From Planctomycetota bacterium (GTDB lineage: Bacteria > Planctomycetota > Phycisphaerae > WQYP01), in contig JAJYZF010000013.1 of the NCBI GenBank assembly GCA_021800165.1, forward strand, positions 1-64,000: 64,000 nt of DNA, given 5' to 3'. Under the pieces are notes generated by a model that was given only the letters and a program-made list of their open reading frames with translations, was not told the DNA's origin and ran no database searches. Below are positions 1 through 64,000 of this stretch, in pieces; the stretch's first letter is position 1; every line of letters starts with the position of its first letter. Position numbers and translations under genes: made by a program.

Positions 1-457
1 TTGTTCGTCTCCGGTTGCTTTCCACCCTGCCTCGCGGCAACGCGGTTACCTTCGACTACGAGCCGGAACATCGACTCGAGGAGAACTTTCATCTCCTTGA
101 CTCAACACACTCTCCATCGCACTAGCGCCCGCACCCGCGCCGGATCGGCAAGGGCCTCGGCCATGGGGATAAATTCACGCATACTCATGACGACTCCAGT
201 AGCTTGCATCCGTGGAACATACTTCCACACTTCGTCAACTAACGAATTATAGACGCCCAGCGGATGGCCGGTCAAGTCCCCCCCGTTTGTGACTTAAAAT
301 CACCGGCTCCTTGCTGGTTTGCCGGCCGTTGTGAATCCCGGCACCCGCCCGCAAACACCACCCCGCCGGACTAAGCTATAATGTAATCGTGACGGCGAAC
401 CAGGGCCCGGTCTTTTGCGGGCCGGCAGCGCCGTAACCCTCATGCGGGATTCAGGCC

Positions 458-880
458 ATGCCGAAACGAAGCTCCAGCATACCGGCAGGATTGGAAGAGT
501 TGCGGCGGCTCCTTATTTTCCTGGGCAAAAAAGATCTGAAGATCGCCGCCGCGTGGGTCTTCATTTTCTTTCTTACGCAACTCACCGCCAACGGAGTGCC
601 CATGCTTTTTGACCCGTTCATCGGGGCGGTATCCGGAGGCGTCATCGGTTGGTACATCGCCGAAGATGCGGTGGCCGAAGCCGGGTTTAGCGGCATAGTG
701 CTTACTATTTTACTGGTCTTGGCCTGCTGGATACCCGTCTGGTTTACCGATTGGCTGCTGAATCAGATCGTGCATGGGCTCTTCGGTTGGCCCATGACCT
801 TTGGCCGCTGGATGCTTCTCACGTTCACCACCATCTTCAGCCTTATCGCCAGCGTATGGCGCTCGCTTGCCGATGAATAA
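458..880 (+). CDS. small hypothetical membrane protein
   Basis: 140-aa ORF with several hydrophobic segments. Confidence 0.6.
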   Translation: MPKRSSSIPAGLEELRRLLIFLGKKDLKIAAAWVFIFFLTQLTANGVPMLFDPFIGAVSGGVIGWYIAEDAVAEAGFSGIVLTILLVLACWIPVWFTDWLLNQIVHGLFGWPMTFGRWMLLTFTTIFSLIASVWRSLADE

Positions 881-1106
881 TTTCAGCCATTCCACCGCAA
901 TGCCCCATAACCCGCTGCATTTTCTGTGGTGCCCGCACCACGGCTCGCACTCCCGGCTACCTGCGTGTATTATGCCTGCCCAAGGAGATAACCATGGCCA
1001 ACCAGAGGCTTAGGCACGGCGGAACAATCACGCTTGACGCTCTAAGCACGGCCCCGGCCTGTTTTTTCCGCCGTCTAACCGCCGTTAAATCAAATACGGA
1101 GATCAT

Positions 1107-2087
1107 GTGCAACAAAGATACTTAATCACCGGCGGAGCCGGCTTTATCGGCTCTCATCTGGCGGAAATGCTGCTGGGCAAAGGTAACAGCGTGTACGTGC
1201 TCGACGATGAATCCACCGGCACGGCCGCCAATATCACCAGCCTGCAATCCCATCCTGATTTCCATTTTACGCACGGTTCCATCATGGATGAAGACCTGCT
1301 TTCGCGCCTGATCGGAACCTGCCACTTCGTGGCCCATCTGGCCGCGGCGGTGGGCGTGCAATATGTGCTCAAAGACCCCTTGAATAGCATCATGACCAAT
1401 GTGGTGGGTTCCAGCCGGGTTTTGCATTACTGCCGCAAGTACGAAAAGCCTTTATTTTTGGCCAGTACCAGCGAAGTGTACGGCTTGCAGACCAAGGCCC
1501 CGCTGCGCGAAGACGACTTTTGTGTGCTCGGTGCCACCAGCGTCAGCCGCTGGTCCTACGCCTGCTCCAAGGCCTTGGACGAATTCATGGCCCTGGCCTA
1601 CCATCACCAAAAAGCGTTCCCGGTGGTGATTGCCCGGCTGTTTAACACGGTCGGGCCGCGGCAGTCACCCGCTTATGGCATGGTGTTGCCGAGATTGGTG
1701 GACCAGGCGCTGGCCGGCCGCCCCCTGACCGTCCATGGCGACGGTACGCAAACGCGCACCTTCACCCATGTGCGGGATGTGGTTGAGGCCATCGGGCGCT
1801 TAATGGCCACACCCGCCACCTGGGGCGAAGTATACAACATCGGGGGAATGGAGGAGATTTCGATCTTGGCCCTGGCGAATCGTATTAAAAAAATCACCGG
1901 CAGCGATTCCCGGATAGAACTTGTACCCTACGCTCAGGCCTTTGATGCGAATTTTCAAGATATGCCGCGACGGGTGCCCGATGTGCGCAAGTTGGCCGGA
2001 GCAATCGGTTTTCAGCCGAAAATCGGCCTTGATGAAATGATTGCGGATGTAGCGGCGGACCGCCGCACGCACTTGACCGGCGCGTAA
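1107..2087 (+). CDS. NAD-dependent epimerase/dehydratase (extended SDR)
   Basis: N-terminal GGAGFIGSHLAE Rossmann motif, STSEVYG, YACSKALDE; GTG start. Confidence 0.9.
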   Translation: MQQRYLITGGAGFIGSHLAEMLLGKGNSVYVLDDESTGTAANITSLQSHPDFHFTHGSIMDEDLLSRLIGTCHFVAHLAAAVGVQYVLKDPLNSIMTNVVGSSRVLHYCRKYEKPLFLASTSEVYGLQTKAPLREDDFCVLGATSVSRWSYACSKALDEFMALAYHHQKAFPVVIARLFNTVGPRQSPAYGMVLPRLVDQALAGRPLTVHGDGTQTRTFTHVRDVVEAIGRLMATPATWGEVYNIGGMEEISILALANRIKKITGSDSRIELVPYAQAFDANFQDMPRRVPDVRKLAGAIGFQPKIGLDEMIADVAADRRTHLTGA

Positions 2088-2350
2088 CCTTTCCCCGGTC
2101 TGCTTGCCCACGTCGCGGTTGGCCCTCCCGCTGAACGCTCATGGTGCCCCGCCGTTGGACTTTGTTGGAAGAGGCACGGATGTCCAAATCACCCGAAACA
2201 GCGTGGCCAAAGCAACCCATCGGGCTTCGCACGCCACTTTACGCTTGCCAGACGGGAACTTCCATGCGATTATAACTGCCATTCGGACGCGGACGGACCG
2301 ACATTCGTCGGCTGCGCGCCCAGGCAGGATCGCAAATAAGGAGATGTATC

Positions 2351-2821
2351 GTGTCAATTCCCTTAAGACTACGGGCGAAACATCGGATTGCTTCAATCGC
2401 CATGACCGCGCTGCTGACGGCCACCCTGGGCCTGACCGGCTGTTCATCCATGGGCCACACCTCCCAACCAACGCTCTACAGCCAGTTGGGCGGTGAAAAA
2501 GGAATTTCCCTGGTCGTGCATGCGTTTGTGCTCAATGTAGCCCATGACCAACGCATCAACGCCCGATTTGCCCATGTGAACATCCCGCATCTGGAAGCGC
2601 AATTGACGGCCTTTTTCTGCCAGGAAACCGGTGGCCCGCAGGTCTATACCGGGCCGGATATGTATGCCGTGCATAAGGGCATGCACATCACCAATGCGCA
2701 ATGGACCGCCTTTATGACGGACTTTGAGCTAACCCTGAAACAGGAAAAGGTGCCGCAATTGCAGCAGGCTCGGTTGCTGGGGCTGCTGGAACCGATGAAG
2801 AGCGAAATTGTCGGTAAATAA
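2351..2821 (+). CDS. group 1 truncated haemoglobin-like lipoprotein
   Basis: lipobox LGLTGC; LYSQLGGEKGISLVV and VHKGMHITNAQWTAFMTDF are trHb-like with proximal His. Confidence 0.8.
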   Translation: MSIPLRLRAKHRIASIAMTALLTATLGLTGCSSMGHTSQPTLYSQLGGEKGISLVVHAFVLNVAHDQRINARFAHVNIPHLEAQLTAFFCQETGGPQVYTGPDMYAVHKGMHITNAQWTAFMTDFELTLKQEKVPQLQQARLLGLLEPMKSEIVGK

Positions 2822-2861
2822 CGCACCCAATCCCGCAGTGCCGGATACGGGCGGTTCTTCA

Positions 2862-2886
2862 GGGCTGGGCTATCCGGCCCTTTTTT
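2862..2886 (+). terminator. intrinsic terminator after haemoglobin gene
   Basis: GGGCTGG-gctat-CCGGCCC stem followed by TTTTTT. Confidence 0.75.
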
Positions 2887-2966
2887 ATTGCCGGCCCCGA
2901 CCGGCCCGGCAAGCCCGCTGATTCCTCCGGTGCTCGCACAATCGCATTGGCTTTGATGGAGTTGTC

Positions 2967-4097
2967 ATGTCGGCAGTGCGGCGATTTCCGAGCCGGATGT
3001 CCGGCGGAGTTTATTTTGGACCAGCCGACTGGCGGGCAAAAACCTGGGCCATCGCCCCAACGCCAATACCCCAAACCGCAGCCGCGGGTGTTACCGCCAT
3101 CAACAATCGAGATACCCTGCTGGCCCTGGTGCGCCGTGTGGGCCTGGGCAAAACCGATCGCGTGACGCCGGCTCTGGCCGACCAGCTTGAATTGCTGGGC
3201 CAGCGCCCCGTGCGTCTGCTGGTGCTGAATCTCCTGCCGAGCCAGCCGGAATCGGCCCTGGCCGCGGCGCTAACCGACCTGGCATTGGCACACCTGCGGG
3301 CCGGCCTGACGCTTTTGGATATGGCACTTCGCGCTAAGCAGCAACTGGTGGCGGTGGATCGCCACGATCAGCGCACCGTCAAAATATGGCGCGACTTGGC
3401 CCCCGGTCATAATCTTGGGGTAAAAGCTCTGCTCGGAAAATATCCGCTCGCGCACCCGTTGGTGTTGTTGCGTGTCCTGTGCCGGCGCTCTGTGCTTAAC
3501 TACGCCGCCCCCGCAGCCGCGGGATTGCTGGTGGTCGATCCCGTTACCTGTTGGGCCCTGGGCCGCGCCGCCGCCGGCGAGGCTCGTTTTACCCATCGTC
3601 CGGTGCAGGTCGTTGTCCAAGGCCTTGAACCCGTCTTGGCCATGGCCCGTATCGGCGAGCCTCTGCGCGACTTATTTACCCGCCTGGGCTTCCCCACGGC
3701 CGATATGGAATGTATTGCCGGTGGAATGCTCAGCGGGCAACTCGTCAATCCCGCCGACGCCGTCATTGAACCGCACACCGATGTGCTGGCCCTGCGGCCA
3801 AGCCCGCGGCCGGAACCATCCGCCGATTGCATTGGATGCGGCTGGTGCGTGCAGGCTTGCCCAACCGGCTTGAACCCCGCGGCAATTCTGGCGGAGGCGG
3901 GTATGCATGCAGCCATGCCTTTGGCCCATCTCTATGAAGCCGTCGGTTGTATCGACTGCGGCCTTTGTACGTATCTGTGCCCATCACGTCTGCCCTTGGC
4001 CGCGACCATCGGCAACATCAAGCGGAGTTTAACGGCTATTCCCGCGGCCCAAGCAGCTCCAGCCCCAAGTTCTCTCTCCGCCCAGGAGTCCATCTGA
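2967..4097 (+). CDS. RnfC-like electron transport protein with two 4Fe-4S motifs
   Basis: CIGCGWCVQACPTG and CIDCGLCTYLCPS; GKYP...GEPLRDLF alignable to RnfC/RsxC. Confidence 0.8.
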   Translation: MSAVRRFPSRMSGGVYFGPADWRAKTWAIAPTPIPQTAAAGVTAINNRDTLLALVRRVGLGKTDRVTPALADQLELLGQRPVRLLVLNLLPSQPESALAAALTDLALAHLRAGLTLLDMALRAKQQLVAVDRHDQRTVKIWRDLAPGHNLGVKALLGKYPLAHPLVLLRVLCRRSVLNYAAPAAAGLLVVDPVTCWALGRAAAGEARFTHRPVQVVVQGLEPVLAMARIGEPLRDLFTRLGFPTADMECIAGGMLSGQLVNPADAVIEPHTDVLALRPSPRPEPSADCIGCGWCVQACPTGLNPAAILAEAGMHAAMPLAHLYEAVGCIDCGLCTYLCPSRLPLAATIGNIKRSLTAIPAAQAAPAPSSLSAQESI

Positions 4098-5323
4098 TGT
4101 GGATCTGGCAAAAAAAAACATCCCCCACCCGCAACGCTGTGGCTCCGGCGCAGGATTCCGGGGCCATCAGGGTCGGCAGCGCGGCACCCGCGCCCTGCCC
4201 ACCATTTCTGTTCTGGCCGGTGGTGCGCTCGGGATTTTATCGCGCCATCATCTTGGCACTCATCCTGCCCCTGCTATGGGGTATCGTGATTTTTGGGCTG
4301 GCGGCCATGACCATTCTCGCAGCACTGCTGGCTGGTATGTGCGTGAGCTACTGGCTGCTGAAATCATGGACCCGGCGCGGCAAGCTGATGGAATTTACCC
4401 ATACGCTCTGCTGCACGCTCATCGTCGGGGCCATGACCGCACCCACCATGTCTGTAACCTTGATGTTGGGCGTAGGGCTGCTGATTCCTGTGCTTATATG
4501 CCTGCTCGGCCTGCCCGGACGGGAATCCGTGCATGTGGCGTTGCTGCTGCCCCTGTTTTTTCTGGTTTTGGCTCCGCAACCGCCGCGTTGGCCGCTGCTG
4601 GCCCGCAACCGCCTTATTTTCGGCAACATTCATCAGGCCGTGTCCATTCGCCGATATGACTGGCCCCGGTCCGACCAGATTCACGGGGCCGATGCCGTGC
4701 GCTTGCTGCGTCCGTCGGATGCCATTGGCATCCTCTATAAGCATATTGCCGCGCAGCCCACCGCCCATAAAACCAATCTCGCCATCCGCCAGACTTTCAG
4801 CTTTGGCCTGCCCACCCCCAAAAACTTGATGCTCGGTGCCGTGCCGGGCTGGATTGGAACAGGGTCTATCCTGGCCATTGTGTTGGCCGGGCTGTTTTTG
4901 TCCTGGCGGCATGTGCTCTTACCGACGCCTTGTGCCACTTTTCTCTTATCCGTCCTGGCGGGACTGCTCTTTGGACCGCTTTCACCCCACCAATTGCATC
5001 ATCAGTTCTGGCAGAGCCTCGGCGGAATATGGTTTCTCAGGCCGGAGGAAGCCCTGAGCCTGCTGGCTTATGAATTGCTCAGTTCGGATTTTCTTTTCGC
5101 GGCGGTCTTTGTGTTGGCCCTGCCCGGCACCATGCCCATGGAACCGTTGCCGCGCAGTATATTTTTGCTCATCGCGGGCCTGGGTGCGGCTTTGGCGCAC
5201 CGGCTCATGCTGCCCGTACCACCCGCAACTTTTGCTATTTTGGCCATGCAACCCCTGGCCCCCGCTTTTGACGCAATTTTCCATCGGCGATCCTGGTTGG
5301 TTACGGCCCTGCGACCAACCTGA
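4097..5323 (+). CDS. RnfD-like membrane protein
   Basis: ATGA overlap with the RnfC-like gene; polytopic; RnfD-like central and C-terminal segments; start trimmed from ORF 3947. Confidence 0.7.
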   Translation: MWIWQKKTSPTRNAVAPAQDSGAIRVGSAAPAPCPPFLFWPVVRSGFYRAIILALILPLLWGIVIFGLAAMTILAALLAGMCVSYWLLKSWTRRGKLMEFTHTLCCTLIVGAMTAPTMSVTLMLGVGLLIPVLICLLGLPGRESVHVALLLPLFFLVLAPQPPRWPLLARNRLIFGNIHQAVSIRRYDWPRSDQIHGADAVRLLRPSDAIGILYKHIAAQPTAHKTNLAIRQTFSFGLPTPKNLMLGAVPGWIGTGSILAIVLAGLFLSWRHVLLPTPCATFLLSVLAGLLFGPLSPHQLHHQFWQSLGGIWFLRPEEALSLLAYELLSSDFLFAAVFVLALPGTMPMEPLPRSIFLLIAGLGAALAHRLMLPVPPATFAILAMQPLAPAFDAIFHRRSWLVTALRPT

Positions 5324-5550
5324 CGCCGACCCGATGGGCACGGCCCCCACTTGCCCACCATCCCTGACCGTGCCCCGAGCCGCTGGCCACTTTAAGACCG
5401 CGCCAAGATACCTTCATGTTTTACGGCCCAAAATTCGTGGCCACCCGTCGAGGTTCCCTTCGACTTCCCCCAATCTCGTGCCGCCCGCGGATACTTGCCT
5501 TTGTTACGGCAATAAATGTACAATCATCGCTGATATGTGAGGATCCGGCC

Positions 5551-7266
5551 ATGGTAAAAATCTTGCGACTCGCGGTCATGTTGGTTTTGTGTGGTGCGGT
5601 GGCCGGCTGCGCCGGTACCGAACTCTACCATTCAGTTTATGGGTATGGGCATCCCAAAAACTGGTTGAATCAGGCCGCTGAGGAGCCATGGATACAGCAG
5701 CGCGTTGCGCTCTCGCCCCTCACATCGGTGCAAGCCGGGCAGTTGGAAGCTCTGGCCTTACAGGAGTGTGTGGGGCCTTCGTATGTGCTGCGGTTCACCA
5801 TGGGGCAGTCGCCGCAGGACCAAGTCCAGCGCCAACAATATGCAGAATATCAACAGGCGTGGCAGTTGTATGGCGCGGTAGCACCCGCGTATGCCGTGTT
5901 GCTTATTACCGCCGGGCGGGGTGATGTTCAGGCCCAGACGCATCTGGCCGATTTTTACGCCCAAAAATCACAGGACTTTGTGAATCCCTACGGGCCTGCC
6001 AATGGTACGTACAATCCCTACGCGGGTTATGGTGCCCTCGAGCCGGTCCAAAATCAGCCCCGAAACTACGTGGCTCTTTCCACCATTCTGCGTCACGCCG
6101 CGGTAAAATGGGCCAACGAAGCCGCCACGCGGGGGCTCATCGACGGACGAACAGATTTTGATCTTGGCGTAATGTATCAGAGGCGGGCCGGTGCCGGGCA
6201 GTTAAACTTCCCAGCCAAACTGTGGAACCGACCGGCCGGTTTTCGCCGCGCTAACATGGCAACGGCCTTGCACTGGTATAAGCTCTCTGGGGGCCAGGGT
6301 TATGCCGCGGCGGAAAATTGTCTGGGCGATATCTACAGCATTGGCGCACCCGGGATAACTCCCAATGCAGTCCAAGCCGTTCATTGGTATCGCCTGGCGG
6401 CGGCCCAAGGTGTGCCCAACGCGGAATGCCAGTTGGCCCTGGCTTATCGCCACGGCTGGGGTACAAGGATCAATCTGGAAAAGAGTACATTCTGGCTTAA
6501 TTTGGCCGTAGCGGCGCACTGGCAACCGGCCATCGCGCTGGCTGCGCATATTTTTATGAAACCGGTGGTGGAACAGGCCCAACGCGGAAACCCCCGCACG
6601 CAGTTCAACGTGGCTTTGGCCTACTACAATGGCACTTACCAGGGCCACCCCATTGTGCAAAATTATGCCAAAGCCGCGTATTGGTTTAAAAAATGTGCTC
6701 CACGCGGCAATGTCGCGGCGGAATTCTACATGGGACGCTGCTATCAGGCGGGTTTAGGCGTGGCCGTTAATTACGCCAAAGCTGCCAAGTGGTACCATCT
6801 GGCGGCCAAGCAGGGCAATGCCGCCGCTGAAAACAATCTTGGTATCATGTACGAGCGTGGCGATTACTTTGCGCAAAGCGACACCAAAGCCGCCGCCTGC
6901 TATATGATTGCCGCGCACGAAGGCTGCGCTCGGGCCAAAAGCAACCTCAATAGTCTGCTGCGCAAGGATATTGTGCAAAGCCCCCATCCTCACCAATTCA
7001 TCGCCCAACTCAACCAGAGCATCAATGCCATGATCGGAGCCGGCATGGTTCACCAGGCAATAGAACAGCAGGAACAGGAATTCCGTCAATACTGCCAACA
7101 ACAGGAACTAATGGATTTGCAGCAGCAACTCGATTACGCGCAAGCTGAAGAGGCCCAGGCCCAAGAGAACCTTGAAGCTGCCCAGCAACAACAGGACGAC
7201 GCCAACGCCCAGCAGGACGACCAGCCGGATGAGGCACCCGAACCGGAACCAGATCCTGGCGAGTAG
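5551..7266 (+). CDS. Sel1-repeat lipoprotein
   Basis: lipobox VAGCAG; repeated A..WY..AA.qG...A...LG..Y..G units; Q/E/D-rich tail. Confidence 0.85.
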   Translation: MVKILRLAVMLVLCGAVAGCAGTELYHSVYGYGHPKNWLNQAAEEPWIQQRVALSPLTSVQAGQLEALALQECVGPSYVLRFTMGQSPQDQVQRQQYAEYQQAWQLYGAVAPAYAVLLITAGRGDVQAQTHLADFYAQKSQDFVNPYGPANGTYNPYAGYGALEPVQNQPRNYVALSTILRHAAVKWANEAATRGLIDGRTDFDLGVMYQRRAGAGQLNFPAKLWNRPAGFRRANMATALHWYKLSGGQGYAAAENCLGDIYSIGAPGITPNAVQAVHWYRLAAAQGVPNAECQLALAYRHGWGTRINLEKSTFWLNLAVAAHWQPAIALAAHIFMKPVVEQAQRGNPRTQFNVALAYYNGTYQGHPIVQNYAKAAYWFKKCAPRGNVAAEFYMGRCYQAGLGVAVNYAKAAKWYHLAAKQGNAAAENNLGIMYERGDYFAQSDTKAAACYMIAAHEGCARAKSNLNSLLRKDIVQSPHPHQFIAQLNQSINAMIGAGMVHQAIEQQEQEFRQYCQQQELMDLQQQLDYAQAEEAQAQENLEAAQQQQDDANAQQDDQPDEAPEPEPDPGE

Positions 7267-7486
7267 GCATGGTTTGGCCTGATGAACATATTGCGGCTTC
7301 TGGCAAAAAAATGTGGTATTGGGGCGTTAAAGCGTTGCGCCAGGACGCAAGGCCGGCACCTGCGGGGAACCTGCCCGTATCCGGAGCGCCCGCCAGCAGC
7401 GGCACCCGCGACCATGCGTCAGCAAGCACCCCCGCGTAGCTCTGCGCCGCTGTGGTGAAGAGCCCCGCGGCCGCGCTTGGCCCCAT

Positions 7487-8284
7487 TTATAGCCGCCCCA
7501 GTTGCCCGGCCAGCGTTTCCATGGGTGTTTGCACACAGGTAAAAATGGGCGTATCGCGGAGGGTAAATCGGCTGCCTTCGGTTTCCCGCAATTCTTGCAC
7601 CAGATCCAGAAAATCATCCGGCGAATCGGTTTCAAAGGCTACCACAAATTCCTGATCATCTAGCCCGAAACTGTAAGTGGTGTTGAGTTTGACCGAGGCG
7701 TATCTGGTTCCCACGGCAATGTGTTCATCCATAATCCCCTGCCGCGTGGGCTTGCTTAGCAGATACCATTCACGGGTTTTCACAAACGGATAAACAAACA
7801 GATATTTGCGTTTACCCGGAATAATGCACGTGCGCGCATCATCATGGGCGGGATCAATTTTATCCACATACGTGCTGCGTTTGCTTTGCGCCAGGTAACT
7901 GTGCGGACTTGTCAGATATCCGCCAATGTCCAGCCGGTTGATGGCCGCGGCGAATTCCTGAAGGTGCTCCAGTTGATAACTGATCTTCCAGAACATCATG
8001 TCCACATCCGGGCGGGTGCCCACGCAACTGTAATGGAGCAGCAGCATATCCTGCGGATTATTGGCTTGCACCAGTTTCACCAAGTCTGCCAGCATGGAGC
8101 TTTGGCGGTCGGCGGGAAGGCGGCGGAATTCCGGCAAAAGCTTGTAAAAAGCAAACGAAATAAACTGCCGGCGCAAGCCCGGCCTGCCGCCCGCACTCGG
8201 GCCGGCTTGGGCAGCGGTGCCGGTTTGGCCGAGCCGTCCGGCGGTAGCCTGATTATTCGCGGCAGGGGGTGATGTGTGGGTCAT
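7487..8284 (-). CDS. hemQ: chlorite dismutase-family protein, probable coproheme decarboxylase HemQ
   Basis: YPFVKTREWYLLSKPTRQGIMDEHIAVG...SFGLDDQEFVVAFE matches Cld/HemQ family. Confidence 0.85.
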   Translation of the reverse strand: MTHTSPPAANNQATAGRLGQTGTAAQAGPSAGGRPGLRRQFISFAFYKLLPEFRRLPADRQSSMLADLVKLVQANNPQDMLLLHYSCVGTRPDVDMMFWKISYQLEHLQEFAAAINRLDIGGYLTSPHSYLAQSKRSTYVDKIDPAHDDARTCIIPGKRKYLFVYPFVKTREWYLLSKPTRQGIMDEHIAVGTRYASVKLNTTYSFGLDDQEFVVAFETDSPDDFLDLVQELRETEGSRFTLRDTPIFTCVQTPMETLAGQLGRL

Positions 8285-8441
8285 TAAAAATCCTTTATTT
8301 GCGGCCACAGCCTGCGGCCAAGTACCACATTATTTTAGGCCCGGCATTTTCGCACGTTTAGCCCAGCAAGTAAAATGCCCGGACCATACGTTAGGGACCG
8401 GGCAAAATAACTTCACCGTTTCCGGCTGATCACCCTGCGGG

Positions 8442-8789
8442 TCATGTGCCATCCTTCTCCCGACGTCCCTGAACCTGCAACAACATGGCGGGCAGATGGC
8501 TTTCCACGATCCCCCACACAGTGGCATCGTCCACAGTGTCGTAGCCATGAACTATACGATTTCGAAATGCCACAATGCGCGGCAGTTCCGCAATAACCGA
8601 CGCCATTGCCGGGTCTGTCGCCCGGAGGCGGTTAAGGGCTTCACCAATGATCTCAAATTCCCTCTCCACAGCCCGCCGAAACTGCCGGTCGGCCTGGTAA
8701 TCGCGGAAAGCCCGGCCCACACACCACTGGCGAATAGTGTGCGCGGATTCCTCAATATCAAACAGCAGCGCTCTGGTTCGAACGTTCAT
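8442..8789 (-). CDS. HepT-like (DUF86) HEPN toxin
   Basis: FRRAVEREFEIIGEALNRL...AFRNRIVHGYDTVDDATVW; RNxxxH HEPN motif. Confidence 0.85.
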   Translation of the reverse strand: MNVRTRALLFDIEESAHTIRQWCVGRAFRDYQADRQFRRAVEREFEIIGEALNRLRATDPAMASVIAELPRIVAFRNRIVHGYDTVDDATVWGIVESHLPAMLLQVQGRREKDGT

Positions 8790-9108
8790 ATACCACCCGC
8801 CGGGTCGCCTCCACCGCACGTCGAAAATACGGATTCCGCATGGACTGCTCCGTAACCAAATCCACACGCCGGCCAAACAACTTCTCCAGTCCATCGGCAA
8901 AATCGAGGTACCGATCCGCGTATTCGCCCGTTGGGCCGTACCCCGCGAAGTTGACCAGAAAGTCCAGGTCGCTCGCTTCAGAAATGACTCTGCCCGCCGC
9001 CGCCGAACCGAAAATACTCAACCGCTCTACGCGGAAGCGCCGGCAAAGCTCTGCAAGATCGCCGCGATGTTGGTCCACCAAATCAATCATATAGCCGAGG
9101 ATAGCCAT
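8758..9108 (-). CDS. MNT-type nucleotidyltransferase (MntA-like antitoxin)
   Basis: GSAAAGRVISEASDLDFLV motif; overlaps the HEPN gene. Confidence 0.85.
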   Translation of the reverse strand: MAILGYMIDLVDQHRGDLAELCRRFRVERLSIFGSAAAGRVISEASDLDFLVNFAGYGPTGEYADRYLDFADGLEKLFGRRVDLVTEQSMRNPYFRRAVEATRRVVYERSNQSAAV

Positions 9109-9275
9109 TTTTGGGGCCATTGCAACATTAGAAATAATGCCCCCGCCCTTTGCATTCCCCTGCGTACCCTGCGGTAAAAAATCACCGTCGTCCCCCGTTG
9201 CCGCGCTCTTGGCCATCCCCCGTTACAGAACGCACGCACAACGTCGCGGCCACTAAGAACCGGAAGTGCTGCCAT
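9087..9275 (-). pseudogene. HicA-like toxin remnant, C-terminus replaced
   Basis: MAALPVLSGRDVVRAFCNGGWPRARQRG is HicA-like, then homology is lost in a locally repeated sequence. Confidence 0.55.
9152..9198. repeat. 45-bp imperfect repeat, copy 1 (in HicA remnant)
   Basis: TTCCCCTGCGTACCCTGCGG(T/G)AAAAATCACCGTCGTC shared with 9809-9853. Confidence 0.75.
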
Positions 9276-9481
9276 CAGATGGCAACCTCAATTTGTTGAG
9301 TCTCAATAGTCAGCGGCATGCCATGCTCGGCACGAACCTCAAGACACGCGGCAATCGCTTCACGAATATTGGCCATGGCCTCGTCGCGGGTAGCTCCTTG
9401 GCTGACGCAACCCGGTATTGAGGGGCATTCAACCACCCATACGCCATCTTCATCACGATTTATGACTGTTAAAAATTTCAT
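9275..9481 (-). CDS. HicB-family antitoxin
   Basis: INRDEDGVWVVECPSIPGCVSQGATRDEAMANIREAI. Confidence 0.9.
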   Translation of the reverse strand: MKFLTVINRDEDGVWVVECPSIPGCVSQGATRDEAMANIREAIAACLEVRAEHGMPLTIETQQIEVAI

Positions 9482-9808
9482 GCTCTTATTATAACTCCCA
9501 GCAGTCCAGCCGCCAAACTAAAAACCAACAAAGACAAGATTCGAGAGCGGCCAGGTTTTATGGCAACGGCCCGCTTCCGCCCAAAATCAATCCCGGAGCC
9601 AAATCCCGCCTTTTTTGTCGCGGAAATCGTGCCCGCCCGTTGCGGATGTGACTCTCTGCCAAACGCACCGCCCCGGCGAGCTTGCCACAATTTATGGCCG
9701 CACCCGCCAACTTAGTTTCCACACCGCTGGCCGCTGCCGCCGGCACAAACGAACCCGCCACCCCCGGCACCCGCGCCGGCTGCGGCCCACCGCCGCACGT
9801 CGTCCTTC

Positions 9809-9853
9809 GCGTTCCCCTGCGTACCCTGCGGGAAAAATCACCGTCGTCACCCG
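9809..9853. repeat. 45-bp imperfect repeat, copy 2
   Basis: see 9152-9198; abuts hairpin copy A. Confidence 0.75.
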
Positions 9854-9857
9854 TCAA

Positions 9858-9912
9858 GGCATGGATGCCGAAATCTCCCGAGCTTTCAGGCGGCCGGAAC
9901 CGCCAATCGGGA
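9858..9912 (+). repeat. dispersed hairpin element, copy A
   Basis: GGCATGGATGCCGAAATC TCCCGA-...-GGCGG-ccggaa-CCGCC-aa-TCGGGA. Confidence 0.7.
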
Positions 9913-10059
9913 CTGGCCACCGACCGCTTCGTGACCCTCCGCTGCGGCGGCGCTTTTGACCAAGTGCCGGATCAATGAGTATAATCCGATGAGTTTGTGA
10001 GTTGTTTCACAAACCGCCCTCGGCCAGGCGGATGCAAGGCCCAGCGAAGAAGAGTTTTT

Positions 10060-10482
10060 ATGCCGAATTTAGCCTTGGCTGCCGTGGCCGCGAATTCCAA
10101 TACTTTTGAGTACTGGATACTTATTGGGCTGTTTTTTATCATCGCCTTGATTTTTGCGCTTAGCAATGTGGTGCTTTCGGCGATTCTAGGTCCCTCGCGC
10201 AAGGGGCGGGTGAAGGATTCAACCTATGAATCCGGCGTGGATCCGCTGGGCAGCACCAAAGACCGCTTTAACGTGCGGTTTTATCTGGTGGCGATGGTGT
10301 TTCTCGTGCTGGATGTGGAAATTCTGTTTTTGATTCCTTGGGTGATGATCTTTTCCAAGCGGCAAGACCCCAGCCTGCATTTAAGCCATGTGCCCCTGTT
10401 TGCCAGCATCATTATTTTTACCATCATCCTGATTCTGGCCTATGTGTATGCGTGGGCCAAGGATGTGTTCAACTGGAGTTAA
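10060..10482 (+). CDS. nuoA: NADH-quinone oxidoreductase subunit A
   Basis: [39 protein letters not shown] is diagnostic. Confidence 0.95.
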
Positions 10483-10483
10483 C

Positions 10484-10501
10484 GGCCGCCGGAAGGCGGC
10501 C
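10484..10501 (+). promoter_or_regulatory. intercistronic hairpin between nuoA and nuoB
   Basis: GGCCGCC-ggaa-GGCGGCC perfect 7-bp stem. Confidence 0.5.
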
Positions 10502-10555
10502 CGCAAGATCCCGGCGAACGGTGGCTTGTGCCGGCCCTGCTTAGGAAGCTGTTTT

Positions 10556-11134
10556 ATGTCCATAGAACCTACTTCGTTACCCGATAATGTTCTCACCATG
10601 AACCTGAAAAAGGTGGTCAACTGGTGTCGGCGTTCCAGCGTCTGGCCGATGCCGTTCGCCACGGCCTGCTGCGGCATTGAACTGATGGCCACCGCCAGCA
10701 GCCGCTATGACCTGGCCAGGTTCGGGGCGGAAGTGATGCGGTTTTCCCCGCGGCAGGCGGATCTGATGATTGTGGCCGGTCGTGTGAGCATCAAGATGAT
10801 GCCGGTGCTGCACCGTATTTATCTGCAGATGGCCGAACCCAAATGGGTCATCAGCATGGGTGCCTGCGCCAGCACCGGCGGGGTTTTCGATAATTACGCC
10901 ACAGTACAGGGCATCGATCAATTCCTGCCGGTGGATGTGTACGTGCCCGGCTGCCCGCCGCGGCCGGAAACCCTCATGGAAGGCATTATGCTCATACAAA
11001 AAATTATTGATCAACAGGGTATGCCCGCGGCCCAACGCCAGCCGATGAAACTTGCGGTGCAGCCTAACTACCGGCCTACCCCGCAACCGCAGGTGGTTCT
11101 AGGCCCCAAGCTGGCCGCCGCCCTGCACGAATAG
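10556..11134 (+). CDS. nuoB: NADH-quinone oxidoreductase subunit B
   Basis: [36 protein letters not shown] and VPGCPPRPE. Confidence 0.95.
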
Positions 11135-11182
11135 TGGCGCTGCCGGCCACTCTGCGATCCCCACTGCCGCCCCAACCACCCT

Positions 11183-12169
11183 TTAGATGACCGTCCAATC
11201 GAATAATACGCCCATGGTTTTTTCGCGCTGGGCGTCGATGGTTTCGTAGGCCTGCTGACATTGGTCGGGCCGGAAAGTGTGGGTATTCAGGCCCGCAAGG
11301 TTAAACTGCCCCGACACAGCCAGTTTGAAAAACATGCCGGCACCCGCGGCGTTAGTCAATACGTCCACATGCCCGTCGTGCGCTCCAACCACGGTCAGGC
11401 CACGGACAATCACATCTTTGGTCAGATGTTGCTGATCGGGAAAACCCGTATCCCCCAGCAGCACCACCCGGCCCCGATCCGCCGCCATGGCCAATGCCGC
11501 CGAAAAGACCGCCGCATGGCCCGTCGAATCAATCACCACCCGGGGTCGTCGGCCGCCATTGGCCGCGAGGATTTCCGCTTCCATTTGGTTTATGGCGCCC
11601 GCCACCACCGCCGTGGCCCCGCCCGCCTGGGCCAGGGCCAAACGCGCCCCGAGCGTATCCACGCAGATGATGGTGGTAGCCCCGGCAGCCTTGGCCCAGC
11701 GCACGGACATCTGCCCGATGGGGCCGGCCCCAATTACCAGAACCGAGTCTCCCAATACGTATTGTGCCGCCAGTGCCCCGACGCCGGCAATTTTCGCCAA
11801 GGCAAACCAGGCCGCCATTTTCGAGTCCATCTCCGCCGGCACCGGGAAAAAGTCGCCGGCATCCGCGACCACTTCGGAGGCATGGGCCAGGCGCGCCGCC
11901 ACGCGGTCGCCCACGCGAAATTGCTGCACCTTGGCGCCAACGTGCGTGACTTGTCCGATCAGCGAATAGCCGGGCGTAAATGGGTACTTGATCCAGTTGT
12001 CCCAGTGGCTGCCCGGAGCGAAATTGCGATTAAAGCAGATCAATTCCGTCCCGGTACTGACCAATGAAACCAAGGTCTTAACGCGCACCGCCGTGTCGGT
12101 GATTGGCGCAGGGGCCACGGATTCCAGGGCGCATTGACGTTGGCCGGTGAATATGATGCGTTGGGTCAT
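11183..12169 (-). CDS. zinc-type alcohol dehydrogenase/MDR oxidoreductase
   Basis: GYSLIGQVTHVG, VLVIGAGPIGQMSVRWAKAAGA. Confidence 0.85.
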   Translation of the reverse strand: MTQRIIFTGQRQCALESVAPAPITDTAVRVKTLVSLVSTGTELICFNRNFAPGSHWDNWIKYPFTPGYSLIGQVTHVGAKVQQFRVGDRVAARLAHASEVVADAGDFFPVPAEMDSKMAAWFALAKIAGVGALAAQYVLGDSVLVIGAGPIGQMSVRWAKAAGATTIICVDTLGARLALAQAGGATAVVAGAINQMEAEILAANGGRRPRVVIDSTGHAAVFSAALAMAADRGRVVLLGDTGFPDQQHLTKDVIVRGLTVVGAHDGHVDVLTNAAGAGMFFKLAVSGQFNLAGLNTHTFRPDQCQQAYETIDAQREKTMGVLFDWTVI

Positions 12170-12215
12170 AAACTTTTACTCCTGATAAGCGCAAGTGGTT
12201 CTGATATCTTGGCGG

Positions 12216-13016
12216 TTAATCGGCGGCCTCTACCCGCCAGTCGCAGAGGGCAAAGGTACTGCGCAGGGCCTTGAGAGCATCGCCTTGGGGCCAAAATTCG
12301 TGCCCGACATAGCCGTCGTAGTCGCTCTGGGCAATGGCCCGGCAGATTCCGCGGTAATTGAGTTCCTGATGATCATCAAGATCATGCCGCCCCGGATTCC
12401 CCGCCGTGTGAAAATGACCGATATGGCGGATGGCTTTCTGCAAGGTGCGAATCACATCACCTTCCATAATTTGCATGTGGTAAATATCGTAAAGCAGTTT
12501 GACCCGCGGGCTGTTCACCAGATTGCAAAGCGCCACCCCCCAGGCGGTATGATCCGCCTGATAGTTGTAATGGTCGATGCGGGAATTGAGCAATTCCACA
12601 TTCAAATTGACGCCCTTTTTTTCCGCCCATGGGGCGGAAAGCCGCAGGGCCTGGGCACAAACAAGCAGACCTTCGTAATCGCTCTGGCCGGCGTTGCGGT
12701 TGCCGCTGAAGCAAATCAGGCCGGGAATGTCATAATCCGCCGCCAAGCCAATGGACTCGTGTAATTCCGCGGTTATTCGCTGGTGGTTCTCCACCCGGTT
12801 CAAGCCATCGTCCAGCGAGGCGTGGCCGCACATGCTCACCAGCCGCAGGCCGCACTTTTGCACCGTGGCCATGAGCGTCTTGAATTCGGCCAACGGCGGC
12901 CGCCCCCAGATCTCAACGCCCTGGTAGCCAAGATCGTGGATCGTCCCCAGCAGATTGTCCATGGCATCTTGGCCGTGATGAAAGGCTGGAAGAACCACCG
13001 ATTGTTTTATGCGCAT
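12216..13016 (-). CDS. sugar phosphate isomerase/epimerase (TIM barrel)
   Basis: GYQGVEIWGRPPLAEF, LLYDIYHMQIMEGDVIRTL, IGHFHTAGNPGRHDL. Confidence 0.85.
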   Translation of the reverse strand: MRIKQSVVLPAFHHGQDAMDNLLGTIHDLGYQGVEIWGRPPLAEFKTLMATVQKCGLRLVSMCGHASLDDGLNRVENHQRITAELHESIGLAADYDIPGLICFSGNRNAGQSDYEGLLVCAQALRLSAPWAEKKGVNLNVELLNSRIDHYNYQADHTAWGVALCNLVNSPRVKLLYDIYHMQIMEGDVIRTLQKAIRHIGHFHTAGNPGRHDLDDHQELNYRGICRAIAQSDYDGYVGHEFWPQGDALKALRSTFALCDWRVEAAD

Positions 13017-13228
13017 AAACCCATCCTTCATTGGTGACCGCTTCGGGCGACATCGCCGCGAGCACCGATGGAACTTTGGCCACCGGAGCGCCGCCACATG
13101 CGGCATACTACGGTTGGCACCTTCCTTCCGCAATACCAAAAACTGGCCATTTATGCCATTTTATGGCTACACTACCCATCGTGGTATGATGGATAATTCA
13201 AAGAACTGATGGATTTGGAGTTTTTTTT

Positions 13229-14158
13229 ATGCCAATTGCCGGTCGAGTCGGCCAAGGTCTTCATTCGGTGGCCCGCGGCCCCAGCGGCCGCCGGCGGTCG
13301 ACCTCCCAGGCCAAGGCGCTGCGGTCCAGCCTCAAACAACTGCGGGTGGAATTCCATTCCGGGTTGCGCCACGAGTTGCCCGTGGGTAAATACAGCCTGC
13401 ATCATCATCCGTACATCGAGGTTGTGTATCACCTACGCGGTCGCGGTCGGACTACTTTTGCCGATGGTCGCAGCGTTGCATTTACCGCCGGCTCGGTGGA
13501 AATTTATCCTCCGTTGATGGCCCACGCCCAGGCCAATGATGAACCGGGAGAAGATGTGTGTGTGCTTATCTCCGTAACACCGCCGCTGGCGCAAATCGTC
13601 GCCATGCCTCTTTATCACGAGCGCTTGGAGGCCCAGAGCGCTGTACATGAAATGATGGCCCAGGCGGCCGAGCCGTCACCGGCCCACGCCATGGCGGGGT
13701 TGGTGGGGCAGGCTCTGGCCCGGGCGATTCTGCTTGTTATTCTGGCGGAAAAGCTGCACGGTGGCCGCCGGGGCCTTGAAACGGCATTAACCGGAACCTA
13801 CGCCCGCAAGGCCCGGGATTTTCTGCAACGGTTTGCCGCGGAAAAAAATTCACTCCAACGGGTTGCGACGCACGTAGGCATCAGCGGTGACCATCTCCGG
13901 CACGTGTTCAGGAGGTGCTACCGTGTGAGCCTCAAGGAATACCAGTTGCGCGTACGGGTGGAAAAAGCCCGCAGCCTGATCGTCCAGACCACCTTGCCGC
14001 TGAAGGTCATTGGCCATCAATGCGGATTTAGCAGCGTGCGTTACTTTTGCGCTCGATTCCGTCGGCATACGGGCCTTTCTCCGGGTCGCTATCGCCGGCG
14101 CTATCAAATGGCCAAACAATTTTCGACGTTCATGGACGAGAGCAAGAAGCAGCGGTAA
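13229..14158 (+). CDS. AraC-family transcriptional regulator
   Basis: cupin-like N-terminus; two C-terminal HTHs ending FARFRRHTGLSPGRYRRRY type. Confidence 0.9.
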   Translation: MPIAGRVGQGLHSVARGPSGRRRSTSQAKALRSSLKQLRVEFHSGLRHELPVGKYSLHHHPYIEVVYHLRGRGRTTFADGRSVAFTAGSVEIYPPLMAHAQANDEPGEDVCVLISVTPPLAQIVAMPLYHERLEAQSAVHEMMAQAAEPSPAHAMAGLVGQALARAILLVILAEKLHGGRRGLETALTGTYARKARDFLQRFAAEKNSLQRVATHVGISGDHLRHVFRRCYRVSLKEYQLRVRVEKARSLIVQTTLPLKVIGHQCGFSSVRYFCARFRRHTGLSPGRYRRRYQMAKQFSTFMDESKKQR

Positions 14159-14270
14159 AAAGCCGTCACGCGCGGCGCTGGCGGCAGCCAGGCTGGTTTT
14201 GTGGCGCTGGAAAAAACACCTCGTTTTGGTGACTTTTTCGGTTGCAAAAACGACAAAAAACCAAAAAATA

Positions 14271-14341
14271 AAAATCACATCACATTATTACAAAGGCACT
14301 TACAACATTTTTAAATTCTTGATCAATTTATTTTCTTGACT
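14271..14341 (+). promoter_or_regulatory. AT-rich promoter block conserved upstream of both twin regulators
   Basis: about 5 mismatches over 71 bp with 24960-25030; includes TTGATCAA and -35-like TTGACT. Confidence 0.6.
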
Positions 14342-14366
14342 TTTAATTTGCGTGAGGTTAAAGTGG

Positions 14367-14382
14367 TAGCTAGTAATAGCTA
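14367..14382 (+). promoter_or_regulatory. putative operator palindrome
   Basis: TAGCTAGTAATAGCTA downstream of TTGACT. Confidence 0.4.
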
Positions 14383-14447
14383 TGGAATCTGCAAGGATCG
14401 GTTCCAACGCGGCTGATGCCGGTGCTCTCTATAAAAAAGGCCCATCA

Positions 14448-15614
14448 ATGGATACGCAGGATTTAATTTCCAACTTCCACCCCCGGCCCGGCTTTTCCCG
14501 ACGCTCGGAAATGGCGGCTTACCTACGCGAGCTTATAGTCAGCGGAAAGGTTGCCGCGGGGACAAAACTGCCACCCATGGGGATCCTCGCCACTGCTTGG
14601 GGCACCCATCCACCTGCGGTACAGGCGGCGATGAATGCACTGGTCAAGGAAGGGCTGGTGTTGCGGCTGATGGGACGGGGCACTTTTGTGCGCGAAAAGA
14701 CCACCGGGTTAAGACAGGTGGCGTTGTACATTTCCGGCAACCGCTGGGCGGGGCAGGCCAATACCTTTGTCGGCCATCTGATGCCTACCTTGGTCGATCA
14801 TTTCGGAGAACTGGGGGTCCGTGCCCAACCATGGATATCCCGCCGTCCGCGACATTTGGCGGACCAACCATGGGAAGAACTGGAATCGGCGGCCAAGCGG
14901 CGTGAAATTCAGGGCGTGATTGTGGCAGCCACCGACCAACGGGAAGCGGCTTGGCTCATGAAACTGCCTGTACCGGTGGTGTTTTTGGCCGGCATGTCTT
15001 TTCCAAATCGGCTGGCTCTGTCATTGGACGGAGCAATCAGCGAATCCATCGCCCATCTGGCGAGCTGCGGGTGTCGATCCATTGGCCTGATCACCGTGTT
15101 CTCGCGATTCAACAAAGATTCCAGCGGCAACAAGGTGGACTCCGTGAGATTTTTTGAACGGTTTTTCCAATTGGCAGCAGACCATGGACTTAAGGTGAAA
15201 GAATCGTGGATCCCAGCGCCGGAGGTGGATGTACCGGAAAAGAGCGCCGCAAAGTTCGGCTACGACAGCTTTCACCAGTTGTGGAACCAGTCGGAGAAAC
15301 CCGACGCATTGGTGGTGCATACCGATGTGGTAGCGCACGGTGTGCTGATGGCATTGGGCCAGCGGCAGGTGCGGGTGCCGCATGACCTGCGTTTGGTGTT
15401 GCATCGCAATGTGGAGATGGGGTTGTTTTGCCCTGTTCCGGCCAGTTTTATTGATCTGCACATACAGAAGGTCGCTACCACACTGGCGGATTTGCTCCAA
15501 CGCTTATGCCGAGGAGAAAGTGTTCCGCAACCCATGACGGTGGAGGCCGAGTTTGTGCCGGAAAGTGTGGCGGCAGGTTTGGACGCCCATGCAACAACGG
15601 CTCTGGCGGGATGA
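14448..15614 (+). CDS. GntR-type regulator with LacI-like ligand domain (twin 1)
   Basis: wHTH YLRELIVSGKVAAGTKLPP...AAMNALVKEGLVLRLMGRGTFV; paralogue at 25132. Confidence 0.85.
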   Translation: MDTQDLISNFHPRPGFSRRSEMAAYLRELIVSGKVAAGTKLPPMGILATAWGTHPPAVQAAMNALVKEGLVLRLMGRGTFVREKTTGLRQVALYISGNRWAGQANTFVGHLMPTLVDHFGELGVRAQPWISRRPRHLADQPWEELESAAKRREIQGVIVAATDQREAAWLMKLPVPVVFLAGMSFPNRLALSLDGAISESIAHLASCGCRSIGLITVFSRFNKDSSGNKVDSVRFFERFFQLAADHGLKVKESWIPAPEVDVPEKSAAKFGYDSFHQLWNQSEKPDALVVHTDVVAHGVLMALGQRQVRVPHDLRLVLHRNVEMGLFCPVPASFIDLHIQKVATTLADLLQRLCRGESVPQPMTVEAEFVPESVAAGLDAHATTALAG

Positions 15615-15867
15615 GGTGGATCGCCGACGATAAGCCCGGCGCAGGCTATGGAAAATGAATTTGCCTTTTTTCGCGGGCCTTTCGGCCGGCGGGGCAAGTT
15701 TAAGAGAGATCCCGACGGTTGGAACCTGTCCCGAAATCAGACAGGCCCCAATGGCGTTCGGGGCAATTTATCAGGAGGCCATGTTATGGCAAGTAAATTT
15801 CAGTTAGGTTCCCGGTCGCATGTTGCGGCCAACCGCGGTCCGTCCGGCTCGGCGGATAATCAAAAAC

Positions 15868-15882
15868 GCTCCCAGAGGGAGC
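15868..15882 (+). promoter_or_regulatory. leader hairpin before PEP-CTERM gene (twin 1)
   Basis: GCTCCC-aga-GGGAGC followed by GAAGGAGG; identical at 26549-26563. Confidence 0.6.
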
Positions 15883-15896
15883 AGAAGGAGGTTTCT

Positions 15897-16859
15897 ATGT
15901 TACCCTCATCTCGTTTCACTCTTTTGGCCGCCGCGACGGCCGCAACCTTGGCCTTGGGTTGTGTAAGCATGGCCCATGCGGATCTAACCCCTGTTTTAGA
16001 GGCTGAGTTCAGCGGCTCCGGCACCGGGACTGGGACTGGCAACATCGTGCAAACCGGCGGCACCGGAACGCTCGTTGCAACCAGCCCCGCCACATCCGCC
16101 ATAGGAACAACTCCTGCCAACGAGTTCACCTCCGGATCGGGCGGCTACCTGTTGACCACCCAAACCGCTGGTGGACCGGACGAGGCCGGTGTCTCAATAA
16201 CCCCCACAGCAGGAGGTGGTTTTAATTCCTGGGTGTCACTGACTGGCAGCGGCCCCAACGGCAATGACAATACAATTAACGGCGCGTTCGATTTCTTTTT
16301 CCGGTCCAACGTTGCGGGGTCGTCCTGGGGCGCTAATGCCATCCGCGTTTTGGACTACACCAGTTTCGCCACGGGCTCATTGCGGCTAGTCCTAGACGCC
16401 CCGCAGGCCAATGCGATCCAACTCCAAATTAAGAATAACGCCAACGGAAGCCAGACTGCTGTTCCGACGGCGTATAACCTCAACATCCAGGCCAATACCA
16501 TTTACCACGTAGCCGGGACATTTACCACTGCGCCCAACTCGGGCTACGTAACGGCCGACCTCTGGGTGGTTGAGGGCAATACCGCGATTTCCAGCACCAG
16601 TACGCCCACCGCGACGAACACCTCTTCCTTGGCGTTCACGGCGACAGCCAACTTCGGCTCACAACCCATAGTTTTTGGCCACGTTAGTTATGGAAACGCG
16701 GCCACAACCATGACCACGGAGTTCGATCAGTTCCGAATTTACAACGGCATTCCGACCACCTTTTCGGCGTTGCCGACTCCCGAGCCGGCCACGCTGGGCT
16801 TGATCGACATCGGCGGCTTGGGCATTTTACTGCTTGGTCGCAAACGCAAAATGGTCTAA
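15897..16859 (+). CDS. PEP-CTERM exported LamG-like protein (twin 1)
   Basis: signal peptide MLPSSRFTLLAAATAATLALGCVSMAHA; C-terminal PEPATLGLIDIGGLGILLLGRKRK; RBS GAAGGAGG. Confidence 0.8.
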   Translation: MLPSSRFTLLAAATAATLALGCVSMAHADLTPVLEAEFSGSGTGTGTGNIVQTGGTGTLVATSPATSAIGTTPANEFTSGSGGYLLTTQTAGGPDEAGVSITPTAGGGFNSWVSLTGSGPNGNDNTINGAFDFFFRSNVAGSSWGANAIRVLDYTSFATGSLRLVLDAPQANAIQLQIKNNANGSQTAVPTAYNLNIQANTIYHVAGTFTTAPNSGYVTADLWVVEGNTAISSTSTPTATNTSSLAFTATANFGSQPIVFGHVSYGNAATTMTTEFDQFRIYNGIPTTFSALPTPEPATLGLIDIGGLGILLLGRKRKMV

Positions 16860-16869
16860 ATGATATCCC

Positions 16870-16905
16870 GGCGGCTGCAGGCATGGTGCTTGCAGCCGCC
16901 CTTTT
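16870..16905 (+). terminator. terminator/attenuator-like hairpin after PEP-CTERM gene
   Basis: GGCGGCTGCA...TGCAGCCGCC perfect 10-bp stem followed by CTTTT. Confidence 0.65.
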
Positions 16906-16952
16906 CGGCGCGTAACGAGCCGGGGTCCCCTTTTTCCGAAAGGAGTGATTTT

Positions 16953-18047
16953 ATGAGACGGCAGTTACCAAGTCTCAATGTCTTGGAGTCCCGATTTGCT
17001 CTCGGAGCGGAACAGAATCGTTCGTCCCCTGCCTCCTGCCGCGTTGAGACATGGATGTCGAAATCCCGATGCCGCGGGAGCGGCCAATCGGGATCTCCCG
17101 TCCGGCGGCCCGCAGGCCGCGCACGTCCCGCTCCCGTCTCCCGTCTCCCGTCTCCCGTCTTGCCGCGAAGCGGCTTCACCCTGGTCGAGCTTTTGGTGGT
17201 GATTTCGATCATCGCGATTTTAATTGCGCTGCTGTTGCCGGCGTTGGCCGCAGCCCGCCAAGATGCGGACTCTGTGCTATGCCTTTCCAATGAACGCCAG
17301 CTTGGCTTGGCGGTAATCGAATATCAGGCGGATAACCAAGGGGCCCGGTGCAACTACGGATACAACGATTATTATTTAGTTGGGAAGATGCCGGGAGCTA
17401 TCCCTAACGCATGGCTACATTTTTATTCGCCCTACATCGCTCCCGGCGCACCCAGTGGGCCGGATAAAGCCGACCCGATCGCGCAATGCACGAACAGTGC
17501 ACTGGTTTGCCCTTCCACATTGGTGCCGCAGGTGAACATCACGTCTGCGAACTTTAGCTCTAACTGGTACAATGACGGCAACGTCGACACGGCTTGGTGG
17601 TGGTATACCGGCCAGAGCTATAATGCCGCGACGCTGTTCTTCTGCAGCTACGCCTACAACGGTTTTCTGTACCAGCAGAGCATACCAAATTATCTGCCAT
17701 ATTCACCGCTGTGGCCACTGCACGGAATCGCGTACGACCATTCCGCGATCCCCATGTTTGTAGACAGCATTACCGGCGAGACGTACCCATACAATACGCA
17801 GCTCCCGGACAATAACCTGAACCAATTGCCCCCTGGATACGGGCCCGGGTCGTCCCATTATGCTGATGTCCACGACCCTGGCCCATCCACGCAAGGTTTT
17901 GAATCTGACGCGATGCAACGGCATGGCGATGGCGTAAATGTGGTCTTCCTTGATGGGCACGCCTCCAGTGTGTCTATTCCCGATCTTTGGACGTTGAAGT
18001 GGAATTCGAGCTACGTAGCTCCCAATCCTCTGCCGGCGGTTCCGTAA
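16953..18047 (+). CDS. type II pseudopilin-like protein with repeat-derived leader (twin 1)
   Basis: [29 protein letters not shown] and C-terminal FLDGH; RBS AAAGGAGT before ATG 16953. Confidence 0.8.
17048..17094 (+). repeat. dispersed hairpin element, copy B
   Basis: GACATGGATGTC GAA ATCCCGAT-g-CCGC-ggga-GCGG-cca-ATCGGGAT. Confidence 0.75.
17131..17158 (+). repeat. (CTCCCGT)x4 heptanucleotide tandem repeat
   Basis: four exact 7-bp units. Confidence 0.9.
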
Positions 18048-18125
18048 TGGGCCGCGGGGGGGGGCGAGCCGGTGGATGAGCCTTACCGGCCATGGAAACC
18101 GGGAACTTTTTTATTGAAAGAAAAA

Positions 18126-21100
18126 ATGGGTAAATCAGCCTTTTCTGTTCGGGCGGTTGCGGTTGTTGTGGTGGCGGCTTTTTCGGCAATGTTGGGTGGA
18201 TGTCGCAGGCCACAAGCTTCGGTTGAAACGGCTACGCCCGTGGCCAAGGCCAACGGCGTGGCTGCGGCCGTCGGCGGCAGGCGCGTGCCGGCGCGCGACG
18301 CTTCGGATTTGCGGGGGTTTGGCAAGGTTTCGGCCACGTTTTCGGCGGGCCGGGCGGAATTTGTGTGCCAAAGCAGGCGTAAGGCGAATATCCTGCAGGG
18401 CAAGTTACTTGCGGATATGTTTTGGGACGCGGCGCGAAAGGACCGGATTCCGGTGGTTATTCCGCAGCGTATGCGGGAGAATCTCACGATCGCCAAGCGT
18501 CACATTTTAATTTACGTCTGGCCACCTTACGGGGCCATTGTGGTGGGACGCGTGGGCCCAAAAGTCATTGCCGTGGGAGCAGACACGGTTGCGGCGCTGC
18601 GCCGGACACTCACCGGCCAGCACTGGTGGCGAACCGCCGGCGTCCGTTTTCAAGCCGGCAAGCCCTATCCGATTTACCTGGATTTTTATGATTTACGGGC
18701 GTTCAAGTCGTACACTGCGGCCATGACGTCTTCGCCGAGCTTCAGCCTGGCCAGCCACTGGAGATTTATTAAAAAATTCGGCTTGGGCGGCATTGCCATT
18801 CAAGCGCCGTCATGGGATTTTGATAATCCGGCGCCGGGCGTGATGGAATGGGCGGACTCCGATTACGAGGTCCGCCAGGCGCAGCGGGAGCACGGGCTGA
18901 TTGTGCCTTCGATCGGCGGATCCGAAATGCCGTTCTGGGCGTATGATCAGTTTACCCGCGATATGATGCAATCGGCACCCACGGCGTTGCTTGGTGCCTG
19001 GTGTTACGCTGGTCTGGCCGGCGGACATTATCTAAGCTGGTGGGCCTCGCCCAAGGCCTACGCAGCCACCAAGCTGGCGTTTCTCAAGCAAGTGATGCGG
19101 CGGTATAGATCCAGTCCGGCGGTTGGTGGTTGGCAGATTTATGGCGGCGCGCCCGGGGCGGAGAATAATTTTCATTACGGGACGGATATTTATTGGGATT
19201 ATTCCGCCTGCGGCGAGGCCGGATTTCGGCACTGGCTCAAGGCGGTGAAGGGGTACAGCCTTCAGACGCTGGGCCGACGCTGGCACGGCAGTCCGACGTA
19301 TTTTAAGTCTTGGAATCAGGTGCATGTGCCCAGCCGCATGGCGCTTTTCGGTCAGTTGAATTCATCGTGTCTGATGGTGCGGCATTGGTCTTGGCAATTG
19401 GCGGAAACCGGCAAAACCTGGGTGCCGCCGACTTCCAAGGCGGGATGGGTGAAAATCCACTTGCCGCCGGCGCAAATGGAAACTCTTTTGCCGTGGAAAA
19501 CATCCTTTTACAAAGCCCGTTTTAATGCGGCGGGTTGGCTGGCCAAAAATTCCGGTAAGGCGGTGTACCTGGTGGTGCATCCGATGACGGCTTGGGGCCA
19601 GAAAGGTTGCGGGGTCTGGCTCAATGGCCGATACTTGGGGACGTTCAAAGGGCGCACGGAAGGTTCGCCGGATCGCGATTTTGATGTGGAAGTGACCAAA
19701 TCCCTGGCTTCCGGGGTCAACCGACTCATACTGTTGATTCCCGGAACAAAACGCCATGCGAGTTACCTGGGCAGTGGTGGAAAGCTGATGGCGGCGTTTT
19801 TCACGACCCATAAGCCCCAGCGTTACCCCGATATGGGGCCGTACCTCAACGCGCGGTGGGTGGACTTGGAAGCTTGGCAGGCATACAGCATTCATCACGC
19901 CCTGGTCCCGCTGCTGGAGCTGGCTCGGCGCGAGGATCCCAACCGCCCCATGGGCATCGCCGCCCAAACCACCGGCGGCGTAACCAACGGCACAGTGGCC
20001 CTGGCAAGGCGGTACCGGTTGAGCGTGCAGTTCACTGGCGGCGGGCCTTGGTACTACCCGTGGAATTCCGGCATGGGGTACGTCGCGGGATTCTACGGCA
20101 CCACCGAACCTGGCGGTACACTCAATGCCACCAGCCTTTCCCAAATGACCGGCGATGTGCTCTTGGACGGCGACGGCAATGTGGACCTGTTCCAGTTCCT
20201 CGACGATTACGAGAAACTCCAGCAAAAGACGCATTGGTTCACGAAAAACCAGCGATTGATCCAGCTTTTTGGCAAGTATCGCCGGGCCAAGCCCTCCATT
20301 GTGCTGATGCGTTCCGGACGCAACCTGGCTCTTGGCAACTCGCTGCCGTGGTTCTGGGATCTGGGCCGCGGAGAACTCCAGCAGGCCGGCTACGATAATG
20401 TCTACGCCACCCCGCGCATGGTGACGCAAGGACTTTGCAACAGCTACCCGGTGGTCATGGACGCGGCCACGGTTTTCATGAGTCGCCGCACAGTGGCGGG
20501 GCTTAAAAAATACGTGCGCCAGGGCGGCACGTTCATCGCCATTCAGTGTACCGGGCGGGACACCTACCTGCGGCCCAACACCTGGCCGATCAGCGCCCTG
20601 ACCGGCTTTCAGGTGGTCGCCACCCATCCAACCGGCAATATTCGCTTTGGCCGGGCCTTGCCGATCCTGGCGAATTGGCGGGGGAAAGTTTTTAATGGAA
20701 CCGGGCCGGGCATCACGGGTTCCGCGGGCATCGGCCTTAAGCCCGTTGCCCCAGGATCGATAGCGCTAGCCAAATGGGCCAACGGGACGGTGGCCATCGG
20801 CTACCGAAAGATCGGCAAGGGCCGGGTGATTGTGCTGGGATCCAGCTTCTGGCGCAACCAGGCCGCTGATGTCGGCGGTTGGTGGAGGGCTCCACAGGGG
20901 CTGGAGGAAGAATTCCTGCATGATTTGTTTTTGAGCTTGGGTATCCGGCGCAACGCCTTGGCCGAAAACCCCGACGTCTGGGCTCGAGAAATGATCACCA
21001 AAAATGGCCTGCAAACCTGGCTTCTGGCGTACAATGTTGCCCCCAATTCCCGAAAGGCAACACTGAAATTCCGCGTTTCCAGCCGTCCCCCGACGGTGTG

Positions 21101-22151
21101 GAATCTGCTGACCAAAAAACCGGTCCCGTACACCTACGCCCGCGGATGGGTGAAGATATCCGCTGTGAAGTTTGCCCCGTTCGGAGTTCAGGCATTCGCG
21201 GTGCAGCGACGAAGTTTGGTTGGCGGCCTGGCTTATTGGTGGCGCGTTAAGCGCGAGTTTTGGAAGTCCTATAAGCCCTCCGCCAAGACGTTGAACATTC
21301 CACCCACGACCGACCAGGCCTTGGCGGTGGACCGGTGGAAATTCTACGCGGATCGCACCGGGGCGGTATCCAAGTCCGCAGCCTGGCGGCAGGCTTCCTT
21401 CAACGACCGGTCGTGGCAGTCGATGTCGCCGGGATTCTGGGGACTCTTGGACCCCAAGCTCCAAGCCTACCAGGGCCTTGGGCTCTACCGGGCCAAGTTG
21501 ACGATTCCAGCGGCGTGGAAAGGCCGGCAAATCGCTTTCTGGCTGTACAGCTTTAACAACCCCATTGTGTACAATTTGGGAAAGTTCTATCTCAACGGCC
21601 ATTTGATTACCACCTACAAAGCCCGCTCCTGGAGCCAGACGCTGGCTTATAACATCACCCGCTGGGTGCACTGGAAATCTCCCAACGAGCTGACCGTACG
21701 GGTAACCGGCGGCAAGAATGGCTCGGGAATCTGCGGTTGCGTGTGGGTGGCACCGCTGCGCCACCTGGTTTTCAAGAAGAATATTTCCAAGGGCTGGACC
21801 GTGTTTGGCAAGAATTATAAGGCCACGGGCCGGCTCGACGGTCCGGCACATGTGACGGCCAAATATTGTCGGCGGCGAGTGCGTATTCCAACGGCCTGGA
21901 AAGGCCGGCAGGTGTATCTGCGGATGCGAACGCCGGTGCAGTGCGTAAGCTGCGTTGTGGTCAACGGACACTTAATCAACTACAACGCTTATCTCCATCC
22001 GTTTGGGCTTATCGCCGAGGTGAATGTGACCCCTTACCTGCGGTTCGGCCAAAGCAATGCGTTGCAATTGTGGGGAAGTTATACGACCATCGGCACTCCG
22101 CGGGCGGGGGAACTCTACCTTCCGCGGGTGGTGATCGGATGTGCCAAATGA
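18126..22151 (+). CDS. large secreted lipoprotein, GH42/GH-A-like with GH2-type sugar-binding domains
   Basis: lipoprotein signal AFSAMLGGC; FRHWLKAVKGYSLQTLGRRWHGSPTYFKSWNQVHVPS; repeated IPAAWKGRQI...FYLNGHLI domains. Confidence 0.6.
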   Translation: MGKSAFSVRAVAVVVVAAFSAMLGGCRRPQASVETATPVAKANGVAAAVGGRRVPARDASDLRGFGKVSATFSAGRAEFVCQSRRKANILQGKLLADMFWDAARKDRIPVVIPQRMRENLTIAKRHILIYVWPPYGAIVVGRVGPKVIAVGADTVAALRRTLTGQHWWRTAGVRFQAGKPYPIYLDFYDLRAFKSYTAAMTSSPSFSLASHWRFIKKFGLGGIAIQAPSWDFDNPAPGVMEWADSDYEVRQAQREHGLIVPSIGGSEMPFWAYDQFTRDMMQSAPTALLGAWCYAGLAGGHYLSWWASPKAYAATKLAFLKQVMRRYRSSPAVGGWQIYGGAPGAENNFHYGTDIYWDYSACGEAGFRHWLKAVKGYSLQTLGRRWHGSPTYFKSWNQVHVPSRMALFGQLNSSCLMVRHWSWQLAETGKTWVPPTSKAGWVKIHLPPAQMETLLPWKTSFYKARFNAAGWLAKNSGKAVYLVVHPMTAWGQKGCGVWLNGRYLGTFKGRTEGSPDRDFDVEVTKSLASGVNRLILLIPGTKRHASYLGSGGKLMAAFFTTHKPQRYPDMGPYLNARWVDLEAWQAYSIHHALVPLLELARREDPNRPMGIAAQTTGGVTNGTVALARRYRLSVQFTGGGPWYYPWNSGMGYVAGFYGTTEPGGTLNATSLSQMTGDVLLDGDGNVDLFQFLDDYEKLQQKTHWFTKNQRLIQLFGKYRRAKPSIVLMRSGRNLALGNSLPWFWDLGRGELQQAGYDNVYATPRMVTQGLCNSYPVVMDAATVFMSRRTVAGLKKYVRQGGTFIAIQCTGRDTYLRPNTWPISALTGFQVVATHPTGNIRFGRALPILANWRGKVFNGTGPGITGSAGIGLKPVAPGSIALAKWANGTVAIGYRKIGKGRVIVLGSSFWRNQAADVGGWWRAPQGLEEEFLHDLFLSLGIRRNALAENPDVWAREMITKNGLQTWLLAYNVAPNSRKATLKFRVSSRPPTVWNLLTKKPVPYTYARGWVKISAVKFAPFGVQAFAVQRRSLVGGLAYWWRVKREFWKSYKPSAKTLNIPPTTDQALAVDRWKFYADRTGAVSKSAAWRQASFNDRSWQSMSPGFWGLLDPKLQAYQGLGLYRAKLTIPAAWKGRQIAFWLYSFNNPIVYNLGKFYLNGHLITTYKARSWSQTLAYNITRWVHWKSPNELTVRVTGGKNGSGICGCVWVAPLRHLVFKKNISKGWTVFGKNYKATGRLDGPAHVTAKYCRRRVRIPTAWKGRQVYLRMRTPVQCVSCVVVNGHLINYNAYLHPFGLIAEVNVTPYLRFGQSNALQLWGSYTTIGTPRAGELYLPRVVIGCAK

Positions 22152-22315
22152 CGCCGATGGTGCCGGATATTCCTCCGTTTTGGGCATTTTCACCAGCCGG
22201 AAAGTGTGAAGTTATTTTTGCCCGGTCCCTTACCACCATGATGAAAGAGAGCGACATCCACGAGCAGGTTGGAACCGGTTGGCAATGATACCGCAATCAA
22301 GAAAGGTTGAAAATA

Positions 22316-23130
22316 ATGATGACGTCGAAGCTGAAAAATTTAATCACGGATGAGGGCGTTTCCATGCTGGATGTATTTTCCGGCCAGTGTCGCCGAACCG
22401 AGCTTCAGCGGCTACGTGAAGAATTTACGCAGTGGTGATTGGTGGTGTTGCCGGGCTTTTTTTCACCGCTGGATTTGGCCGCGGCCCGAGGAGAAATGGA
22501 TGGCTACTTTAAGCCTCTCCGGGAAAAGGCCCGGTCGCTGACCAGCGCGGCCAGCCGCCCGCGCGAAAAAGAATTCGCCTGTGATGTTATCCCATGGGAT
22601 CCGCTGAGGGCAGCCCGGCATTTCAGACGCTCCATCGCCACACCGCCTTGGCCGGGTTCACGCAGGCGGTCTTAGGACCGGGCTTCACGGATCCCGGGAG
22701 CTCGGTGATGTTTTCGGTAGGGGGAGGCCGGGGACAGGCGTGGCATCAAGATTGCCCCAGCGGTGAATCCACCGGCTTTAATTTGAACCGCCTGATTTAT
22801 CCGGAAGATGTCACGCTGGAAGATGGCGGGATTGTGGCGGTTCCGGGCAGTCACAAACTCGGCCGCATTCCACCCGGCGGACATCAGGATCCGATGAGCG
22901 GGGAAGTGTTATTAACACCGGCGGCGGGCACGTTGATTCTCTTGCACGGGCACGTCTACCACCGCGTGACACCGAATTTGAACCAAAGGCCGCGGCTGTC
23001 CGTTAATTTTCGGGCGTTTCCGGTGGGCGTCTCCGCGGATGTCACATGCGTTGGCGTATATCGTAACGGTACGGTTAATTTCTGCGATAAGGCCAAGCAG
23101 CACGACGGCACACCGGCGATGAAGGTCTGA
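22316..23130 (+). pseudogene. phytanoyl-CoA dioxygenase (PhyH)-family gene, frameshifted
   Basis: pieces in different frames: MMTSKLKNLITDEG..., MVVLPGFFSPLDLAAARGEMDGYF..., AWHQDCPSGESTGFNLNRLIY...DGGIVAVPGSHKLG. Confidence 0.7.
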
Positions 23131-23346
23131 TGCGCCCGGCGCATTAGCCGCGTGCCGGTGCCCGCGCCCCGGTTTTTGGCGGACCACCGCCCGGCCCACG
23201 ATATTACCCACCAGAAATACGTAGAAACGCCGTGCAGGCGACTTGCGGCCTTGACCAGTCCTACCCTCCGAGGTTAGAAGAGGTGAAGGCGGCGGCGAGG
23301 TCGGAAGTACCCCGTGAACCGGGGCTGAACCAGGAGTTTTTTTATC

Positions 23347-24528
23347 ATGCTTGAACCCCCTTTTCCTTACCTTTTCAGGGCCTTGCAATCGCGGGCGGTA
23401 ACGCAGGAGAATCCGACGGGAGGCAAGGGCCTTGGCGGTAAGGACCGCGGCAACGGCAATGGCCGCAAGGGTTCGCCCTCGCTGCGGGACATCCAACCGG
23501 GTGAAACCAGAGTCCTCTGCGATATCGAAGGGCCGGGTATGGTGCGCCACCTCTGGTTCGCCCGCCCGCCCAATGCGGCACCCGAATTACTACGCAACCA
23601 TATTCTGCGGATTTATTGGGACGATTGCCCTTACCCGTCGGTGGAAGCTCCGCTGGGAGATTTTTTCGGCGTCGCCCACGGGCGAACCGCCCATTACATG
23701 ACGCCCTACCTCGGGATGCCCGAAGGTCGCGGCTTTCAATGTTATTTTCCGATGCCGTTTGGCGGGCGCTGCCGTATGACCTTCGAGAATGAGTCCACCG
23801 CTCCGGTGGATTCGCTCTTCTACCAGGTGGATTACACCTTGGGCGATGAGATTACCGCGGAAATGGGCCGGTTTCACGCCCGTTTCCGGCGTGAGAACCC
23901 CTGCCCTTCCGGACGGGATTTCACCCTCCTTAAAACCGCGGGTTCGCCGGGAGTGTTTGTCGGGGCGGTGATCGGCGTGAATCCGCGGGGGCCAAACTGG
24001 TGGGGCGAAGGAGAGATGAAGTTTTACCTCGATGGAGACAGTACGTATCCCACCATCTGCGGCACCGGGACGGAGGATTATCTGTGTTCGGGCTGGGGCA
24101 TGTTGCCGCACGAGGCCCTCTACACCGGGGTGAATTATCTCCGGAAAGATCCGCGGACGGGGTGGGATCAATTCGTTTCGTTTTACCGCTTCCATGTGCT
24201 GGATCCCATTTATTTCCAGTCGGACTTGCGGGTGGAGCTCCAGCAGATCGGCGCCCCCAGCGCCGAGTTTCTTCAGAGCCATGGCGTAAAAAAAACCGGC
24301 CACCGGCATGACCCATCCGCTTTGCGCGCCGCATGTGAGAAATACGGCTGGATGGGGCCGCATATCCATCCGGGCATCAGCGACTGGCTTTTTGACCGAG
24401 CCGACGACTACTGCTGCGTGGCATATTGGTACCAAAGGCTTTCCGCCGAGAAGCCGCCGGCGTTTCCATCGCGGCAGTGCCGCACCGCGGGAATCAGCCG
24501 GCAGGCATGGGAGACCACCTTAGAATAG
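23347..24528 (+). CDS. DUF2961 / GH172-family protein
   Basis: IEGPGMVRHLWF, PLGDFFGVAHG, YLDGDSTYPTICGTGTEDYLCSGWG. Confidence 0.85.
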   Translation: MLEPPFPYLFRALQSRAVTQENPTGGKGLGGKDRGNGNGRKGSPSLRDIQPGETRVLCDIEGPGMVRHLWFARPPNAAPELLRNHILRIYWDDCPYPSVEAPLGDFFGVAHGRTAHYMTPYLGMPEGRGFQCYFPMPFGGRCRMTFENESTAPVDSLFYQVDYTLGDEITAEMGRFHARFRRENPCPSGRDFTLLKTAGSPGVFVGAVIGVNPRGPNWWGEGEMKFYLDGDSTYPTICGTGTEDYLCSGWGMLPHEALYTGVNYLRKDPRTGWDQFVSFYRFHVLDPIYFQSDLRVELQQIGAPSAEFLQSHGVKKTGHRHDPSALRAACEKYGWMGPHIHPGISDWLFDRADDYCCVAYWYQRLSAEKPPAFPSRQCRTAGISRQAWETTLE

Positions 24529-24551
24529 TCCACGGCGAGCCGGCAAAATCG

Positions 24552-24778
24552 GTTGCCCAACAAGCAGCACCGGCGGCATTCTCCAAGCCGCCACAGGCCG
24601 GCGCTCGCGGAATCCTCCGCTACGGATGAGGCTTCCGAGCTTGGCGATTTCCCATCCGCGCGCGATCGGCTTGCTCTTAGACCTTTCCCGCCAAGCGATC
24701 TGCATACGACGCATTGACCGCAGCCGTCTGTGCTGCAATCCCCAAAATCCATTGCCCAGCGCAAAGCTGTTGGGCAAC
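24552..24778. repeat. inverted-repeat-bounded segment, possible MITE-like remnant
   Basis: GTTGCCCAACA (24552-24562) and TGTTGGGCAAC (24768-24778), perfect 11-bp inverted repeats. Confidence 0.3.
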
Positions 24779-24959
24779 AACCCCTCATTTTCCTAATGCC
24801 TTGCGCCTGCGCCGCGTGCCGGTTTACGCAGACGAGGCCCCCCCGCTGATCGCTGACCGCTGGCACCGGCGCTGGTGGAGATCGGCAGGCGCGGTGGAAA
24901 ATAACGCCGGTTTTCGCCGCCGGTTTTCCGCCAAATAACGTCAAAATTGAATAAAAGTT

Positions 24960-25030
24960 AAAATCACATCCCATTATTATAAATGCACTTACAGCGTTTT
25001 TAAATTCTTGATCAATTTATTTTCTTGACT
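24960..25030 (+). promoter_or_regulatory. conserved promoter block, twin 2
   Basis: near-identical to 14271-14341. Confidence 0.6.
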
Positions 25031-25055
25031 TTTTAACAGCATGTTAGTTACCATA

Positions 25056-25073
25056 GTAATCACCGGTGGTTAC
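25056..25073 (+). promoter_or_regulatory. putative operator palindrome
   Basis: GTAATCACC|GGTGGTTAC, 8/9 half-site match, CG centre. Confidence 0.5.
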
Positions 25074-25131
25074 TTGTGTCGGTCATTGGATTGACATTAT
25101 GGCTGCCGCAGAATTGGCAAATATGGTAGCC

Positions 25132-26295
25132 ATGGATATGCAAGATTTAATTTCCAACTTCCACCCCCGGCCCGGCTTTTCCCGACGCTCGGAAATGGCG
25201 GCTTACCTACGCGAGCTTATAGTCAGCGGGAAAGTTGCCGCCGGAACCAAACTGCCGCCCACACTGGAACTGGCTAAGGCTTGTGGCAGCCATGCTCCGG
25301 CGGTACAGGCGGCTATGAATGCACTGGTCAAGGAAGGGCTGGTGCTGCGGCTGATGGGGCGGGGCACTTTTGTCCGCGATGCCGCTGGCGATCTGCGCAA
25401 AGTGGCACTATACGTGCCGGGTGGTCGGCGGGTGGCCAACAATTTCGCGGGCCATTTGATGCGGATGTTGGAAGAGCAACTCTCGCTGCGTGGTGTGCGC
25501 AGCGAATCGTGGATCAGCCGCCGATCGGAAACCCTGGCCGAGCAGCCGTGGGAAGAGCTTGTAGCAGCGGCCAAGCGGCGTGAAATTCAGGGCGTCATCG
25601 TGCCTGTGCTGGAGCCGCGGGAGGTACCGTGGCTTATCAAGCTGCCGGTGCCGGTAGCGTTCTTGGCTACGGAGCATCTGCCCAACCGAGTGGAGCTGGC
25701 AGCGTGGAAACCGGCGATGGACAGCGCGCTGGCCCACTTGGCAAGCCAGGGGTGCCGCAGTATCGGGCTGATTACCGTGCTCTCGCGATTGGCCGAAGAT
25801 GTCGGCGGCGACAAGGCGGAATCCGTGAAATTTTTTGAACGGTTTTTCCAATTGGCCAAAGACCATGGCCTCCAAGTGCAAGAGTCGTGGATTCAATCTC
25901 CGCCCGTGGAACTGCCGGAAAAGGCCGCCGCACGCTTCGGCTACGATAGCTTTCACCAATTGTGGAACCAGCCGGAAAAGCCGGAGGCTCTGTACGTGGA
26001 TACCGATGTGGCGGCCCAGGGTGTGCTGATGGCATTGGGCCAGCGGCAGGTGCGGGTGCCGGAGGAACTGCGTTTGGTGTTGCATCGCAATGCGGAGATG
26101 GGGTTGTTTTGCCCTGTCCCAGCCAGCTTTATTGATGTGCACATACAGAAGGTCGCTACCACGCTGGCGGATTTGCTCCAACGCTTACGCCGGGGAGAAA
26201 GCGTGCCGCAACCCATGACGGTGGAGGCCGAATTTGTGCCGGAAAGTGCGGCGGAAGGTGCAAAGGCCCATGCAACACCGGCTCTGGCGGGATGA
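25132..26295 (+). CDS. GntR-type regulator with LacI-like ligand domain (twin 2)
   Basis: DLISNFHPRPGFSRRSEMAAYLRELIVSGKVAAGTKLPP identical to twin 1. Confidence 0.85.
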   Translation: MDMQDLISNFHPRPGFSRRSEMAAYLRELIVSGKVAAGTKLPPTLELAKACGSHAPAVQAAMNALVKEGLVLRLMGRGTFVRDAAGDLRKVALYVPGGRRVANNFAGHLMRMLEEQLSLRGVRSESWISRRSETLAEQPWEELVAAAKRREIQGVIVPVLEPREVPWLIKLPVPVAFLATEHLPNRVELAAWKPAMDSALAHLASQGCRSIGLITVLSRLAEDVGGDKAESVKFFERFFQLAKDHGLQVQESWIQSPPVELPEKAAARFGYDSFHQLWNQPEKPEALYVDTDVAAQGVLMALGQRQVRVPEELRLVLHRNAEMGLFCPVPASFIDVHIQKVATTLADLLQRLRRGESVPQPMTVEAEFVPESAAEGAKAHATPALAG

Positions 26296-26548
26296 GATGG
26301 ATCGCCGGCGATAAGCCCGGCGCGGGCTATGGAAAATGAATTTGCCTTTTTTCGCGGGCCTTTCGGCCTGCGGGGCAGGTTTAAGGTAGCTCCCGATGGT
26401 AGGGACCTGTCCCGAAATCGAACAGGCTTAATTGGCGTTCGGGGCAATTTATAAGGAGGCCATGTTATGGCAGGTAAATTTCAGTTGGGTTCCCGGTCGC
26501 ATGTTGCGGCCAACCGCGGTCCGTCCGGTTTGGCGGATAATCAAAAAC

Positions 26549-26563
26549 GCTCCCAGAGGGAGC
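26549..26563 (+). promoter_or_regulatory. leader hairpin before PEP-CTERM gene (twin 2)
   Basis: GCTCCC-aga-GGGAGC. Confidence 0.6.
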
Positions 26564-26577
26564 AGAAGGAGTTTTTT

Positions 26578-27399
26578 ATGTTACCCTCGTCTCGTTTTAC
26601 TCTTCTGGCCGCCGCGACGGCCGCAACTTTGGCCATGGGTTGTGTAAGCATGGCGTCGGCCACGGTGTTGTGGAGCGATAACTTTTCCGGGGTCACGGCA
26701 ATACAAACGGTGACAATTAATTCCACGTCAACAAACGGAGGCCAAACGTTCCTAACCCCCGCCGGCGACCCCGACCAGTATAATTTTTATGCTGGCGGTG
26801 CGTTGGGTGCGACGGGCGCGACGGACACGACGACGCTATCGGCCGAGCAAAATGCGGTGGGTAGCGATCCAGGACTGGTTTACGCGAACGTTTCAGGTGG
26901 CAACGTTAGCTATGGTGGTTTTAGCATTCTGAACAACTCCCAATCACCCTATATTGGCATCACGCTCTCGGGTTGGACTGCTGGCAACATCACCAGCGCG
27001 ATGGTCTCGTCCCTGGTGTTAACCTTTAACTATACCAGCAGCTTTTCCTCTTCTACAGGCCCGGGCGACTTTTCTGCAAACTTTCAGGATTTAAACGGAA
27101 ACGCTTTCTACGGCGTCGCTCTGACACCGGAAACCTCTGGGACTACCGCCACGGTGTCGATGGCAAATGCCCCGTCGAACTTTGTAAGCGATCTGGTGAC
27201 CAATCTCAATAATCTGACTCCGGAAGATTTGTCACTTTCATTTCAGCCGCCTACCGGGTCGGGGAGCGTCCCCGCAGGCTCAACGTTTGCCGTGTCGGAC
27301 TTGGCGGTAAGCGGGCAGGAAGTTCCTGAACCCACCGCCTTGGGCCTGCTGGTTCTGGCAGGCGCGGCCCTGTTGTTGGGCAAGCGGCGGCGTGCCTGA
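26578..27399 (+). CDS. PEP-CTERM exported protein (twin 2)
   Basis: MLPSSRFTLLAAATAATLAMGCVSMASA; C-terminal EPTALGLLVLAGAALLLGKRRRA. Confidence 0.8.
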   Translation: MLPSSRFTLLAAATAATLAMGCVSMASATVLWSDNFSGVTAIQTVTINSTSTNGGQTFLTPAGDPDQYNFYAGGALGATGATDTTTLSAEQNAVGSDPGLVYANVSGGNVSYGGFSILNNSQSPYIGITLSGWTAGNITSAMVSSLVLTFNYTSSFSSSTGPGDFSANFQDLNGNAFYGVALTPETSGTTATVSMANAPSNFVSDLVTNLNNLTPEDLSLSFQPPTGSGSVPAGSTFAVSDLAVSGQEVPEPTALGLLVLAGAALLLGKRRRA

Positions 27400-27424
27400 G
27401 GCGGACTGGTCAAGTTGGAACAAC

Positions 27425-27463
27425 GGGGAGGGGCCGATAGGCCGCTATCGACCCCCTCCCTTT
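27425..27463 (+). terminator. terminator-like hairpin after PEP-CTERM gene (twin 2)
   Basis: GGGGAGGGGCCGATA...TATCGACCCCCTCCC then TTT. Confidence 0.65.
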
Positions 27464-27494
27464 AACTGGGCCTTATTAGGTAAGGAGTTGGCTT

Positions 27495-28493
27495 ATGGAA
27501 CTTCACATGTCCCTTCTCGCAGATCGACCGCGCCACGGCCAAATCCCAAGCTTTTTCGGGACCAGGCCGCGGCAACATCCCGACCCCCGTCGTGTTGAGA
27601 CATGGATGTCGAAATCCCGATGCTGCGGGAGTGGCCAATCGGGATCTCCCGTCCGGCGGCCCGCAGGCCGCGCACGTCCCGCTCCCGTCTCCCGTCTCCC
27701 GTCTCCCGTCTTGCCGCGAAGCGGCTTCACCCTGGTCGAGCTTTTGGTGGTGATTTTCATCATCAGCGTACTGATTGCTTTGCTGTTGCCGGCCTTGGCT
27801 GGGGCGCGGGCTGCGGCGCTGAATGTCCTGTGCGAAAGCAATCTCAAGCAGACCTGGCTTTCATACGATTATTACGCCAACGACCATCAGGGCTTCATAC
27901 CCCATGGGGCCGATGGCCCACCCGGATCCAGCGGTAATCCCGAGGTCACGCAAGGCTATAATCCCAACGATTTATACAGCGGTCAGGCGGAATACCTGAC
28001 CGGCAGCCGGGATCCCAATCACCTTCCGACGGTTTATCAATGTCCATTGGAAACATTGCTGGATCCGGCGATTGACGGACCTGGCAACGTTTTCGCAGAT
28101 GGCACGGTCCGGTACGCCACCTATTGGCCGAATTACGATTTCTGGCTCAACACCAGCCGGATAGATTATCCGAAAAATAGCTTCGGCTTTGGGCCGTATG
28201 CGGTGCCGGTCGCGGCCGATGAGGCTCCGATGTTAGGCGAGGCGTCCTCAATGGGGGATGACAATTGGGGGAATTCGAACAGCCTGTCGTTTTTCGGGGG
28301 CAATATATATCTTGTGGACTGGACCCCCGGCGCATTTTTTAACTATCATTACAGTGGGGCCTATTCCAACATGGTTTACTTTGACGGCCACGTGGGCCGA
28401 CTTCTCAATGGCACACGCCCCGGGCAGAGCGCAGCGTTCACGCAAACTTGGGATATTGGAATACCTGGTGCGCCCTTGCCGCCATCCCAGTAG
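27495..28493 (+). CDS. type II pseudopilin-like protein with repeat-derived leader (twin 2)
   Basis: [47 protein letters not shown]. Confidence 0.8.
   Translation: MELHMSLLADRPRHGQIPSFFGTRPRQHPDPRRVETWMSKSRCCGSGQSGSPVRRPAGRARPAPVSRLPSPVLPRSGFTLVELLVVIFIISVLIALLLPALAGARAAALNVLCESNLKQTWLSYDYYANDHQGFIPHGADGPPGSSGNPEVTQGYNPNDLYSGQAEYLTGSRDPNHLPTVYQCPLETLLDPAIDGPGNVFADGTVRYATYWPNYDFWLNTSRIDYPKNSFGFGPYAVPVAADEAPMLGEASSMGDDNWGNSNSLSFFGGNIYLVDWTPGAFFNYHYSGAYSNMVYFDGHVGRLLNGTRPGQSAAFTQTWDIGIPGAPLPPSQ
27599..27645 (+). repeat. dispersed hairpin element, copy C
   Basis: GACATGGATGTC GAA ATCCCGAT-g-CTGC-ggga-GTGG-cca-ATCGGGAT. Confidence 0.75.
27682..27709 (+). repeat. (CTCCCGT)x4 heptanucleotide tandem repeat
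   Basis: four exact units, same context as 17131-17158. Confidence 0.9.
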
Positions 28494-28643
28494 TCCATTT
28501 TATGAGATTGCGGTCAGATGCGCTCCCGCAGGTCGGGGCAGTGGCTTCTTGCATCCGACCAATCGCAGGTCAATTAAATCCTAATTATAGCTCTGAGAGA
28601 GCATTCGCCCTGCAAAATCACTTCTTTTAAAGGATAAGGTATA

Positions 28644-31600
28644 ATGCAGTCAAGCTCGCACTGGCGTTTATCTTTTGGTTTTTGGAACTTTCTGCTGCGG
28701 CAGGGACGCAATCGCCGGCTGGAATTTCGTACGGTGGCGTCTGTGCTGGCGGTGTTGGGTTCACTGGTGCTGACCACAGGTCGAGCCATGGCCGGGGGCG
28801 TGATCCAAGGCACCTTGCCGGCGCTACCGCTTGTCACACATCCGATGAAGATGTCCGGCAATCTGCAAGATTGGTCGGGGATACCGGCGGTGCACTATGT
28901 GCCGCTGGATGCGTCGCTGGTGCATAGTTCTGTAGCTGCCGTGCGGGCGTTGCAGGAGCATCCGCATTCGGTGGACCTGAAGCTGTGTTACGACGCCAAG
29001 TACCTTTATGCCGCTTTGAACTGGCAGGACCCGCATCCAGGGGTGAACAGCACACCGGCCACGGCTCCATCCCATTGGGCCAGGGGCGGCGGCGGGGTGC
29101 AACTGAACATTCTGGCGGGCAGGAATCCGCAGCAGGTGCTGCATGTGGCCTGCTGGCCGGTGGATGGTGGGCAGTCTGTGGCATTGACGGCGCGCAAGGG
29201 TAACAGCGGGCATTGGTTCAATCCTACGAAAGACGGTGCGGCGGCGGCGATATCCATACATGCCAATCACCTGGGCTACAACCAGATGATTCGTATACCA
29301 TGGAGCCTCATTACCGCCAATGGCAAAGCGCCAGGTTCGGGCAAGCTTACCGTATTAGCTGATTTTGCCTGGAGTGACTTGACCACCGCAGCGCTTCAAT
29401 CCATGCCGTTTGACTACGGCATCGCGGGTTCGCGGAATCTAACCTACAGTTTATTGACGGCTCCGGGCCAGCTTTTCAGTCAGGGGTATCTGCCCAATCC
29501 GAAGGACTGGGGCAAGCTGCACTTTGGCGCTCACGCCAAGGCCCCAACGACGGCATCCTCGGCCAAGGGGATCAGCGCCACGGCGCTGACGGCGTCCTGG
29601 GCCATGACGCCTCCGGCAATGAGCGGCAATTTGGCCTCGTGGCCGCGGAGAGGCTTTGCGAACTTTGCACTGGAGCCCGCCTTTCTGGGCAAGCGTTACA
29701 GCGGCAAGATCGCGGTACAGTATGATCACAGCAATCTCTACATTGCCGCGCATATCACCTCGGCGGTGCCGCTGTTTAATCAGATGGCACAGGCCACACA
29801 GGCCGGCTACTGGGGCGGCGATGCCCTGCAGATCCGGCTGAACAACGGCCATAAGAGCGTCAACCTGTGTGGCTGGTATGACAGTACCGGCCACAAGCCG
29901 GCCTTGACGGCGGACCCCGGTGATCTAAAGAATCCGTTTCTGCTGGAGCAAGGGGCCAAGGAAGTATTCCAGGTTGATAAGAGCGGCCGGGGCTATACGC
30001 AGTTCCTCTCCATACCGTGGAAGGTGCTGTTTCCCAAAACCGGTGCCCCCAAGCCGGGTGCCAACTGGCGGGCGACGTTTCAAATCTGGTGGGCGGGCCT
30101 GGGACCGCGGTTTACCGTGGATGTGCCGGTGAAGTTGGCACCCCCGGCGGCACTGGCGGTGCATTACAAGTTGCCCAGGAGCGGCGCGGTGACAGTGGGG
30201 GTATTTACGAGGTCAGGCCAACTGTTACGTTGGATCACCCGGGCACAATACCAATACGCTGGCGAGCAAACGGTGCCGTGGAATGGCCTGGACCAATACC
30301 ACCATCCGATACCGGCGGGAAACTACACGCTCAAGGTGCTTTATCATCCCCCGCTGACACTCACCTACAAACTGACCCTGGGCAATCCGGGCACGCCGCC
30401 ATGGCCGACGGCCAATGGCAAGGGCGACTGGCTGGGGGATGAAAGCAACCCGCAGGGTGCGGCGACCGATGGCAAGTGGGTTTTTCTGGGCTCGCCATGC
30501 TCGGAAAAAGGTTCCTGTATTATTGCCGTCAACAGTCACGGGCAGCGTCAGTGGGGTGTCGGCGGAGACGCCGCACCGCGTTGCATTTCGCTGGCGGTGG
30601 CGGGGAAATACCTGTATGCCTTGTATTCCGGGCCGGTGATCACCGATACTTCCAGACACTACAACGGCAAAAATGCCATCGGCCGGGCGATGCTGGTCTG
30701 TTTGAACAAGCGCACGGGTGATCCGGCGAGATTTTCGATCAGCCATCCGAACATGGTGATTGCCAAGTGGCCCCATCATCACGATTTGGTGGGCCTGTGG
30801 AAATTGCGCCGCAACATGACGTTTTCACCGGAAAATTACGCCGGCCAGACCCGCTACTCCTCCATTGATGTCGGCACCACCACCAATGCGGTGGGGCTGG
30901 CGGCGATAGGTGGCAAGATCTACGTATCCCTCATGTATAATAACAAGATCCTGATTCTGAACGCGAAAACCGGTAAACATATCGGTGCCATTCCCATTCA
31001 CGATCCGGTGGGCTTGTGTGCGGGTCCCCATGGCACCTTGCTGGCGATCAGCGGGCGGCGGGTAGTTCAGATCAATCCGCGTACCCAAAAACAGACGGTT
31101 ATCATTCATCGCCGGCGCTCCGCTGCCGGGCGGGTGGCCAGGCGGCTGCTGGGTAGAACAACGGTAGCGACGCAGCCGAACCTGCTGGCACCGCGCTCTG
31201 TGACGATGGGGCCGGATGGGGATATTTATGTCAGCGACTGGGGCAAGTCGTTTCAGGTGAAGGTGTTTTCCCCCACGGGTCAATTCCTTCGGGCCATCGG
31301 CAAAAAGGGCGGTCGGCCCTGGCTGGGCAAGTTCAATCCCGATGGCATGTTGGTACCTTACGGGATCGCGGTAACCAATGCTCACAAGCTCTGGGTGGCC
31401 GAAGACGATGGTTGCCCGCGACGCGTCAGCGTGTGGAACGCCCAGACCGGGGCTTTCCTCAAGCAGTACATTGGTCCCACGCCTTACGGCGGAGGTACCA
31501 CCTTCTGGGCGAGTCCGAAGAATCCGGATATCGCCTATTGCATGGGTACGCGATTTAAGCTCAATTACCAAAAGAAAACCTCCACACCTCTGGCCACGGT

Positions 31601-34043
31601 GGTCCGGCGCATGTATCACAACGAACCCTTTGCCATCAACGGCGATAACGATATCGCGGACCATCGGATCATTTATCACGGTGGCCACGAGTACATCATT
31701 TGTAACATTGGTACTCTTGGGACAGTGGTGGTGCTGGAGAAGAAAGGCAATATCTTCGTGCCGGTGGCCGCCGTCGGCAATCTGGACGTATGGATTTGCC
31801 CGCACGGCAATGATATTGTCTGGTGGGACAGCGACCTGGGCTATCATGATATCCGCAATTACCTGCCCGATTGTTTCAAGGGACGACAGGGAGACAACTT
31901 CGTCTGGACGGATAAGAACGGCGACGGCCGCGTTGAACCCAATGAAATGCAATGGTTCAAGACCGGTGGCCGCAGTTCCGTGTATGCTCCCGGCAAACAA
32001 CCGGAGTTCAGCATCGGCGGCGGCTGGGGTGAGGGCATCGCGCCCAACGGCGATTTGTACTTCAGCGCCGGCGCCCAAAATGGCGAATACGTGTTCCGGG
32101 TTCCGCTGCTTAAGTGGACTAAAAGTGGCGCGCCGCTCTATGGCCTCAAGGAGGCCAAGCCGGTGGTCCGATTTAACCATGCCCTCTCCGGGCTGTATGT
32201 GAACGACCAAAATCGACTGTTTTTGGCGTTCAATTACGAATGGAATCGCGGCGAGAAAAACGCCCTCTCGTGCTACACCACAGACGGGCGGCTGCTTTGG
32301 AATGTGGCGATGACACCTTCGCCCACGTCCAACCGACAACCCGATTTTCGGGCCAATGACGTCAATGCCAGCAACACCATCGGCGAATTCGATTTCCCGG
32401 GTGCGGGCCATCTGGGCCATGTCATCGGTACTTGGAGCTGGCACGGCAGCGAGCGTCCGTATCTGCTCACATCGGATGGCATGTACATCGGCACGCCCTT
32501 GCCCGATAAGACCATGGTTGGTCCGGCCGCAGTTTGGGGCGAATCGTACATGTACTATTTCCAGGCACCGGATGGTACGCCTTACCTGGTCGATGGCGGT
32601 GCCGATGGCGATCACATTTTGCAAATTCATGGCTTACGGCAGGCACGGGAATTATCGCAGCCACTGATCATTACCTCCGCGCAGGCCCAGGCAGCAATTG
32701 CCGCCGAGCAAGCTCCCGCCAAAGCCAAGCCGGTCAAGTCCTTCAAGCCGGTGATCCGGGTGGCATGGCGTCACCACGCGCCGGCTACCAAAGGCACGCT
32801 TGCGGGTTGGAATATGGACACCGGGGTGCACTTAAATGGCGGCCACGGCCGCACGGCGCAAATTGCCCTGGCCCGAGACGCGAAGTATCTGTACCTGGCC
32901 TACAAGGTTCATGAACCCACGCCGCCGTTGACCAACAAGGGCGGCGACTGGCAGGACCTGTTTATCACGGGTGACTGCTGCGATTTGATGCTGGGAACCA
33001 ATCCCAAGGCCAACCCATATCGCCAGCATGCGGCGCTGGGCGATATTCGGCTGCTCTTGAGCGAATTTCAAGGCAAGCCGATTGCGGTGCTCTATCAGCC
33101 GGTGACAACCCATCCGAAACACCCAGTAACGTTGCTGGCGGCTACCATTGACCGTATCACGCGGTTGACCGATGCGAAAGTGGCCTTCCACCGTTACAAA
33201 GGCTACTACACGCTTACCGCGCGTGTGCCGCTGGCGGACCTGGGGCTGGGCTGGAACCATGGTAAGACGCTGCGTGGTGATGTGGGTGTGATTTATGCCG
33301 ATCAGACCGGCCGCAATCGTATTCTTCGTCTCTATTATTACAATCACCACACCAAGATCATTTCGGATCTGACCACGGAAGCCACGCTCCAGCCGCGGTA
33401 TTGGGGACCGGTAGAGATGCCGCTGGGACCGAACCTGCTTAAGGACGGCAGTTTTGAACAGGGCGGCTTCAAAGCCAACGATACCCATGGATGGTGTGTC
33501 TCCGTCCAGAGGAACGGCGCTGTGGCCCGTATTGTAGCTGGCGTGGCCCACAGCGGTACCCACGCCCTCTTGTTGGCACAAACCAAACCAGTCCGCTTCA
33601 CCAAGGCGGCTTACAAACTGCCAAATTATGCCACCTTCCTCCAGAGTGCCAACGGTGGCCACGGCGGGGGCTTCGCCCAGATTGAGCAAAAGTTTCCCGT
33701 GACGTCGGGCCGACGGTACAGCTTGCGCCTTTATTTCGATGCGACTCACATGCGGCTAGAGCACACGCCCCCCGGCAGACCCCGCGGGTACTCAAGCCTG
33801 TTGATCTGGGTGTATTGGCTGCACGGCAACGGTCAGGTATGGGTGGCCAACCGACAGTCGGACACTCTCGGCTGGACCGAAATGCATAACGCCCGATTCG
33901 CCTATTATCAATTGCCCAAACCATACCTGGCACCTAAAGGTGCCACTGCCGCCCGTATCACGATAAGTTTGGCAACAAATGCCGCCCACGATCTCCCAAG
34001 GGTCTATGTGGATGACGTGGAAATGGTCCAGGTTCCGAAATAA
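28644..34043 (+). CDS. giant secreted multidomain protein: CBM9-like modules, FlgD-like Ig, beta-propeller/NHL, C-terminal jelly roll
   Basis: SGNLQDWSGIP/KYLYAALNW, SGNLASW/NLYIAAHI, KGTLAGW/KYLYLAYKV modules; TVPWNGLDQYHHPIPAGNYTLKV; propeller segment; NLLKDGSFEQGGF. Confidence 0.65.
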   Translation: MQSSSHWRLSFGFWNFLLRQGRNRRLEFRTVASVLAVLGSLVLTTGRAMAGGVIQGTLPALPLVTHPMKMSGNLQDWSGIPAVHYVPLDASLVHSSVAAVRALQEHPHSVDLKLCYDAKYLYAALNWQDPHPGVNSTPATAPSHWARGGGGVQLNILAGRNPQQVLHVACWPVDGGQSVALTARKGNSGHWFNPTKDGAAAAISIHANHLGYNQMIRIPWSLITANGKAPGSGKLTVLADFAWSDLTTAALQSMPFDYGIAGSRNLTYSLLTAPGQLFSQGYLPNPKDWGKLHFGAHAKAPTTASSAKGISATALTASWAMTPPAMSGNLASWPRRGFANFALEPAFLGKRYSGKIAVQYDHSNLYIAAHITSAVPLFNQMAQATQAGYWGGDALQIRLNNGHKSVNLCGWYDSTGHKPALTADPGDLKNPFLLEQGAKEVFQVDKSGRGYTQFLSIPWKVLFPKTGAPKPGANWRATFQIWWAGLGPRFTVDVPVKLAPPAALAVHYKLPRSGAVTVGVFTRSGQLLRWITRAQYQYAGEQTVPWNGLDQYHHPIPAGNYTLKVLYHPPLTLTYKLTLGNPGTPPWPTANGKGDWLGDESNPQGAATDGKWVFLGSPCSEKGSCIIAVNSHGQRQWGVGGDAAPRCISLAVAGKYLYALYSGPVITDTSRHYNGKNAIGRAMLVCLNKRTGDPARFSISHPNMVIAKWPHHHDLVGLWKLRRNMTFSPENYAGQTRYSSIDVGTTTNAVGLAAIGGKIYVSLMYNNKILILNAKTGKHIGAIPIHDPVGLCAGPHGTLLAISGRRVVQINPRTQKQTVIIHRRRSAAGRVARRLLGRTTVATQPNLLAPRSVTMGPDGDIYVSDWGKSFQVKVFSPTGQFLRAIGKKGGRPWLGKFNPDGMLVPYGIAVTNAHKLWVAEDDGCPRRVSVWNAQTGAFLKQYIGPTPYGGGTTFWASPKNPDIAYCMGTRFKLNYQKKTSTPLATVVRRMYHNEPFAINGDNDIADHRIIYHGGHEYIICNIGTLGTVVVLEKKGNIFVPVAAVGNLDVWICPHGNDIVWWDSDLGYHDIRNYLPDCFKGRQGDNFVWTDKNGDGRVEPNEMQWFKTGGRSSVYAPGKQPEFSIGGGWGEGIAPNGDLYFSAGAQNGEYVFRVPLLKWTKSGAPLYGLKEAKPVVRFNHALSGLYVNDQNRLFLAFNYEWNRGEKNALSCYTTDGRLLWNVAMTPSPTSNRQPDFRANDVNASNTIGEFDFPGAGHLGHVIGTWSWHGSERPYLLTSDGMYIGTPLPDKTMVGPAAVWGESYMYYFQAPDGTPYLVDGGADGDHILQIHGLRQARELSQPLIITSAQAQAAIAAEQAPAKAKPVKSFKPVIRVAWRHHAPATKGTLAGWNMDTGVHLNGGHGRTAQIALARDAKYLYLAYKVHEPTPPLTNKGGDWQDLFITGDCCDLMLGTNPKANPYRQHAALGDIRLLLSEFQGKPIAVLYQPVTTHPKHPVTLLAATIDRITRLTDAKVAFHRYKGYYTLTARVPLADLGLGWNHGKTLRGDVGVIYADQTGRNRILRLYYYNHHTKIISDLTTEATLQPRYWGPVEMPLGPNLLKDGSFEQGGFKANDTHGWCVSVQRNGAVARIVAGVAHSGTHALLLAQTKPVRFTKAAYKLPNYATFLQSANGGHGGGFAQIEQKFPVTSGRRYSLRLYFDATHMRLEHTPPGRPRGYSSLLIWVYWLHGNGQVWVANRQSDTLGWTEMHNARFAYYQLPKPYLAPKGATAARITISLATNAAHDLPRVYVDDVEMVQVPK

Positions 34044-34257
34044 TCAGCACAGCGCCAAGGCTATAGAAGATACGGGACGGCCCGGAATGCCTTTAGCCTA
34101 AGCCATAGATCGCAGCGCGGCAAACACCGTCAAAAGTTGCGCTGTGCGGGTTATCGGTACTCGCTTGGCCGGTGGCAGGAGAGCGCAACATGCTCAATCA
34201 GGTTCTCGACTATCTTCTGAAGACGAATACCATTATGCTGATCTATTTCAAATTGAG

Positions 34258-34342
34258 CGCCATTCGGGCCGGGAGCCATTAGTTCTTAAGGAGACCCCCA
34301 ATGCAATTTAAAAACAACCTTCCGTTTTTTGCTGAAAAGCTC
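34258..34342 (+). repeat. 85-bp direct repeat spanning RBS and gene start, copy 1
   Basis: near-identical to 36588-36672; encodes MQFKNNLPFFAEKL. Confidence 0.8.
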
Positions 34343-34905
34343 TCGGTCGATCACGAACAGTTCCGTTATCCCCGCGTGGAACCGGGGCGCAACGACTTCC
34401 GAAATCCGGTGCGTATTGCGGAACCTGATGAATCCTCCGGGTTCATGCCGCAGCCGCCGGAAAAGGTGTGGGAGTCGGCAGGCGGGCCGGATTCAATGGG
34501 GGCGTTGCGGATAACCCGGTCCGTCCCCGGGCAAACCGTCTATACCGCGTCACCGCCGTGGCATGCGCCTTGCCGTTATCGGCTGCAATTGCGCTGGCAG
34601 GGACGCACGAGGTCCGCAATAAGGGGTTCTTTTTGCGTGTATGGGTGGAAGATTTTGTGTGGCACTCCGTCGCGGGTTATAGGCTGGTACGCGTGACTGA
34701 GTCGCGCCCGCTGACGGGAACAACCTAAGGATGGGTGGCGATTGACGTTCCGGAATTGAGGTTCACCGAACACGGCGAGACGCATCTTGTTTAGTTCGAG
34801 GTTGTTCTGGACGGCAGCGGCACTGGCTGGCTGACGGATATAGACATTGGACTGTGCGGTATCGACACCACCGCCGCCGGAAGAATGATTGCTTGCAACA
34901 TGAAA
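34301..34905 (+). pseudogene. decayed CDS starting MQFKNNLPFFAEKL
   Basis: coding-like segments scattered over frames with internal stops. Confidence 0.5.
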
Positions 34906-34967
34906 TAGGAATTAAGAAAAGTTCGCATCCAGTAACCAGGTAAATTAAACTTCAAGGAGAACATGAT

Positions 34968-36368
34968 ATGAAAGCTGTATTTGTTGGTGGCGGCGCGGTG
35001 CGCCTGGTCGGTATTTTACGGGCCGCTTTTCATCACCGCGGTATGTTCGAAGGCGGCGAGATCAATCTTTATGATATTAATGTTCCGCGGGCCGAAGCCG
35101 TCGCTAAAATGCTTATGAAGACTCCCGAATTTGCCCGCGTCAAATGTAAGCTCACCTGGGGCACCACCCTGGAAAAGGCCCTGGAGGGGGCCGACATGGT
35201 GGGCGTTATTTTAATGGCCGGTTCGCAGAAAACCGCGCAGCTCGGCGACAAAGTCAGCCGCGATCATGGATTTCTTTCTTCCGATAATGTTTCACCCAAT
35301 GGTGCCTTCCTGGGCATCAAGGGCGGCCCTATCCTGTTAAACGTCGCCAAAAAAATGGAGCAGTATTGCCCCCAGGCCTGGCTGGTCGATTTTGCCAATC
35401 CCATTGCCGTGCACAGCGCCATGATTAACAACCATACCGCCATCGAAGCCTTGGGCGTTTGTGGTGGCTATACCAACCATCAATGGGATCTCGGGCGAAT
35501 TATGTTCGGCAAGGATGAGCAAAGCACCGCCTTTGATGTCGAAACCGCCGGCATTAACCACCTGAGCTTCATCCTCAAAGGCACCTGCAACGGCCAGGAT
35601 CTCTTCAAGGCCCTGGACCGCCGCCTGGACCGCGAGTGGACCATGTGCCCGCTGCAGAAGCACCTTCCTGCGTGGTCCCAAAAGTCGATCACCCGCAGCG
35701 TCACCAATCTCGTGCGATTTTACCGCCAGCTCGGGGTGGTGATATTTTCCACCGAGGGCGACGGCATGGCCCACCTGTATTATGACGAACTCTTCCAGAT
35801 GGAAGCTCGCGAATCCAAACCACGTACCCTGGCGCAAATCAACGCCAGTGTTAAAAACACCGCCAAACACCGCAAAGAATTTGACCAAACCTTCCAAGCT
35901 CTGCTGAATACCGATATCGATCCGAAATTTTGGGACACGGGTTGGAAAGACCGCGGGATGGGTTGGGCCGACCGGGCCGACCGCGATATCTTTGTCGAAC
36001 TTCTGCGCGGCCTGGCCGGCGAGACCATTAAAGTTGTCACCAGCCGTCTGAATAACGGTGCCGTTGCCGGCTTTACCGATCGTACCTGCCTGGAATACTC
36101 GCAGATCGTCAAGGGCGGCGTGATCCGTCCGGCGGGCCACTATGAGGTGCCGGGGGTCGTACACGGCCTGATCAGTTCGCTGGCCACCCATCAGACCATG
36201 CTGGCCGACGCCATCGCCACGGACGATCCAAAACTGCTGGCCAAAGCCCTGCTGGCGTACCCCGTTAAGCAGTTTTCCAAAGAGGCTCGATCTCTGTTCA
36301 AGGATTTGGCGAAAATTAACCGCGATGAAATGTCGCCGGGCTTGCGCCGTGTAGGCGAATATTTGTGA
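34968..36368 (+). CDS. glycoside hydrolase family 4 protein
   Basis: N-terminal FVGGGAVR NAD motif, VDFANPIAVHS, GVCGG, AGINHLSF. Confidence 0.85.
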   Translation: MKAVFVGGGAVRLVGILRAAFHHRGMFEGGEINLYDINVPRAEAVAKMLMKTPEFARVKCKLTWGTTLEKALEGADMVGVILMAGSQKTAQLGDKVSRDHGFLSSDNVSPNGAFLGIKGGPILLNVAKKMEQYCPQAWLVDFANPIAVHSAMINNHTAIEALGVCGGYTNHQWDLGRIMFGKDEQSTAFDVETAGINHLSFILKGTCNGQDLFKALDRRLDREWTMCPLQKHLPAWSQKSITRSVTNLVRFYRQLGVVIFSTEGDGMAHLYYDELFQMEARESKPRTLAQINASVKNTAKHRKEFDQTFQALLNTDIDPKFWDTGWKDRGMGWADRADRDIFVELLRGLAGETIKVVTSRLNNGAVAGFTDRTCLEYSQIVKGGVIRPAGHYEVPGVVHGLISSLATHQTMLADAIATDDPKLLAKALLAYPVKQFSKEARSLFKDLAKINRDEMSPGLRRVGEYL

Positions 36369-36587
36369 AGGTGAACGCCCAAGGGACGTCCCGATGGCCG
36401 TCGGGATCGTGCAGCACTGAATGGAAGACCAAGGCCTGGCGCGGCACCAGATTGAGAAGACCCTTGCCGGGGGGCAAAGCCCGTATCGGGGCACCCGGTT
36501 CCGGAGAATCGCCGAGTTGAAAGCCCAATAGGCCGGGACGGGAACTTTTACTGTGGATCTCGGGAATGGCGGAATTTATAAAGAAAT

Positions 36588-36672
36588 CGCCATTCGAGTC
36601 GGGAGCCATTATTGCTTAAGGAGGCATTCAATGCAATTTAAGAACAACCTTCCGTTTTTTGCCGAAAAGCTC
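36588..36672 (+). repeat. 85-bp direct repeat spanning RBS and gene start, copy 2
   Basis: see 34258-34342; MQFKNNLPFFAEKLRPGKK then stop. Confidence 0.8.
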
Positions 36673-37097
36673 CGTCCAGGAAAAAAGAGCGATCCGGGCA
36701 ATGCTTGCTTGGCGTAAGAAGCATCTGCATTGGTCCATATCGCCTCGAACACCCACCACCCAGCCGCGGCGGAGGGCAGACACTTCAGTCGGCGTGGTGA
36801 GGGGAGGCTTCTGCGGAGCGTACTCCGACCGACGTACAAGGGCATGAAAACCGAACATCGCCAATGCGTCGCGAATATCTCGCCGGGAAACGTCGGTGGA
36901 CGGCTCAATGCTGTCCGGAATAGGTTATGCTCAACGCGACAATTGCTGCCACATTCCAGGCAGCGTTATGCCCCCGAAAAGCGGCCTTTGGCTGCATTAT
37001 TCACTCCCCATAACGTACCGCCAAGCACCGAGCAGAGTATAACGCCGTACCAACGGAGATTTACCATCCCGATAGACATCCAATACTGTCCGGGACA

Positions 37098-37724
37098 ATG
37101 CTAACAAAAGCCGGTAAAGATTTAACATCCCGATTGATATCAGGACGCTTTGGCGCCGGGCATGGTCTACTGTCAGCCATGAGTAAAAGGCTTCCACCCG
37201 CTGCATTCCTGGATGATCCGGTGGCCTTGGCACCGTTAAGAAAGGCGGATGGTCCGCGGCTGGAACGCCTGGCGGGGAGCAAGGAGGTGCGGGTGTTGCG
37301 GGAAACGATGGAGCGGCTCCGGCAGGAAACCGGGCATGGTAATCGGCTGTTGGAGGCGCACCATGTTCTGGGGTTGCACCTGTTGGGATTCTACAACCCG
37401 ATGATGCGCAGTCTGCGCAACTTTGAATTGGCCAGTCAGAACCACCGTGTAGGCAAGGTGGTGGGGCTGGATCACGTCTGTCGCAGCACGCACAGTGATT
37501 TTCTGGCCGCGCCGCGGAAATTTCTCGCCCTGCCGCTGAAGTCCGGCGCGGCGATTCGGGCCGATATAGAGGTGAATTATTCCGGCTATACCGATCGTGG
37601 CTTGCAGGTGCTCTCACGCAATTATTTGTTTTCGCCGCAGAACAGCGTTACCACCACCATTGACGATGTTCCAACCGAAGCGCGGCTCAACCCGCAATGG
37701 TGGGGCCAGGCCACGGTGAAATGA
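37098..37724 (+). pseudogene. chimeric ORF: IS4-like transposase N-terminal fragment fused to unrelated C-terminus
   Basis: LGLHLLGFYNPMMRSLRNFELAS...VCRSTHSDFLAA resembles IS4-type N-termini; no catalytic domain. Confidence 0.45.
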
Positions 37725-37830
37725 TGGCCAAGGCAAACCCAGCGGCGGGGAAATTACCAGCATCGCCAGCCCGCCCCGACGCTGGGTAGAGCCGGGCCAG
37801 ATGGCTGGGCCTGCCCTGGCCGGCGATGGT

Positions 37831-39069
37831 TTATAGCCGCCAGACTTTTGCCTGGCCGCCGGCGACACAGATACTTTCCAGGCGTACCTCCGCCGGTATG
37901 CCGGATGGTTCAAAAATCGGCTGAATTTCCAGAGAGTGTTCACCCACGGGCAGACCTTCCGCGAGGACTTGCCACAGGTGGGCGTTGCCGCCGCCCCGGC
38001 CCATCTTGCCGGCATCAAACTCCGGGCCGGGCCGACCATCTACAACGATGCGGTATTTGCCGGATCGCGGCGTGGATTCGCCAAACACCAAAACCGTGGA
38101 ACCATGAAAGCCCACCCGCAGCGGTTGAGCGGGAGGGGAGGGGCGGGTTTTCACCCGGTCTTCGGCCACGAAGTTCGCCGCCACAGTCAGTGAATCCAGC
38201 CAGCGCGACATCATAAAATCAAAGGCTACAGAGGCTGTGTATGGTTGGGCCAGATGCCAACCAGGCGGCAACGGGGCCAAGGTGGCAACGGGCACCCGGC
38301 GGATGGATTGATATCGGTCTCCGTGGCACATCCGCGCGGGCACGCGGCAGACCATTTTGGCGGCGATGGCCTTTTGTAACGCTTGCCAGGCGGCCTGGGC
38401 GTACAGGGCGTAGCCGGCGTTGGCGGGGTGGGTATTGTCAAAACGTTCCGGGGGCCAAAGCACGTCGAGCTTGGCCTTTTGCCCCCGGCAGTGGCGACGC
38501 ATGAGCGTAATGGCGTCGCCCACGACGGTGTGGTAAACACGCGCCAAAGCCAGATGGGCCGTGCGCCGCACCATCTTTTCCAGCAGCCCTTGCTCAATAT
38601 CAAAACGCGACGCGAGAATCATCTGCACCACCGGGCAACCGGCGGTAATCACGCGGTGCATGATGGATTCGTAAGCGGCCAGAGTATCCGGGGACGTCTG
38701 GTAGGTATTGTCGTTGAGCGTAAAGTCGAGAAAAAAAAGATCCGGCTGATAGGCCAGCACATCGCGCTGCAACCGAAATGCGCCAAGCTGTGCGCCGCTG
38801 CCGCCGATCGCCGCATCCACAAACGTAAAGTGCGCCTTGGGATAGGCTTGCTCCAGACGCCGGGATATCAACGCCCGGTAAGAGGTTCTCTGCGGATCAC
38901 TGGCACCTGCCCCCCAGGTTAAAGACCCCCCCATGAATGCCACGGTCAGCCGAGCGCCGGCCATCGCCCGACGGTGAAAATCATAAAATGCGGCACCCTT
39001 GCCGGCAGAATTACGGGCGGCGCTGCTAAAGATGCCGGCCCCGCCGGCTGGTTTGTGGGATATTTTCAT
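37831..39069 (-). CDS. SGNH/GDSL-type hydrolase
   Basis: FMGGSLTWGAGA, AAIGGSGAQLG, DNTHPANAGYALYA. Confidence 0.8.
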   Translation of the reverse strand: MKISHKPAGGAGIFSSAARNSAGKGAAFYDFHRRAMAGARLTVAFMGGSLTWGAGASDPQRTSYRALISRRLEQAYPKAHFTFVDAAIGGSGAQLGAFRLQRDVLAYQPDLFFLDFTLNDNTYQTSPDTLAAYESIMHRVITAGCPVVQMILASRFDIEQGLLEKMVRRTAHLALARVYHTVVGDAITLMRRHCRGQKAKLDVLWPPERFDNTHPANAGYALYAQAAWQALQKAIAAKMVCRVPARMCHGDRYQSIRRVPVATLAPLPPGWHLAQPYTASVAFDFMMSRWLDSLTVAANFVAEDRVKTRPSPPAQPLRVGFHGSTVLVFGESTPRSGKYRIVVDGRPGPEFDAGKMGRGGGNAHLWQVLAEGLPVGEHSLEIQPIFEPSGIPAEVRLESICVAGGQAKVWRL

Positions 39070-39153
39070 TTTTTCTGTCCAATTCTTTTCATAATACCTG
39101 CCGGTGTATTACCCTACCAAGGGCATACGTACGGCACAAATGGCGCGCCACGG

Positions 39154-41586
39154 CTATGGCATGGCAAAGGTTGCCGATTCTCCCGCAGCCAGGGCCAGGT
39201 CTTTGACGGCATCCTTATACCGCACGATCCAGCGACCGGCTTGCCTGGCCCGCAGGGTGGCGCTAACCAAAGCCCCCTTGCCCCAGGCCAGATCCACCTC
39301 CACGCCGCCACGGGCCACCAAACCGCGTACCTGGCCCTGCGGCCAAACCGGCGGTAGGGCCGGCAGCAGCAGCAATTCGCCGGTGTGGCTTTGCACCAGC
39401 ATTTCCGCCATGCACGCGGAAAAAGCGAAGTTGCCATCGATTTGAAACGGTGGATGGGCATCCAATAAATTCGCGTACAGGCCGCCCTTGCTGTTGGAAT
39501 AATCGGTCTCGTTGGTATCCACCAGCGTCATCAGGCGGCGAATTATGGCATACACGTGCGGACCGTCTTGCAGCCTGGCCCATACGTTCATTTTCCAACC
39601 CAGCGACCATCCCGTTCCGCCGTCGCCGCGAATGGCCAAAGATTGTCTGGCCGCGGCCGCCAGGTCCGGCGTACCATGCGGGGTGATCTGTGCGCCGGGA
39701 AAGAGGCCATAAAGATGGGAAATGTGGCGATGATGCACTTCCTGTTCCTGAAAATCTTCCGACCATTCCTGCAGGCGGCCGCCCGCACCGATGCGCGGCT
39801 TAAGCAGGCGGCCCCGGGCCGCGGCCAACTGCCGGGCCAACGGTTCATCCACCCCTAAAATTTCCGCAGTCGCCAGGCAATTGCTGAAAAGATCCCACAC
39901 GATGGCCATATCCATGGTGCTGCCGACGCTGGTTGCGGCGGGTCCGGCGGGAGTCATGAACATTAATTCCGGCGAGGTCGAAGGCGCGGTAACCAGATGG
40001 CCGCTGGAATCTTCCACGAGGAAATCAAGAAAAAATTCCGCCGCGCCTTTCATATAAGGCCACGCCCGCTGCGCCAAAAATTCCTTATCGCCCGTGTATT
40101 GATAATGCTCCCACAAATGGCGGCATAACCACGCCCCGCCCATGGGCCAGTTAATACAAACCGGGTTATGGATGCCATCGCCCGGGGGGGCGGTTTGCCG
40201 CCACAGGTCCGCATTATGATGGGCGACCCAGCCGCGGCAGCCATAGTTTATTTCCGCGGTGCGTCGGCCATTTTCCACCAAACCTTCAATAAGATCAAAA
40301 AGCGGTTGATGGCACTCCGAAAGATTACAGTTCTCGGCCGGCCAGTAATTCATCTCGGTGTTGATGTTGAGGGTCCAGTTGCAACTCCATGGCGGCCGCA
40401 CGCGGTCATTCCAGATTCCTTGAAGATTGGCCGGTTGCCCGCCCGCCCGGGACGAACTAATCAGCAGGTAACGTCCGAATTGAAACAGCAGCACGGCCAA
40501 TCCTGGATCGTCGCTTTGGGCAAACCGCCGCAACCTTTCATCCGTGGGTAGTGCCACCGTCTCCACTCGGTTCGCCGCCGATAGCGTAGCCTCCGGACCA
40601 CGCGCATCGGCACCGCGGCCGATGGTCAGGCTAACCCGATCAAAGAGTCTCTGATAATCCTGCACATGCCGCTGCCGCAGTTCGCGGTAGGATAGTGCCG
40701 CCGCAGCGCTTAGACACCGCGCCGCTTCCACGGAAGGATCGCGCCCATCCCGGCCCGGCGAACGCTTGAATCCATTGAAACTGGTAGCCGCGGAAAAAAG
40801 CAGGGTCAGTTCATTGGCCCGCTCCACCGTTAGTTCCCTGTTCCCGCAAGCCACCAGGCCCCGGTCCGCCACGGCCATGAGCCGCGCATCGAAAGTCATG
40901 CCCTCGGGATTGGGGCCATCATCGTAAATCACGGCACCTTTGGTTTTAATTCGCTCCGGGTCCAGACCATCCATATAACTGGGTTCCACATGGGCCGGGC
41001 AACGACCGCGCATCACCAACAGGCCATTTTCCGATCGCACCTGAAACCGCAGCGGGCTGGTCAACGTGGCATTAATGAATATGGCTTCGGGCCGGTCACA
41101 GGTCAGATGAATGACCAACACCTGATCGGGAAAACTGATGAAAGCCTCACGCGTCCACCAAGCCCCATCATGGCGGAATTGGACTCGAGCGATGGCCGTG
41201 CGCAAATCCAATTCCCTTCGGTACTCGGCCACGTCGCCGGTTGAGGGCCAGTGCAAATGCAAATCACCCAGAGGCAGGTAAGACTGGTTAAACGGCCCCT
41301 GCATCTTTTTACACAAGGCGTCCGCCCGGATAAAGTCCCGCGCAAAAAGGGCCTGCCGCAGCTCCGGCAACACGGCTCTGGCGTGCGGATTGTTGCAATC
41401 TTTAGGCCCGCCGGACCAAAGCGTGCTTTCGTTAAGCTGGAGGCGTTCGCGATGGACCTGACCAAAGACCATCGCCCCCAGGCGGCCATTGCCCAGGGGC
41501 AGGGCCTGCGTCCAGGCGTTGGCGGGCTGGCGGTAAAAAAGTTTTAAGTCGCTTGGGTCTGACAACCAGAACATATTCTTCTCCAT
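39154..41586 (-). CDS. GH95-family alpha-L-fucosidase-like protein
   Basis: ALPLGNGRLGAMVFG, LNESTLWSGGPKDCNNP, NINTEMNYWPAENCNLSE. Confidence 0.9.
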   Translation of the reverse strand: MEKNMFWLSDPSDLKLFYRQPANAWTQALPLGNGRLGAMVFGQVHRERLQLNESTLWSGGPKDCNNPHARAVLPELRQALFARDFIRADALCKKMQGPFNQSYLPLGDLHLHWPSTGDVAEYRRELDLRTAIARVQFRHDGAWWTREAFISFPDQVLVIHLTCDRPEAIFINATLTSPLRFQVRSENGLLVMRGRCPAHVEPSYMDGLDPERIKTKGAVIYDDGPNPEGMTFDARLMAVADRGLVACGNRELTVERANELTLLFSAATSFNGFKRSPGRDGRDPSVEAARCLSAAAALSYRELRQRHVQDYQRLFDRVSLTIGRGADARGPEATLSAANRVETVALPTDERLRRFAQSDDPGLAVLLFQFGRYLLISSSRAGGQPANLQGIWNDRVRPPWSCNWTLNINTEMNYWPAENCNLSECHQPLFDLIEGLVENGRRTAEINYGCRGWVAHHNADLWRQTAPPGDGIHNPVCINWPMGGAWLCRHLWEHYQYTGDKEFLAQRAWPYMKGAAEFFLDFLVEDSSGHLVTAPSTSPELMFMTPAGPAATSVGSTMDMAIVWDLFSNCLATAEILGVDEPLARQLAAARGRLLKPRIGAGGRLQEWSEDFQEQEVHHRHISHLYGLFPGAQITPHGTPDLAAAARQSLAIRGDGGTGWSLGWKMNVWARLQDGPHVYAIIRRLMTLVDTNETDYSNSKGGLYANLLDAHPPFQIDGNFAFSACMAEMLVQSHTGELLLLPALPPVWPQGQVRGLVARGGVEVDLAWGKGALVSATLRARQAGRWIVRYKDAVKDLALAAGESATFAMP

Positions 41587-41604
41587 ATCATTGGGCACAC
41601 TTAC

Positions 41605-43044
41605 CTATGGGGTAGCCCCCGGTGCAATTGATTCTGGTAACACCGTGGCTGCGGGAAGGTCCTTATAGACGCCTTTTTTCCAGGCGCGATAAATCAGGTA
41701 AAAGCCGATGGCGGAAGTCCCCTGGATGACCGCCGGCCAAAGAAAACAGTATTGATAGTTATGCACTTTATCCAGCATAAAACCCGCCAAAGGTCCCAGA
41801 ATCATACAAAACACCGACTGCGCCAACGCACTGGCGGAGCAAAATTGGCCCAACTTGACTTTGGGGTACACTTCCACGGTCAGCACGCCAATGGCAATGC
41901 CAAAGGCGGCAATGAAAAGATTAATCGCGATCAGGAATATCAACATCGTGGCTTCGTTGTGCAGAAAGAAAAACGCCCCAAGATTGGATAGCGCCCATAA
42001 TCCCATGGCCACGGGAACGGAGCGCACCGCTCCGACACGGTCCAGTAAAGATCCAATCGGGTAGGCTACTACCGCCACCACCATGGGTGGAATCGCCAGA
42101 ATATGGCCGATGGTCTTAAATTTCAGATGCATCTGGGAATGGTAAAAGAGAATCAAAAATCCCCCAGCCGCATTGCCCAGTTGGTACAACATCAGCGTGC
42201 CGAAGACCAGCAGGTAACGACGTTGCGAAAAACAGTCCGTGAAATAGCCGCCCACGGCTTGAATGAAATTAACAATCGGATTCGCGGCACTCCGGGGCGG
42301 AGCGGGCGGGTAGTCGCCCTCTTTCACCTGCCACACCGTCACCAGATAAATCACCCCAAAAACCACGGCCACGCCCGCGAAAAGTTCTTTCATATAGTGG
42401 CCGGCGTATTGCAATAAAAAGTAGTTCCAGATCACCGTGGCCAAAGTAGATATAACCTTCCCCAGCGCATAAAAGCGGCTCAACACCGGCTCGGGCACCA
42501 CGTCCCAATAGTAATAACTGAAAATCGCCAGCAGCGTGGAATTAAAGGCATTAAAGCCCAGCAAAATAACGCCCAGGAACACGCAAAAACCCAGGGTTTC
42601 ATGGGCGAGAAAAAGATGGTGAATCCAGGAAACCCCCTGGGCCGCGTGAAAAAAATCGGGCGCCCATGGAATCAAAGCCAGGAAAATGGCACACGGCGGC
42701 GTGGCCAGTGCCAAAAACGGCCGCCGCCGACCATAGCGCGTCCGCGTGCGGTCCGACCAGGTGCTGACCACTGGATTGATCCACATAGTCAGCGGCCCCA
42801 ACACCGTACCCATTACCGACATCTCCGTGTTGGACAGGCCGTTGTTCTTCATGATCACCGGCAGCAATCCCTGCACCTGTTCCATCAGCATCAGGATCAG
42901 GTCATTCCACATCAGAAAAAAAAACAGCACGAAGATCGCCGCTTTGGTGTAACGCAGCGTACCGACGGTGAAAATTTTGCCGGTGATAGCGGTATCCATC
43001 GGCGCATCGCCCGGCAACGGCATCTCCGGAGTGGGGTCAGACAT
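41605..43044 (-). CDS. MFS / GPH-like sugar transporter
   Basis: about 12 hydrophobic segments; SDRTRTRYGRRRPFLA loop. Confidence 0.8.
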   Translation of the reverse strand: MSDPTPEMPLPGDAPMDTAITGKIFTVGTLRYTKAAIFVLFFFLMWNDLILMLMEQVQGLLPVIMKNNGLSNTEMSVMGTVLGPLTMWINPVVSTWSDRTRTRYGRRRPFLALATPPCAIFLALIPWAPDFFHAAQGVSWIHHLFLAHETLGFCVFLGVILLGFNAFNSTLLAIFSYYYWDVVPEPVLSRFYALGKVISTLATVIWNYFLLQYAGHYMKELFAGVAVVFGVIYLVTVWQVKEGDYPPAPPRSAANPIVNFIQAVGGYFTDCFSQRRYLLVFGTLMLYQLGNAAGGFLILFYHSQMHLKFKTIGHILAIPPMVVAVVAYPIGSLLDRVGAVRSVPVAMGLWALSNLGAFFFLHNEATMLIFLIAINLFIAAFGIAIGVLTVEVYPKVKLGQFCSASALAQSVFCMILGPLAGFMLDKVHNYQYCFLWPAVIQGTSAIGFYLIYRAWKKGVYKDLPAATVLPESIAPGATP

Positions 43045-43434
43045 GTTATTCCTTCATCACCTCGCCCGCCTCGGCTGGCCAATCGCCGGACCCAACGGAC
43101 CAACGCGATATGATCACCTCAACAACACCGCCTGACAAGAGCGCTTCGACGGGGCGGCAATGACGGCTCCAGTCATCGTCGGCCCGCACTTGCCCGCCCG
43201 GCTCTCGGCCGCCCGAAACAGCCGCGGGGCTCAATTTCACCCGCCCCCTGCCGCAGCGCGCCAGGCCAACGTCCGAGAATAAAATTTTCCGCCTCGCGGC
43301 ACATTTTTAAGATGAATTGTGGAATGAAGGTTGATCTTTTGCGCCATTTCACCCGATGATAACAGCACGAATATTGTTTGTGCACGCTCGGATGAAAACC
43401 GATGCCGGACTTCTACGGAGGTGGTACATTGTCT

Positions 43435-44130
43435 ATGGAATTATCTACTGATCAACCTAAATTCGATTCATTGTCGGTACCATCGCAAAGTGCGCGCGGC
43501 CTGTACGAACGCGGCGAGGAGTTCCTCTTCGGCATCGGCCACTGCCGCCAGGACTTCGACGAAGCCCGCGAATGTTTTGAGGATGCCGCCAAGCTCGGCC
43601 TGGGCCGGGCCTACTGGCGTCTGGGCTGGATGCGGTTCCGCGGGCAGGGCTGCCCCAAAAATCCGTTGGGCGGTGTGGGTATCTGGCAGGCCGGGGCCAA
43701 AATGGGCGATCGCTTCTGCTGGGGCGAACTGGGGGCGGCATTTACCGCCTCGAAAGATCCGGTCAACGCCCGGGCCGCCTGGCGGGAATTTTTTGAATCC
43801 GCCGAAATCTATGATGAACAGGAAGAAGAACTGGAGATCGGCTGGCTGGTCTGCCGCTACATCGACGGCCACCTGCGCAGCGGGTTGCCCCTGGATTTTC
43901 TCTCCGGCATCAAGTGTTTTCAAACCGAAGCCCGACACGGCGCGGAAGAAGCTATCGCCACCTGTCGTCGCAAACTCGGTGCCGCTGTGGAAAATGACCA
44001 GGTGTTTAAGATTGCCACCGGGGCGTTGGAATTTTTGGATAAAATCACTGTCCGCAAGCCACGCCGTGGCCCGGAATTGCCCCAGCCCGCGCCCGAAGCG
44101 GCAGACGACGAAGTCATCGCGTTTCGGTAG
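43435..44130 (+). CDS. Sel1-like repeat protein
   Basis: DFDEARECFEDAAKLGLGRAYWRLGWMRFRGQG; RBS GGAGGT. Confidence 0.6.
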   Translation: MELSTDQPKFDSLSVPSQSARGLYERGEEFLFGIGHCRQDFDEARECFEDAAKLGLGRAYWRLGWMRFRGQGCPKNPLGGVGIWQAGAKMGDRFCWGELGAAFTASKDPVNARAAWREFFESAEIYDEQEEELEIGWLVCRYIDGHLRSGLPLDFLSGIKCFQTEARHGAEEAIATCRRKLGAAVENDQVFKIATGALEFLDKITVRKPRRGPELPQPAPEAADDEVIAFR

Positions 44131-44297
44131 GCGGCCCCGGCTCCTGCACCCTCACCTGATCATTGCCATCCAGCTTCATGCCCGGATACAATCAGGCCAT
44201 GGTGCCAAAGAGCGGGTCCAACCTGTTGCGGCGGGCTGATTATAGCCCGCCACCGCCGGCTGCCATAGCAATGGTCTCATTCAAGGCGTAAACCTTC

Positions 44298-45023
44298 ATG
44301 ACCCGTGAAAACGCTTTTCCCGTTATCGGCACACCGCCGGCCCAGCCCACCAAACCCCTTATTTTCCCCACGCCAAGTCTTATCGTCGCCTTGCTGTGTA
44401 CCGGCCTCTCTCTGCTGATAGCATCAGCGGGATGGCAATGGGGAGCCGTACCATCCCCAACCGGATGGTGGACGCGCACCTGGCTGTATCTGAATTTGGC
44501 CATGGGCTGTTTGTGGTTCTTAATCTGGCCGGCGCTGGCGCTGCGGCCCCGGGCGGCCCGCTCTTTCAAGTCGCTGCTCATCGGTGGGTTGGGAATAGCC
44601 GTCGGCAGCCTTCCGGCGCTATGGCTGGCCTTCTATTTTGCCTCACCTGCGGCCGGGCTACTGGCGCAATGCCTGGGCATGCAACTTTGCTGGGGGCTTT
44701 TCGCGTTTGGCATTCTCTCCATGGCCGCGCGGTACCGCGACAGCGGAGCTTTAGCGTCAGGAATATTAAGTTTTTTGTATGTCATGGGGCCGCTGGCGTG
44801 GTATCTGGCGGCAGAGTTCACGCAGATATCACCGGTATGGGCGGGCTTGGCCCCGGCCCTGGATATTTTTTCCGCCGCCAAGAGTACCCAGGGCTTTGCC
44901 TTGCTCTGGGCCATCGGTTTTGGCGTCATTGGACTGGTGCTAACCGGGTGGGTGTTGTGCTTTCCCGGCGTGCCAACCGCTTTGCATACCCGCCCCACCA
45001 GCCCGCCGCGCACCGACCGTTAA
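44298..45023 (+). CDS. hypothetical membrane protein
   Basis: multiple hydrophobic helices. Confidence 0.6.
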   Translation: MTRENAFPVIGTPPAQPTKPLIFPTPSLIVALLCTGLSLLIASAGWQWGAVPSPTGWWTRTWLYLNLAMGCLWFLIWPALALRPRAARSFKSLLIGGLGIAVGSLPALWLAFYFASPAAGLLAQCLGMQLCWGLFAFGILSMAARYRDSGALASGILSFLYVMGPLAWYLAAEFTQISPVWAGLAPALDIFSAAKSTQGFALLWAIGFGVIGLVLTGWVLCFPGVPTALHTRPTSPPRTDR

Positions 45024-45117
45024 GGGGTGCATAGTTCCGCGCGATAGCGTATACTCCCATGCAGGCAACGCGGGCCTCGCAACCGGTTCCAGATCGAGCG
45101 AAACACGGGATACCCTC

Positions 45118-45672
45118 ATGAAGATTTATACCCGTCAGGGTGATCAGGGCCAAACCGGCCTTTTTGATGGCACACGTGTATCCAAAGACCACTGGCGCAT
45201 TGAAACGTACGGCACCGTCGATGAACTCAACAGCACGCTGGGCCTGGCCGCCGCCCACTGCGCCGTGCCGGATCTGCAAGCGCTGCTGCTTAAAATTCAA
45301 CACCAGCTTTTTGATCTCGGTGCCGATCTGGCAACACCCGCCGACAGCCCCAACGCCCACCGGGTGCGCCGCATAGCAGCCGCCGATACCGAATTTCTGG
45401 AAAAGCACATCGATCTTACCACGGCGCGGCTAACGCCCCTGCGGGAGTTTGTACTGCCCGGCGGAACCATCCTGGCAGCCCAACTCCACGTGGCCCGCAC
45501 CGTATGCCGCCGGGCGGAGCGCCGCCTGGTCACACTGATGCAGCATGAAAAACTCACCCCCCAGCCGCTGATTTATCTCAACCGGTTGAGCGACTTGCTT
45601 TTCACTCTGGCCCGATTGGCCAATCATCTGGAAAACAAAATGGATGTTCCCTGGCGGCCGACCGAGCCATAA
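45118..45672 (+). CDS. pduO: cob(I)alamin adenosyltransferase, PduO type
   Basis: KIYTRQGDQGQTGLFDG...GTVDELNSTLGLA...DLGADLATP. Confidence 0.95.
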   Translation: MKIYTRQGDQGQTGLFDGTRVSKDHWRIETYGTVDELNSTLGLAAAHCAVPDLQALLLKIQHQLFDLGADLATPADSPNAHRVRRIAAADTEFLEKHIDLTTARLTPLREFVLPGGTILAAQLHVARTVCRRAERRLVTLMQHEKLTPQPLIYLNRLSDLLFTLARLANHLENKMDVPWRPTEP

Positions 45673-45673
45673 A

Positions 45674-46897
45674 TCAGTGCTCTCCCACCGCAACGGCCAT
45701 TGGTCGCGCCGCGGCAAATTCCACCGCAAAGGGATAAATCGCCTGATAAATGCGCCGCCCCCCCACCACCACCGCCAGCCGCCCCTGCCAGCGCAACATC
45801 ACGCGGGCCGGCTTAATCTTAAATTTGGGAATGGCGCTTAGTTCAGTCGGCAATTCATAGCCCGCCGCTCCCGAGACCGGATTTTCCGCCTTGGCCATCG
45901 CCGATACCACCAGCGGCTGGGCCGAACACCACGGGATATCCTCCACCAACTGCGAACCCGAGCGCAACAAATCGCTCACAAAGAGTGTTTGCCGATGGCA
46001 ACTCATTTCCAAAACAATTTGTTCCACCCTCATGCTGCGCCGAAACCGCTGCACCAGACGAACCTCCACGGTTTGCCCCATTTTTGGCCGGGCATGGTTG
46101 ATGGTTACCACTGGTTCATGGAGCCGTCCGAAAATCCACAGCCACCGCAGACTCATTACCAGCGGTACCAAGGCCAGCACCACACCAACCACCAAACCCA
46201 CCACCGCCAGAAATTGATAGTGTCGGCCGGCCATGACAAAGTATTGTCCGAAAGTCAGGGCCATCACCGCCAACCATGCCAGCAACACCCCCAGCCAAAA
46301 GCCCAGCTCTCCGCCGATCGTATGCCGCGGTTGCAATTCAAACCATCCCTCCGCACTCGGTTGCATATTCGCATTTGGATTCGGACCAATTAACGGTGCC
46401 AGCACGGTACGCCCGGCCCACAGCACCACCAGGGCCATCATCACCGGCACCAGCACCATCCAATAGAAGGCAAAAGAAAAAGGCCGTGCCAAAAGAGTCT
46501 CCTGCGGATCTTGCGGGTTGTACCAAACCCGCACCCTGGCCCCGATCGGATAACGGCGGAGAATGGCCGCGGCCCATTGCCTGGTCCCCACCCGCCCATG
46601 ACCATGGATGGCATGACCGCTGTAAACCTTCCCCCCCACCGCATATTGATACGTCAATCGCGGCTGGTAATACCAAAAGCCATTGGACTTGATGGTATTG
46701 ATCCGGGAGGTCACAATTCTCCCCGGCACCGCCTGATACGTATGATCCACGCGCCATTGTCTGCCGATGCCATAGATGCCCCCCGCCACAATCACCAGCA
46801 ACACCACCCCCACGCCCCAGAGCACAATGCGGGCGGTGCGCTTAAGCAATACCCTCCGATCTGTTGTGGGCTGGGTCACTGCGGCTCCTGAAGACAC
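45674..46897 (-). CDS. DUF3592-type membrane protein
   Basis: YQPRLTYQYAVGGKVYSG...YPIGARVRVWYNPQDPQETLL. Confidence 0.75.
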   Translation of the reverse strand: MSSGAAVTQPTTDRRVLLKRTARIVLWGVGVVLLVIVAGGIYGIGRQWRVDHTYQAVPGRIVTSRINTIKSNGFWYYQPRLTYQYAVGGKVYSGHAIHGHGRVGTRQWAAAILRRYPIGARVRVWYNPQDPQETLLARPFSFAFYWMVLVPVMMALVVLWAGRTVLAPLIGPNPNANMQPSAEGWFELQPRHTIGGELGFWLGVLLAWLAVMALTFGQYFVMAGRHYQFLAVVGLVVGVVLALVPLVMSLRWLWIFGRLHEPVVTINHARPKMGQTVEVRLVQRFRRSMRVEQIVLEMSCHRQTLFVSDLLRSGSQLVEDIPWCSAQPLVVSAMAKAENPVSGAAGYELPTELSAIPKFKIKPARVMLRWQGRLAVVVGGRRIYQAIYPFAVEFAAARPMAVAVGEH

Positions 46898-47103
46898 GCC
46901 AAAGCACGGCGCAAATATCCATCCGCCGCCGCTACGCTACCTGGCGGCAACGTCCATAAGCCGCGACGATGGACACCCTGTTGATGGCACCGTCGCCACC
47001 GCTGGGCGTAGGGTAATCTTCGTCGAATCCAGGCCCAAACGCCAGCGCGTCCCGCCCGCCGTTGCCCATATACCCAAAGCCGCGTTCCTATCGTCTTAGA
47101 CTT

Positions 47104-47934
47104 TTATATTCTGGTCTCCTCGGCCATACGCCGCACCGCGCCGTCGCTGTACACCAGCGGAAAATGCGCCCCTTCAATGACCGTGCCCACTCCCGCCTGA
47201 GCTTGGGCGATAAATGGCTCCATCGGATGGTTGACCACCTTGCAATACACACTGCGTTCATTCATATAATGCAGGGCAATGGCCCGTCGAGGCCTCCCGC
47301 TGCGGTTGGCATGGGAACCATGCCAGGTCAACGAATGGTGGAGGTGCATATTCCCCTTTTTAACAGGACACAGCCGCACTTCCAGGGTGTGGCCCTGAAA
47401 AGTTTTGGGCATGGCCTCAAAAGATTTAATCTGATGGAGAAACTCGATGGTGTTGCCCCATTGATGCGAACCCGGAATCATCGACATACATCCGTTATCC
47501 ACATCCGCATCATCCAGCGCAATCCAAGCCGTAACCTGCTGATCCTTGGGGGTTAAGCAGGGCCAATAGGGGCTGTCCTGATGCCACATATTCACGCCCC
47601 CGGTACTCACCGGCTTGTATTGAATCTGGTCATGCCATAGCCGCAGTTGCTTACCCTCAAGCACCTGCTTCACCGCTTCCACCACGGGCGGATGAAACAC
47701 CAACTGGCGAAACAGCTCCGACGCCTCCCAGATATTCACCACCTGCCATACCGGGGCCTCCGCCTTATTTAAGTTGCTGATGCTTACGGGTTGCGGCGTA
47801 CCGGGTTTGTCCTTATCCGCCAGCACACGCAGCACTTCCTGGGCCAGTGCGTCCGCCTGCGCTTCGGAAATAACCTTGCCTCCATTGACAAACCCATTGC
47901 TGCGAAAATCCTCTACCTGCTCTGTGGTAAGCAT
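47104..47934 (-). CDS. PhyH-family dioxygenase
   Basis: NMWHQDSPYWPCLTPKDQQVTAWIALDDADVDNGCMSMIPGSHQWG. Confidence 0.9.
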   Translation of the reverse strand: MLTTEQVEDFRSNGFVNGGKVISEAQADALAQEVLRVLADKDKPGTPQPVSISNLNKAEAPVWQVVNIWEASELFRQLVFHPPVVEAVKQVLEGKQLRLWHDQIQYKPVSTGGVNMWHQDSPYWPCLTPKDQQVTAWIALDDADVDNGCMSMIPGSHQWGNTIEFLHQIKSFEAMPKTFQGHTLEVRLCPVKKGNMHLHHSLTWHGSHANRSGRPRRAIALHYMNERSVYCKVVNHPMEPFIAQAQAGVGTVIEGAHFPLVYSDGAVRRMAEETRI

Positions 47935-48104
47935 TGCAAAACTCCTGGTTCCAGGCCCGCGGGCCTTTCGGGTATCTCCGGCCCGCCCGGGACCGCCGAC
48001 ATCCACTGCCGCCGTAAAAATCCCCGCCGCGCCATACCCCTTCATTCTGCCACCCGCAGCCACGCCACTCCATAGCCCCGGGGATCATCTGTTGGCTCCG
48101 CGGA

Positions 48105-49022
48105 TCATCGCCGCTTTGCCTGTTCCGCACGACCCGCCAGCGCCATGCGCCGATATTCCGTCGGCGGCAAACCATCCAGCCGCGTAAAGGCCCGCGAAAA
48201 CTGAAACACATCCGCAAAACCCAACTCCCTGGCCACCTCTTTCACCGACATTCCCACATTCCCAAGCAACTGCCGGGCCTTTTCCATCCGGCGCTGCTGC
48301 TGATATTCCCGGGGCGAATACCCGGTCCACCGCCGAAAGACACGGTTAAAATGGGCCCGCGAAAGTCCCGCCAACGCCGCCAACGCGTTAAGATCCGCCC
48401 GCTCCGCAAGATGATGGTCGAACCAGTTGAGTACCGGCTGCATGCGTACCGCCAGAACCACATCGCCGCCGGTACCGCCGGAGTCCGGCCGGGTTAAAAG
48501 CCGCCACAAAATATCCAGCAGCGTCATCCGCGCTTCCAACCTGCCCAGAGGCGTGGACGCGGCGTGGGCCTGCACCACCCGCTCAAACAACCTCATCAAC
48601 GGATTCACCCGCGACAGACGGATGTTCCCAGGCACGGTCAGACCCCCCTCCAGCAGTACCGCGTAAGGCCGGCGCTGATCAATGCGTGATCCACCCGGGC
48701 AGGCTTGCCGCCCGAAATCAAAGTGCACCGCGATATGCTCGCACGGCCTTTCATCGGTTGAATGCAACCGATGCGGTTGAAACGGTGGAATTAAAAATAG
48801 CGACCCCGGCCCAAAATCGACCACCCCAGCGGAGGTCTCAAAGCGCCCCTGGCCGCCCAGCAGCAGCACAAACTCATAATCAAAAATAATCCGCCAGTCC
48901 ACATGCAACGGCCCCGCCAGCCGATGCGCTATGCGAATCAGTGGATTCACACGCTCCAGCGGTACCGGAATTAAACGCTGCGGACGCAATTTGCCAAATG
49001 GTGCCGTTCGCTCAATCGCCAT
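48105..49022 (-). CDS. AraC-family transcriptional regulator
   Basis: LAGLSRAHFNRVFRRWTGYSPREYQQQRRMEKARQLL...FADVFQFSRAF. Confidence 0.9.
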   Translation of the reverse strand: MAIERTAPFGKLRPQRLIPVPLERVNPLIRIAHRLAGPLHVDWRIIFDYEFVLLLGGQGRFETSAGVVDFGPGSLFLIPPFQPHRLHSTDERPCEHIAVHFDFGRQACPGGSRIDQRRPYAVLLEGGLTVPGNIRLSRVNPLMRLFERVVQAHAASTPLGRLEARMTLLDILWRLLTRPDSGGTGGDVVLAVRMQPVLNWFDHHLAERADLNALAALAGLSRAHFNRVFRRWTGYSPREYQQQRRMEKARQLLGNVGMSVKEVARELGFADVFQFSRAFTRLDGLPPTEYRRMALAGRAEQAKRR

Positions 49023-49113
49023 CAACTTCATCAACCAACTCCAATCTCCCAACCCCGCTCCCGCTGCGCCATTTGTGCCTCCCAGCCGCGCCGGGATGCT
49101 CCGGCCATCGCCG

Positions 49114-50622
49114 TCATCCTCCTGATTCCCCACTCCTCGCAGCCGCCGCCACATATCGGGCAATGGCCGCCAGCCGAGCCGGCCCATGATCCACCAGCGG
49201 TGCCGGATAATTGCGGCCTATGACACACCCGACCTGCTTTTGTAACGCCGCAGACATCCGCCACGGCTGGTGAATGCTTTGAACCGGTACGCCGCCAAGT
49301 TCGGGCAACCACCGCCTCACAAAAACACCCTGCGGATCAAAACGCTGGCCCTGCAAAATCGGATTCATCACCCGAAAGTAAGGTGCGGCATCGGTTCCGG
49401 TGCCCGCACTCCATTGCCACCCCCCCACATTGCTGGCCTGATCATAATCGACCAGCCATTGCCGGAAAAAATCCTCCCCCACCCGCCAGTGAACATCCAA
49501 ATCCTTCACCAGAAACATGGCGGTAATCATGCGCAGCCGATTGTGCATCCAGCCCGTCGCCGCCAGCGCGCGCATGGCCGCATCCACAATCGGATAGCCC
49601 GTCTCACCACGGCTCCATGCGGCCACCCGATCCGGCCTTTCCGGCCAGGCCAACCTGGCGTAGCGCCGTTGAAAGGCCTCCGTCGCCGTATGCGGATAAT
49701 GGAACAAAATCATGCGGTAAAATTCCCGCCAGATCAATTCCGCCAGCCAGGTCCCCGGCCCACCACGCTGGTCAAGCGCGGCCCCGCCACGCAAAGCCGC
49801 CACCACACACTGCCGAATGGAAACAGTCCCCGCATTCAAATGTGCCGACAATCGGGAACTACCCTCCACCGCCGGATAATTCCGCTGCGTCGCATACGCC
49901 CGCATAGGCCGCCCGCTAAACCCGGCCAGCATCGCCGCGGCACCCGATTCACCTGTGGGCAACGAATCCTCTACCGTAGCGTAACCCCAAGCACTCGCCG
50001 CGGGCACCGTATCGGCAGCGCAGCATAAGCCGGTTCCACGACGCGGCAGACCCGCCGCCTGCGTCGGCTTGGCCGCCAGGGCCGCCAGCCACGCCCGTTT
50101 GTACGGTGTAAACACGTGGTACACACTCTCCGCCCCCGTCAAGAGTTCAAATTCCTCAAAAATAACGGCGTCCTTGCACGCCCGCACCTGCATCCCCGCA
50201 TCCTGGGCCAACCGCGTCAACCGTCGATCCAGCGCCATTTGCCCCGGCTCATACTCTTTATTGAAAGTGATGCCGTGGGCCCGCAATTCTCTGGCCAAGG
50301 CCACAAGGGCCGCAGCAGGATCCGCACTCGTCAGAATTCTTAAGGGAATATTCAGATCCAGCAGCGTGCGCCGCAACTCGGTCAGCGCCGCCAGCCAGAA
50401 CCGCGCCTGAAATGGTCCCATGCAGCCCGCCGTGCTGGGAAACCAGCGGGTATCAATCACAAACACGCCCACCACGGCATCCGCCAGTCGGGCCGCCGCC
50501 GCCAACGCCGTGTTGTCACGTACACGAAAATCACGTCTGAACCAGTGCAGATAAACCGACAGAAACAGCCTCCTGGCCAGGCGACGGGCATCCACCAGCG
50601 CCCCCACCCTCACCTTTACCAA
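49114..50622 (-). CDS. phrB: deoxyribodipyrimidine photolyase
   Basis: LHWFRRDFRVRDNTAL; ELIWREFYRMILFHYP; GYPIVDAAMRALAATGWMHNRLRMITAMFLVKDL. Confidence 0.95.
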   Translation of the reverse strand: MVKVRVGALVDARRLARRLFLSVYLHWFRRDFRVRDNTALAAAARLADAVVGVFVIDTRWFPSTAGCMGPFQARFWLAALTELRRTLLDLNIPLRILTSADPAAALVALARELRAHGITFNKEYEPGQMALDRRLTRLAQDAGMQVRACKDAVIFEEFELLTGAESVYHVFTPYKRAWLAALAAKPTQAAGLPRRGTGLCCAADTVPAASAWGYATVEDSLPTGESGAAAMLAGFSGRPMRAYATQRNYPAVEGSSRLSAHLNAGTVSIRQCVVAALRGGAALDQRGGPGTWLAELIWREFYRMILFHYPHTATEAFQRRYARLAWPERPDRVAAWSRGETGYPIVDAAMRALAATGWMHNRLRMITAMFLVKDLDVHWRVGEDFFRQWLVDYDQASNVGGWQWSAGTGTDAAPYFRVMNPILQGQRFDPQGVFVRRWLPELGGVPVQSIHQPWRMSAALQKQVGCVIGRNYPAPLVDHGPARLAAIARYVAAAARSGESGG

Positions 50623-50695
50623 CTCGCCCGAGTTAACCCACAGTGGCGAGCCAAGCCGGGCTGCACGCCATCAAACACCGCCTGAGCCTTTTTCC

Positions 50696-51835
50696 CTACG
50701 GTGACTTAGGGGCCGGAACAAGTTGTGTACCCAGCATATCCAGGTCGTGCTGTAATCTCGCCCTCAGACGCTTGCGCACCGCGGCGGACAACTGTGATTT
50801 TCTGACAAATAAATTCAGATGAATGCCGCCCGCCAAAGGAATGCGAATCATCCCCATGATCGGATCCCCCGGTCGCGGCCCCACCGCGCTTAGCGGCCGG
50901 GGCGGCGCAATCACCAGATGCTCGCCCTCAATCCGCCACGTCATGCCCGTGGCCCCGCTGATCGCCGCCAGCGTCTGTTCCGCGCTGCCCCCGTCGGACC
51001 GCACATTCACCGTCGGAATGGCCAGATATAAGCCGGGAGCCGGGGCCAACCACAGGCCCGTCGCCCGCGCCAGATCCGCCAGCACCACCTGCAATGGCGC
51101 ATTGGCCGCGTGCACAAACACCGGCCGATGCAGTTGATGCCGCACCCACCGCGCCGCGCTGCTGACAAAAATCCGATCATGCCGCACATACCATACACAA
51201 TGCAAGGCCCGCGCATACGTATCTAAGGCCTGGGCCGCGGATTCCGGCAATTCCCGCCGCACCGCCGCCACAGCCGTGGCCTGCAAGGCCGCCGATACTA
51301 TCGGCAACCGCACCGCCGGTATGGGCTGGCCCAGTTGTTTCGCCAGATCCGCCGGCCATTGCGGATCAATCTGGACCACCGTTGACCCAGATACCGCCCG
51401 CAGCAAGTTAAGCTCCACCCAGGTGGCGCGCCGCCCGGTGCGCCGCAAGGCCCGCGAGGGCATCACCACCAACCGCCCGCCCACTTGGCGAATTCGCAAC
51501 GCCAGTTGGCTGACAATCGACTCCATCGCCGCCCGTACCGACACCGCTTTGAACCGGGCACTGATCAACGTGCGATCTCCCAGCGGCAAAAGCTGATAAA
51601 CGCGCTGCTGCACGTCAATGGAAATGCGGGCTTTGTCGGCCAGCGTCGCAAAGGCCTGCGGCACCGTGCAGGTTTTCAGATTCACACTGATGCGTTGGGC
51701 CAGCCTGCGCTGCAGGTAGATGGAATTTTCCCTCTTCACCGCCGCGGTTGTGGCCGCCGCCCCCCAAGAAGTCCCCGGCCCCAGCGCCAGCAACGCCAGC
51801 GCCACGCCCAACATCCATCGTGATTGCCGTGCCAT
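50696..51835 (-). CDS. secreted protein with STN/secretin-N-like repeats
   Basis: signal peptide; TCTVPQAFATLADKARISIDVQQRVYQLL and related later unit. Confidence 0.5.
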   Translation of the reverse strand: MARQSRWMLGVALALLALGPGTSWGAAATTAAVKRENSIYLQRRLAQRISVNLKTCTVPQAFATLADKARISIDVQQRVYQLLPLGDRTLISARFKAVSVRAAMESIVSQLALRIRQVGGRLVVMPSRALRRTGRRATWVELNLLRAVSGSTVVQIDPQWPADLAKQLGQPIPAVRLPIVSAALQATAVAAVRRELPESAAQALDTYARALHCVWYVRHDRIFVSSAARWVRHQLHRPVFVHAANAPLQVVLADLARATGLWLAPAPGLYLAIPTVNVRSDGGSAEQTLAAISGATGMTWRIEGEHLVIAPPRPLSAVGPRPGDPIMGMIRIPLAGGIHLNLFVRKSQLSAAVRKRLRARLQHDLDMLGTQLVPAPKSP

Positions 51836-51866
51836 TGAATTTCTCCGTAATTTCACCCGCGCCGCC

Positions 51867-53306
51867 CTACACCTTCAAGGCCACCTGATGTTCCAATCGG
51901 CCTACGTAACGATGGCGGATCGGTGCCACCGTGTTGGCGATGAACTCATCCACCTGTTCCACTGAGCGCCCAATGTAACGCCGCGGTTCCATGATCTTAT
52001 CCAGTTCCACCGCCGCAAACGCCGGATCCTGCCGCAGTCGCAGCAGCAAATCATTATCCAAACCCAGGTCCTTCACCCGCCCCGCCGCCGCCAGCGAATG
52101 TTTCCGAATTTTCTCGTGCAGATCCTGCCGATCACCGCCGGCCTTGGTTGCCGCCATCAGAATATTCTCCGTGGCCATAAAAGGCAGCTCCGCCATCAAA
52201 CGCTGATTGATCACCCGCACATTCACCACCAGTCCCCGCACCACATGAATCAAAATATCCAAAATGGAATCCGCCGCCAAAAACGCCTCCGGCACCGACA
52301 ACCGCTTGTTGGAAGAATCATCCAGGCTGCGCTCAAACATCTGCTGCCCCGCCGTGAGCATGGGTTGCAAAGCCAGCCCCATGAGCCAGCGTGCCAGGCC
52401 CGTCACCCGCTCGCTTAAAACCGGATTCCGTTTGTAGGCCATCGCCGAGGACCCCACCTGCTCATCTTCGAGCGGTTCATCCACTTCCTTAAACGCCGCC
52501 AGAATCCGAATGTCTTGCGACATCTTCTGCCCCGCGGCCGCTATGACCGCCAAACTCGCCAGAATTTGGGCATCAATCACCCGTGGGTACGTTTGGCCCG
52601 TTACCGGATGCACCCGCTGAAACCCCAGCCGCTCGGCCACCAGTTGTTCCAGCCGCTGGACCTTGCCATGATCGCCATCAAATAGTTCCAGAAACGAAGC
52701 CTGTGTGCCCGTGGTGCCCTTAATGCCGCGCAGCATCAACGTTTCCATCCGCAATTCAATATCCGCCAGCGCCAGTACAAAATCATAGCACCATAAAACC
52801 GCGCGCTTGCCCAGGGTGCTCGGTTGGGCCGGCTGCAAGTGGGTGTAGGAAAGCACCGGCAAGTCCTTCCATTGCTGGGCGAAGCGCGCCAGGCTGTCGA
52901 TAAGATTGGCCAGTTTCAAACGGATAATTTCCAGCCCGTCGCGCAGCAGCAGCACATCCGTGTTGTCCACCACATCCATGGAAGTCGCGCCCAGATGAAG
53001 AATCGGCTTGGCCAAAGGAGCCGCTTTGGCAAAAGTCTGCAAGTGGGCCATCACGTCATGGCGAAGACGCTGCTCCTGCCGCGCCGCTTCCTGATAGTCG
53101 ATGTCGTCCAGATGCGCACGCATCTGCTTAATCTGCTCATCCGTGATCGCCAACCCCAACTCCTTCTCCGCTTCCGCCAGAGCCAGCCAGACCCGTCGCC
53201 AGGTCGAAAACTTGCGCTGCGGCGAAAATACTTCCAGCATCTGCGCGGAAGCATTACGTGTTACCAAGGGATTTTCGTAAACACGGGAAGAAATTGATGC
53301 AGACAT
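51867..53306 (-). CDS. purB: adenylosuccinate lyase
   Basis: EQVGSSAMAYKRNPVLSERVTGLARW, LGATSMDVVDNTD. Confidence 0.95.
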   Translation of the reverse strand: MSASISSRVYENPLVTRNASAQMLEVFSPQRKFSTWRRVWLALAEAEKELGLAITDEQIKQMRAHLDDIDYQEAARQEQRLRHDVMAHLQTFAKAAPLAKPILHLGATSMDVVDNTDVLLLRDGLEIIRLKLANLIDSLARFAQQWKDLPVLSYTHLQPAQPSTLGKRAVLWCYDFVLALADIELRMETLMLRGIKGTTGTQASFLELFDGDHGKVQRLEQLVAERLGFQRVHPVTGQTYPRVIDAQILASLAVIAAAGQKMSQDIRILAAFKEVDEPLEDEQVGSSAMAYKRNPVLSERVTGLARWLMGLALQPMLTAGQQMFERSLDDSSNKRLSVPEAFLAADSILDILIHVVRGLVVNVRVINQRLMAELPFMATENILMAATKAGGDRQDLHEKIRKHSLAAAGRVKDLGLDNDLLLRLRQDPAFAAVELDKIMEPRRYIGRSVEQVDEFIANTVAPIRHRYVGRLEHQVALKV

Positions 53307-53622
53307 CGGCATATCCTTGAAAAAAGCTCCGACCCGGAGCCGGATGGAATAATAGCATAAATCCCGGAAAACTTGAATTGCCGCCGAAGCTTCCCGCGCC
53401 CTGGCCAATCACCGTCGTGTAAGCCGTTTAGGCTGTGGATCGCCCATCCGTTCTTGGCGCCTTCGCGTTTTCGGGTTTAAGATTTACCCCCGACGCGTGG
53501 CCACCGCCGACGCCCCAACATTAGAAAACACGCCTCCCCGCGGGTATACTGCCTTGGCGTTGGCCAAACGGCTGCGGCACCCGTTCGCTGCCGCAACCGC
53601 AGCGCCGATGGGGTTATAGCTC

Positions 53623-54543
53623 ATGAGTCTGAATTTTCAACCCGCCGTTTCTCTGCCGGTCGTCTCTGCTGCGCCGCCCGATCATACGCAGCCCGGCCGC
53701 AAGCCACCATGGCTAAAAGTGAAACTTCCCGGCGGCCACGGCTACACGCGCCTGCGGGCCATCGTGGATGAAAATCGTCTCCACACCGTCTGCGAATCGG
53801 CCCGCTGCCCCAACTTGGGTGAATGTTGGGGCCGGGGAACCGCCACCGTTATGATTCTCGGTGATGTCTGCACGCGAAGCTGCGGGTTTTGCCATATTGC
53901 CACCGGCCGGCCACCCGTACTCGACCTTGATGAGCCGCGACGGGTTGCTCAGGCCGCCGCCAAGTTGAATCTCAAGCACATGGTAATCACCTCCGTCAAC
54001 CGCGACGAATTGGCCGATGGCGGTTCGACGATATGGGCCGATACCATCAGCGCCGTCCGCCAGGCCTCGCCGACCACCCGCATTGAAGTGTTGATTCCCG
54101 ATTTTTGCGGCCACTGGGTGGATTTAGACCGCGTACTGGCGGCCAAGCCCGATATCCTCAACCACAACATGGAAACCGTGGCCGGCCAATATCCGCGGGT
54201 GCGACCGCAGGCCAAATATGCCCGTTCCCTGGAACTGCTCCGGCGGGCCAAGGACCAGGGCTTTACCACCAAAACCGGCTTAATGCTGGGCATTGGCGAA
54301 CAACCGGACGAATTGCTCCAAGCCCTGAAAGATATCCGGGCCGCACGGGTGGATATCCTTACGCTGGGCCAATACCTCCAACCCACACGAGACCATTTAC
54401 CCATCGACCGCTGGGTCACACCCGAAGAATTTGCCCATTGGAAAACTCTGGGACTGGAACTGGGCTTCACCGTGGTGGAATCCGGCCCGCTGGTCCGCTC
54501 CAGTTATCATGCCGACGAACAAGCTTCATCCGCTCATTTTTGA
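53623..54543 (+). CDS. lipA: lipoyl synthase
   Basis: CESARCPNLGECWGRGTATVMILGDVCTRSCGFCHI; DILTLGQYLQPT. Confidence 0.97.
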   Translation: MSLNFQPAVSLPVVSAAPPDHTQPGRKPPWLKVKLPGGHGYTRLRAIVDENRLHTVCESARCPNLGECWGRGTATVMILGDVCTRSCGFCHIATGRPPVLDLDEPRRVAQAAAKLNLKHMVITSVNRDELADGGSTIWADTISAVRQASPTTRIEVLIPDFCGHWVDLDRVLAAKPDILNHNMETVAGQYPRVRPQAKYARSLELLRRAKDQGFTTKTGLMLGIGEQPDELLQALKDIRAARVDILTLGQYLQPTRDHLPIDRWVTPEEFAHWKTLGLELGFTVVESGPLVRSSYHADEQASSAHF

Positions 54544-54671
54544 ACCACCCTCGCCAACCCTTCCACCCCTTCTCTCGCGCTAGCGCTTGGTCCCAGCCCG
54601 CCAGGCCCAGTCGATGGCCGCAGGCTCCCGCCCGCTACCATTGCCCGAGCGTTTACGGTAAAATCGACCCC

Positions 54672-55256
54672 ATGATGGACGCACAAAAATTAACCGCATT
54701 TCGGAAAATAGGCCTCCCGATCTTCATGGCTCTGCTGCTGGCACTTAGCCTTGGCTCCGCCTACGTTCTCACCAAAACCCGCCAGGCTAATGACGCCAGA
54801 CAGGCCGTGGCCGCAATGAATAAGACCATAGCGTCGGCAGGATTTGTACCGGTTTCTCCAGCGGCGCTGCATTTAAGCCCGGCGCGGCCGCTGCTCGCCT
54901 GGCAGCAAGGCCCGCCCGCCAATCGCCGCACGATCTATCGGTTTGTGGTGGCCCTGCCTGGTGCGGCTACCGCCACCGAGATCAAAATAGCCTGCCGCAA
55001 CCTCTACCAGGAAGTAGCCCGCCAACTACCACCCCTCCAGTGGACCAATCACAATATCGAAAAAATGCCCCGCCGGCCCACCCTTTATTGGTATTCCGGC
55101 GTCACGCCCAATCAACCCGGGTTTTTGTTGCTTGGAGCTATCAGACGCGGCCATAAACTTCAGGCTTTGTGCTACACCGGAACAGGTCCGCTCACCGCGC
55201 CGGATAATCTATTTTTTTCATACTTATTGGCCCGGCTGGAAAAGATTGCCCGGTAA
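54672..55256 (+). CDS. hypothetical membrane-anchored protein
   Basis: single N-terminal TM; trimmed from ORF 54105. Confidence 0.5.
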   Translation: MMDAQKLTAFRKIGLPIFMALLLALSLGSAYVLTKTRQANDARQAVAAMNKTIASAGFVPVSPAALHLSPARPLLAWQQGPPANRRTIYRFVVALPGAATATEIKIACRNLYQEVARQLPPLQWTNHNIEKMPRRPTLYWYSGVTPNQPGFLLLGAIRRGHKLQALCYTGTGPLTAPDNLFFSYLLARLEKIAR

Positions 55257-55304
55257 AACAGGCCACCCCCAATAGTTTTTTAACCCCATGCAACAGGTGT
55301 GCTC

Positions 55305-56879
55305 ATGCCAGCTATTTCCCGGATCATGCAACCCGCCCCCACCATGGCGATCGCCGCGTATTTAACCGCCGGCGCACTCTTGGGCCTTGTCCAGCCCGCT
55401 AAAATCCGGGCCGCCGTGCCCTATTACCAGGAACGCGCCCATTTTGTGCCGGAACAAATGGGACCCACCTGGCGCGATGATGCGGATGGTTTTCAACTTC
55501 GGCTCCCCGATCACTTCACCGGAACAGGCCGCCACGGCATGACCTTGGCCACCTATACATACCCCCTGCGGCACTGGGGCATGACCGTTCACCTGAGCCT
55601 GATGGCCCACCCGATCGGCCTTAAAAAATTGGCCCGGCAAACCATCGCCCTGGCGAAAAAAGATTTTCAGAAGGTGCAAGTCGTCAAAAATGTCCAACTG
55701 AAAGTCTCGGGGCGTCCGGCGGCGGAAATCGTGGTTCAGTTTTCCGCAATCTCCAATCACGCCCCGATCCGCCTGCTTAGGCAACAACTCATTGTTAAAC
55801 AAACCTCACAGCGATTTTATGTGCTTACCTTTTTCTGCCCCGCCGCGGACCAATCCACCACCATGCCCCTGTTCCAGCGCGTGATCCCCACTTTTCGCCT
55901 GCTCAACAAGCAAAAAATCGCCCTGCGGCGAATTGAGGCCATCGCCGCCGGACGCCACTGGCTCAAACAGCAAAGTGTTCATCACCTGTTACAACGCCTC
56001 AATAAATTGCCGCATCTGTACCGCGTGCAAATCAGACATTCCGACGTAGGCTACGTGCGCCTGCATGCCTACGCCGGACATCAGGACGGCTTCGGCGGGA
56101 TCTTTGTCACCACCAACTCCCGCACCTTTTTGCCCGGCGGCGTGGTGGAACTGGGAAAATCCGTTAATTTCTGGGCCTTTCATCATCAGCCGGGAGCCAA
56201 GGCCCCGCGGTTGGATTACAGCACTTTTTACGATGAAGCGGAAACAGTCATGCCCTTCCGCAATAAAGAACTCGCCATGCTCCATGACACGCGGGTGGTC
56301 ATCAACCCCAAAACCAAAAAGGCTACCTTGGTGCGAATTCCTACTCCATTCCCAGGCAAGGAAGTACATTGGCAAACCGAATTGGGGGTAGAGCAATCCG
56401 GTTTTTTCCCGATTCTCAGCCACGCCGCCCATCCCACCGGACAACTGGTGTATCGCTGCCTCATTCACGTCTCGCGCCAAAGCGACGCGGTAACCGTGGG
56501 GCAGGATAACAAGCCGCTCATTTTTTCCATCGGCCCGGGAATGCCCGCGGTGTTGCCGCCGGTGCTGAGCTATCTTTGGCCCAGACTCGTCAACCTCAAA
56601 AAACCCTCCCGGATGGCCTTTGTGGTTTTTGATACCAGTACCTCCCACCTGGGCCTTAACGTATTGGCCATGCTGGGCCAAAAGCGGGTCAACATCAATG
56701 GAGTCCGGAAAACGACCTACGAAGTCATGAGTCGGCTCAATCCCTTCACCACCCGCATGTGGGTCGATTCCGACGGACGAATTGTCAAAATGGCCAATCC
56801 CGATGGATCGGTCTGGCTTCCCACCACCGCCGCAAAAATGAAGGCGATGTGGGGACACCAGCTTGGCCAACTCCGCTGA
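55305..56879 (+). CDS. hypothetical secreted protein
   Basis: 525-aa ORF with N-terminal signal-like segment. Confidence 0.6.
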   Translation: MPAISRIMQPAPTMAIAAYLTAGALLGLVQPAKIRAAVPYYQERAHFVPEQMGPTWRDDADGFQLRLPDHFTGTGRHGMTLATYTYPLRHWGMTVHLSLMAHPIGLKKLARQTIALAKKDFQKVQVVKNVQLKVSGRPAAEIVVQFSAISNHAPIRLLRQQLIVKQTSQRFYVLTFFCPAADQSTTMPLFQRVIPTFRLLNKQKIALRRIEAIAAGRHWLKQQSVHHLLQRLNKLPHLYRVQIRHSDVGYVRLHAYAGHQDGFGGIFVTTNSRTFLPGGVVELGKSVNFWAFHHQPGAKAPRLDYSTFYDEAETVMPFRNKELAMLHDTRVVINPKTKKATLVRIPTPFPGKEVHWQTELGVEQSGFFPILSHAAHPTGQLVYRCLIHVSRQSDAVTVGQDNKPLIFSIGPGMPAVLPPVLSYLWPRLVNLKKPSRMAFVVFDTSTSHLGLNVLAMLGQKRVNINGVRKTTYEVMSRLNPFTTRMWVDSDGRIVKMANPDGSVWLPTTAAKMKAMWGHQLGQLR

Positions 56880-56992
56880 GGCACTGTCAAGACCGGCGGA
56901 AATTCCCGGCTGGTGATTGGCGCAGCCCTCCGCAATTGCATCTTTTGGCCCGCTGATGCGTTGGTCCCATCTGGTGGTAAGTGGTGTAGCCT

Positions 56993-57751
56993 ATGAAACG
57001 ATTTTTTACCAGAGTGCTGTGGATACTGATTCTGACCATCTTTATCGCCCTGGCGCTAAGCCTCACGCACTACATCATCTCGCGCCAATCGCAACTGGCT
57101 CGCCTGCTGCGCCAACGCGATCATTTGCGCAAGGTCATCGATCGCCTCACCGGGCGTACCCGCCGGGCGGAGCTGCTCGTCGATGGGCAGGTGATCTCCG
57201 GTACCGGAAAAGTTCTGCAAACCACACTGCTCTGGCGGGAATTTACCGTCGGTCCCCATGGCCGGCCGCTGCCGCTTCCCATGAAAAAAATTATCATCCC
57301 GGGCCACACGCCATTTGTCGATGGCTTTGTACTGAAATTTCAGGATAAATATGTGGAAAATGGCGATTTGCTCCGTGGTAAATCTCTGGCCTTCTTCCGC
57401 TGCATCTACGCCAACCAACAATCGCCCGACCAAGGAACTTCTTTGTATGGCCCGGATGGGGTACCGCTGGTGTTGACGAATAAAAATGGCCATCCCAATG
57501 GCCTGGAGCGCCAACTCTGGAACCGCATCGCCACCCTGATGCGACATCCACGCCAGTGCCCCAAATTTGGTTTGCAGTTGGTGCAGCAACAGGCCGTGTC
57601 CTTACCCGTGCGGCCCGGCAAACTCTACGAAATTTATCTCCAAAACGACGGTGGCTTGGAGTTTGTTCAGAAGCTCGGCGGATCTACACTGGTGCGGCAA
57701 CTACTCAAACAGGCCAGCCTGGGCCAAAACCGCGTGCTCTCCGCCCCATAG
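56993..57751 (+). CDS. hypothetical membrane-anchored protein
   Basis: N-terminal TM VLWILILTIFIALALSLTHYII. Confidence 0.6.
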   Translation: MKRFFTRVLWILILTIFIALALSLTHYIISRQSQLARLLRQRDHLRKVIDRLTGRTRRAELLVDGQVISGTGKVLQTTLLWREFTVGPHGRPLPLPMKKIIIPGHTPFVDGFVLKFQDKYVENGDLLRGKSLAFFRCIYANQQSPDQGTSLYGPDGVPLVLTNKNGHPNGLERQLWNRIATLMRHPRQCPKFGLQLVQQQAVSLPVRPGKLYEIYLQNDGGLEFVQKLGGSTLVRQLLKQASLGQNRVLSAP

Positions 57752-58063
57752 CCATCCCCCGTCACCGCAGCGACAGATCTACTCTCAACTTTCGCCAATC
57801 TCGCGCCGCGCCAGCCGTTCCCCCTCCCAGCAGCGCGCCAGGAAGGTGCTCAATACCTCCGCCACCCAACCGCTCTGATTATAAATGCAAAAAGGCGGTA
57901 CCATAAATTACATTTCCCATTCTACCGGCGGCTAAAATATATGGCGAATTATCGCCTAATTTCGGCCTGCAGCCCTACCGGGGCAACAGTTGCCGACAAA
58001 CAACATTGGATGGCGTTATTCGCCGTGTCATTATCACGGCTGGGGTCAACCGTCCAACCCGGA

Positions 58064-58471
58064 CTAAGACAACTCCACCCAATCAAAGGTTTCAGCCAAT
58101 CTCTTCCTCCCCGAATGGTCTTCAAGACGGGTCGTCGCCGATCTTATAATGCAATGGCTTGCGTCGTCTGGAATCGGATCATCCTGAATTAAAAAGCCCG
58201 CCGATTCAACCGCTTGCTTGCGGGCGTAAGCGATGCGCGAATCCCGCCCCGTTCCACGAAGGCCAAGCACCCGCCGAGCATCACACAATAAGTTTCCATA
58301 TCTGGCCGTACTGACTGAAATTCCTGCCTCAATCCCTCCGCTGTCCCGATTCCTGCGGAGCTTAAAATTTTCACTGGTTATCCTCGGCGGCGGTTTCCCC
58401 TGATAATGCACCCCACCGGGAATGTGACGCAAAAGCACGATCGCATCAGCATCCGTCGCAGACCCCGTCAT
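58064..58471 (-). CDS. hypothetical protein, third gene of TIGR04255 operon
   Basis: starts 16 bp after upstream stop; VLLRHIPGG...ITSENFKLRRNRDSGGIEAGISVS. Confidence 0.65.
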   Translation of the reverse strand: MTGSATDADAIVLLRHIPGGVHYQGKPPPRITSENFKLRRNRDSGGIEAGISVSTARYGNLLCDARRVLGLRGTGRDSRIAYARKQAVESAGFLIQDDPIPDDASHCIIRSATTRLEDHSGRKRLAETFDWVELS

Positions 58472-58486
58472 AGTGTCGTTCCTCGA

Positions 58487-58999
58487 TCATCCCTTCGACC
58501 CGAACCGACCCAGAATCCGCAGAAAAACTACATCATCGTCCTGAAGCGGCCGACCATCGTGGCAAATGATACCCTGCACGGGATCTTGGTTGTCATTCCG
58601 GCTGTACACGAAAGTGGCAATACCCGGCGTCTCAAGTTCCACTTCCAGATCTTCTCTGCCGCGCTGGCACTGCCACGCCAGCAAGACGCCCCCATCGGGC
58701 GTGGGGCGGACGTACGGCTCGGCAATCGCCGGCGCGTGCCGCAAGATTTCGTCAATCAGGCTTGCTGCGGAATTCAGAATATCAGCCTTAGCGACCAGCC
58801 CGCCTTCGGAGTCCCAATTGGGCTTAAGCGAACTAAGCCGGCGCAACTGCTCTAGAACCCCGCTTCGCCAAGTCGAAGCTGGTGCCAAAGCCGGCCGTAG
58901 CGGAACCGTGTCGGTCAGCAAGGCCCTGCTCGACGTAGTCGCCGAAGACCACCCCAACGGATCGCCGGCTATCTGTCGGTCGGATGCCAGTTCACTCAT
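58487..58999 (-). CDS. hypothetical protein with L..LKPNWDSEG and PTPDGGVLLAW motifs
   Basis: ATG overlaps stop of upstream gene (ATGAGTGA). Confidence 0.7.
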   Translation of the reverse strand: MSELASDRQIAGDPLGWSSATTSSRALLTDTVPLRPALAPASTWRSGVLEQLRRLSSLKPNWDSEGGLVAKADILNSAASLIDEILRHAPAIAEPYVRPTPDGGVLLAWQCQRGREDLEVELETPGIATFVYSRNDNQDPVQGIICHDGRPLQDDDVVFLRILGRFGSKG

Positions 59000-59825
59000 A
59001 CTTGTATCCCCATTCCTTGTGCATTTCCTCACTGGTAAGGCAGTGAAAACCCTTGACTACCCATTCCCGCCCCAAATCTAGCCAATCCACAATCTGGTCG
59101 CCTGCTGCACCGCCTGGTGCGCCCCGGGCCGTGAGGCGAAAATCTATCACCAAATCGCCTGAATCCAGCTTCACCGGCCCATTGACCATTATGTGCAGGC
59201 GTCCTTTATTCCCGGCTATGGGAAAGGAGGCCATATACCCAATGCTGTCGCCGCCCGGCAAAAATTCCGTGGTATGCTTTGCCGCCAAGCTTGGGAAGCA
59301 GCATTGAAATGTCTCGTCCAGATCCCCCTCGATGGGAATGCGGTTCACATAGGTAACCTCGCATTGATTGGGCGTTAACGCGCCAAGTTCACACTCTTTT
59401 ACAAAATCGGTGAATATCCCAAAATATTTAAGAAATTCTTTGCGATTCGCCTCATACGAGGGGTACCGCCGCTGTTTTGAGTCTGATCGCATCCAGTTCT
59501 GCATAAATCGGTCCGCCTGCAACTGAATACCGCGTTCCCCCCTGCCGTCGACCGGGCTCGGAGCATCCTTGAACCAGGCTCTCGGCAAGAGTAAACTTCC
59601 GCCAAAACGCCACTGCAACGGATTAATAACGATCGGCTGTGCCGGTATTGACTCGATCACCGACGGCACCGGCGGATATTCCTCCACTACCGGAAACGAA
59701 TCCCGAATTTTGCTCCAAAATAGGCCATAGTCTGTGATACGCATTTTAATAAGCGGAGCGAACTGAACAGACAACAGGGTCTCCACCACCGGGGGCATCG
59801 TGAATTTTGGCATTCCCAACGTCAT
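58992..59825 (-). CDS. TIGR04255-family protein
   Basis: N-terminal PPVVETLLSVQFAPL; C-terminal LTSEEMHKEWGY. Confidence 0.8.
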   Translation of the reverse strand: MTLGMPKFTMPPVVETLLSVQFAPLIKMRITDYGLFWSKIRDSFPVVEEYPPVPSVIESIPAQPIVINPLQWRFGGSLLLPRAWFKDAPSPVDGRGERGIQLQADRFMQNWMRSDSKQRRYPSYEANRKEFLKYFGIFTDFVKECELGALTPNQCEVTYVNRIPIEGDLDETFQCCFPSLAAKHTTEFLPGGDSIGYMASFPIAGNKGRLHIMVNGPVKLDSGDLVIDFRLTARGAPGGAAGDQIVDWLDLGREWVVKGFHCLTSEEMHKEWGYKYE

Positions 59826-60004
59826 CTTCACAGACTCCAACGGCCCTTGCCCGACGCCTTCCGTAGTGAGCCGAGGTGTGCCCTAAACGCAGGCGGCATG
59901 TGCGTTGGGCCGGGCTGCACCAATCTCCATGTTCTCCCAATGACGCCCGAAAGTCAATATAGGGGGTGGGCTAGGCCTGATGAAAATATCCGTCGCCTCG
60001 CATC

Positions 60005-60068
60005 TCCCGAGGCATCGGGATTCCGCCACCGTCCAGCCCGGTCCCGGAGATCCCGACATTGGTCGGGA
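60005..60068. repeat. two TCCCGA..TCGGGA hairpins (copies E1a 60005-60020, E1b 60051-60068)
   Basis: TCCCGA-ggca-TCGGGA and TCCCGA-cattgg-TCGGGA. Confidence 0.6.
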
Positions 60069-60186
60069 GACCGTGGCGCAGCAGACTTCCGCCGGGCAAA
60101 CAAAAAAAATGACCTGCGCTCCCGCCGCCGCTCCCCCCAACGTGCCCCCTTTCCTGATATCTCCTTCTGCTCGCCTGTTGAGCCAC

Positions 60187-60235
60187 GGACGCCGAAATCT
60201 CCCGAAGCGGGCGGAACAGAAGCCGCCCATCGGGA
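60187..60235 (+). repeat. dispersed hairpin element, copy E2
   Basis: GGACGCCGAAATC TCCCGA-agc-GGGCGG-aacagaag-CCGCCC-a-TCGGGA. Confidence 0.7.
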
Positions 60236-60450
60236 CTTCCGTCTTGCGCCCCCGGACAATAACTGTCTGCTGGCGCTGGTAATATGAAACCTGACCGGTT
60301 CAGCCTCGGTGGCGGCACGAAAAGAAACTTTGAGCAAGGAAGATCATAAAAGTCCATGTTTTCAGCCGTGTCGAAGTGGCAACTGGCCTTTTCAAAATTA
60401 CACTGCGCCCCTTGCCCACCAGCCTTCCCCTTGGTACGCTTGCGGCGTCA

Positions 60451-61110
60451 ATGTTCCGACCTGAGGCACGTATGGTACAACTGATTTCGCCGGTCTTGCC
60501 CCTGCTCGCGGGCTTACTGGCCCTTCTCTTTATTATGCGGCGTTCACAGCTCAAGGGTTGGGTGGGTGAAATGGCCATTCGCCTTGCCTGTCGAACCTTG
60601 GATAATACGATCTACCATTGCATTCACAACGTCACACTGCCGACGGCCAATGGTGGCACCACGCAAATCGACCATCTGATTGTGTCCCGGTTCGGCATTC
60701 TTGTGGTGGAAACCAAAAACTACCGTGGAGCCATCTATGCCAGCCAGTATGACCGAAACTGGACGCAGGTCCTTGGCCGATGCAAGCATCAATTCCAAAA
60801 TCCTCTGCGACAGAATTATGGCCACACCATGGAACTGACTAACACTCTGGGCCTGCCGCGGGAAGCCATGAAACCCATCGTGATATTCATCGGCTCCGCC
60901 CGGATTAAGACCCAAAACAAACTTCCCGACAATGTTCTAACTCACGGCCTGCTGACCTACGTCAAATCACACCAAGAGCCGGTACTGGCCGAAGATGACG
61001 TGGCCCGCGCCCTGCGGATTATTCGGGAAAAACGGCTGGCACCCGGGTACAAAACACACCGTACCCATGTCAGAAACGTCCGCATCAGCCACGCCCGAAG
61101 GCACCGGTAA
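60451..61110 (+). CDS. NERD-domain (nuclease-related) membrane-anchored protein
   Basis: KGWVGEMAIRLA...TTQIDHLIVSRFGILVVETKNYRGAIY. Confidence 0.85.
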   Translation: MFRPEARMVQLISPVLPLLAGLLALLFIMRRSQLKGWVGEMAIRLACRTLDNTIYHCIHNVTLPTANGGTTQIDHLIVSRFGILVVETKNYRGAIYASQYDRNWTQVLGRCKHQFQNPLRQNYGHTMELTNTLGLPREAMKPIVIFIGSARIKTQNKLPDNVLTHGLLTYVKSHQEPVLAEDDVARALRIIREKRLAPGYKTHRTHVRNVRISHARRHR

Positions 61111-61370
61111 TACTCTGGGGCCAGGTCTTCATACTCGGCCTCACCCGATATAATCAGCCGCATGGCGGTAAACGCACAGGTGCTGGGTCGCGATTGCGTA
61201 TAGAGGCTCATGAGCAGTGTGCCGATCATCACCACATAAAATCATGCCTCTACTCCCCGCGGACTGTGGCTGATCATCTGCTCAAAGTTGGCGTACACCT
61301 TCAGCCGGCGGAAAAACAATTCAATGGTCCACCCCTGCAGGTAGACCAGCCTGATGAAATGGGCGGTCAG
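61090..61370 (-). pseudogene. IS4-family transposase C-terminal remnant with internal stop
   Basis: LTAHFIRLVYLQGWTIELFFRRLKVYANFEQMISHSPRGVEA*FYVVMIGTLLMSLYTQ, one in-frame TGA. Confidence 0.75.
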
Positions 61371-61443
61371 CCCCGGCAAACGCCCCAACCCATCCGTCAT
61401 CCCACCATTCCCCCAAAATCCGGTTCCGTGGCATAATACCGCC

Positions 61444-62373
61444 ATGGCCAAACGCACGTTTAGTAAGTTCAGATCCCGCTGGTGGGCGTTTTGCAAAATC
61501 GAACGCCACCTTAAAACCGGCCGGTGCTGCAATACCCAGTCCCTCGCCGCCGATTTGGAAGTCGATGCCCGCACCGTTCGCCGATATCTTGAATTCATGC
61601 GTGATGATCTGGGCGCTCCTATCATCTTTGATCGCGCCTCCCAAAGCTATAAATTTTCCCATACCACCTGGTCCATGCCCAATGTGCATTTAAGCCTGGA
61701 AGAAATCCAATCCCTGGCCGTGGCGGTGAAGTCCATCACTCCCACCGTACCCGCCCCGTTTGCCCGGCCGCTGGAGAGCCTGCTGGCCAAGTTGCTTGAT
61801 GCCCTGCCCGAAGATGACCGCACGGAAATTCGCCGGGCCCAAAAGCAAATTGTATTTCTGCCCGTGCCGGTATCATCAAAGGGGTCCGCCTGGCTCGGCC
61901 CGCTGCTGGAGGCCATCCGCGGCGAAATGACCGTGGATATGGTTTATTTCGCCTTGTCCCGCGATCAGGAAACCCAGCGGCGTTTCGATCCCTACCATCT
62001 GCGCTACTTCATGGGTACGTGGTATGTTGTCGGCTACGATCATTTAACAAAACTTTGGCCCGTATTCAACCTGGCCCGCATTCGCAAGCTTACCGTCACG
62101 GAAGACTTTTACCGCCCGCGGTCCTTTGACCCGGATACTTTTTTCAAAAACAGCTTCGGCATCAGCGTGGGTGGTACACCTCAAAAAGTGTCCATCAAAC
62201 TCACCGGATGGAATGCCAAAACCGCCGGCGAAAGAATCTGGCCGCCCGGCTTCGTCTACAAAACCGTTGGCCCGGAAGAAGGAATCTTAACCGGCCTCAT
62301 TGCCAACTCCGCCGACCTGGATCTATGGATTGCCTCCTGCCAGGGCGACGCGGAAATCATCGCCCAGCCATAG
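61444..62373 (+). CDS. WYL-domain helix-turn-helix regulator
   Basis: LAADLEVDARTVRRYLEFMRDDLGAPI; RFDPYHLRYFMGTWYVVGYD. Confidence 0.85.
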   Translation: MAKRTFSKFRSRWWAFCKIERHLKTGRCCNTQSLAADLEVDARTVRRYLEFMRDDLGAPIIFDRASQSYKFSHTTWSMPNVHLSLEEIQSLAVAVKSITPTVPAPFARPLESLLAKLLDALPEDDRTEIRRAQKQIVFLPVPVSSKGSAWLGPLLEAIRGEMTVDMVYFALSRDQETQRRFDPYHLRYFMGTWYVVGYDHLTKLWPVFNLARIRKLTVTEDFYRPRSFDPDTFFKNSFGISVGGTPQKVSIKLTGWNAKTAGERIWPPGFVYKTVGPEEGILTGLIANSADLDLWIASCQGDAEIIAQP

Positions 62374-62423
62374 CCGCGGCCTCCCTTCGTGTCCGGAGTT
62401 TAATCCGTCCTCACCCCCGTTGA

Positions 62424-62518
62424 GGCATGGATGCCGAAATCCCGATGTCACAGGAGTCGCGCATCGGGAAGGCATGGATGCCGAAATCCTCGATGCTGGA
62501 GGACCAGCGTATCGGGAT
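62424..62518 (+). repeat. tandem pair of dispersed hairpin elements, copies D1 and D2
   Basis: D1 TCCCGATG...CATCGGGA; D2 inner CTGG-agga-CCAG; each with GGCATGGATGCCGAAAT prefix. Confidence 0.75.
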
Positions 62519-62686
62519 CTCCCAACTCCTAACTCCCAAATCCTAACTCCTGCGGCCGCAGCCGTCGTCGCTCCCGCTTTTGGCCGCAGCCCCCCGGACA
62601 ATAACTGTCCGCCCTGCCCGGTAATCATAAACAGGTCGGTTGTTCAGACGCTCTGAACCCCACGTGCTTTTGCATGGCAATACCCC

Positions 62687-64000
62687 ATGGCCACTTTTAT
62701 CTACCAATGCGACCACTGCCGGCAATTTACCGAATCGGCCTCACCTCCAAGCCCGATCGGTTGCCCGGAAAGCATGTTTCATTGGTGGTATAAGCTCGCC
62801 CCGGCCTCGCCGGCGGTATCCGCGTATTGCCGCCGCCTGCTTCCATCCAAGCCAGACCTGTCCCCGGATGAACTTGAATCCTGTCTTCCGCCGCTGGCGC
62901 AAAACCTCGCCGCACTCAAGGCCAAACGAGATGCATGTCAGCAGACTGCCGAGCGTACGCCTGGTCTGCTCCTGGCGTTCACGTCCGGGATCCTTGATCC
63001 TGACCAACAATCTTACGCGTGTTCCCAATGGCTTGCGGCCAAGCTCGATCCGCACGGCGACCACCCTTGCGGCCCGCTATTGCTAAAACAGTTCCTGCAA
63101 ACGCTCTCGACCAGCGTCCACCCCCCCCATCCCGCAACGAAACAGTTTTATCCGCCCGCACTCGGCAAAATCGACTGCTCCCAGGCCCAGATCACCGCCC
63201 CGACCAACTCACCCGATCGTTGTTCCGCCATTATGATCACCTTGCCGCATTGGGGTAATATCTGCATCGCCAACACGGTCAATGCCTACGGCTGCGATGA
63301 AACTCCCAAATGTGTAAATCTTTTCAACGCACAACCGCCAACCCCAAATCTACACCGTCTGCTGTTGTACCTTACGCCGGAGGGTACCGCCTTGGAAAGC
63401 CCGAAAAATCTTCAGGCTCCGTATTTCCTTATTTCATACCGCAAACACATCAGCCAATGGCTCAAGGCCTGTCTTCATGCTGTGCCCGCCACTACCGCTG
63501 TTACCGCCTCTCTGCGTCAACTCACGTCGGTCATCTCGGTCATAACCGAGGGACGTTTTCCATGGGAGTACGAATATATGCAAAGTGTTGAACAACTGAT
63601 CCGGCAAAACCCCGCCATCATCGCCAGTGTTAACGATCTTAAACAGGCTGTCACCAGCCTTGGCCTCTCCTGTTTCAACCGGCACTGGGATGCCGTCCAG
63701 CGCGAGTTGGCCGGCACCGGCATCATCATCGGCGAAATCACCCTCCACAACCGTTTAAATATTGCGTATTGGCCGGTCCGCATTGCGCCTGCCTGCCCCT
63801 TAAGAAAACCAGGTACCCTCGTTCGACCCAAAATATGGCGCAGACCCCTCGGCGAGGAACTGTGTATCAGCCTCACGTTACCGAAACACCTCGGCGATGC
63901 CGCAGCCCGAATCATCAACGCCGACTCTAAGGATGGCTGGCTGAACGCCACCGAGCTTCCCTACGAATTTTCAAACGAAGCGTTGACCCGCCTTGTCCAC
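62687..64000 (+). CDS. PD-(D/E)XK (PDDEXK_4-like) family protein, truncated by window edge
   Basis: continuous 438-codon frame from ATG 62687; SQWLAAKLDPHGDHPCGPLLLKQFLQTL, LLLYLTPEGTALESP...FLISYRKHISQWLKACL; not in supplied ORF list. Confidence 0.7.
   Translation, partial: MATFIYQCDHCRQFTESASPPSPIGCPESMFHWWYKLAPASPAVSAYCRRLLPSKPDLSPDELESCLPPLAQNLAALKAKRDACQQTAERTPGLLLAFTSGILDPDQQSYACSQWLAAKLDPHGDHPCGPLLLKQFLQTLSTSVHPPHPATKQFYPPALGKIDCSQAQITAPTNSPDRCSAIMITLPHWGNICIANTVNAYGCDETPKCVNLFNAQPPTPNLHRLLLYLTPEGTALESPKNLQAPYFLISYRKHISQWLKACLHAVPATTAVTASLRQLTSVISVITEGRFPWEYEYMQSVEQLIRQNPAIIASVNDLKQAVTSLGLSCFNRHWDAVQRELAGTGIIIGEITLHNRLNIAYWPVRIAPACPLRKPGTLVRPKIWRRPLGEELCISLTLPKHLGDAAARIINADSKDGWLNATELPYEFSNEALTRLVH

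Follow-up and report, generated by a model that had tools for sequence, protein, structure and literature searches.

INTRODUCTION

A PD-(D/E)XK domain without its catalytic residues is a kind of protein that is already known. Active-site-less domains of this type that presumably still bind nucleic acid have been described, one of them fused to an active domain (PMC1189080), and inactivated Argonautes have been predicted to serve as structural subunits with neighboring nucleases (PMC2743648). Among WYL-domain transcription factors, BrxR binds inverted repeats with a 5-bp spacer in promoters (PMC9122601), and SiwR binds a 19-bp imperfect palindrome in a promoter (PMC10693628); the targets of both are promoters of defense or stress genes (PMC9122601, PMC10693628).

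Here we describe a predicted inactivated nuclease of the PDDEXK_4 (PF14281)/PDC-S26 family, encoded in a gene cluster of an uncultured member of the Planctomycetota. PDC-S26 is listed in PADLOC as a single-gene phage-defense candidate, and a literature search by the names PDC-S26 and PDDEXK_4 returned no match. The window, meaning the whole stretch of DNA that was analyzed, comprises 64,000 bases (bases 1-64000 of the 68,362-base contig C126, from a 4.37-Mb genome in 228 contigs); positions beyond its end are given as contig positions.

RESULTS

A diverged PDDEXK_4/PDC-S26 homologue at the window edge

The first-pass annotation had reported a reading frame starting at ATG 62687 and staying open for 438 codons to the window end, and we obtained exactly the translation that it quoted. 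The frame was indeed open at the edge, and its real length exceeds what the window shows by 32 codons: on the extended contig the stop is reached at contig 64099, giving a protein of 470 aa. Other open reading frames overlapping the gene encode at most 148 aa. The family pattern recognized in the annotation is present as well (LDPHGDH, YLTPEG, and ISYRKHISQWL). Pfam PF14281 matched residues 108-267 with an E value of 3.1e-4 and 21.2 bits, against a cut-off of 22.3 bits, and a PF14281 search of the contig scored 21 bits at the gene and 24.6 bits when neighboring stretches were added. The PADLOC PDC-S26 profile matched residues 113-463, most of the protein's length, with an E value of 8.4e-17. 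On these matches, the protein is a diverged PDDEXK_4 (PF14281)/PDC-S26 homologue and, judging by its aligned active site (see below), not an active enzyme.

The AlphaFold model of the protein is of moderate confidence (mean pLDDT 59.5) and places a helix at residues 129-142, a strand at 168-170, two strands at 181-186 and 190-196, a helix at 205-215, and a strand at 223-230. An alpha-beta-beta-beta-alpha-beta core order fits this model, for which a PDB fold search gave no significant match. The model of an intact relative (L023) was better (mean pLDDT 73.6), and many of its best fold matches were PD-(D/E)XK proteins (MspJI, EndoMS/NucS, Bax1, BamHI), none of them significant. A sequence search of the PDB gave no convincing relative, and no close relatives of the inactivated protein were found in GTDB contigs, IMG/VR, phages, or plasmids. 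The relatives that carry names are Planctomycetota MAGs, including one Phycisphaerales.

Table 1. Features of the locus, in window coordinates unless marked otherwise
Feature	Position	Strand	Basis or remark
NERD-side copy of palindrome 1, one mismatch	60253..60269		Upstream of NERD gene
NERD-domain (nuclease-related) protein gene, same cluster	60376..61110	+	PF08378, E 7.7e-29
WYL-domain transcription factor gene, candidate regulator	61354..62373	+	PF13280, E 2.5e-16
Palindrome 1, CGGACAATAACTGTCCG, operator-like	62595..62611		About 90 bp before start codon of inactivated gene
Palindrome 2, GTTCAGA-CGC-TCTGAAC (GTTCAGACGCTCTGAAC)	62642..62658		Upstream of inactivated gene
Predicted inactivated PDDEXK_4/PDC-S26 gene	62687..64000, onward to contig 64099	+	PF14281 and PDC-S26 profile matches
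Putative zinc ribbon, residues 1-37, ligands C8, C11, C26, H32	62687..62797	+	Similarity to double-ribbon ORF
PD-(D/E)XK nuclease-like core, residues 108-267	63008..63487	+	PF14281 match; AlphaFold helix-strand order
A181, catalytic Asp in intact relatives	63227..63229	+	Alignment
A195-N196-T197, Glu-Asn-Lys in relatives	63269..63277	+	Alignment

Loss of the active site

At the expected ENK site, the annotation had read a change of E/K to A/T, and this was borne out: the core reads CSAIMITLPHWGNICIANTVNAYGCDE, compared with, for example, GQLDLLISLPGWGDIVIENKINAHEQ in relatives. A gap-free alignment sets CSAIMITLPHWGNICIANTVNAYGC of the inactivated protein against QLDLLISLPGWGDIVIENKINAHEQ of the G021 homologue. 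The catalytic replacements are D161>A, E175>A, and K177>T, and H90, R92, E152, Q183, Q186, Y190, and the NINQALQQY stretch have been lost as well. E-N-K is kept in all PDDEXK_4 relatives of the class with a readable core, the catalytic D, as aligned, in nearly all of them, and the D...E-x-K pattern in most PF14281 loci of our phylum sample. When invariant positions were defined from five intact family members, 80 columns resulted, and the inactivated protein had lost 20 of the 25 polar ones compared with 22 of the 55 others (Fisher p 0.0014). This concentration of losses on invariant polar residues suggests that the fold of the protein has been kept.

The annotation had named an intact D-ExK elsewhere in the protein as the finding that would speak against a dead nuclease. 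Since a motif scan of residues 1-470 found no [D/E/Q]-x-K in the core (residues 108-267) and the catalytic positions are replaced, we saw no such site; strands 181-186 and 190-196 of the core contain neither an acidic residue nor a lysine. We conclude that the protein, as aligned, has lost every catalytic residue, and both the proposed catalytic inactivity and the homology to PDDEXK_4/PDC-S26 nucleases are upheld.

The reading frame appears to be maintained

The gene contains no stop or frameshift over 470 codons at 27-29% identity to an intact paralogue on the same contig. When neutral decay of that paralogue to 30% identity was simulated, a mean of 14.8 stops accumulated and none of the 300 runs stayed open; frames were never open at 70% identity or below. 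The closest relative (G024:C242:3-323), from another genus, shows 48% identity across the last 106 residues at the C terminus, and the missing N-terminal part of this orthologue was not found in the G024 assembly. Over 104 aligned codons, the two genes differ at 44, 30, and 57 first, second, and third codon positions, respectively, corresponding to an NG86 dN/dS of ~0.26, a value that is rough because dS is near 1.7 and that covers the C-terminal part, outside the active-site and ribbon region, the G024 contig beginning inside the gene. Judged from these sequence comparisons, the gene is not a decaying pseudogene and its frame is under selection, and we consider it very likely that the protein is both dead and maintained.

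An N-terminal zinc ribbon

The CDHC motif noted at the N terminus is present, although not as an isolated motif: it forms part of C8-x2-C11-x14-C26-x5-H32, in the stretch YQCDHC...GCPESMFHWWYKL, with all four ligands kept. This stretch resembles a double zinc-ribbon ORF at contig 66759-66989 (34-35% identity, E values of 0.0014 and 1e-4), a small stand-alone ORF downstream of the gene, with whose ribbon the C-x2-C ... C-x5-H ligands align as a predicted metal site. A protein of a 636-kb uncultured phage has a ligand spacing equal to that of the inactivated protein's ribbon. As a side observation, a double zinc ribbon 38% identical to the one beside the intact nuclease is found at L067:1501-1713, in an uncultured phage of 636 kb. 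A zinc ribbon with a nuclease in G019:C75 was rejected as unrelated, the nuclease keeping ENK and the ribbon match lying in another frame with stops; weak ribbon matches in G009 (FmdB-like) and G022 were likewise set aside as different things.

An intact paralogue nearby

The intact paralogue lies 1.2 kb downstream of the inactivated gene; its start was set at contig 65275 after comparing it with its relatives. With E values of 2.2e-33 for PF14281 and 9.2e-70 for PDC-S26 and a core of GRLDIVI...IENK, it looks like a normal family member and is seemingly a working copy. The G024 genome carries the dead type and an intact-core copy on one contig, the latter ~5.4 kb downstream, and in both genomes with the dead type an intact-core copy is found within about 6 kb. 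In the assembly, the G024 intact-core gene (L012:5646-6976) has one in-frame TAG toward its C terminus. A PF14281 search of the phylum sample revealed no second active/dead tandem.

Palindromes upstream of the genes

A 68-bp block containing both palindromes precedes the inactivated gene and, at 84% identity, an FxLYD-like gene (start contig 64681), which heads the unit of the intact nuclease and the stand-alone ribbon. Allowing one mismatch at most, palindrome 2 has only two copies in the genome, the one in Table 1 and another at contig 64624-64640, upstream of the unit with the intact paralogue. At the same threshold, palindrome 1 has four: before the inactivated gene, the FxLYD-like gene (G000:C126:64577-64593), the NERD gene, and a gene on contig C218 (G000:C218:1869-1885), a relative of which comes immediately after the gene of the dead type in G024.

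Palindrome 1 (GGACAATAACTGTCC) was present in 16 of the 28 family genomes, a read-backwards control giving few matches, and on contigs with multiple copies these all lie on one strand. Among copies for which a following ORF was found, the median distance to the start codon is 92 bp, and the tagged starts are often accompanied by a Shine-Dalgarno-like sequence; this spacing of ~90 bp together with the Shine-Dalgarno-like sequence points to a promoter-like placement of palindrome 1. The arrays of palindrome 1 (L129-L147), same-strand and defense-like in content, are likely a regulon or a cassette array.

Two further stretches of the window were noted. A 106-bp intergenic repeat upstream of the inactivated gene (62383-62488) has 67 matches in the genome, sometimes in tandem, and was set aside as a dispersed genomic repeat. 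Past the NERD-side palindrome, the sequence at about 60355-60400 looks like the beginning of the MKIHVF gene found in other arrays, in a broken frame, and is probably a remnant.

A WYL gene and defense-type neighbors

The cluster combines an adjacent WYL gene with inverted repeats in its promoter regions. WYL genes 53-58% identical to this one stand beside the arrays of six other loci (L130, L133, L136, L138, L141, and L143), and a divergent relative (27%) occurs in G027. The order in several other arrays is WYL, palindrome, FxLYD, AAA; here the inactivated nuclease is placed between WYL and FxLYD. Genes that recur, either tagged or adjacent to tagged ones, encode an AAA ATPase (IetA-like by PADLOC), a DEDDh exonuclease, a phosphatase-like MKIHVF protein, FxLYD-like proteins, a zinc-ribbon TM2 protein, and metallophosphoesterases. 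The context is of a defense type, with NERD here and DEDDh, GmrSD, Mrr, and AAA genes in the loci of relatives. Two 271-aa proteins (L098:1957-2772 and L012:639-1454) match only the N-terminal part of the array AAA ATPase.

Promoter inverted repeats are the binding sites of BrxR and SiwR, so control of the palindrome by the WYL protein is a natural inference, and this protein may regulate the palindrome-tagged genes. We think it likely that the inactivated gene is co-regulated within the WYL-linked cluster, and we infer for the cluster a role in defense against viruses.

DISCUSSION

The explanation toward which we lean, with modest confidence, is that the protein is a dead pseudo-nuclease, co-regulated with an active paralogue in a WYL-linked, defense-like island and serving as a binding or regulatory partner. 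A PDDEXK_4/PDC-S26 pseudo-nuclease would have kept its fold while carrying an N-terminal C-C-C-H zinc ribbon. Separate transcription units of the Planctomycetota cluster would share a palindromic operator-like element, and the protein would probably be made together with the intact paralogue. Most likely it would still bind nucleic acid, the active paralogue, or both, and it may hold back, target, or license the intact nuclease. Three features that lay out of sight of the annotation argue for a role linked with the neighboring nuclease: the active paralogue itself, the operator-like palindromes common to both units, and the stand-alone zinc ribbon. That the inactivated protein is specifically the partner of the intact nuclease seems to us an evenly balanced proposition. 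The earlier suggestion of a nuclease repurposed as a sensor or binder is compatible with the protein, which may have such a role.

A stand-alone sensor or competitor, in which the dead domain and the ribbon bind DNA or RNA (phage or damaged DNA, for example) and signal or block without touching the paralogue, strikes us as unlikely. Dead PD-(D/E)XK domains that presumably still bind nucleic acid have been described (PMC1189080), the zinc ligands are intact, and most of the residues that were kept look structural; yet the control block of the gene also precedes the unit with the intact paralogue, both dead-type genomes have an intact-core copy close by, and many polar residues that could contact a substrate have been lost too. 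Still less probable, in our estimate, is that the palindromes are boundaries of mobile gene cassettes instead of operators and the gene a mere passenger of the array. Variable gene content, same-strand arrays, and contigs that often end at arrays would suit this idea, whereas the position of the element, mostly ~90 bp before a start codon and often with a Shine-Dalgarno-like sequence, does not.

We regard it as highly improbable that the gene is a decaying pseudogene open by chance, in spite of its strong divergence from all relatives and the loss of most polar family signatures: simulated decay never left a frame open at even 70% identity, the partial G024 orthologue indicates purifying selection, and the zinc ligands and operator-like block are in place. 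Just as improbable is continued enzyme activity through an active site that is rearranged or depends on zinc. PD-(D/E)XK enzymes are able to relocate catalytic residues, and D204 and E205 would lie, in the model, at the start of the helix after the core strands, but those strands lack acidic residues and lysine, and no [DEQ]xK occurs in the core.

Returning to a pseudo-nuclease that acts with its paralogue, a bolder reading, which we offer tentatively, is that the active/dead PDDEXK_4 pair and the zinc ribbon might form a Planctomycetota immune module of a new, two-part kind, with the dead paralogue as its specificity or safety subunit. The ribbon is fused to the dead copy and separate beside the active one, and one WYL-read palindromic operator might serve an array of defense-like genes. 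Control of dangerous nucleases by pseudo-enzymes that accompany active paralogues is a recurring theme; if true here, it would extend to a family so far listed only as a phage-defense candidate, in a phylum that has been little studied. The common palindrome also provides a handle: from sequence alone it picks out genes that are probably switched as a group, among them some without a known domain.

Compared with PDDEXK_4/PDC-S26 nucleases, the protein is similar over most of its length and shares LDPxGxHxCG, YLTxxG, and ISYxxHIxxWL, but all of its catalytic residues are replaced, NINQALQQY is gone, and an N-terminal zinc ribbon has been added. As with BrxR (PMC9122601) and SiwR (PMC10693628), a WYL gene is accompanied by inverted repeats in the promoters of its own cluster; unlike in those systems, many array units carry the palindrome, and WYL binding is predicted only. 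As in COG1395/PAB2104 (PMC1189080), a dead nuclease domain is paired with an active one, although there the domains are combined with an HTH, whereas here two genes of another family are involved and a zinc ribbon takes the place of the HTH. Inactivated prokaryotic Argonautes (PMC2743648) offer an analogy in how the pair might work, a dead nuclease-fold protein beside an active nuclease in a defense setting, but they have the unrelated PIWI fold, and the protein described here is without guide-binding domains. Set against these systems, the combination of a dead PDDEXK_4 domain with a fused zinc ribbon, an intact paralogue, and a common palindromic block looks new as far as our searches reach.
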